Source of the DNA: Gemmatimonadaceae bacterium
GTDB taxonomy: Bacteria; Gemmatimonadota; Gemmatimonadetes; Gemmatimonadales; Gemmatimonadaceae
Length of the DNA stretch: 32,098 nucleotides
Assembly: GCA_024710705.1 (NCBI GenBank)
Contig: JANJUF010000038.1
Coordinates: 1 to 32,098 of the forward strand
Direction: 5' to 3'
Position 1 is the stretch's first letter. Each line of letters begins with the position of its first letter. Both the position numbers and the translations under genes were made by a program. Positions 1 through 32,098 of the stretch are shown here, piece after piece. The notes under the pieces are model-generated. The model searched no databases. It was not told the DNA's origin and was given only the letters and a program-made list of their open reading frames with translations.

Positions 1-242
1 GCGTCGTTGCCGGCGAAGACGGTGAACTTGTGGTCGGGCGTCACGGCGTGCTGGAGGGCCATGGCCACGGCCGGGCGCATGTTGCGCGCCGCGCAGCCGC
101 ACATCGAGTTGACCACCATCAGCTGCGTGCCCTTCGTGCCCCGCAACGCCTCGTCCACCGCCTCGGCCGACTTCAGCTCCGTCACGCCGAGCTGCGCGAT
201 CTCGGCGCGCATCGGACCAATGAACCGCTCGTCATACATCAT
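1..242 (-). CDS. Bacilliredoxin, BrxA/BrxB (YphP/YqiW) family, partial
   Basis: The 3' end is cut off by the left window edge; 80 codons are visible. The N-terminus begins MMYDERFIGPMRAE and carries the motif NSMCGCAARNMRP, with the Cys-Gly-Cys active site that defines the YphP/YqiW bacilliredoxin family. Members of this family remove bacillithiol from, or otherwise reduce, mixed disulfides on cytoplasmic proteins (family knowledge). The start is the first of two adjacent ATG codons, with a good AGGAGAGG ribosome-binding site a few bases upstream. It follows the GroES-like gene by 26 bases on the same strand, so it is probably the last visible member of that operon. Family assignment is strong; whether this organism makes bacillithiol cannot be seen here. 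Confidence 0.9.
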   Translation of the reverse strand, partial: MMYDERFIGPMRAEIAQLGVTELKSAEAVDEALRGTKGTQLMVVNSMCGCAARNMRPAVAMALQHAVTPDHKFTVFAGND

Positions 243-268
243 TGCTGCCTCTCCTCTGTACGTGGGTG

Positions 269-628
269 CTACTCTCGGCTCAGTGCCAGCAACGCCGCCT
301 GTGGGACCACCAGGTAGCGCTCGTTGTCGAACGTGATCTCCACCGCCGCCTTGCGGAAGAAGATCGCATAGTCCCCGACCTTGGCCTGCATCGGGATGTG
401 CTTTGTCTCCTTCTGCCCGGCGATGCGCCAGGGCTCGTCAAGGTGGTCCGCCACCTCCGGCAACGGGGTGCCGGGCCCAGTGGCGACGATGCGCCCACCC
501 TGCACCGCCTGGCTTTCCATTGCCGTCGCGGGGAGGTAGAGCCCCACCTTCGTGCGCTCCTCGCCGTCCTCGACCTTGATCAACACGCGGTCGCCGACGA
601 CGATCAACTCCTTCTTTCCCTTACGCAT
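269..628 (-). CDS. GroES-like co-chaperonin family protein
   Basis: A 119-residue protein starting MRKGKKELIVVGDRVLIK, which matches the GroES beta-barrel opening. The later segments VGLYLPATA (mobile-loop position), GGRIVATGPGTP, KVGDYAIF and ERYLVVP follow the GroES order. It is about 20 residues longer than typical GroES (about 97) because of an insertion after GPGTP containing EVADHLDEPWRIAGQKETKH. The usual GroEL-binding Ile-Val-Leu of the mobile loop appears as Leu-Tyr-Leu. No groEL gene is adjacent. I therefore read it as a divergent paralogue rather than the housekeeping GroES. The ATG lies 13 bases after the stop of the M24 peptidase gene, and no clear Shine-Dalgarno is seen, which suggests translation following on from that gene. 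Function as a chaperonin partner is unproven. Confidence 0.8.
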   Translation of the reverse strand: MRKGKKELIVVGDRVLIKVEDGEERTKVGLYLPATAMESQAVQGGRIVATGPGTPLPEVADHLDEPWRIAGQKETKHIPMQAKVGDYAIFFRKAAVEITFDNERYLVVPQAALLALSRE

Positions 629-641
629 ACTGGAGAATAAC

Positions 642-2039
642 TCAGCGGACGAGGAATAGGTTCGCTTGGCGTCGCAGCGCCCAGCGCGTGCGGCCGTCCG
701 GGCCGATGATGGCGTCCTCCTCCTGCGCCATGCGCACGGGCTGGCCTCCCCATTCCGGCACCGGCGTCGTGGCCTGCAGTTCAATCGAGTACCACATGTT
801 CGCGATTACCTCGGCCTCTCCCTGCAGCCCCGTGCCTTCTTGCGCGTCCCAGCGACCCACCAGCGGACCGGCGCCGTGGCCGTGCAGTCCGATCGGGTGC
901 GAGTAGAGGGTGCCGTTGATACCGGCGGCGCGCATTCGCGCCAGCGACGCCGCCAGCACTTCGTTGCCGGTTCGGCCAGCACGCAGCTCCTCCATCGTGA
1001 TGTCCTGCAGGCGGTTGGCGTTGGCGAGGGCGCGCTGCAAGCCCACCGGCGGCGCCGTCTCGCCGGGCAGCAGGACGTAGCCGTTGTGCTGCGTGTCGGT
1101 GGCCAGCCCCATCGCGACAATGCCCACGTCGCACCAGAGCACGTCGCCACGCTGGATGACGGGATCGTCCCCCAGCTGTGCCGCGCTCGCGCCTCGGCGC
1201 TGCACGCCGACGCTCGGCTGGAACCACGTCCCCAGACCGAGGTCGTTCACCGTCTGCCGCCACCACCAGACCAAGTCGCTGGTGCGGGTCACCCCCGGCG
1301 TGATGACCTCGCTGGAGAACATGCGCTGGGTGAGCGTCCACACGAGCTCCTGCAGCTTCACGTAGGCTTCGGCTTCCGCCGGGAGCCTCGAGGCGATGAA
1401 CTCCAGTGGCAGGGCATCCACGGCGCGGAAACGGGCCGTCCAGCGCGGGCCGAGCGCCTCGGCCATGCCATCGCGCTCCCCGGCCGTGAGGCCGTCGCTG
1501 AAGGCGAAGGTGCGCGAGACGTTGATGGCAATGACCTTCGGGTCACGCTCCTCGAGGAGCGCGAGGAGCGCGCCCCACTGTTCCGCGCCCACCAGCTCGG
1601 CCTGCCGACCCTCGGTCCCGGCGTCCACCGTCGCCATCGCCCGCCGGGCTTCGTACACCCCGCCCTGGGAGCTCCCACCGAGGGCGATGCGCTCGATGCA
1701 GGCGCCATCGCCGCTGTCCACACGGCCGCTCGCCGCGCAGCGGTCGAAGAACAGGTAGATCGTCCGCCGCCGCGCCGCGAAGGTGGTGGGCGAGACCAGC
1801 GAGGAAAAGGTGGGATCCTCGTTGTACTCGCGCATCGGAATCACCCACGCATCCACTCCGTGCCTGCGCATCAGCGCCGGCAACACCGTGCGCATGCGCT
1901 GCTCGAGCCACGCCTGCCGCAGCGCCGCCTGCTCTCGCAGCGTGCCGAATGGGCGTTGGGCCGCGAGGTCTGCGGGCCACGCCATGCCGAGTACCATCCC
2001 GGCGATCAGTGCTGTGCGTACGCTCGTGGAACGCCCCAT
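642..2039 (-). CDS. Exported M24-family metallopeptidase (Xaa-Pro aminopeptidase-like)
   Basis: 465 residues. Residues 1-27 form a signal peptide ending LAAQ, so the enzyme is expected outside the cytoplasm. An N-terminal creatinase-like domain (about 30-220) precedes a pita-bread M24 domain (about 225-465). Metal-ligand positions can be matched to aminopeptidase P: Asp304 and Asp315 with the usual spacing of 11 (CDVG and ATDT), His381 (SHPIG), Glu420 (YSIELQ) and Glu440 or Glu441, plus the second conserved His388. This suggests a dinuclear metal enzyme acting on N-termini of peptides with proline at position 2, but substrate is not evident. The ATG overlaps the stop of the upstream membrane-protein gene by one base (TGATG) and has a GAGAGGGG site before it. 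Much longer upstream readings of the same frame are spurious. Confidence 0.88.
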   Translation of the reverse strand: MGRSTSVRTALIAGMVLGMAWPADLAAQRPFGTLREQAALRQAWLEQRMRTVLPALMRRHGVDAWVIPMREYNEDPTFSSLVSPTTFAARRRTIYLFFDRCAASGRVDSGDGACIERIALGGSSQGGVYEARRAMATVDAGTEGRQAELVGAEQWGALLALLEERDPKVIAINVSRTFAFSDGLTAGERDGMAEALGPRWTARFRAVDALPLEFIASRLPAEAEAYVKLQELVWTLTQRMFSSEVITPGVTRTSDLVWWWRQTVNDLGLGTWFQPSVGVQRRGASAAQLGDDPVIQRGDVLWCDVGIVAMGLATDTQHNGYVLLPGETAPPVGLQRALANANRLQDITMEELRAGRTGNEVLAASLARMRAAGINGTLYSHPIGLHGHGAGPLVGRWDAQEGTGLQGEAEVIANMWYSIELQATTPVPEWGGQPVRMAQEEDAIIGPDGRTRWALRRQANLFLVR

Positions 2040-2533
2040 CACGAATGCCCCTCTCGCCCCTTCAACAGGAGCAGTCGAACCACGGTGGAGACCAAGGCAA
2101 GCACCACCGCGAACACGGTGATTCCCGCAATGCGGAAGAACGCGATGCGCGCCGACGCAACCTGCCAATCCTCGAGCGTGGCGACCATGCTCCCCACCTG
2201 CTCGAGGCCAAGCAGCGTGAGGCCCAGCGACATCAGGATCTCCGTTCCCGCCTCGAGCACGGCGAACGCGGGTGCCCGCCACCACCAGGCGCGAGCCGGA
2301 TAGTTGCCGAGGTGCAGCGTCGCCATCAGGAAGAGGAAGACCGCGCCGCCGATGAACGTCCCGGCGATCCACAGCCAGCTGTCGCTCCAACCGAAGCCCA
2401 CGACCAACGCCCGATAGCTGCGCAACCCCGCGCCGGTGAGGATCGCCATCACCGGCAGCGACAGCGAGACTTTCCGGAGGAAGTCGGGTTCCTCCGGCAT
2501 CGTCATCATCACCGTCGAGCGGAGCAGGGGCAT
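2039..2533 (-). CDS. Small polytopic membrane protein of unknown function
   Basis: 164 residues with three or four hydrophobic segments. Clear ones are WLWIAGTFIGGAVFLFLMAT, a middle segment around ILMSLGLTLLG, and a C-terminal one around ITVFAVVLALVSTVVRLLLL ending in a basic tail. I do not recognise the family. It begins four bases after the stop of the RidA gene and its stop overlaps the start of the M24 peptidase gene, so it belongs to the same transcript. Its place between an exported RidA-like protein and an exported peptidase suggests an envelope role, but nothing in the sequence identifies a substrate or partner. In-frame ATG codons at the second and third methionines (MMTMPEEP) are alternative starts. 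Confidence 0.75.
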   Translation of the reverse strand: MPLLRSTVMMTMPEEPDFLRKVSLSLPVMAILTGAGLRSYRALVVGFGWSDSWLWIAGTFIGGAVFLFLMATLHLGNYPARAWWWRAPAFAVLEAGTEILMSLGLTLLGLEQVGSMVATLEDWQVASARIAFFRIAGITVFAVVLALVSTVVRLLLLKGREGHS

Positions 2534-2537
2534 CAGG

Positions 2538-3023
2538 TCAGCGGGTGGCGATGCATTCGATCTCCACGCGGGCGCCCAGCGCGAGGCCGCTGGTGCCGAA
2601 CGCCGAGCGCGCCGGCAGTCGCTCGGCCGCGAAGAACTCGCGATACACGACGTTCATCCGGTCCCACTCGCCCATGTCGGCCATCATGATGGTGCACTTC
2701 ACGACGCGGTCCATGCCGGATCCGATCGAGTCGAGCACCGTCTTGATGTTCGTGAGCGTCTGCCGCGTCTCGGCCTCGATGCCCCCGGGCACCACCGTGC
2801 CGGCGGCCGAGGGATCGGTGCCGATCTGGCCGGAGAGGAAGATCAGGTCGCCGACGCGCACGGCTGGCGAGAAGGGGCGGGTCGGGGCGCCGAACGGGGT
2901 GAGGTAACCGACATCAACGCGCCGAGGCGCCTGCGACGGCGGTGCCGGTGCCCGCAGGCTCGCGAAGACGAGCAGGCCGACAATGGCGAGGACCGCTGCG
3001 ATACCTACCAGCCGTGGATTCAT
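2538..3023 (-). CDS. RidA/YjgF-family protein with N-terminal membrane anchor
   Basis: 161 residues. Residues 6-23 are a hydrophobic anchor or uncleaved signal (VGIAAVLAIVGLLVFASL), followed by a Pro/Ala-rich linker and a RidA domain from about residue 36. The RidA hallmarks are present: LSGQIG, the substrate-binding arginine in LPARSAFG (Arg139) and Glu156 in VEIECIA. Classical RidA hydrolyses reactive enamines and imines made by PLP enzymes in the cytoplasm; here the anchor implies a location at or beyond the inner membrane, which is unusual. The start ATG overlaps the lepB stop by four bases (ATGA), which fixes the start and indicates translational coupling. The conserved arginine argues for an active deaminase rather than a divergent YjgF protein, but activity is inferred. 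Confidence 0.87.
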   Translation of the reverse strand: MNPRLVGIAAVLAIVGLLVFASLRAPAPPSQAPRRVDVGYLTPFGAPTRPFSPAVRVGDLIFLSGQIGTDPSAAGTVVPGGIEAETRQTLTNIKTVLDSIGSGMDRVVKCTIMMADMGEWDRMNVVYREFFAAERLPARSAFGTSGLALGARVEIECIATR

Positions 3024-3880
3024 CGGATCACGTGTCCTATGCGGTTCCAGCGGATGTCCGTGAGTGCGGGAAGCGGTCGGTCGGAGTCGTCGGCGTTCCA
3101 GGAGTAGTACACGAACAGCGGCCGTCCGCGCACGTTCTCGCGCGGCACGATGCCCCAGTAGCGCGAGTCCTTCGAGTTGTACCGGTTGTCGCCCATCATC
3201 CAATAGTGACCCTCGGGAATCACCAAGGGTCCCCAGGTATCGAGGGTGGGGCGCGCCGGCGCCGCGCCGAAGCGCGAGCTGTCGAGCGCAATCCGCGCCT
3301 GCCACTCGAAGAGCGGGTGCCATTCGTCGCCCGGAGTCCCGTTGGCGCTGGCCGCCTCGAAGCCGAGGCGCTGCGGCACGCCGTTCACGTGCACGACGCC
3401 TTCGCGCGAGAGGATCGTGTCGCCCGGCATGCCGATCAACCGCTTCACGAGGATGGGCGTCGGGTCGTCGGGCTGGTCCACCTGCCGCGGCGAGATGAAG
3501 ACGATGATCTCGCCCCGCTGCGGCTCGGCGTAGCCCGGCAGGTTGATGTCGGTGAACGGCAGGTGCGGTCCGTAGCGCAGCTTGTTCACGAAAAGCCAGT
3601 CGCCGATCAACATGGACGGGATCATCGAGCCCGAGGGGATCCGGTAGGCTTCGATGAGGAAGGTCCGGAGGAGCAGGAAGATCGCGATGGTGCCGGCGAT
3701 GGACTTGAACCCTTCCCAGAACCGCTTGAGGTCAGGCTTGGAGCCGCTGCCCTCGCGGGCGGCGGCGACGACGTTCTTGGCTTTGCTCGGACGCTTCTTC
3801 TGGGCCACGGCGCGCGGGACGAGGGGAGGGGCGTGCTGGGCCGTCGCCGCCGGCGCCGCTCCCGTGGGGAATCTGGTCAC
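3020..3880 (-). CDS. lepB: Signal peptidase I
   Basis: 286 residues from a GTG start. A basic, disordered-looking N-terminus (1-55) precedes one transmembrane segment (about 60-76). The peptidase S26 domain has the nucleophile Ser85 in IPSGSMIPSM, the general base Lys146 in LVKRLIGMPGD, and the GDN box in MMGDNRYNSKDSR. The enzyme cleaves signal peptides of exported preproteins on the periplasmic face of the inner membrane. The insertion around residues 165-215 gives it a length between the short Gram-positive and the long E. coli forms. No clear ribosome-binding site precedes the GTG, so a start slightly downstream is possible. It opens a chain of overlapping genes (RidA, membrane protein, M24 peptidase). 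Confidence 0.93.
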   Translation of the reverse strand: MTRFPTGAAPAATAQHAPPLVPRAVAQKKRPSKAKNVVAAAREGSGSKPDLKRFWEGFKSIAGTIAIFLLLRTFLIEAYRIPSGSMIPSMLIGDWLFVNKLRYGPHLPFTDINLPGYAEPQRGEIIVFISPRQVDQPDDPTPILVKRLIGMPGDTILSREGVVHVNGVPQRLGFEAASANGTPGDEWHPLFEWQARIALDSSRFGAAPARPTLDTWGPLVIPEGHYWMMGDNRYNSKDSRYWGIVPRENVRGRPLFVYYSWNADDSDRPLPALTDIRWNRIGHVIR

Positions 3881-3900
3881 GCGGGAGGGCGAATCCGAGA

Positions 3901-3924
3901 GGGGCGCGCCTCGCGGCGCGCCCC
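3901..3924 (-). terminator. GC-rich hairpin between the SWIB gene and lepB
   Basis: A perfect 10-bp inverted repeat (GGGGCGCGCC, loop TCGC, GGCGCGCCCC) lies 24 bases beyond the SWIB stop and just before the lepB start. There is no strong T-tract on either strand. It may attenuate or end the SWIB transcript; it could also shape the lepB leader. Confidence 0.5.
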
Positions 3925-3947
3925 CCGGTCCTGCGCGACGACCTCGA

Positions 3948-4286
3948 TTACTTGAGGTTCTTCGAGACGAGCTTGGTCATGTCGAACATCGACACCTGCG
4001 ACTTGCCGCCGAAGACGGCCTTGAGCGCGGCGTCGGCATTGATCATGCGACGGTTCTTCTTGTCCTGCAGGCCGTTCTTCTTGATGTAGACCCAGAGCTT
4101 CTTGGTGAGCTCGGTGCGCGGCAGCGGCGAGGCGCCGACGACGGCGGCGAGCTTCTCGTTCGGGGTCACCGGCTTCATGAACGCGGCGTTCGGCTTTCTC
4201 TTCGCGGCCTTCTTCGCCGGCTTCTTCGCGGCCTTCTTCGCGGCCTTCTTCGCCGGCTTCTTCGCAGCCTTCTTCTTGGCAGCCAT
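3948..4286 (-). CDS. SWIB/MDM2-domain protein with Lys/Ala-rich N-terminal tail
   Basis: 112 residues. Residues 1-31 are a basic low-complexity tail built from AAKK and PAKK units, resembling bacterial histone H1-like tails. The C-terminal part (about 40-112) is a SWIB/MDM2 domain, with LAAVVGASPLPRTELTKKLW, YIKKNGLQDKKNRRMINADA and a final FDMTKLVSKNLK. Stand-alone SWIB proteins occur in several bacteria, including Chlamydia, and are thought to be chromatin or topology related, but their biochemical role is poorly defined. The ATG has a GAGGAGA ribosome-binding site about eight bases upstream. It is followed by a GC-rich hairpin and then lepB, so it may be transcribed alone or with that operon. 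A DNA-binding role through the tail is an inference. Confidence 0.88.
   Translation of the reverse strand: MAAKKKAAKKPAKKAAKKAAKKPAKKAAKRKPNAAFMKPVTPNEKLAAVVGASPLPRTELTKKLWVYIKKNGLQDKKNRRMINADAALKAVFGGKSQVSMFDMTKLVSKNLK
4198..4281 (-). repeat. 12-base tandem repeat encoding the Lys/Ala tail
   Basis: About seven near-identical 12-base units of the form TTCTTCGCGGCC on the plus strand (variants TTCTTCGCCGGC and TTCTTCGCAGCC), each coding four residues (AAKK or PAKK) of the SWIB protein tail. Unit number is likely to vary between strains by slippage (inference). Confidence 0.85.
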
Positions 4287-4402
4287 TCGAACTATCTCCT
4301 CGAAAGGATGTGATGGATCGCGCTCTTCGCCCGGTCGAGCACTGCGCGATCTGCCTCGAAAGTAAGGGTCTCCGCACGGCGCGCAATAGGGAGGGAGGGG
4401 CG

Positions 4403-4490
4403 TTTCCCCTCTGAGGAGTCGGCATTTCCCCTCTGGGAAACCCGACAATTCGTGATGCCGTCCCCCGATTCCCCCTCTGGGGAGGGCCCT
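4403..4490. repeat. 22-base-periodic array of small CTCT-loop hairpins
   Basis: In the 213-base gap between the SWIB gene and nfo, TTTCCCCTCTG occurs at 4403 and 4425, and the variant TTCCCCCTCTG at 4469. The spacings are 22 and 44 bases, with one unrelated 22-base unit between. The second copy forms TTTCCC-CTCT-GGGAAA and the third TCCCC-CTCT-GGGGA; the first forms only a weaker CCTC-T-GAGG stem. The array lies directly downstream of nfo and upstream of the SWIB start, so it may work as an nfo terminator, a SWIB leader element, or both. Confidence 0.6.
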
Positions 4491-4499
4491 TTCGCACCC

Positions 4500-5408
4500 T
4501 TACCGCGCGTGCAGTTCCTCGAGCAGCGCAAGCATGCGCGCGTCGGCCGGATCGGCGCTCGCGTCGTCTTCCGCCACCGCTTTCCGCTCGGAAGGCGTCT
4601 CGAGGATGAGCGGGACCGCATCCACCCGCCGGTCGGCCAGCAGCCATCGGAAGGGTTCCACCCCGATGCCGCCCTCCCCGAGCAGGGCGTGGCGGTCCTT
4701 GTTCGAGCCGAACGGATGCTGGCTGTCGTTCAGGTGGAAGAACGCCGGTGGCTCGCCGATGACCGACTCGAAGCGGTCGAGTACGGCCCGGAGCCCCTCG
4801 GCGCTCTCGTGGATGGCGTGGCCGGCCGCGAACAGGTGGCAAGTATCGAGCCCATAGCCGGTGCGGTGCCGCAGTGCGCGCGGCACCTGCTCCAGCATGA
4901 TGGCGATCTCCTCCGGCGTGCGCCCCATCGTGCGTCCGGCACCAGCCGTGTTCTCGATGAGCACGCGCGTGCCGCTCGCCGACTCGGGCACCGTAGCCAA
5001 GGCATGCGCGATGGCCCGTCCCACGCGCACCGCGGCATCCTCGGGCGCGGACTCCCCGGCCGAGCCGGGGTGGAAACAGCAGCCATAGGCGCCCAGCGCG
5101 GTGGTCCGCTCGTACTCACGGGCGAGCCCCGTCTTGGCGCGCAGCGCCTTCTCCTCCTCTGGCGACGCCGTATTGAGGACATACGCGGCGTGCACGAACA
5201 CGGCGCGCGGCGCCAGCCCCACGTCGGCGAGCGCGGCGTGCGCCGCCGCGACCTTCGGCGGCTTCAGCCCGATCCTCTCGTTGTAGTAGGTGGGCGGCGC
5301 GGTGAAGACCTGCACCGCGCGCGCGCCGGCCGCGGCGGCGCGACGCACCGCCATGGGAATCCCTCCACCGTCGTCGGGGTGCACCCCGAACAGTGGGCGT
5401 GCCGTCAC
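4500..5408 (-). CDS. nfo: Endonuclease IV (AP endonuclease, Nfo family)
   Basis: 302 residues from a GTG start. The TIM-barrel AP endonuclease IV family is identified by all nine zinc ligands in order: His73 (VFVHAAYVLNTA), His113 (CCFHPG), Glu152 (LIENTAG), Asp188 and His191 (LDTCHLFAAG), His225 (FHLNDS), Asp238 and His240 (NKDRHALLGEG) and Glu270 (LILETP). It would incise DNA 5' to abasic sites and clean 3'-blocking groups in base-excision repair in the cytoplasm. The GTG overlaps the upstream receiver-protein stop by four bases (GTGA), which fixes the start. Length is slightly above E. coli Nfo (285). The link to an upstream signalling protein by translational coupling is unusual for a repair gene. 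Confidence 0.93.
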   Translation of the reverse strand: MTARPLFGVHPDDGGGIPMAVRRAAAAGARAVQVFTAPPTYYNERIGLKPPKVAAAHAALADVGLAPRAVFVHAAYVLNTASPEEEKALRAKTGLAREYERTTALGAYGCCFHPGSAGESAPEDAAVRVGRAIAHALATVPESASGTRVLIENTAGAGRTMGRTPEEIAIMLEQVPRALRHRTGYGLDTCHLFAAGHAIHESAEGLRAVLDRFESVIGEPPAFFHLNDSQHPFGSNKDRHALLGEGGIGVEPFRWLLADRRVDAVPLILETPSERKAVAEDDASADPADARMLALLEELHAR

Positions 5409-6088
5409 GGCGTCCCAGGCTTCTTGGCGCCGAGATCCACCATCCTCTGCCCCCGCGCGTACTCGACGCTGCGTTCCGTATTCACCGCCCGCAGCCGCTT
5501 CAGCACGTCGGCAATGCGTTGCGCCTGGGTCTCGATGGTCTTGAGCGAGTCGGGAATCTCGTGCGGTTCGAGCATGCCGCCGGTCACGAGGGCAGCCGTC
5601 GTGAGCAGCGCCGCCAAGGGATTGTTGATCTCGTGCTGCAGCGCCAGCGACACCTCGCCGACACCGGCCAGGTAACGCGCCTTCCGCAACTCCTCCTCGG
5701 CCGAGCGCCGCGCCCGCGCGGTTTCCATCCGACGTTCGGCGATGCGGAGGCGTGCGGCGATGTCGCTCGGCGTCACCGGTTTCGAGAGATAATCGTCGGC
5801 GCCGGCGTTCAGCACGTCCTCGAGGTCCGCCGCCTTCGCCCGCGCCGTGACGATGAGGAGATAGACCTCGTCCCCACCGGGGTGCCCGCGAATGCGCCGG
5901 CACACTTCGAGACCATCCAGCACCGGCATGTCCCAGTCGAGCACCACCAGCGGGGCGGGCGCCCGCTGGAATGCGTCCCAGACGTCGGCGCCGTTCCCGT
6001 GGGTCTCCACCTCATGCCCGTACGCGCCCAGCACCGTCGCGATAAGCTCGCGCATGAGGAGGTCGTCGTCCGCCAGTTGGATGCGCAT
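5405..6088 (-). CDS. Response-regulator receiver fused to a HisKA dimerisation domain, no ATPase domain
   Basis: 227 residues. Residues 1-118 are a receiver domain with acidic Asp7-Asp9, phosphoacceptor Asp51 (VVLDWDMP), Thr81 and Lys103 (YLSKPVTP). A coiled-coil linker (118-140) leads to a histidine-kinase dimerisation helix with LQHEINNPLAAL, where His152 is the usual phosphorylated histidine and the following Glu and Asn are typical. The protein then stops after about 75 residues (KKPGTP) without N, G1, F or G2 boxes of the catalytic domain. It could accept or relay phosphoryl groups but not make them from ATP. A GTG at 6100, overlapping the upstream stop as GTGA, is an in-frame alternative start adding four residues. 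It is coupled by overlap to nfo downstream. Confidence 0.87.
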   Translation of the reverse strand: MRIQLADDDLLMRELIATVLGAYGHEVETHGNGADVWDAFQRAPAPLVVLDWDMPVLDGLEVCRRIRGHPGGDEVYLLIVTARAKAADLEDVLNAGADDYLSKPVTPSDIAARLRIAERRMETARARRSAEEELRKARYLAGVGEVSLALQHEINNPLAALLTTAALVTGGMLEPHEIPDSLKTIETQAQRIADVLKRLRAVNTERSVEYARGQRMVDLGAKKPGTP

Positions 6089-6096
6089 GCCAGCAC

Positions 6097-6903
6097 TCAC
6101 CAGTCGATGCTCCCGAAACGGATCACGGTGCGGGGAGACGCGCCGCCGCGTTGGGTGGCCGTCCACGCCACCGCCAAGCGAGTCCCGCGGAAGGCCACCA
6201 GCGGCGTGCGGGCCTCGCCCGTCTCGTCCGATACCGCGAGACGATGCTCGAAAATGTGTCCCTGCAGCCGGGAGAGCGCGAGCCCAAGGCGCGGCATCCG
6301 GCTGTTGGGATCCTCGTATGCGACCACCACGGTATCACCGCGCGACGCCACGGCGGCCATCGAGGGACGGTCGCCGTACACGATGGGCACCGGTTCGTGG
6401 AAGAGCGCGCCCCTCTCCATCGTGTGCGTGAAGAAGAGGCCGGCCCCTTCCGCCGCGTCGAGATAGTACACGAGGTGGACGTAGCCATTCAGTGAATCGG
6501 CGGCGATGTAGGGCACCGGCCGCGCGCATCCCGCGCGCCCACGGTCCATCGCGTCGGCGGTGACGGCGGCGTTCCAACTCAGCCCGCCGTCATCGGAGCG
6601 TGCCACGCGGAGCAGGACACTGGAGTCCGCTTGCACGGTGAACCAACTCGCGTAGGCCTCGCCAGCCGTCGCCAGCGTGGCCCGGCGCGTGGCCACACAG
6701 AGCGACGCCTCGTCGGGCCAGGTCGGGGGCGTCCAGCGCGGCACCAAGGCCACGCCGTCGGCGGTGGTGGAATCGAGGGTCAACTGCACCGAGTCGGCCA
6801 GCGCCCCGCTCCGGCGCGCAACCTCGTCGTCCCAGCGGACAGGGGTGGGCACGCATGCGGTCACGGCGAAGACCGCGGCGATGGACACATCTCTCGGGCG
6901 CAT
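6097..6903 (-). CDS. Lipoprotein with sialidase-like Asp-box repeat
   Basis: 268 residues. A short signal peptide ends in the lipobox VTAC, so Cys17 is the predicted lipidated residue. The rest is beta-rich with a clear Asp-box, SDDGGLSW, and weaker repeats, the pattern of sialidase/BNR six-bladed propellers. Segments such as AYASWFTVQADSSVLLRVAR and NGYVHLVYYLDA fit propeller blades. I see no arginine triad that would support sialidase catalysis, so it may be a binding or structural propeller. It begins divergently from pruA with a 65-base shared upstream region and ends by overlapping or abutting the receiver-protein gene, forming the first gene of a three-gene coupled unit. No specific function can be given. 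Confidence 0.75.
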   Translation of the reverse strand: MRPRDVSIAAVFAVTACVPTPVRWDDEVARRSGALADSVQLTLDSTTADGVALVPRWTPPTWPDEASLCVATRRATLATAGEAYASWFTVQADSSVLLRVARSDDGGLSWNAAVTADAMDRGRAGCARPVPYIAADSLNGYVHLVYYLDAAEGAGLFFTHTMERGALFHEPVPIVYGDRPSMAAVASRGDTVVVAYEDPNSRMPRLGLALSRLQGHIFEHRLAVSDETGEARTPLVAFRGTRLAVAWTATQRGGASPRTVIRFGSIDW

Positions 6904-6968
6904 GCCTGAAGTATCGCCCGAGGGGGGATTAGATTTCTACGTCTCACTTCCTCACACCCCCGCTTGCG
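6904..6968. promoter_or_regulatory. Short divergent promoter region
   Basis: Sixty-five bases separate the divergent starts of the Asp-box lipoprotein (minus) and pruA (plus), so promoters for both must lie here or extend into coding sequence. AT-richer GATTAGATTT is a possible minus-ten-like element for pruA. No clear operator or ribosome-binding site is visible. Confidence 0.45.
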
Positions 6969-8600
6969 ATGTCCACCTATTCGCCCAACGGCGTTCGCCA
7001 GCTCCCCGCGACCGTGAACGAGCCGGTCCGGAGCTATGCTCCCGGTTCGCCCGAACGAGCCTCCCTGCAGTCCCGCCTCAAGGCGATGGAAGGGGATCGC
7101 CCCGACATCGCCGTCGTCGTGAACGGCGAGGAAATCCGCCGCGGCAAGGCAACCAACGCCGTCTCCCCGCACAAGCACCAGCACGTGACGGCCACCTGGC
7201 ACCACGCCACGGCTGACGACGTCCGGCGCGCGATCGACACCGGCAAGGAGGCGTGGAAGGAGTGGAGCGAGTGGACGTGGGAGGAGCGCGCCGCGGTGTT
7301 CCTCAAGGCCGCCGACCTCCTCGCCGGCCCCTGGCGCGACACCATCAACGCCGCCACGATGCTCGGGCAGTCGAAGACGGTCTACCAGTCGGAGATCGAT
7401 GCCGCCTGTGAGATGACCGACTTCTTCCGGTTCAACGTCGCCTTCGCACGCGAGCTCTGCGCCGAGCAGCCCATCAGCGGCCCGGGCATGTGGAACCAGA
7501 GCGAGTACCGCGCGCTCGAGGGCTTCGTGTACGCCGTGACGCCGTTCAATTTCACGGCCATCGGCGGCAACCTGCCCACCGCACCGGCGCTGATGGGCAA
7601 TGTGGTGCTCTGGAAGCCCGCCTCGAGCGCCATGCTCTCGGCCTGGTACACGCTGCAGCTGCTCCACGAAGCCGGATTGCCCAAGGGCGTAATCAACTTC
7701 GTGCCGGGTGATCCGGCCCTCATCAGCGACATCGCGCTCAAGCATCGCGACCTCGCCGGCGTGCACTTCACCGGTTCCACCGGCGTGTTCAACTCGATGT
7801 GGAGCACGATCGGGCAGAACATGGCCAACTACCGCTCGTATCCCCGGATCGTGGGTGAGACGGGGGGCAAGGACTTCATCCTCGCGCACCCGAGCGCCGA
7901 CGTGCAGGCCTTCGCGGTGGCCTGCATCCGCGGCGCCTTCGAGTACCAGGGCCAGAAGTGCTCGGCGGCCAGCCGCATCTACGTGCCGAAGTCGCTCTGG
8001 CCCGAGGTAAAGGCCCGCATGGTCGCGATGATCGACGAGATCAAGATGGGCGACGTGAACGACTTCTCGAACTTCATGGGCGCGGTGATCGACCAGAAGG
8101 CCTTCGACCGCATCACTGGCTACCTCGCCGACGCCAAGGCGAACGCCACCATCATCGCCGGCGGCAAGGCCGATGGATCGACGGGCTGGTTCGTGGGCCC
8201 CACGCTGGTCGAGACCAAGGATCCCAACTATCGCCTCATGTGCGAGGAAATCTTCGGCCCCATCCTCACCGCCTATGTGTACGACGATGCCAAGTGGGAC
8301 GAGACCTTGCGCGTCGTGGACGCCACCTCGCCCTACGCCCTCACCGGCGCCGTGTTCGCGCAGGACCGGGCCGCGGTGAAGCAGGCCCACGCGGCGCTGC
8401 GTCATGCCGCCGGCAACTTCTACATCAACGACAAGTGCACCGGTGCGGTCGTCGGGCAGCAGCCCTTTGGCGGCGCGCGGGCCTCGGGCACCAACGACAA
8501 GGCCGGCTCCAAGCTCAACCTCACCCGATGGGTCAACGCCCGCACGGTGAAGGAGACCTTTGTTCCGGCAAAGGACTACAAGTATCCCCATATGGGATAG
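6969..8600 (+). CDS. pruA: L-glutamate gamma-semialdehyde dehydrogenase (P5C dehydrogenase)
   Basis: 543 residues, an aldehyde dehydrogenase of the single-function P5C dehydrogenase type, like mitochondrial ALDH4A1. It oxidises L-glutamate-5-semialdehyde, the open form of pyrroline-5-carboxylate, to glutamate with NAD, the second step of proline catabolism. Key features are VTPFNFTAIGGNLPTAPALMGN (Rossmann entry and oxyanion Asn region), the general base Glu297 in VGETGGKD and the nucleophile Cys331 in YQGQKCSAASR, followed by CEEIFGPILTAYVY near the C-terminus. There is no proline dehydrogenase domain or adjacent putB, unlike bifunctional PutA. It is followed after four bases by a PhzF-family gene. 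The start ATG lacks a strong Shine-Dalgarno; the next residues fit the family N-terminus. Confidence 0.95.
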   Translation: MSTYSPNGVRQLPATVNEPVRSYAPGSPERASLQSRLKAMEGDRPDIAVVVNGEEIRRGKATNAVSPHKHQHVTATWHHATADDVRRAIDTGKEAWKEWSEWTWEERAAVFLKAADLLAGPWRDTINAATMLGQSKTVYQSEIDAACEMTDFFRFNVAFARELCAEQPISGPGMWNQSEYRALEGFVYAVTPFNFTAIGGNLPTAPALMGNVVLWKPASSAMLSAWYTLQLLHEAGLPKGVINFVPGDPALISDIALKHRDLAGVHFTGSTGVFNSMWSTIGQNMANYRSYPRIVGETGGKDFILAHPSADVQAFAVACIRGAFEYQGQKCSAASRIYVPKSLWPEVKARMVAMIDEIKMGDVNDFSNFMGAVIDQKAFDRITGYLADAKANATIIAGGKADGSTGWFVGPTLVETKDPNYRLMCEEIFGPILTAYVYDDAKWDETLRVVDATSPYALTGAVFAQDRAAVKQAHAALRHAAGNFYINDKCTGAVVGQQPFGGARASGTNDKAGSKLNLTRWVNARTVKETFVPAKDYKYPHMG

Positions 8601-8604
8601 GGAC

Positions 8605-9516
8605 GTGCGCTACCTGACGCTCGACGTCTTCACCGATTCCATGTTCGGCGGCAACCAGCTTGCCGTCTTTCCCGACGCCACGGGGATTCCGGAAGACCTG
8701 CTGTTGCCCATCACCCGGGAGTTCAACTTTTCCGAGGTGACGTTCTGCTATCCGGCCAGCGACGCCGCACACACGCGGCGCGTGCGGATCTTCACGCCCG
8801 GTGAGGAGATGCCCTTCGCCGGCCACCCGACCATCGGTACGGCGGCGGTGCTGGCCCTGTGCGAGAACGCCCTTGGCGGGGCGCGCGTGGGGAAGCTCAC
8901 GCTGGATCTCAAGGTCGGAACGGTGCCGGTGGACGTGCGCATCGAGCGCGACGACCTCGCGTGGGCCGAGCTCTCGGTGGCGAAGCTGCCCGAACTCGGG
9001 CCGGCCACACCCACCCTCAACACCCTGGCCGAGATCCTCTCGCTCGAGGCCAAGGACCTGGTCGGCGGTGCGCTGTCGCCCCAGGCGGTCTCCTGCGGCA
9101 TTCCCTTCTTGCTCGTCCCGCTCAAGAGCGTGGATGCCGTACAGCGCGCGCGGGTGCGGATGGACCTGTGGGAGGCCACCCTCAAGCGCTCATGGTCGCC
9201 GGAGATCTTCGTTGCCGCGCGCGATGCGGAAGCCGGCGAACGGCATTGGCGCGCCCGCATGTTCGCGCCGGGCCTGAACGTGCCCGAGGATCCGGCGACG
9301 GGCTCGGCCGTGGCGGCCTTCGGGGGATGGCTGGCGATGAAGGACTCGCGACCCGACGCCGAGTTCGCGTGGACGGTGCGTCAGGGCGTGGAGATGGGAC
9401 GCCCGAGCCAGCTCGACGTGCGGGCCCGCAAGAGCGGTGGAGCCGTGACGGCCGTGCAGGTCGCCGGACACGCGATCCTCACGGGCGAAGGCCGGCTGCG
9501 GCTCCCCACGCGCTGA
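8605..9516 (+). CDS. PhzF-family isomerase/epimerase
   Basis: 303 residues from a GTG four bases after the pruA stop, with GGGATAGGGA just upstream. The N-terminus VRYLTLDVFTDSMFGGNQLAVFP is typical of PhzF proteins. The catalytic glutamate is Glu44 in NFSEVTF, matching Glu45 of PhzF. The segment MPFAGHPTIGTA is the conserved substrate-binding loop, and PEDPATGSAVAAFGGWL carries the conserved aspartate. The fold is two diaminopimelate-epimerase-like halves. Outside phenazine pathways most members have unknown substrates, and nothing here suggests phenazine synthesis. The tight coupling to P5C dehydrogenase hints at a substrate in amino-acid catabolism, which is inference only. Confidence 0.9.
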   Translation: MRYLTLDVFTDSMFGGNQLAVFPDATGIPEDLLLPITREFNFSEVTFCYPASDAAHTRRVRIFTPGEEMPFAGHPTIGTAAVLALCENALGGARVGKLTLDLKVGTVPVDVRIERDDLAWAELSVAKLPELGPATPTLNTLAEILSLEAKDLVGGALSPQAVSCGIPFLLVPLKSVDAVQRARVRMDLWEATLKRSWSPEIFVAARDAEAGERHWRARMFAPGLNVPEDPATGSAVAAFGGWLAMKDSRPDAEFAWTVRQGVEMGRPSQLDVRARKSGGAVTAVQVAGHAILTGEGRLRLPTR

Positions 9517-9540
9517 CCCGCGACACGTACCTCGCGGCGC

Positions 9541-10854
9541 TCACTCCGCGACGCGCAGCATGCCACCGGTCGTAGGACGCGAGATGCGCCCCGCCTGCGT
9601 CCCGTCGAAGGCCCGCATGCCGGCGTGCCACAGCACCGCCTGGTCGCGACCATTCCGCTTGGCCACGTAGAGCGCCTCGTCGGCGCGGGCCAAGAGGGTC
9701 TTCGCGACTTCGTCGTCGTGCGCGAAGGACGCCGCGACGCCGAGGCTGACCGTGATGCGTATTTCCGGCGGCAGTGAGCGAAAGCGGTGCGCGCGGAAAG
9801 CCGACATCACGCGTTCGGCGAGGATCAGCGCGCCCTCGTCGTTGGACTCGGGGGCCAGGATCGTGAACTCCTCGCCGCCGAAGCGCGCCACCACATCGAC
9901 CTCGCGCGCCGTCTCGCGCAGGAGCCGCCCCACCTCACGGATCACTTCGTCGCCGGTGAGATGCCCGAATTCGTCGTTGATGCGCTTGAAATGGTCCACG
10001 TCGATCGCGAGGACGGCCAGTTCCTTCTTCTGGCGCACCGCCCGCGACACTTCGCGTTCGGCGAGCTGATTGAGTCCGCGGCGGTTGTAGCAGCCCGACA
10101 GGGGGTCGGTGAGCACAATTGCCTGGAGGTGGTCGCGCATCCGGTTGTAGGCCCGTCCGATCACCGACACCGGATCGGGCAGCGGCTCGACATCCTCCTC
10201 GTACCGCATGGAGAAGTCCCCCTCTTGGGCCCGCCCGAACAGCGTCACGAGCCGCTGCATCCGCGCCGCCACCTGGCCCTGCAACGCGACGTACACCAGC
10301 ACACCGATGCAGTACAGCGCCAAGGTCCAGAGCTCCTCGGCCGGTGACGGGAGCCGGCCCATGTCGGCGGCGAGCGCCACCATCGCGGTGTAGCCAACGG
10401 CGATCAGCACGAGATTGGCGATCGTCGGCATCCATCCAAAGAAGACTTGGGTGATCTGCACCGTGAAGATCGAGACAATCAGTGCGCGGCCGTATTGCTC
10501 AGGCGGCGTCATCAGCACGACGCCGCCGAAGAGGATCAGCACATCGGAGGCGATCGCTCCGATGACCAGGCGCGACCCTGCCCGCCCGGAGTGCTGCAGG
10601 TGCGCCGTAAGCAGCCGATGGAAAGCGAGATACACCAGCACCATCCCGGAGACGAGCAACAGCAGGTGCCGCTCGCTCAAGACCCCCACGAAGATGGACT
10701 GCGCCGAGATCACGCCGAACCACTTGAGGATGATCGTCGAGAAGCCCACCAACGACACGAAGATCGCGCGATACCGACCCTGCCAGCGCAGGACGTCGGC
10801 GTTCGTCTCCTCGGGACTCGGGGTGTGTGAAGTGCTCGGGGGGAGCGACAGCAT
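9541..10854 (-). CDS. Membrane-bound diguanylate cyclase (GGDEF)
   Basis: 437 residues. About six transmembrane helices (residues 31-50, 63-81, 96-115, 122-140, 144-162, 175-192) are followed by a HAMP-like stretch (200-245) and a GGDEF domain (about 246-415). The active-site motif is GGEEF at 326-330, and the inhibitory site RxxD is present five residues before it (Arg317-Asp320, REVD), so the enzyme should make cyclic di-GMP from two GTP and be product-inhibited. The membrane part is not a recognised sensor family. ATG 10854 is chosen because the sequence upstream to an in-frame GTG at 10908 looks like leader rather than coding; neither start has a convincing ribosome-binding site. It is downstream of and convergent in direction with the barrel gene at 10975. 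Confidence 0.9.
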   Translation of the reverse strand: MLSLPPSTSHTPSPEETNADVLRWQGRYRAIFVSLVGFSTIILKWFGVISAQSIFVGVLSERHLLLLVSGMVLVYLAFHRLLTAHLQHSGRAGSRLVIGAIASDVLILFGGVVLMTPPEQYGRALIVSIFTVQITQVFFGWMPTIANLVLIAVGYTAMVALAADMGRLPSPAEELWTLALYCIGVLVYVALQGQVAARMQRLVTLFGRAQEGDFSMRYEEDVEPLPDPVSVIGRAYNRMRDHLQAIVLTDPLSGCYNRRGLNQLAEREVSRAVRQKKELAVLAIDVDHFKRINDEFGHLTGDEVIREVGRLLRETAREVDVVARFGGEEFTILAPESNDEGALILAERVMSAFRAHRFRSLPPEIRITVSLGVAASFAHDDEVAKTLLARADEALYVAKRNGRDQAVLWHAGMRAFDGTQAGRISRPTTGGMLRVAE

Positions 10855-10873
10855 CGTGGTCGAGAATGACCTA

Positions 10874-10917
10874 GGCCGGGGGGAACAGCATAGCCTGATA
10901 ACAGGCACGCTCCGGCC
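10874..10917 (-). promoter_or_regulatory. Nested stem-loop in the leader of the diguanylate cyclase gene
   Basis: An outer 6-bp stem (GGCCGG with CCGGCC) encloses an inner perfect hairpin GCCTG-ATAA-CAGGC at 10893-10906. It lies between the barrel-protein stop and the cyclase ATG. It may be a weak terminator for the upstream gene or a leader structure. It is too short to match known cyclic di-GMP riboswitches. Confidence 0.4.
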
Positions 10918-10974
10918 GATTTACGCAAGGCGTCGTGCTGGTCAGTCGCCCGGCGAGAGCCCCCAACCGGCAGC

Positions 10975-13323
10975 CTAGAAGCGCGCCTCAAGGTAGAGGT
11001 CGAGCCGCGTCTGCCAACGCGGGTGCATGCCGCGGGCCAAGTCCACTCGAATCATGCCATCGAGCACACTGGCTCCGACCCCGACCCCACTCATGGGCCT
11101 GCCGATCTCGCCCCAGCCGTCCCGGGGCCCGGCCCAGCCGAGGTCCCCGAAGACGACGGGGCGAAAGAGGGTCCAGCTCCGCCCGATCTCGAGGCGTCCC
11201 ATCCAGAAACTCTCGCCGACCATCGTCCCGGCGGTCTGCCCGCGTACGCTCTGCAAGCCCCCGAGGAAGAACTGACGCTGGGCGGGTAGCTGTCCTTCCG
11301 TCGTTCCAGCCGCGCCGGTCACGGACGCCGCAATCGGCCCGATTCCCTTCGACACCGTGGTCTCGAGGAACGCGCGTCCGTAGTCGGTGGGTCCGCCGGC
11401 ACCCTCGAGGCGTAGATCGGCAGCCAGTCTCCATCCCTGCGGATCGAGCCCCCGACTCGCGCGCCACCGGGCACCGGCGCCGTAGTACCATCCGTCATCG
11501 GCAATCACGTTGCCGAGGAAGCGGTCGTCGTTGGCACCGCCGAACAGCGACCAGCGATTCTCGACGGTGGCGCTCCACTGCTCCTCGGCGAAGAGTCGCC
11601 ACTCAAATCCTCCGGGTGCGGCACGCTCCCCCGCGAGCTCGGCGCCCCAGGCGCGGTGGTAGAAGCCCTCGTCACGCGCATAGAGCAGCGCCGGCAGGGA
11701 TGCGCCGAACGAGAGCGGATCGCCGAAATCGCCGCTGACGTCGAGCCGCCGAAACACCGAGCCGCGAAGCTGCCGTCGCCCGTTGCTGCGAGCGAGGGAG
11801 AACGCGCCGTTGAGCTGCAGGTCGGCCGCCGATCCGCGGGCCTCGAGCGCCACGCTATAGCCCTTGCCGAGGGTGGCACCGACCTTCCCGCCCGTGGAGA
11901 ACCCTTCCACGCGGTTGAACCGCGTGTAGGCCAGTCCGTACTCATACGTCGGCTTTCGCGGCGCCCAGGCCGGCTGCAGTCCGAAGTCGAGTCGTCGGAT
12001 CAGCTCCTCGCGGTCGGCGGCGCCGAAGAGTTCCTCCCCGGCGTCGTAGATCGAGGGCGGCAGCTCGCTCGACGTCGCCAACACCGACACGTCGCAGGGC
12101 AGGACGATCGCCATCTGCAGCGCGCCCCCTCCGCGGCGATCGTAGACCGTGTGCGTGCCGCCGACGGCGCAGCTCGAATCACGCCGCGCGCGTCGCAGGG
12201 TGTCGAGCCGCGCATAGAACACCCGCATCGAGTCCCGCACCGCGGCGGAATCGATGCCCAGGGTGCGCAGGCTGTCGCGCAGCGAGTCCCCGCGCATCGC
12301 GATCCGCGCCGGCGCGATGCGCGGCAAGTCGCTCGTGGCGTTCACGCTCTCGTACCGATAGCGCTGTTCGATGCTGAACGGCACGCGCATGAAGCTCACC
12401 CGGGCGTACCCTTCGGCCCCCTGCGTGCGCGGGAGCCAGAAGCGCTGCTCGAACAGGCCATACTCGACCGTCACGGCCGTGATCTCGGCTCGCATCGGCG
12501 TCAACATCCCCCGCACGACCGCCGGCATGTCCTCCCGCGCGTCCGGATCCTCGGCTTCGACCGTCTCCCAGATGTCCATCGGCGCCGAGAAGCGCATCAC
12601 CGCGCGCACGAGATGCGCACGCTCCGTCTCGAACCAGAACGATCCCACGACGAGGTTCCACACCGCCCACCGCGGCGTCGCGACAATCTCCTTCAGCGTG
12701 ATGCGCTTCCCGTCGGGCAGCAGCATCGTGATTGAGTCACCGCTGGCGAAGGTGAAGTAGGCTTCCGACCCTTCGGCCACCGGATGGATCAGCATCGGGG
12801 TGCCGTCCTCGTCGGAGCTGCCGACCATCTCGAAGAGCCACAGCTCGTCCTTGCCCGGGTAGTAGGGCACGGCGAGCATGTCATCGAGCTCGTTCTCGAG
12901 CTCGTTGCGCATCTCCTCCTCGGCCTCGCGAAGGCCCTGCACGATCGGCACGGCCTGCCGCGCTCCCAGGACCTCGACGTGGGCGCCGATGCCGCGCTGC
13001 CAGCGCACGCGGGCAGCGCTCTCGCTACGGAAGGCCAGCCGCGAGCGCGCGGTCTCGCGGATGCTCATGCCCGCCGAAATCCGCTGGTAGCTCTTGACGT
13101 CGTACGAGACCAGCGAGGAATCCTGCTGGAGCCGGGCGGCGCGGGCCTGAAGCAGCAGCCGGCGAGCCCCGTCGTCGCGGAAGGCCGTCCGGCGATGCTC
13201 GTCCGTGACGGCGATGCGCTGCCGGATGGGCGGGCGCACGGCGATGCCCCCGGAGACGCCGGTGGAATCACGGTCCACTTGCACGGTGACCTGCAGGGCG
13301 AGCAACAACGCCGGGACCAGCAT
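10975..13323 (-). CDS. Outer-membrane beta-barrel protein, BamA/TamA-like C-terminal barrel, novel N-terminal region
   Basis: 782 residues. A signal peptide (MLVPALLLALQVTVQ) is followed by an about 330-residue beta-rich region (YDVKSYQRISAG, FTFASGDSITMLLPDGKRI), a serine/arginine-rich spacer, and a C-terminal barrel of about 370 residues. The barrel ends in aromatic phenylalanine (LYLEARF), and FFLGGLQSVRGQ resembles the VRG loop-6 motif of Omp85 proteins. I see no POTRA-domain pattern, so it is not an ordinary BamA. The N-terminal half may resemble DUF5686-type proteins, but I cannot confirm that. ATG 13323 is chosen over GTG 13329 because GAGGGG sits at proper spacing before the ATG. Its substrate and role are unknown; an envelope function is the safe call. 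Confidence 0.75.
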   Translation of the reverse strand: MLVPALLLALQVTVQVDRDSTGVSGGIAVRPPIRQRIAVTDEHRRTAFRDDGARRLLLQARAARLQQDSSLVSYDVKSYQRISAGMSIRETARSRLAFRSESAARVRWQRGIGAHVEVLGARQAVPIVQGLREAEEEMRNELENELDDMLAVPYYPGKDELWLFEMVGSSDEDGTPMLIHPVAEGSEAYFTFASGDSITMLLPDGKRITLKEIVATPRWAVWNLVVGSFWFETERAHLVRAVMRFSAPMDIWETVEAEDPDAREDMPAVVRGMLTPMRAEITAVTVEYGLFEQRFWLPRTQGAEGYARVSFMRVPFSIEQRYRYESVNATSDLPRIAPARIAMRGDSLRDSLRTLGIDSAAVRDSMRVFYARLDTLRRARRDSSCAVGGTHTVYDRRGGGALQMAIVLPCDVSVLATSSELPPSIYDAGEELFGAADREELIRRLDFGLQPAWAPRKPTYEYGLAYTRFNRVEGFSTGGKVGATLGKGYSVALEARGSAADLQLNGAFSLARSNGRRQLRGSVFRRLDVSGDFGDPLSFGASLPALLYARDEGFYHRAWGAELAGERAAPGGFEWRLFAEEQWSATVENRWSLFGGANDDRFLGNVIADDGWYYGAGARWRASRGLDPQGWRLAADLRLEGAGGPTDYGRAFLETTVSKGIGPIAASVTGAAGTTEGQLPAQRQFFLGGLQSVRGQTAGTMVGESFWMGRLEIGRSWTLFRPVVFGDLGWAGPRDGWGEIGRPMSGVGVGASVLDGMIRVDLARGMHPRWQTRLDLYLEARF

Positions 13324-13398
13324 CCGCACCCCTCGTTCGTATCAAGGCCTGCCGCTGCCCGACGACGGCACGCCCGCCCTCCGCAGCACTCCCCCGTT

Positions 13399-14640
13399 CT
13401 ACGGCCTCGAGGGGCGGGGAGTTTCCCGACGGTTGCCTCCGCCAACGGAATCGCGACTGGATTCCCGCTCCTGGTGCTGGCGCAGCGCGCCGAAGGCGCG
13501 TCCGGACGCTTCCGCGGCGGCGCGGTCGGCGCGGTCGAGCTCAGCCGCGCCCGGAAGCCGCAGGGCCGCCACAAGCACGGGCAGCAGGATCAGCCCGACG
13601 CCGCCGGGGAAACTGGGGCGACCGTCCGCCGCCAAGCCGCCGAAACGCGCCACGAGTGAAGCGCTGTTCCGCTGGACCCAGACCGTCGCAATGATCACGC
13701 CGACACCGAGCGCCGCCAGGACAATCGGGAAGAACGGCGTGTCGCGGAACACTTCGCTCGCCAGCCAGCCCAGGTACGCCACGAACCACGCCATCCCCAG
13801 CAGGGTCCACACGAACCGCCCCATCCGTAGCGAGAAGGCAAAGGCGACCAGCGCGGCGGGGACAAGCAGGTGTCGGAACGCGTTGAAGCGTCCGATCAGC
13901 ATGACCGATGCCGCGGCCGCGGCGACGGCCGCCGCGAGGTGCAGCCAGAGCGCAAAGTCCTCGTCTCCCTGCTGCCGTCGCGCGGTCTCGTAGGCCGCCG
14001 CCGTCAGCAGGCTGGCGCCCATCACCCACACCCACGCGGCACTGACCGCGCCGAACCCGAATCGGCCCAACGCATCGGCAGCGTGAAACAGAAAACGGAG
14101 CAGGATGGCCGCGACGGGCAGCACCAGGAGCGAGAATCGTACCTGGCGCAAGGCGAACAGGGCCGCCGCGAGCGTCGCGAGCTCGACGACGATCTCCTCG
14201 CCACGACAGTTCCAGAGCATGAAGTCGGGATAGCCGCAGGCGCCCGCCGGCGGCGCGGCGAACCACCCCGCGAGCTCGTTGATCGCCACGACGGCGATGG
14301 GCACCATCCCCACCGCGAGCAGTACGGAGAATCCCGACGCCTGCGCAAAGCCCTCGCCGCGCAATCGCCATGCCACAACCAGGAACAGCGCGGCGTACAG
14401 TACCGCCACGGCGAGCACGCCGCCGGCACCCAGCCACGTCCATCGATCGGCCAGGAACCACCCCATGGCGATGAGCACGGTGAGCGCGCCGAGCACATAG
14501 CCAATCGTCGCGGCCCCGATTGGGCGTGGGGCAACATCCGGACGTGCTGGCACGAGATCGCGGATGGCCTGTGCCTGCGCCGCCGTGATGATGCCCAGCG
14601 AAACCGCGGCGTCGAGCCGCCGATCGTCATTGCCCTCCAT
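13399..14640 (-). CDS. Polytopic membrane protein, possibly DUF2157-like
   Basis: 413 residues. A short cytoplasmic N-terminus (LDAAVSLGIITAAQAQAIRDL) resembles the helical head of DUF2157 proteins, followed by roughly ten hydrophobic helices, for example IGYVLGALTVLIAMGWFLAD and GVLAVAVLYAALFLVVAWRL. A loop near residue 140 contains two cysteines (PAGACGYPDFMLWNCRGEE). The C-terminal 40 residues are charged and look disordered. The ATG has a strong GGGAGGGG site. The gene starts divergently from the decarboxylase gene with only 46 bases between. Family naming is tentative and no transport or enzyme motif is visible. Confidence 0.7.
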   Translation of the reverse strand: MEGNDDRRLDAAVSLGIITAAQAQAIRDLVPARPDVAPRPIGAATIGYVLGALTVLIAMGWFLADRWTWLGAGGVLAVAVLYAALFLVVAWRLRGEGFAQASGFSVLLAVGMVPIAVVAINELAGWFAAPPAGACGYPDFMLWNCRGEEIVVELATLAAALFALRQVRFSLLVLPVAAILLRFLFHAADALGRFGFGAVSAAWVWVMGASLLTAAAYETARRQQGDEDFALWLHLAAAVAAAAASVMLIGRFNAFRHLLVPAALVAFAFSLRMGRFVWTLLGMAWFVAYLGWLASEVFRDTPFFPIVLAALGVGVIIATVWVQRNSASLVARFGGLAADGRPSFPGGVGLILLPVLVAALRLPGAAELDRADRAAAEASGRAFGALRQHQERESSRDSVGGGNRRETPRPSRP

Positions 14641-14686
14641 GGCCCCTCCCGTTGCGAGGGCGTGCCGCACCCTCATCATTTCCTCA

Positions 14687-16150
14687 ATGCGCCGAACCCC
14701 GCAGGCCGCCGACACCGGCGATCTCCCCCTCGACGATTTCCAGCAGCACGCCGACACGCTGGTGCGCTGGATCTCCGCGTATCTAGAGACCCCTGAACGC
14801 TACCCGGTTCTGCCACGCATCGCGCCAGGCGACCTAGGGCGCGCACTGCCGTCGCGGATGCCGGACGCGCCGGAACCGCTGTCGGCCATCATCGCCGATC
14901 TCGACCGGGTCATCATGCCCGGCGTCACGCACTGGAATCACCCGGGATTCCTCGCCTACTTCGCCAATACGGCCTCGGTCCCCGGAATCCTCGGCGAGCT
15001 GGTCAGCGCGGCGCTGAACCAGGTGGGGATCCTGTGGCGCACCTCGCCGGCGTTGGCGGAACTGGAGCAGACGACCACCGCCTGGCTGCGTGACGCCATG
15101 GCGCTGCCCGGCGATTGGTTTGGCATGATCACGGACACCGCCTCGACGAGCACGCTGCTCGCGCTTGCCGCCGCGCGCGAGCGCGATCCCGCCCTCGACA
15201 TCCGCGAGCGCGGCATGGCCGGACGCCCGGACCTGCCGCGCCTCCGCGTCTACTGCTCCGAGCAGGCCCACTCCTCGGTGGACAAGGCCGCGATCACCCT
15301 GGGCCTCGGCCACGCGAACGTCGTGCGCATCCCCACCGATGACGCCTTCCGGATGCGCGCTGACCTCCTGGACGCCGCCATCCGCGCCGACCGGGCGGCC
15401 GGGATGCGACCGCTCGCGGTCGTCGCCACGCTGGGCACGACCTCGAGCACGGCCGTCGACCCACTTGGCGACATCGCGGACGTCTGCACGCGCGAAGGGA
15501 TGTGGCTGCACGTGGATGCCGCGTACGGCGGCGTGCTGGCCCTGCTGCCGGAGCGGCGCCGCGAGTTCACCGGGCTCGGGCGTGCGGATTCGCTGGTGGT
15601 GAACCCCCATAAGTGGCTGTTCACGCCGATGGACTGCAGCGTGCTGTGGACCCAGCACCCAGACGTGCTCCGGCGTGCCTTCTCGCTCACGCCGGAGTAT
15701 CTGCGCACGTCGGAGCAGGACGTCGCGCTGACCTACTCGGACTATTCCTTCCAACTCGGCCGCCGGTTCCGCGCCCTCAAGCTCTGGTTCGTGCTCCGCG
15801 CCTTCGGGCTCGAAGGGCTGCGGTCACGCATCCGGCACCACTGCGCGCTGGCCCAGCGCTTCGCCGCCTGGGTGACGCAGGCTTCGAACTGGGAAGTCCT
15901 CGCGCCGGTGGGGATGTCCGTTGTTTGCTTCCGATACCATCCGACGGGCGCAAGCGACGAAGGAGCGCTCGAGCGGGTGAATGCCGCGATCCTCGAGCGG
16001 GTGAACGCCAGCGGGCGCGTGTTCCTCTCGCATACCAAGCTGGCCGGCCGGTATGTTCTTCGGGTGGCGGTGGGCAATCTGCGGACCGAGGAGGCACACC
16101 TGGCTGAGGCGTGGCGACTCCTTCGGGAAAGTGCCGGAGACCCAGATTAA
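14687..16150 (+). CDS. PLP-dependent group II decarboxylase (aromatic-L-amino-acid decarboxylase family)
   Basis: 487 residues. The group II decarboxylase fold is shown by THWNHPGFLAYFANTASVPG at the N-terminal part, GMITDTASTSTLLALAAARE, the cofactor-binding aspartate in WLHVDAAYGG, and the Schiff-base lysine Lys309 in VVNPHKWLFTPMDC. A tail segment LGRRFRALKLWFVLRAFGLEG matches the substrate-loop and C-terminal region of DDC and TDC enzymes. It would decarboxylate an aromatic L-amino acid (tryptophan, tyrosine or DOPA) to the amine in the cytoplasm; the exact substrate cannot be read from sequence. It is isolated in orientation: divergent from the membrane protein and followed by a lipoprotein gene after 97 bases. 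Confidence 0.92.
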   Translation: MRRTPQAADTGDLPLDDFQQHADTLVRWISAYLETPERYPVLPRIAPGDLGRALPSRMPDAPEPLSAIIADLDRVIMPGVTHWNHPGFLAYFANTASVPGILGELVSAALNQVGILWRTSPALAELEQTTTAWLRDAMALPGDWFGMITDTASTSTLLALAAARERDPALDIRERGMAGRPDLPRLRVYCSEQAHSSVDKAAITLGLGHANVVRIPTDDAFRMRADLLDAAIRADRAAGMRPLAVVATLGTTSSTAVDPLGDIADVCTREGMWLHVDAAYGGVLALLPERRREFTGLGRADSLVVNPHKWLFTPMDCSVLWTQHPDVLRRAFSLTPEYLRTSEQDVALTYSDYSFQLGRRFRALKLWFVLRAFGLEGLRSRIRHHCALAQRFAAWVTQASNWEVLAPVGMSVVCFRYHPTGASDEGALERVNAAILERVNASGRVFLSHTKLAGRYVLRVAVGNLRTEEAHLAEAWRLLRESAGDPD

Positions 16151-16247
16151 CGTCGGCGCGGCCGGGGCATCCAACTGGCAACCAACACGCGCAGGCTCCC
16201 ACCCTGCCACGCGACAACCGGCCGACGTGGCCGCAGGAGGCACACCG

Positions 16248-16748
16248 ATGTTTCGTCGTCTGATGTTCCCCAGCCTGGCTCTTGCCTTCGCCGTCGTGGC
16301 CTGCGGCGAGTCGCCGACCGGCACCGCGGCCACACGCGAGTCCGAGGACTACGCGCTGGTGATGTTCGGCGAGGCCGGCGCGGCGCTCGAAGGTACGCTG
16401 GGCGCGCAGTCGGGGGACCATCCCTTCGATGGACGCACGCGTTGGGCGCGGCTGCCCGACTCCCTGCAGCTCACCGAGGAACAGCGCGCCGAGATGCATG
16501 CGCTCCGCGAGGCGTTCCGCGTGGAGCACGAGGAGGAGCTGGCCGCATTGCGGGAGATCTTCCGGGAGGCGCGTGCGGCGTGGCGCGCCGGGGCCTCGCG
16601 CCTCGAGGTCCGCGCGATCCTCGCCGAGGCCCGCCCAATCGTCGAGGCGCTGCGTCCCGCGGTGCAGGCGCTGCACGAGGCCTTGCGCGCGGTGCTCACG
16701 GACGAGCAGCGGGCCTGGCTCGCGGCGAATCGCCCGGTGCGCCCGTAG
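16248..16748 (+). CDS. Small Spy/CpxP-like lipoprotein with two LTxxQ motifs
   Basis: 166 residues with a signal peptide ending in the lipobox VVAC (Cys19) followed by GESPTG. The mature part is mostly charged alpha helix, rich in Glu, Arg and Ala. It carries LTEEQRAEM (75-79) and LTDEQRAWL (150-154), the repeated LTxxQ signature of periplasmic Spy/CpxP proteins, which act as chaperones or stress sensors for the envelope. The ribosome-binding site AGGAGG is excellent. Membrane attachment through the lipid differs from soluble Spy. It stands between the decarboxylase and the convergent efflux operon, and no client or partner is evident. Confidence 0.8.
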   Translation: MFRRLMFPSLALAFAVVACGESPTGTAATRESEDYALVMFGEAGAALEGTLGAQSGDHPFDGRTRWARLPDSLQLTEEQRAEMHALREAFRVEHEEELAALREIFREARAAWRAGASRLEVRAILAEARPIVEALRPAVQALHEALRAVLTDEQRAWLAANRPVRP

Positions 16749-16762
16749 ATACAGCGCTTCAC

Positions 16763-16832
16763 CACGAAGGCACGAAGGGCTCCGACGCGCTCGAGAGCAT
16801 CCGCGCACATCGGAGCCCTTCCTGTCTTCGTG
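16763..16832. terminator. Long imperfect inverted repeat between convergent genes
   Basis: Two 23-base arms (16763-16785 and 16810-16832) pair as a 12-bp and a 7-bp stem separated by a four-base mismatch, with a 24-base loop. The left arm begins CACGAAGGCACGAAG. It lies between the convergent lipoprotein and acrB-type genes, so it could terminate both. No T-tract follows either arm. Confidence 0.6.
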
Positions 16833-16849
16833 ATGAATCCGGTCAGCAG

Positions 16850-19800
16850 TTACGCACGATCGGTCGGGATCATGAACTCCTCGGTCTTGGGCCGTTCGGG
16901 GAACTTGAACCACCCCGCCACCCGCTCCCGGAACTCGTCCATCACTTCGTAGACGGTCGGGATCACGAGCAGCGTGAGGAGGGTCGAGGTGATCGTTCCG
17001 CCGATCACGGCACGTCCCAGCGGCGCGCGGAAGTCCGCGCCTTCACCGAGGCCGAGCGACACCGGGATCATGCCGGCGATGAGCGCGAAGGTCGTCATGA
17101 GGATGGGCCGCAGGCGCACGCGTCCCGCCTCGATGATCGCCGCCCGCCGTTCCATGCCCTGTTCCTGGCCCCATTTGGCGAAGTCGATCAACAGGATCGC
17201 GTTCTTTGCCACGATTCCCATCAGGAGGATCACGCCGATCATCGACATGATGTTCAGCGTATCCCCGGTGATGAGGAGCGCCAGCACCACACCGATCAGC
17301 GAGAGCGGCAGCGAGATCAGGATGGCGATGGGTTCGAGAAATGACCCGAACTGCATCACGAGGATCAGGTACATCAGCATCAGCGCGATGCCCAGCGCCG
17401 CCAGGATGGCCCCGAACACTTCCGCCTGGTCCTTGGCCTCGCCGCCGAACGACCAGCGGATGCCCTCCGGCACCTGCAGCCGCTCGAGGCCACGCACAAT
17501 GTCGCCGGTCACCTCCCCGAGCGAGCGCCCGGAGAGATTCGCCTGCACGACGATGACATTGTCACGATCCAAGTGCGAGATCTTCGCCGGGCCGAGGCCC
17601 TGCGTGACCGTGGCGAGTTGGCCGAGCGGCAGCATCTGCATCGGCGCCCCGCCCTGCCCGCCAACGGCGATGGGCAACCGCTCGATGTCGGAGATCCGTG
17701 TCCGCGATTCCGGCGCGAGCCGCACGCGCACCTTCCGGTTCTCCCCTGACGGGTCCACCCAGTCGCCGGCGTCCACGCCAGCGAAGGCGGGCCGCAGCGA
17801 CTGGGCGATCTGTCCCACCGTTACGCCCATCGAACCCGCCAACGCGCGGTCCAGCGTGATCTCGAGCTCGGGCTTCTGGCCCTTGGTCGAGAGCGAGACG
17901 TCCACCGCACCGGGCACCGCACGCACCATCTGGAGTACGGAGTCGGCGAACATCTGCAGCTGACGTCCATCCACTCCGCGCAGTTCCAGCTGCACCTGCT
18001 TGATGGCGCCGCCAAAGCCCGACGTGAACACGGCCACCGTCGCACCGCCAATCGATTTCACGTCCTCGCGCAGCGTCGCGCCGAACTGTTCCTGCGAGAT
18101 CTCGCGTTCGGCCTTCGGCGTCATGCGCACGTACACGGAGCCCAGGTCCACCGCGCCCAGCGCCTCCGACGGATCCATCCCACCGCCGGCGCCGATGGTC
18201 GCGAAGGTGTAGCGCACTTCGGGGTGCGCGCGTGCCACGCGCGCGGCCTCCTCGGTCTTCATGCGCGTGTACTCGAGGTTCGAGCCCGGCGGCGTCTCCA
18301 CCTGGACGATCACTTCCGAGTTGTCGGTGAGCGGCACGAAGCCGAAGCCACCGAACGTGGATTGCAGCGCCAGCGCGCCAACCAGCGACCCGACAGCCAG
18401 GAAGATCATCGCCAGCCGGTGATCCAGCGCCCAGCCGATGACCTTGGTGTATCCACCGGCCATCCGGTCGAACCACTCGTTGAACCGCACCAACTGCCTC
18501 GAGACCCAATTCCGGTGTTCGTGCTTCTCGATCTCCGGGTCCGGCCAGTAGGCCGAGAGCATCGGGTCCAGCGAGAAGGAGACGAACAACGACACCAGCA
18601 CCGCGCAGGCGATCGTCAGCGCGAAGGGCTTGAACCACTGCCCCGGCAGTCCCGCCATGAAGCCGATCGGCACAAACACCGCGACGATGGAGAATGTCGT
18701 GGCGGCGACGGCCAGTCCGATCTCATCGGTGCCTTCGTGCGCCGCACGGAAGTGGTCTTTCCCCATCTCCACGTGCCGCACGATGTTCTCGCGTACCACG
18801 ATGGCATCGTCGATCAGGATGCCGATGGCCAGCGAGAGCCCGAGCAGTGACATCGTGTTGAGCGTGAAGCCGAAGGCCCACACCGCCACGAAGCTCGCCA
18901 GCACCGAGATCGGGAGCGCCAGGCCGGTGATGACCGTCGAGCGCCACGAGTTGAGGAACAGGAACACCACCAGCACGGTGAGCATCGCCCCTTCCACCAG
19001 CGTGCTCTGGACATTCGCCACCGACGCCTTGACGCGATCGCCGGAGTTGCGCACCACGTCGATGGTGGTGCCGGGGGGCAGCGTGGCGCGCAGTTCCGCC
19101 ACCGCATCGGTGACCCGCTCCGCGACTGCGGTGGTGGAGTAGCCCTTCGCCTTCTTCACCTGGATGCCAACGGCGTCGCGGCCGTTGAAGAGCGCTGCCG
19201 TGCGCGGCTCGGCGGTGCCGTCGCGCGCGGTGGCCACCTCGCCGAGTCGGATCGAGCGGCCGCCCTTCTCGGCCACCACCAAGCGCAGGAAGTCCTCGGG
19301 CGTCTCCAGCTTGCCTTTCAGGCGGATGGCGCGCTCGTCGAGCGTGCCGTTGATGCGGCCCACCGGCGCCGCGAGGTTCTGCGACTGCAGCGCCGCGACG
19401 ACCTGCGCCACCGTGATGCCTGCCGCCTCCATCGCATCGGGACGGATCTCCACCGTGAGTTCACGTTCCACGCCGCCGATCACGACCGCCTCGGCCACGC
19501 CGGGAATGCCGCGCAGGGCGCGGGTGATCCCGGGGTCGGCGATCCGCGTGAGGCCGGGCGCGTCGTGCGTGCTCGAGTTGAGCGACAACTCGATGATCGG
19601 CTGGTCGGCCGGATCGAAGCGCGTGAGCACCGGCTCCTTCATCTCCGCCGGAAGGTCCGAACGGATAGCGCTGATCTTGTCGCGGATGTCCTGCGAGGCC
19701 TGCTGGAGGTCCTTCTCGAACACAAAGAACACCGTGACGTTGGCGAAGCCGTCTTGGGCCGCGCCGGAGATGCGGTCCACGCCGGAGATGCCGGAGACCG

Positions 19801-20008
19801 CCTCCTCGACGCGATCAAGCACTTCACGCTCCACCACGTCGGGCGAGGCGCCGGGATACGGGATGGCGACATTGATGATCGGCTGCTGGACGTCCGGGAA
19901 CTCGTCTGTCTCCAGCTGCCAGAGCGAGAAGAGACCGAACACCACCAGCGCCACCATCGACACCACGGTGACCAGCGGCCGCTTGATCGCGAAATCGGAG
20001 ATGAGCAT
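16850..20008 (-). CDS. RND efflux permease, AcrB/HAE1 type
   Basis: 1052 residues, the normal length for AcrB. The N-terminus MLISDFAIKRPLVTVVSM leads into the first transmembrane helix. The proton-relay pair of acidic residues is in GILIDDAIVVRENI, and the third relay residue, lysine, is in GIVAKNAILLIDFAK. Two large periplasmic loops and twelve predicted helices follow the RND pattern. It exports small hydrophobic or amphiphilic compounds across the inner membrane using proton motive force, together with the adaptor and TolC-type genes immediately upstream. It follows the adaptor stop by 12 bases with a GAGGCG site. Specificity cannot be inferred; the relay and lack of heavy-metal motifs favour the HAE rather than the metal (HME) group. 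Confidence 0.94.
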   Translation of the reverse strand: MLISDFAIKRPLVTVVSMVALVVFGLFSLWQLETDEFPDVQQPIINVAIPYPGASPDVVEREVLDRVEEAVSGISGVDRISGAAQDGFANVTVFFVFEKDLQQASQDIRDKISAIRSDLPAEMKEPVLTRFDPADQPIIELSLNSSTHDAPGLTRIADPGITRALRGIPGVAEAVVIGGVERELTVEIRPDAMEAAGITVAQVVAALQSQNLAAPVGRINGTLDERAIRLKGKLETPEDFLRLVVAEKGGRSIRLGEVATARDGTAEPRTAALFNGRDAVGIQVKKAKGYSTTAVAERVTDAVAELRATLPPGTTIDVVRNSGDRVKASVANVQSTLVEGAMLTVLVVFLFLNSWRSTVITGLALPISVLASFVAVWAFGFTLNTMSLLGLSLAIGILIDDAIVVRENIVRHVEMGKDHFRAAHEGTDEIGLAVAATTFSIVAVFVPIGFMAGLPGQWFKPFALTIACAVLVSLFVSFSLDPMLSAYWPDPEIEKHEHRNWVSRQLVRFNEWFDRMAGGYTKVIGWALDHRLAMIFLAVGSLVGALALQSTFGGFGFVPLTDNSEVIVQVETPPGSNLEYTRMKTEEAARVARAHPEVRYTFATIGAGGGMDPSEALGAVDLGSVYVRMTPKAEREISQEQFGATLREDVKSIGGATVAVFTSGFGGAIKQVQLELRGVDGRQLQMFADSVLQMVRAVPGAVDVSLSTKGQKPELEITLDRALAGSMGVTVGQIAQSLRPAFAGVDAGDWVDPSGENRKVRVRLAPESRTRISDIERLPIAVGGQGGAPMQMLPLGQLATVTQGLGPAKISHLDRDNVIVVQANLSGRSLGEVTGDIVRGLERLQVPEGIRWSFGGEAKDQAEVFGAILAALGIALMLMYLILVMQFGSFLEPIAILISLPLSLIGVVLALLITGDTLNIMSMIGVILLMGIVAKNAILLIDFAKWGQEQGMERRAAIIEAGRVRLRPILMTTFALIAGMIPVSLGLGEGADFRAPLGRAVIGGTITSTLLTLLVIPTVYEVMDEFRERVAGWFKFPERPKTEEFMIPTDRA

Positions 20009-20020
20009 TCGCGTCGCGCC

Positions 20021-21196
20021 TCAGCGCTGGGTCAGGGTGTCGGAGGGGCTGCTCACGCGGACGCGCGAGCCAACCGAGACCCCGAGGGCGGCGCCGACGA
20101 GGACGGTGTCCCCGGCCACCAGCCCCTCACGGATCTCCACACGGTCGGTGGCTTCATCCCGCGCGCCGACCGTCACGGTCACGCGCTCGACGATCCCATC
20201 CTTCAATCGCACCACTTGCGGCGTGAGCCCACGCTGGTCCAGCGCGAGCGCGGGGATGGTCAGCGCCTCACGCGTCTCGTGGGCCACCCGTCCTTCGGCG
20301 AAGAGCCCGGCCACCAGGCGCTGCCCTGTGTTCGGGATCCGCACGAACAGCCGCACTTGGCGCGTCTGCGGATCGGCCGAGGGATTGACGCTGGAGATCC
20401 GCCCTTCGAACACGCGGTCCGGATAGCCGGTGACGGAGAACCGCACCGGCGCGCCGACCCGCACCTGCGCCAGCTCGGTGGCCGGCACCGCCGCCTCAAG
20501 CCGCATGGTCGAGGGATCCACCAGCGCAAACAGCGGCGCCCCGGGATTCACGATGTCGCCGGGGTTCACGAAGCGTTCGGAGACCACGCCGTCGTACGGC
20601 GCGAGCACGTTCGTCGCATCGCGATTCTCCTCGGCGGCCGAGAGCCGCGCTCGGGCATCGTCAAGCATCGAGCGCGCCGAGAGATCGCCGCGCCGCGCGT
20701 TCTCCAGGTCGCGGTCGCTCACCGCACCGGCAACATGCAGCCGCTCCGCGCGGGCAAGTTCGCGTGCCGCGAGGTCCGCCGCCGTCTGGGCGGCGGTGAA
20801 GCCGGAGCGCGCGCCAAGGTAGGCGTCTTCGATCGCACGGTCATCGATCTTGGCGAGCGACGTGCCCTTGGCGACCACGGCGCCGGGATCGTGGAAGACC
20901 TGCACGACCGCACCCGGCACCTCGGCGCGAATCTGCGCCGTGCGCTCGGCGACCAGCGAGCCGGAGAGAATCGGTCCGATGGAAAGCGTCGTGCGCGTTG
21001 CGACGCCGATCGCTTCCGGGCCGACGTTTACGACAATGGCGTTGGCCGGGGCCTCTTCCGCGGCGTCTCCGCGCCCGCAGGCCGAGAGGGACGTGGCAAG
21101 CGCAAGCAGGGCAAGACCGGCAGCGCGACGGGCGCGTGAAGACATCGGGAGCATCCCCCGCGAAGCGGGTGTCTGGGGAGTGTGGGTGGTGGACAT
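20021..21196 (-). CDS. RND efflux periplasmic adaptor lipoprotein (membrane fusion protein)
   Basis: 391 residues. The lipobox LSAC places the lipidated Cys at about residue 40, giving inner-membrane anchoring. The order then is biotinyl-lipoyl half (AEVPGAVVQVFHDPGAVVAKGTSLAKID), an alpha-hairpin (GFTAAQTAADLAARELARAE to ARARLSAAEENRDAT), the second lipoyl half (VLAPYDGVVSERFVNPGDIV), a beta-barrel and a membrane-proximal domain. It links the permease to the TolC-type channel. The ATG overlaps the stop of the TetR-TolC gene by one base (TGATG), with GGAGGG at good spacing, so translation is coupled. The first residue of a longer reading would be TTG and is less likely. Confidence 0.92.
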   Translation of the reverse strand: MSTTHTPQTPASRGMLPMSSRARRAAGLALLALATSLSACGRGDAAEEAPANAIVVNVGPEAIGVATRTTLSIGPILSGSLVAERTAQIRAEVPGAVVQVFHDPGAVVAKGTSLAKIDDRAIEDAYLGARSGFTAAQTAADLAARELARAERLHVAGAVSDRDLENARRGDLSARSMLDDARARLSAAEENRDATNVLAPYDGVVSERFVNPGDIVNPGAPLFALVDPSTMRLEAAVPATELAQVRVGAPVRFSVTGYPDRVFEGRISSVNPSADPQTRQVRLFVRIPNTGQRLVAGLFAEGRVAHETREALTIPALALDQRGLTPQVVRLKDGIVERVTVTVGARDEATDRVEIREGLVAGDTVLVGAALGVSVGSRVRVSSPSDTLTQR

Positions 21197-23166
21197 CAAC
21201 GGATCCCTCCCAGCGGAAGGTCCTTCAGCAGGGCAAGGCGGAGCTTGGCGATCTCGAGATCGCGTGCGCTGTTCACGCGTTGGAGCCGCGCCTGCTCGAG
21301 TTGCACGCGTGACTCGGTGAGTTCCACGGCAGTTGAGAGGCCTTCCTGGAAGCGCACTTCGGCGATGCGATACGCCTGTTCCGCCTGCGCATCCGTGCCG
21401 ACCGATGCGAGGTAGGCGGCCTGCGCCTGCTCGAGCGCGTTCAGGGCAAGGAGGGCATCGAGCTCGGCGCCTTCGCGGGACTGCTGCAGCCGCGCGCGGG
21501 CCTCAGCGACGTTGGCCTCGGCCACCATCCGGTCGCCGGCGAGGCGCCCACCGCTGAACACGGGCAAGGACAGGCCGAGCGTGACCGTCCAATTGGGGAA
21601 GTAGAGATCGAAATCGCTCGGGAGGAAGGTGCCGTCTGGTGGGTAGGCGAAGCGCTGATAGGTGGAGCTGAGTTGCAGCGCCGGAAGCCGCGCGAGCCGG
21701 GCCGCCGTGAGGGCCTGCTCCTGCGCGCGCAATTGGGCCTCGGCCTGGCGTACCGTCGCCCGCGCCGCGACGCTCGTATCGGGCGTGACAGTCCGGGACT
21801 CGTCGAGGCGCACGGGCGCCATCGCCTCGCTCACGATGCCGGCGTCGTCGCGGATGGGTGTGGTGAGCGTGAGTGGGGCCTGCAACGGCAGCGCGAGGAG
21901 TTGCTTGAGTCGCAGGAGCGCCGCGGTGCGATTGCCGCGGGCCTGGATGGCGAACGGGCGCTGGTTGTCGCGCGTCACCCGCGCGCGCAGCAGGTCGAAC
22001 TCGGAGGCGGTCCCGACTTCGCGTGCCAGCTGCACTTGGACGAGCGTACGCTCGGTTAGCGCGAGCGTGGAGTCGGCGATGGCGGCGAAGCGTTCGGCGG
22101 CGACGGCGTCGTAGTACGCCTGAGCCACATCGAGCAGCGCCTGCGCCCTGGCCGAGGCCAGCGAAAGGTCCGCTGCGTCGCGTCCCGCCTCGGCGCCAGC
22201 GCGCTGCGCCGACAGCCGCCCCGCGGTCCAGAGATTCTGAGTGGCGCTGAGCGAAAGCACGGCCGTGTTGGGCGCCGCGAAGATCGCGGCGAGCGGCGAA
22301 TTGGCGATGCCTCCGCCCCCGCTCGTATCCGGGAACTGCTCTGAGATAGCCTGGAACTGATTCTGCAGCGCGCGTTGGTACGATGCGCCGCCGTTGATCT
22401 GCGGAAGCAGTTGGCTGTTGGTCTGACGCAGCTGTCCTTGCGCACGGTCGAGTCCGGCGGTGGCGGCACGCACCGCCGTGCTCCGCTGTTCGGCGAGGCG
22501 GAGCGCGTCGTCGAGCGAAAGGGCGCTGGGCTGGGCGTTGGCGGCCGCCTGCGCGTGGAGCGAGAGCGGATGGACCAGGAGCAGGAGCGCAGCGACCGTG
22601 GCACCGATGGCGCGCAGGAAGAGTCGGACGTAGGTCGCCGGCGCCTGTTCGCGCGGCGGAAACATGTCGGGCATCAGGTCACGCCCCATGGCGTCGGCAA
22701 AGATGGTTCCCATCAGCATCGCGGCCGCCGGCTTGGCGTCGGCGCTGGTCGGGATGAAACGGTGTTCGGCGAGCCGCTCGATGTAGCTGGTGAGCTCGAC
22801 GAAGGACTGCGCCGGATGCGAGGCGGTGGAGTGGGCGCACTCGCGACGTTCGTGCATCTCGGCCATCGAGGCACGGATCATTCCGGCCGACTCGAGAAGG
22901 AAGGCGTGATCCTCGGCGGCCCAGGAGGTGAGCTCGCGGTTCGGATCCTCCGGGACGTCCGGCAGCGGCGTGCGGGTGACGTTGACTGCGCGGCAGCGGA
23001 TGGCTTCGTCGATGAGCGCCGCCTTTGAGCCGAACAGCCGGAAGAGCGTGACTTCATTGACGCCGGCCTCTTCGGCGATGCGCCGCGTGGTCGCGCCGCG
23101 GAAGCCACCCTCGGCGTAGACACGGACCGCAGCGTCCAGAAGTTGCTGTTTTGTGGGTTCAGACAT
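21196..23166 (-). CDS. TetR-type DNA-binding domain fused in one frame to a TolC-family outer-membrane factor
   Basis: 656 residues in one uninterrupted frame. Residues 1-185 are a TetR/AcrR regulator: the helix-turn-helix (26-48) reads TTRRIAEEAGVNEVTLFRLF followed by GSK, then an all-helical ligand domain. Without a stop it passes into TVAALLLLVHPLSLHAQA (190-207), a hydrophobic stretch ending in a good signal-peptidase site. Residues 208-656 are a full-length TolC family channel with paired repeats (LDDALRLAEQRSTAV; TVTLGLSLPVFSGGRLAG) and a coupled overlap with the adaptor gene. ATG 23166 (MSEPTKQQ) is chosen over TTG 23187; no strong ribosome-binding site is seen. An internal ATG at 22665 (MFPPREQ) could give a channel with a 40-residue signal peptide. 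The TetR half has no stop of its own, so fusion is forced unless there is a frameshift or sequence error. Confidence 0.88.
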   Translation of the reverse strand: MSEPTKQQLLDAAVRVYAEGGFRGATTRRIAEEAGVNEVTLFRLFGSKAALIDEAIRCRAVNVTRTPLPDVPEDPNRELTSWAAEDHAFLLESAGMIRASMAEMHERRECAHSTASHPAQSFVELTSYIERLAEHRFIPTSADAKPAAAMLMGTIFADAMGRDLMPDMFPPREQAPATYVRLFLRAIGATVAALLLLVHPLSLHAQAAANAQPSALSLDDALRLAEQRSTAVRAATAGLDRAQGQLRQTNSQLLPQINGGASYQRALQNQFQAISEQFPDTSGGGGIANSPLAAIFAAPNTAVLSLSATQNLWTAGRLSAQRAGAEAGRDAADLSLASARAQALLDVAQAYYDAVAAERFAAIADSTLALTERTLVQVQLAREVGTASEFDLLRARVTRDNQRPFAIQARGNRTAALLRLKQLLALPLQAPLTLTTPIRDDAGIVSEAMAPVRLDESRTVTPDTSVAARATVRQAEAQLRAQEQALTAARLARLPALQLSSTYQRFAYPPDGTFLPSDFDLYFPNWTVTLGLSLPVFSGGRLAGDRMVAEANVAEARARLQQSREGAELDALLALNALEQAQAAYLASVGTDAQAEQAYRIAEVRFQEGLSTAVELTESRVQLEQARLQRVNSARDLEIAKLRLALLKDLPLGGIR

Positions 23167-23187
23167 GGACGGTAGGTAGACTGGCAA

Positions 23188-23201
23188 GTGAAGTCATTCA
23201 C
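23188..23201. promoter_or_regulatory. Palindrome 1 upstream of the TetR-TolC gene
   Basis: GTGAA-GTCA-TTCAC, a perfect 5-4-5 inverted repeat 21 bases upstream of the ATG at 23166. It is a candidate TetR operator that would block the efflux promoter. Confidence 0.55.
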
Positions 23202-23202
23202 A

Positions 23203-23222
23203 AAGCAAGCGAACACTTGCTT
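23203..23222. promoter_or_regulatory. Palindrome 2 upstream of the TetR-TolC gene
   Basis: AAGCAAGCGAACACTTGCTT, a perfect 7-6-7 inverted repeat one base away from palindrome 1. Its left half GCAAGCGAA resembles the GCAAGTGAA at 23184-23192, so the two sites share a half-site. Size and symmetry fit a TetR dimer site; it is the better operator candidate. Confidence 0.6.
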
Positions 23223-23384
23223 ACAACGAAATCAAGTGGCGATTTGTTTCGCCTCCCAGAACTGCGCTCCTAGGACCTCGAGTCCGACATTAGTTTCGGC
23301 TTTTATTCGGTTTTGTCAAGGTCGCATCGTTGGCACTCGCTGGGTAATGCGAGCGATTCTCCGACTCCTCGCGTTCACCAACTC
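23223..23384. other. AT-richer leader between efflux operon and TonB receptor
   Basis: This part of the 218-base divergent gap is noticeably richer in A and T than its surroundings (for example GGCTTTTATTCGGTTTTGTC), so it probably carries the receptor promoter and a long leader. I see no convincing minus-35/minus-10 pair, riboswitch or ribosome-binding site. Confidence 0.4.
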
Positions 23385-26360
23385 ATGACCCGACTCGTCC
23401 TCGCCGCGCTCCTCGCACTGGTACCCAGCGGCCTTCGTGCGCAAACCGCGTCCAGCGGCGCGCTCGCTGGCGTGGTCACCGACGCCACCGCTTCGCCGAT
23501 TTTCGGCGCGATCATAGAACTGCGGGGGACAGCGCTTCCGACCGCGCGCACGGCGATGGCCGACAGCCTCGGTCGATTCGTACTCGGGGACCTTCCGCCT
23601 GGACTCTACGATCTCACCGCGCGCGGCTTCGGCTTCCAGCCCGCCACGCTCGGCGACATTCGCGTGGCAGAAGGGAGGACCACCGAAGTGCGCGTCGTGC
23701 TGACGCAAACGGCTGCGCGCTTGTCCACCGTGCAGATCGTCGCGAGCGCCACCCAAGTGGATGCCACGACACCGGCGCAGGTGGAGCGCCTGGAGCGCCG
23801 GGACATGGCGCGTCTCGCCACCGGCCGCGACGCGGCGAGCCTTGTCGGGCTCGTGCCCGGCTCGCGCGCCGGTGCGGTGTGGGGAGGCGGCGGCGAGCTC
23901 TCCAACAACGTGCAACTCGACGGCATCAACGCTGGCCATCCTGGCATTGGCGGTGATTTCCTCCGGCCGAGCGTGGACTGGATTGATCGCCTTGAGGTGC
24001 GTGGCCTCGGCGCCGGCGCCGACCAGGGAAACTTCCAGGGTGGCGTCATCAACGCGGTCACGCGCACCGGCACCGATCGGCGCGAAGCGACCGTCCGCAC
24101 CAACTTCGAAGCGGCGTCCCTCTCGGAATCAAACTTCAACCTGCGCGAAGAGGGCGTGGAGCAGGCCTCGCGCCGAGAGGTAAGCGGCGAGGCGGCGGGG
24201 CCGATCATTCCCGGCACACTCCACTACTTCCTCGGGGGTCAGGCGGTCGCCCGAGACCTGCGGGTGCCAGACCTCACCCTGTCCAACACAGCCGTGGGTT
24301 ATCGCGACGTGCAGACCGCGCTCGTGGATGGGCGCGGCCTCGCCAAGCTTACGTGGCGCCCCGACGAAGCCGGGCGACTCGACCTGCTCATCGGCGGGGG
24401 AAGTGCCGCCACGGAACGGGCCGGACTCTCCGGCGCCGACGACCCGTCGTCCACGCAGCGGGTCACCGCACCGTCGCTCTTCTATGAAATCGCGTGGACC
24501 TACGATCGTGGCGCGCGGCACGCCTTCGACCTTCGTCTCCTTGGCTACACGGCCACGGAGGAGCGCGTCGGATATGAGGGGCGCGACATCCCCGGCGTAC
24601 GCGCATTCGCCCTCGCGCGTGAGCCCGGATTCCAGAACGCCGACTTCTCCGAGCGTCGCGATCCGTCCAGCCTCGCACTGAAGGGTTCGTGGCGCACCCA
24701 CGTTCGCCTCTTCGGCCTGCAGCACCGGCTCGTGAGTGGTGCGGAGTTGAGCGGTGGACGGTGGCGCCAGGAGCGTACCCGCAATGGGGGACTGACCTGG
24801 CGTCCCTTCCCCGATCCCGACGTCGGGTTCATCGATCCCGCCGATCCCACGACCTGGGCCGCCACGGGAACGCAGTGGGGCGGCGAGGTCCGTCTCCGAT
24901 CCGAGGTGCGCAGCGCCGCCCTCTTCGTGCAGGACGAGATCGCCCTCGGTTCGCGCGTCACCCTCACGCCCGGCGTCCGCGCCAGTGCCTGGGAAGGCAC
25001 TCTGCGCGCGCCGTCGGGACTGGACCCCAGCGTGCGCGCCACGGGATGGGATCCGCGCGTCGGTCTCGCCTGGGACGTGCTCGGCGACGGTACCACGGCC
25101 CTGAAGACGCACTGGGGGCGCTATCACCAAGGCATGGCGGGGGCGCTCTTTGATCGGCTCGCCGGTGCGGAGGTGTACTCCAACGAGCTCTTCTACACCA
25201 ACGCCCCGCGCCCCACCGATCCCCGCGGCACGCTCACCCCGGAGGAGCGCGATGCGACGTATCTCGACGTGACCGGTGCGCCGCTCATTCCGAACGTCAA
25301 GCGCTTCGATGAAGCGGGGCGGGCGTCGGGATACCGTCAGCCCTACATGGACCAGCTCGTGGTCGCCCTCGAGCGCTCCTTCGGCCAACGCTGGAAGGTC
25401 GAACTGGTCTACACCGATCGTCGCAATCGCAACCTGGTCGGGTTGCTCGACCGTAACCTCGCGTCGAACTTCACGCCGATCCGTGACGTCGCCGTGGGGA
25501 CGCGCTACGGCAGTACGCTGCTGGATCCAGACGGTGCGCGGCTCGCGCTCCCCGTGGTCTGGATCCCCAACAACGACCTGCGTGATGCCCTCATCCTGTT
25601 GCGGGCCCGCAGGTTGCCCGCGCCGCCGGGATTCTCCTACGACACGATCACAACCCTGACGTGGGATCCCGACCTCGCAGTCACGACGCTGCCTGATGCC
25701 CGCCGCACCTTCCGGCAGGCCTACGTTGCGGTGCGGACCGAACACGAGCGTTGGAACGCCGCCGGCTCCTTCGCTTGGACGCAGCTGCAGGGCAACGTCG
25801 CCGGTGTCACCGCGTTCGGCGGGGCCGGTGATGCGTTTCGGGCGGGTGGCTGGGCCCGACCGAACGAGGCCGTCAACAACGAGGGACCCTTGGGCGATTT
25901 TGCCGAGCTTGAGGCCAAGTTCTGGCTCGGCGCGCAGCTTCCATGGGGATTGCAGGGCGGCGTAACCCTCACCCACCTCACCGGCGAACGCGTCACGCCG
26001 TTCTTCGAGATGGAGGCGTTCCGGTATCGCTTTGCCACCTCGCATGTCGGCGGTGCCGTCTTCGAGCCGGAGCTGTTCCAAGGCGCCAACGGCCAGACCC
26101 TCTTCCTCGAGCCACGCGGGGCGCGCCGCTACGGCGACCGCACCCTCGTGGACTTCCGCCTCGAACGCGCCTTCGTGATGCAAGAGCAGACGCTGGCGTT
26201 GACGCTCGAGCTGTTCAACGCTCTTGGCGAGAATGCCGCAACGTCAGTCAATCTCCGCGTGGAGGACAACTTCCTCTTCGACGAGACCACCGAGTACGCC
26301 GCCGTCCGACGGCGCGTCGAGCCGCGCCGCATCCGGCTCGGCATGCGCATCGACTTCTGA
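23385..26360 (+). CDS. TonB-dependent receptor with N-terminal carboxypeptidase-regulatory-like domain (Oar-like)
   Basis: 991 residues. A signal peptide (MTRLVLAALLALVPSGLRAQ) is followed by a carboxypeptidase D regulatory-like beta-sandwich (about 25-105; GVVTDATASPIFGAIIELRG, ADSLGRFVLGDLPPGLY), a plug domain (about 115-235; LVGLVPGSRAG, NNVQLDGIN, GGVINAVTRTGT), and a 22-strand-type barrel ending in GMRIDF with a terminal Phe. The order matches Oar/SusC-like outer-membrane receptors. I cannot find a clear TonB box. It would import or bind a large substrate at the outer membrane, identity unknown. There is no SusD partner next to it. It is divergent from the efflux operon, with candidate TetR operators in the shared region. 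ATG 23385 gives the clean signal peptide. Confidence 0.88.
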   Translation: MTRLVLAALLALVPSGLRAQTASSGALAGVVTDATASPIFGAIIELRGTALPTARTAMADSLGRFVLGDLPPGLYDLTARGFGFQPATLGDIRVAEGRTTEVRVVLTQTAARLSTVQIVASATQVDATTPAQVERLERRDMARLATGRDAASLVGLVPGSRAGAVWGGGGELSNNVQLDGINAGHPGIGGDFLRPSVDWIDRLEVRGLGAGADQGNFQGGVINAVTRTGTDRREATVRTNFEAASLSESNFNLREEGVEQASRREVSGEAAGPIIPGTLHYFLGGQAVARDLRVPDLTLSNTAVGYRDVQTALVDGRGLAKLTWRPDEAGRLDLLIGGGSAATERAGLSGADDPSSTQRVTAPSLFYEIAWTYDRGARHAFDLRLLGYTATEERVGYEGRDIPGVRAFALAREPGFQNADFSERRDPSSLALKGSWRTHVRLFGLQHRLVSGAELSGGRWRQERTRNGGLTWRPFPDPDVGFIDPADPTTWAATGTQWGGEVRLRSEVRSAALFVQDEIALGSRVTLTPGVRASAWEGTLRAPSGLDPSVRATGWDPRVGLAWDVLGDGTTALKTHWGRYHQGMAGALFDRLAGAEVYSNELFYTNAPRPTDPRGTLTPEERDATYLDVTGAPLIPNVKRFDEAGRASGYRQPYMDQLVVALERSFGQRWKVELVYTDRRNRNLVGLLDRNLASNFTPIRDVAVGTRYGSTLLDPDGARLALPVVWIPNNDLRDALILLRARRLPAPPGFSYDTITTLTWDPDLAVTTLPDARRTFRQAYVAVRTEHERWNAAGSFAWTQLQGNVAGVTAFGGAGDAFRAGGWARPNEAVNNEGPLGDFAELEAKFWLGAQLPWGLQGGVTLTHLTGERVTPFFEMEAFRYRFATSHVGGAVFEPELFQGANGQTLFLEPRGARRYGDRTLVDFRLERAFVMQEQTLALTLELFNALGENAATSVNLRVEDNFLFDETTEYAAVRRRVEPRRIRLGMRIDF

Positions 26361-26418
26361 CCGACGGGAACTCAGGCGCGCCTGCCCGACTATGTTCTGA
26401 GTCCACAACCCGTTTGCC

Positions 26419-26880
26419 ATGGCCAAGCAGAAACCCGACAACCCGACCCTCGCTGCCAAGCTCACCCCGCTGCAGTACGAGGTGACGCAGTGCAGCGCCA
26501 CCGAGCCCCCGTTCCGCAACGAGTTCTGGGATCACCACGAGCCCGGGATCTACGTGGATGTGGTGTCCGGCGAGCCCCTGTTCTCCTCCACCGACAAGTT
26601 CGACTCCGGCACGGGGTGGCCGTCCTTCACCAAGCCCCTCGTGGATGCGCAGGTGAAGGAGCACGAGGATCGCTCCTACGGCATGCGGCGCGTGGAAGTG
26701 CGTTCGGCCGAGGGCGACTCGCACCTCGGGCACCTCTTTCCCGATGGCCCCGGCCCGACCGGCATGCGCTACTGCATCAACAGCGCCTCGCTCCGGTTCA
26801 TCCCGGCGGCGCGCCTGACGGCCGAGGGCTACGCCAACTTCGCGAGCCTGTTCCCCGACATCGCGCAGGAGTCGGCATGA
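26419..26880 (+). CDS. msrB: Peptide methionine-(R)-S-oxide reductase
   Basis: 153 residues. Catalytic Cys119 is in [13 protein letters not shown], and [22 protein letters not shown] are conserved MsrB segments. The four zinc-binding cysteines of many MsrBs are absent ([10 protein letters not shown]), and the site often holding the resolving Cys (SGCGWP) is Thr. Cys25 in [11 protein letters not shown] is the likely resolving residue, as described for Xanthomonas-type MsrB. It reduces methionine-R-sulfoxide in proteins using thioredoxin. No signal peptide, so cytoplasmic. Its stop overlaps the msrA start by four bases (ATGA). Confidence 0.95.
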
Positions 26881-27410
26881 CGAGCGAAGTCGCGACACTG
26901 GCCGGCGGCTGCTTCTGGTGCCTCGAGGCCGTCTACCTCGACCTCCGCGGCGTCACGAAGGTGAAGAGCGGCTACGCCGGCGGACACGTGGCCAACCCGA
27001 CGTACGAGCAGGTCTGCGGCAAGCAGACGGGCCACGCCGAGGTGGTGCAGGTGACCTTCGACCCGTCCGTCATCAGCTACGGCGACCTGCTCGACGTGTT
27101 CTTCACGATCCACGATCCGACCACGAAGGATCGCCAGGGCAATGACATCGGCCCGCAGTACCGCTCGGCGATCTTCACGCACTCGACAGAGCAGGCTCAG
27201 GTCGCCCGCGAGCGCCTCGCGGCGGCCCAAGCGCACTGGGACGATCCGATTGTCACCGAGCTGCAGCCGCTGGACAAATTCTGGCCAGCCGAGAACTACC
27301 ACGACAACTACTTCGCGCGGAATCCGCAGAATCCATACTGCGCGGTGGTGGTGGCGCCCAAGGTGTCCAAGGCACGAAAGCTGTTCGTCGAGAAACTCGC
27401 GCGGCCGTGA
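26877..27410 (+). CDS. msrA: Peptide methionine-(S)-S-oxide reductase
   Basis: 177 residues with the catalytic motif GGCFWC at 10-15 (Cys12 nucleophile), [26 protein letters not shown] and [19 protein letters not shown], the last carrying a C-terminal cysteine that may act as resolving residue. It repairs the S epimer of methionine sulfoxide and complements MsrB encoded just before it with a 4-base overlap. The stop shares one base with the start of the next exported-protein gene (TGATG), so all three are translationally linked. Confidence 0.95.
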
Positions 27411-28468
27411 TGCGCGGTCGCGCCGCCTGCGGACTCGGTCTCCTCGCGGCGTGCCTGATCGGCGCCACCGCCGCCGGTGCGCAGCATCGCATTGTCGTCA
27501 GAGTCGTCACCGTGCCGGAGCGCGCACCACTGGGATATGCCGTGGTCTCGGCTCCAGGCCTGGCCCTCGAACGCTTCGTCGGACCGAGTGGCCTGGTGGC
27601 GCTGGATGTCCCGACGCCCGGGCCCCTGCTCATCCGCGTCAAGCGACTCGGCTTCACCCCGCGCGATACGGTCGTCACCGTGACCAACGCGGCGGCGCAG
27701 GAAGTGGTTGTCGCGCTCGAACGCTTCACGTACCGGCTCCCTGCCGTGCGCGTGGTCGAACTCCCGCCCTGCCGGCGCCCGGGCTTGCGTACCGACACCC
27801 CGGAAGCCGTGCGCGGCGTGGTGGACCAGCTGCGCCAGAACGCCGAGCGGTATCGCCTCCTCGCCACGGCGCACCCGTTCGCGTACCGCTCCGAGCGCAC
27901 ATTCCGCCGGCAGATCGCCAACGGCGAACCGTGGTTCGAGCGGAGTGACACGATCGTCGTCAGCGGGACGCCGGAATGGCGATATCGGCCGGGCCAAGTG
28001 GTGGCGCGGGACCCCGACCCCGACAGCCGACGGGGATGGATCATGCACATCCCCCTGGTGAGCGACATCGCTGAGGAGCGGTTCATTGACGCGCACTGCT
28101 TCCACGTGATGGGCGTGGAAGAGAAGGAGGGCGCGCAGCTCCTGCGCATCGAGGTGCGCGCGTCGGAGCGTCTCCGTGGATCGGATGTGGATCTCACCGC
28201 CTGGCTCGACCCCACTGACTTCCAGCTCCGCTTCGCGAGCTTCCGACTCACCAACTTCCGCTCACGCTTCCCCACGCTCGCGGCGGTGGAAAGCGACGTC
28301 ACGTACGTCGAGGTCGTGCCATTCATTCCCGTGATGGAGGAGATGCGGGCTCGGAATGTGGACGGACGGGGGCGGCCGCCTGCGCGACAGACCATCTTCT
28401 TCGAGGACCAACGCATCCTCGAGTTATCGTTCTTGGGTGAACCCCCGCCCGGATTCCGGGCGCCCTGA
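27410..28468 (+). CDS. Exported protein with carboxypeptidase-regulatory-like N-terminal domain
   Basis: 352 residues. A signal peptide (LGLLAACLIGATAAGAQ) precedes a beta-sandwich like the CarboxypepD_reg-like fold (about 27-110; VVTVPERAPLGYAVVSAPGL, GLVALDVPTPGPLLIRVKRLGF). The remaining 240 residues, including PCRRPGLRTDTPEAVRG and ERFIDAHCFHVMGVEEKEG, are not a family I recognise. Proteins with this domain order are frequent in Gemmatimonadota and Bacteroidota envelopes. An in-frame GTG at 27407 is possible, but ATG 27410 overlaps the msrA stop in the usual TGATG manner. Function unknown. Confidence 0.75.
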   Translation: MRGRAACGLGLLAACLIGATAAGAQHRIVVRVVTVPERAPLGYAVVSAPGLALERFVGPSGLVALDVPTPGPLLIRVKRLGFTPRDTVVTVTNAAAQEVVVALERFTYRLPAVRVVELPPCRRPGLRTDTPEAVRGVVDQLRQNAERYRLLATAHPFAYRSERTFRRQIANGEPWFERSDTIVVSGTPEWRYRPGQVVARDPDPDSRRGWIMHIPLVSDIAEERFIDAHCFHVMGVEEKEGAQLLRIEVRASERLRGSDVDLTAWLDPTDFQLRFASFRLTNFRSRFPTLAAVESDVTYVEVVPFIPVMEEMRARNVDGRGRPPARQTIFFEDQRILELSFLGEPPPGFRAP

Positions 28469-28491
28469 GCCCTCCCTCCGCCAACATCGTC

Positions 28492-29049
28492 ATGCGACTC
28501 GCCGCTCTGATGCTCCTTGTGCTTCCCGCGGCGCTCGCGGCCCAGCAACCCGCTGACGACTTCCTCGACGCGCTGCGCGCGCACTGTGGCAAGGCCTACG
28601 AGGGGCGCGTCGTCAGTCCGCAGGCCGTGGACACGGCCTTCGCGCGCGAGCGGCTCGTGATGCATGTTCGCGCATGCGGGGACACCGTGCGCATCCCCTT
28701 CCACGTCGGAGATGACCGCTCGCGGACCTGGGTGCTCACCCGCACCGCGGCCGGCCTGCGCCTCAAGCACGACCATCGGCACGAGGATGGGAGCGAGGAT
28801 TCCGTGACGCAGTACGGCGGCGACTCGCGCGCCACCGGCACCGCTTCGCTGATGGAGTTTGCCGTGGACAGCTTCACCGTCGCGCTGATTCCGGCGGCTC
28901 GCACGAACGTCTGGACCGTCGAAGTGACGCCGACGCGGTTCGTCTATCAACTGCGCCGTGAAGGGACCGACCGCCGGTTCCGCGTGGAGTTCGACCTGAC
29001 GCGTCCCGTCACGCCGCCGCCCGCGCCCTGGGGTGCGCGCGACCCGTGA
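28492..29049 (+). CDS. Exported protein of unknown function
   Basis: 185 residues with a short signal peptide (MRLAALMLLVLPAALAAQQ). The mature part contains two cysteines (HCGKAYEGRVV and VRACGDTVRI) that could form a disulfide, and is mostly beta by appearance. The C-terminus is a proline-rich tail (PVTPPPAPWG). I do not recognise the family. It lies 23 bases after the previous exported-protein gene and overlaps the next gene's GTG by four bases (GTGA), so it shares that transcript. Confidence 0.72.
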   Translation: MRLAALMLLVLPAALAAQQPADDFLDALRAHCGKAYEGRVVSPQAVDTAFARERLVMHVRACGDTVRIPFHVGDDRSRTWVLTRTAAGLRLKHDHRHEDGSEDSVTQYGGDSRATGTASLMEFAVDSFTVALIPAARTNVWTVEVTPTRFVYQLRREGTDRRFRVEFDLTRPVTPPPAPWGARDP

Positions 29050-32000
29050 TCCTGCTGCTGGCCCTCCTGTTCGTCCTCTCGGGGGCGGCGGGACTGATCT
29101 ACGAATCCATCTGGAGTCGCTACCTCGGGCTCCTCGTCGGGCACAGCGCGTACGCCCAAGTCATCGTCCTCGTCATCTTCCTCGGCGGGATGTCGGTGGG
29201 CGCGGCGATTGCCGCGCGGCGCTCGGCGACGCTACGCGAACCGCTGCTCTGGTACGCCGCGATCGAAGGCATCGTCGGGGTGTTCGGGCTGGTCTTCCAC
29301 GACGTCTTCATCGCGGCCAGTGCCGTCGCGTACGGGACGCTCTTCCCCGCCCTGGCGGGAGGCGCGACGCTCGCGCTCGCCAAGTGGTCGCTCGCGGCGA
29401 TGCTCATCGTGCCGCAGTCGGTGCTCCTCGGCGCCACGTTCCCGCTGATGACGGCGGGGGTGCTGCGTCGATTGGGGACCGATGCGACCGCGCGGAGCGG
29501 GAGCGCGCTCGGGCTGCTGTATTTCGCCAACTCTTTCGGCGCGGCGGCCGGTGTGCTCGTCGCGGGGTTCTGGCTGGTGGACATCGCCGGACTGCCCGGC
29601 ACGCTGATTGTCGCCGCCTGCCTGAACCTTGTTGTCGCGCTGGCGACGTACGGTGCGGTTCGACTGGAGCGCGCCGAGGATCCTGAGACGCCACCGTTCG
29701 CCGATGCGAGTGTCGGCGCTGCACGCCCGCCCCTCGCGGCTGGCGGATTCTCCGATGATGTCGAGGCCGCCGGGGCGCGTGGGCGGCTCGGGCGGCTCCT
29801 GCTGAGCGTCGCCTTCGGCACGGCCGTCGCCTCGTTCATCTATGAAATCGCGTGGGTGCGGATGCTGTCGCTGGTGCTAGGGAGCGCCACGCACGCCTTC
29901 GAGCTGATGCTCTCGGCGTTCATCTTGGGGTTGGCGCTCGGGGCACTGATCATCCGGCGTGCGGCCGATCGCAGCCTCGACACGGTGCGCCTGCTCGGCA
30001 TCGTCCAGTTCGCGATGGGAACGCTGGCCATCCTCACCCTCGCGCTCTACCTGGATTCCTTCCACTGGATGGCGACGCTGCTCCAGACGGTTCAGCGCAC
30101 CGACACGGGCTACACCGTCTTCAACGTCGCCCGCTACGGCATCGCCCTGGCGATCATGCTGCCAGCGACCATCTGCGCCGGGATGACCCTGCCGCTGATC
30201 ACACGCGCGCTGCTGGCCGTGGGCGTTGGGGAACGCGCCATCGGAAGCGTGTACGCGTGGAACACGCTCGGATCAATCCTCGGGGTCGCCCTCGCCGCCC
30301 TCGTGCTGATGCCGATGCTTGGGGTGCGCGGCGTGCTCATCCTCGGTGGCGCGCTGGACATCGCCATCGGCGTCGCCCTGTTGCGGCACCGCGCCGCAAC
30401 CGTACCGGCCATGCGCCGGACGCGTGACCTGGCGACGGTGGCCGGCGTGCTGGTGGTGCTCGGAGCGGCCGTGGCGCCGGCCTTCGACCCTGGAATCCTC
30501 TCGAGTGGCGTCTTCCGCTACGGCGTGGTCCCCGAGCCGGGCGCACGCGAGATCATCTTCTATGAGCACGGCCGCACGGCAAGCGTGAGCGTGCAGCTCG
30601 GACCCGACAGCGGTTACACCATCGCGACCAACGGCAAACCCGACGCCTCACTGGCACCGGAGTGGTTCGCGTCGTCGCTGACGGAGTGGAACCGCACGGC
30701 CCTTGGAGGGGACAACGCCACGCAGGTGCTCATCCCGCTGATCACCCTCGCCCACGCGCCGCAGGCGAGAGACGGTGCCGTCATCGGCTTCGGCGCCGGC
30801 ATGACCTCGCACTTCGCGCTCGCCAGCCCGGCGCTCGAATGGCTCACGACCATCGAGATCGAACCGCAGATGATCGCCGCCGGACGGCTACTGCAACCCG
30901 CCAACACGCGGGTCTTCACCGATCCCCGTTCCGTGTTCGTGACGGACGATGCCCGCTCCTTCTTCGCGGCATCGCAGCGACGCTTCGACGTCATCTTCTC
31001 GGAGCCGTCGAACCCCTGGGTGAGTGGGGTTGCGGGCCTCTTCACCGAGGAGTTCTATGCGCGGGTCTCGGCGCACCTCACACCCACCGGCGTGTTCGGT
31101 CAATGGCTGCACCTCTACGAGATGGAGGATGACCTCCTCCTCGGCATCCTGGCCGCGCTGAGCAAGTCGTTCGCCTCGTACGAGATCTATCTCACCAACG
31201 ACGTGGATGCGTTGGTGGTTGCCTCGAACATGCCGCAGCTTCCCGAGCCCGACTGGACGTTGCTCGCGTGGGAGGATGTGGAGCTCGACCTCGCGCGCTT
31301 CCGACGCCTCACCCCCGAGCTACTCGCGGCCACGCGCGTGATTGGGCATCGCGAACTCCAGCCCTTGCTCGCCGACTGGACCGGAACCAACTCCGATTTC
31401 TATCCGGTGCTCGACCTCGGCGCCGAACGTGCGCGGTTCACCGGCACCGAGGCCAGCGCCTTTGCGTCACTCGCCCTCGAGCGTTTCGATCTCGGTGCGG
31501 CGTTGGCGGACCGGCGAGTTCCCTGGCCGTCCGCCGACGTCGCGGCCCTCCCGCACGCGCGATTCCAGGCGCAGGTGCGCGGCCGCCTGCTTCGCCTTGG
31601 TGGCGCGGACGTGGACTCCGCCTACTCCGGGAACGCGCTCGACGCCGCACGCCTGCGGGCACAGCGCTTGACCCTCGAGCTGGCAAGCGGGCAGGCCCCC
31701 GTGAGCTGGCCGCTGTGGTTCGCCGAGGTCTTGCAGGCCGAGCGGGACCGCCATCAGGGCACGATGGGCGTGGCCGATAGCGCATGGTATCGCGCGGTGG
31801 AGCGGTACCTGGCCGACCGACAGGCACCGGAGGGCGCCCGCGCCGCGTTGCGCTTCCTCCGCGCTGCCGTGACGTACGACTGGCAGGGTGTCGCCGCCGA
31901 GGTGGATGCGATGATTGCCGAGCGCGACCGTGGCCGCGCGTGGCTCCCGCCGGCGCTGCTCGTGGATGCCGCGGTGATCGCGCGCCTGCGCACGGGAGAC

Positions 32001-32098
32001 GTCGCCGGCGCCCGCGCCGCCTTCGCGCGGTTGAACGACGTGGCGGGCCGTGGGCCGTTTGACTTCCGGACCTTGCTGCTGGACGCGCATGTCACCGC
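29046..32098 (+). CDS. Large membrane protein with spermidine-synthase-like domain, partial at right edge
   Basis: One frame stays open from GTG 29046 to the window end (1017 codons) with no stop. The first about 490 residues are polytopic, opening VILLLALLFVLSGAAGLIYE and continuing HSAYAQVIVLVIFLGGMSVG, the pattern of membrane-fused spermidine synthases. A SAM-dependent methyltransferase-like domain follows (about 30530-31200): AVIGFGAGMTSHFA at the cofactor-binding loop, IEIEPQMIAAGRLL, TDDARSFF and FDVIFSEPSNPWVSGVAGLF. True spermidine synthases have GGGDGG and a catalytic Asp at the SEPSNPW position, so aminopropyl transfer is doubtful. The last about 250 residues look helical and repeat-like. 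The start overlaps the preceding stop (GTGA). Confidence 0.85.
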   Translation, partial: MILLLALLFVLSGAAGLIYESIWSRYLGLLVGHSAYAQVIVLVIFLGGMSVGAAIAARRSATLREPLLWYAAIEGIVGVFGLVFHDVFIAASAVAYGTLFPALAGGATLALAKWSLAAMLIVPQSVLLGATFPLMTAGVLRRLGTDATARSGSALGLLYFANSFGAAAGVLVAGFWLVDIAGLPGTLIVAACLNLVVALATYGAVRLERAEDPETPPFADASVGAARPPLAAGGFSDDVEAAGARGRLGRLLLSVAFGTAVASFIYEIAWVRMLSLVLGSATHAFELMLSAFILGLALGALIIRRAADRSLDTVRLLGIVQFAMGTLAILTLALYLDSFHWMATLLQTVQRTDTGYTVFNVARYGIALAIMLPATICAGMTLPLITRALLAVGVGERAIGSVYAWNTLGSILGVALAALVLMPMLGVRGVLILGGALDIAIGVALLRHRAATVPAMRRTRDLATVAGVLVVLGAAVAPAFDPGILSSGVFRYGVVPEPGAREIIFYEHGRTASVSVQLGPDSGYTIATNGKPDASLAPEWFASSLTEWNRTALGGDNATQVLIPLITLAHAPQARDGAVIGFGAGMTSHFALASPALEWLTTIEIEPQMIAAGRLLQPANTRVFTDPRSVFVTDDARSFFAASQRRFDVIFSEPSNPWVSGVAGLFTEEFYARVSAHLTPTGVFGQWLHLYEMEDDLLLGILAALSKSFASYEIYLTNDVDALVVASNMPQLPEPDWTLLAWEDVELDLARFRRLTPELLAATRVIGHRELQPLLADWTGTNSDFYPVLDLGAERARFTGTEASAFASLALERFDLGAALADRRVPWPSADVAALPHARFQAQVRGRLLRLGGADVDSAYSGNALDAARLRAQRLTLELASGQAPVSWPLWFAEVLQAERDRHQGTMGVADSAWYRAVERYLADRQAPEGARAALRFLRAAVTYDWQGVAAEVDAMIAERDRGRAWLPPALLVDAAVIARLRTGDVAGARAAFARLNDVAGRGPFDFRTLLLDAHVT

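Follow-up and report, generated by a model that had tools for sequence, protein, structure and literature searches.

Can the repressor of an RND pump operon and the outer-membrane channel of the same pump be made as a single polypeptide, given that one chain would then have to serve both sides of the cell membrane? This question is raised by a locus of a Gemmatimonadaceae bacterium (assembly GCA_024710705.1, contig JANJUF010000038.1), which we analyzed as a window of 32,098 nucleotides, the whole stretch of DNA considered here.

One open frame holds a complete repressor and a complete channel

Positions 21196-23166 of the minus strand form a single 656-codon frame that runs from a TetR-type repressor into a TolC/OprM-type channel without a stop codon, which confirms the first-pass annotation of one polypeptide frame. 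Its parts are as follows:

22603..23166, minus strand: TetR-type repressor half, residues 1-188 (Pfam TetR_N, model helices, Foldseek match to a TetR-DNA complex)
22552..22623, minus strand: junction, residues 182-205, comprising the end of the last TetR helix and a hydrophobic core (alignment, hydrophobicity, low-confidence stretch of the model)
21199..22551, minus strand: TolC/OprM-type outer-membrane channel half, residues 206-656 (Pfam OEP, Foldseek)
21196-21198, minus strand: stop codon of the fusion (sequence)

Both halves are complete, with a signal-peptide-like segment between them (approximately residues 182-205). The Pfam model TetR_N matches residues 9-55 (E 1e-14; 54.5 bits against a cut-off of 24) and is the sole Pfam domain of the N-terminal part; the complete TetR-type helix-turn-helix half that had been claimed from the sequence is thus borne out. 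The channel half matches the OEP model (TolC family) in two stretches, the best of which covers residues 467-647 (E 5.6e-49). In an AlphaFold2 model built from 17 aligned fusions (mean pLDDT 77.3, pTM 0.54), TetR helices span residues 6-187 and are followed by a short helix at 189-197; residues 191-212 are modelled with low confidence, and the second half consists of the long helices and strands typical of TolC. Foldseek matched the large part to TolC, OprM and OprJ-type structures and the small part, more weakly and over about 190 columns, to TetR structures, including the Ms6564-DNA complex (4jl3, E 8e-5); the model and these matches together indicate that the all-helical second domain of the TetR fold is present in the repressor half. 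In a profile search of solved structures, the best 60 of 146 rows were TetR proteins, AcrR, TtgR and NalC among them, whereas the identity of the channel was established by Pfam and Foldseek rather than by this search. A close separate copy of the fused TetR was not found in the same genome: the next best TetR match there is just 25% identical.

The fusion is conserved within the genus

Nearly all records at hand are draft metagenome genomes, a setting in which two genes might be joined by an error of assembly or binning. However, the same domain order and junction recur in relatives, for which the first-pass annotation had proposed to search: the fused junction is present in 16 of the 17 genomes of the window's genus, and the whole frame is intact in 14. 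In a search of all 179 genomes of the family, thirteen of the 16 other members of the genus proved to have a stop-free TetR-TolC frame at 65-77% identity, and one fused member of the genus is a single-contig genome listed as 100% complete. We therefore reject an assembly error, and an artefact of either kind is hardly credible. Two drafts (G142 and G147; loci L041 and L069) have the fused junction and a frame broken inside the channel, at different places, and G135 (71% complete) yielded no close match to the fusion. The chance openness of GC-rich DNA was rejected as well: separate neighbors have a stop and a start of their own, including cases in which the frame of the channel is open far upstream. 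Thus, this is a genuine in-frame gene fusion, and TetR and TolC annotations on one frame need not mean an assembly error.

We then surveyed this locus in 152 of the 179 genomes of the family (89 + 63); the 27 left out mostly had no close listed match. The gene pair is fused at the junction in 23 genomes, 119 have separate tetR and tolC genes as same-strand neighbors, and 10 lack a tetR just upstream or reach a contig end. G110, which has its own tetR just upstream, was counted as separate, and G142, with its fused junction and broken frame, as fused; by frame, 16 of 62 named loci are fused. The genus that includes G021-G038 is mixed, with 6 fused and 9 separate pairs and 3 genomes that gave no close match; that of G120-G130 has 7 separate pairs and 4 genomes without a close match, and G092, the sole member of its genus in the search, is fused. 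Elsewhere in the phylum, the 17 loci examined in other families include no fusion and 10 pairs of separate neighbors. The first-pass annotation had reasoned that a stop between the two domains in close relatives would count against a real fusion: no such stop is found within the genus, but sister genera do have one. Since the separate state is the commoner one in sister genera, the fusion is most simply read as the derived state.

Two records titled as other taxa were also encountered. A record titled Candidatus Kuenenia stuttgartiensis (L100) has a Gemmatimonadaceae-like tetR-tolC-adaptor-permease operon and may be misnamed or mixed, and a Myxococcaceae metagenome record (L136) has a TolC 42% identical to that of the window; an adaptor and permease of this kind were not found in the latter locus. 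Thirteen plasmid records had a match, none covering 80% of the query; among the matches listed (ten), only the TetR part was matched.

The junction resembles an internal export signal

A hydrophobic stretch with a cleavage-like site had been noted ahead of the channel, and it is indeed there: the segment at approximately residues 186-207 ends in LHA-QA, with the expected cut between A205 and Q206. This A-Q pair is invariant across the alignment of 17 fusions; of the 23 fused loci, 22 have it where signal peptidase would be expected to cut, and G092 has S-Q. The window junction contains a hydrophobic 11-mer with a Kyte-Doolittle mean of 2.56; such an 11-mer is present in all 23 fused junctions (mean 2.17-3.33, computed for fused junctions alone). 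The putative signal peptide was judged by eye and by hydrophobicity. An N-terminal signal peptide of the kind that TolC-type factors carry was not seen in the fusion: unless translation begins internally, the signal-like segment is itself internal, after 188 TetR residues.

How the two reading frames were joined differs among lineages. In the closest unfused relatives, a basic tail closes TetR ahead of its stop codon, and the candidate start codons of tolC range from one base upstream of this stop to about 60 bases downstream. In the window's genus, TetR has neither the basic tail nor the stop, tolC has neither its start nor the front part of its signal peptide, and the last TetR helix continues into the hydrophobic core. 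A basic linker precedes the core in G021, G025, G029 and G037, in G030 and G036, and in G092, and its sequence differs from group to group.

The fusion probably arose four times

A tree of the adaptor and permease that accompany the fusion was built from 85 of 89 loci, including 21 fused ones and 12 rows less than half filled. It requires four changes between the separate and fused states, and its well-supported branches force all four. A tree of the TetR core plus channel (55 loci) also requires four, with a bootstrap range of 4-4 (5-95% of 200 trees) and no tree giving one. The TetR-only and channel-only trees again need four changes, three of them forced by well-supported branches; G092 meets another long branch (G101) there and was flagged as unsure. 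Because the trees need four changes and the junctions differ, the simplest reading is that four independent fusions probably took place, in the window's genus and in three related lineages; the fourth is represented by one draft genome on a long branch (G092). A single origin, or the transfer of one fused gene, is disfavored by the four changes that both the partner-gene tree and the trees of TetR and channel require, and by the differing junctions.

The fused repressor retains its operator and DNA-reading helix

The fusion is the first gene of an RND pump operon, in which the adaptor and permease genes adjoin it on the same strand and the adaptor ATG at 21196 overlaps its stop codon by one base; the partnership of the channel with this pump is predicted from the neighborhood. 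The following features accompany it:

23205..23220, no strand assigned: predicted operator palindrome, GCAAGT-GTTC-GCTTGC when read on the minus strand (38 nt upstream of the ATG; conserved ahead of tetR throughout the family)
20021..21196, minus strand: periplasmic adaptor, RND_mfp (sequence; HlyD_D23 and RND_mfp matches)
16850..20008, minus strand: RND permease, ACR_tran (Pfam profile match)

Several other genes lie nearby. The promoter region of the fusion is shared with a divergent gene (23313-26360, plus strand) that encodes a TonB-dependent-receptor-like protein with a carboxypeptidase-regulatory domain; similar genes were seen in only 2 (L064 and L069) of the 40 larger loci from relatives. 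Two methionine sulfoxide reductases, MsrB (SelR) and MsrA (PMSR), adjoin at 26419-27410 (plus strand).

When up to one mismatch is allowed, the predicted operator, generalized as GCAAGY-N4-RCTTGC, stands ahead of tetR in 22 of the 23 fused loci and in 62 of the 64 separate ones, a count made in the same loci from which the motif was derived. It took in 87 of 89 loci, G089 and G111 being omitted as too near a contig end. With up to two mismatches allowed, the motif occurred in none of 261 stretches inside genes and in 3 of 435 shuffles. G036 scored four mismatches because its site lies outside the 120-nt stretch; a 150-nt stretch shows the palindrome with both half-sites. The only exact match of GCAAGYNNNNRCTTGC in the window's genome is the one at 23205-23220, and across the genus's 17 genomes 24 of 26 exact sites stand in this promoter, often paired 22-23 bases apart. 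The reversed pattern, used as a control, also gave 26 matches over the genus, the same total as the motif, so that the argument rests on where the sites are located. Two exact copies 22-23 bases apart are present in 9 of the 17 genomes; in the window a single exact copy is accompanied by an isolated half-site, GCAAGT, near 23184 (region 23183-23222), so that its second copy looks degenerate.

Residues 36-43, which form the recognition helix, are nearly identical in 23 fused and 65 separate proteins. Judged by sequence, both the DNA-reading helix of the fusion and the operator in its promoter match those of unfused relatives.

The TetR half might be kept mainly as a long leader for the channel, as a decayed or modified repressor that no longer regulates. 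Two observations point this way: dN/dS of TetR tends to be higher in six fused pairs (0.10-0.28) than in eight separate ones (0.02-0.15), and the basic TetR tail is missing in the genus. For the channel, the corresponding values are 0.06-0.20 (fused) and 0.04-0.34 (separate). The fused TetR is thus constrained, perhaps more loosely, as its dN/dS is far below 1 but above that of most separate pairs. By these values both halves are under purifying selection and look functional; with the recognition helix conserved as well as in unfused proteins and the operator still standing before the gene, we consider loss of regulation improbable.

How the fused frame may be expressed

In the window, there is no in-frame ATG, GTG or TTG between residue 168, which lies inside TetR, and the channel; thus, every channel molecule begins inside TetR. 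In G036, the first start codon beyond the TetR motif MMP comes only after the expected cut, and in G029 the sole start codon in this stretch is an ATG inside the last TetR helix. Together, the frame and the junction alignment give one open frame with a putative internal export signal.

The model that accounts best for these observations, to which we assign a probability of roughly 0.55, is that of a polyprotein in which cutting at an internal signal peptide yields an autorepressor and an exported channel. From an ancestor with tetR and tolC as neighboring genes, the fused genus would have come to use the last TetR helix (YVRLFLRAIG) in place of the positively charged front of a signal peptide. 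The chain, translated through, would be taken to the Sec machinery by the internal signal, the channel half would be exported, and signal peptidase I would cut before Q206. The TetR half, now ending in a short hydrophobic tail, would remain cytoplasmic, bound to the membrane at first, and would repress its own operon through its one operator. We infer this course of translation, export and cutting, as well as the location and activity of the TetR half, from the features described above. Points against it are the TetR dN/dS, higher in the fused than in most separate pairs, and the awkwardness that a dimeric repressor joined to a trimeric channel would present unless the two are cut apart.

Alternatively, there may be two products: the whole fusion, or a prematurely ended form of it, would serve as repressor, and the channel, whose signal peptide would then be an ordinary one of some 24-41 residues, would come mainly from a start inside the end of tetR: M165 or M168 in the window, a GTG at residue 181 in many relatives. 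The frame would remain open owing to an overlap, in one frame, between the end of tetR and the beginning of tolC. The first-pass annotation had proposed the ATG at 22665 as an internal start; this codon (M168) exists, as do those for M165 (22674) and M160, all inside TetR.

22663..22674, minus strand: M165 (22674) and M168 (22665), the final in-frame ATGs ahead of the channel and candidate internal starts (sequence, Shine-Dalgarno energies)

The Shine-Dalgarno duplex energy is -5.9 for M165 and -1.5 for M168 in the window, and the former resembles that of permease starts (median -5.6) and is better than that of most background codons (median -2.4). M165 is invariant in the 17 aligned fusions, M168 is present in 13 of 14 in the window's genus, and in 12 of 15 genus loci the valine codon of YVRLFLR is GTG, at a point suited to the start of a short signal peptide; moreover, the genes of separate relatives overlap or are closely spaced. 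However, the conservation of M165 is due to something else, as it falls within a TetR motif (MMP or LMP) that is common in unfused relatives too. Of 111 internal candidates over the fused loci, not one reaches -6, and their medians (-1.5 for ATG, -2.1 for GTG) are no better than background (-2.4), although tetR starts are weak too (medians 0.15 and 0.6), as are the best separate tolC candidates (-2.8), whereas permease starts are not. The GTG at the valine is missing in the window and in its near relatives L006 and L007, and in G036, without a start codon after MMP, an internal start would need an n-region of more than 40 residues. We thus regard internal initiation as possible but the less probable of the two accounts.

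The first-pass annotation had further suggested that the repressor might be tethered to the membrane and tied to channel assembly in a feedback loop, which would go further than the usual autoregulation of an operon by its repressor. Within the polyprotein model, repressor activity might depend on the export and cutting-off of the attached channel: if export or processing were slow, TetR would stay tied to the membrane, its reach to the operator would change, and pump expression would follow channel biogenesis. This reading, with the repeated origin of the fusion taken as a result of selection for such coupling, is a speculative extension, which we consider unlikely.

Comparison with known systems

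The repressor half resembles the TetR/AcrR repressors of RND pump operons (AcrR, TtgR, NalC) in its N-terminal helix-turn-helix, its helical ligand domain and a palindrome in the promoter of its own pump operon, here the predicted operator. AcrR, TtgR and NalC are separate soluble proteins, whereas here the chain continues into the channel. The channel half resembles TolC/OprM factors in its two OEP repeats, its fold and its operon with an adaptor and a permease; however, what precedes it is 188 in-frame repressor residues rather than a short signal peptide.

The cytochrome b/c1 gene fbcH, which encodes a bacterial polyprotein cut at an internal signal peptide, likewise holds two proteins in a single frame and has an internal export signal in the second of them. 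The difference is that one product here is a transcription factor of the same operon, and that the cutting is predicted.

ToxR and CadC are membrane-integrated one-component regulators (PMC5430869, PMC6320335), and like them the fusion would have a cytoplasmic DNA-binding part joined via one hydrophobic segment to a part outside. However, its helix-turn-helix is of the TetR rather than the ToxR type (Pfam gives only TetR_N at the N-terminus and no ToxR-type DNA-binding domain), and the outside part is a channel behind an expected cut rather than a sensor.

We found no description of a TetR-TolC fusion among the literature matches listed, which come from sources mostly without subscription papers; the first-pass statement that no characterized example is known agrees with these matches, which covered such fusions and membrane-bound TetR proteins. 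The parts are of known kinds, whereas their combination and its repeated origin appear to be undescribed. A cytoplasmic repressor and the outer-membrane channel of the same pump, brought repeatedly onto one frame, amount to a natural test case for the question of whether Sec-dependent export can take a transcription factor along without abolishing its activity. Because fused and unfused relatives have the same operator, the effect of the fusion alone is measurable.
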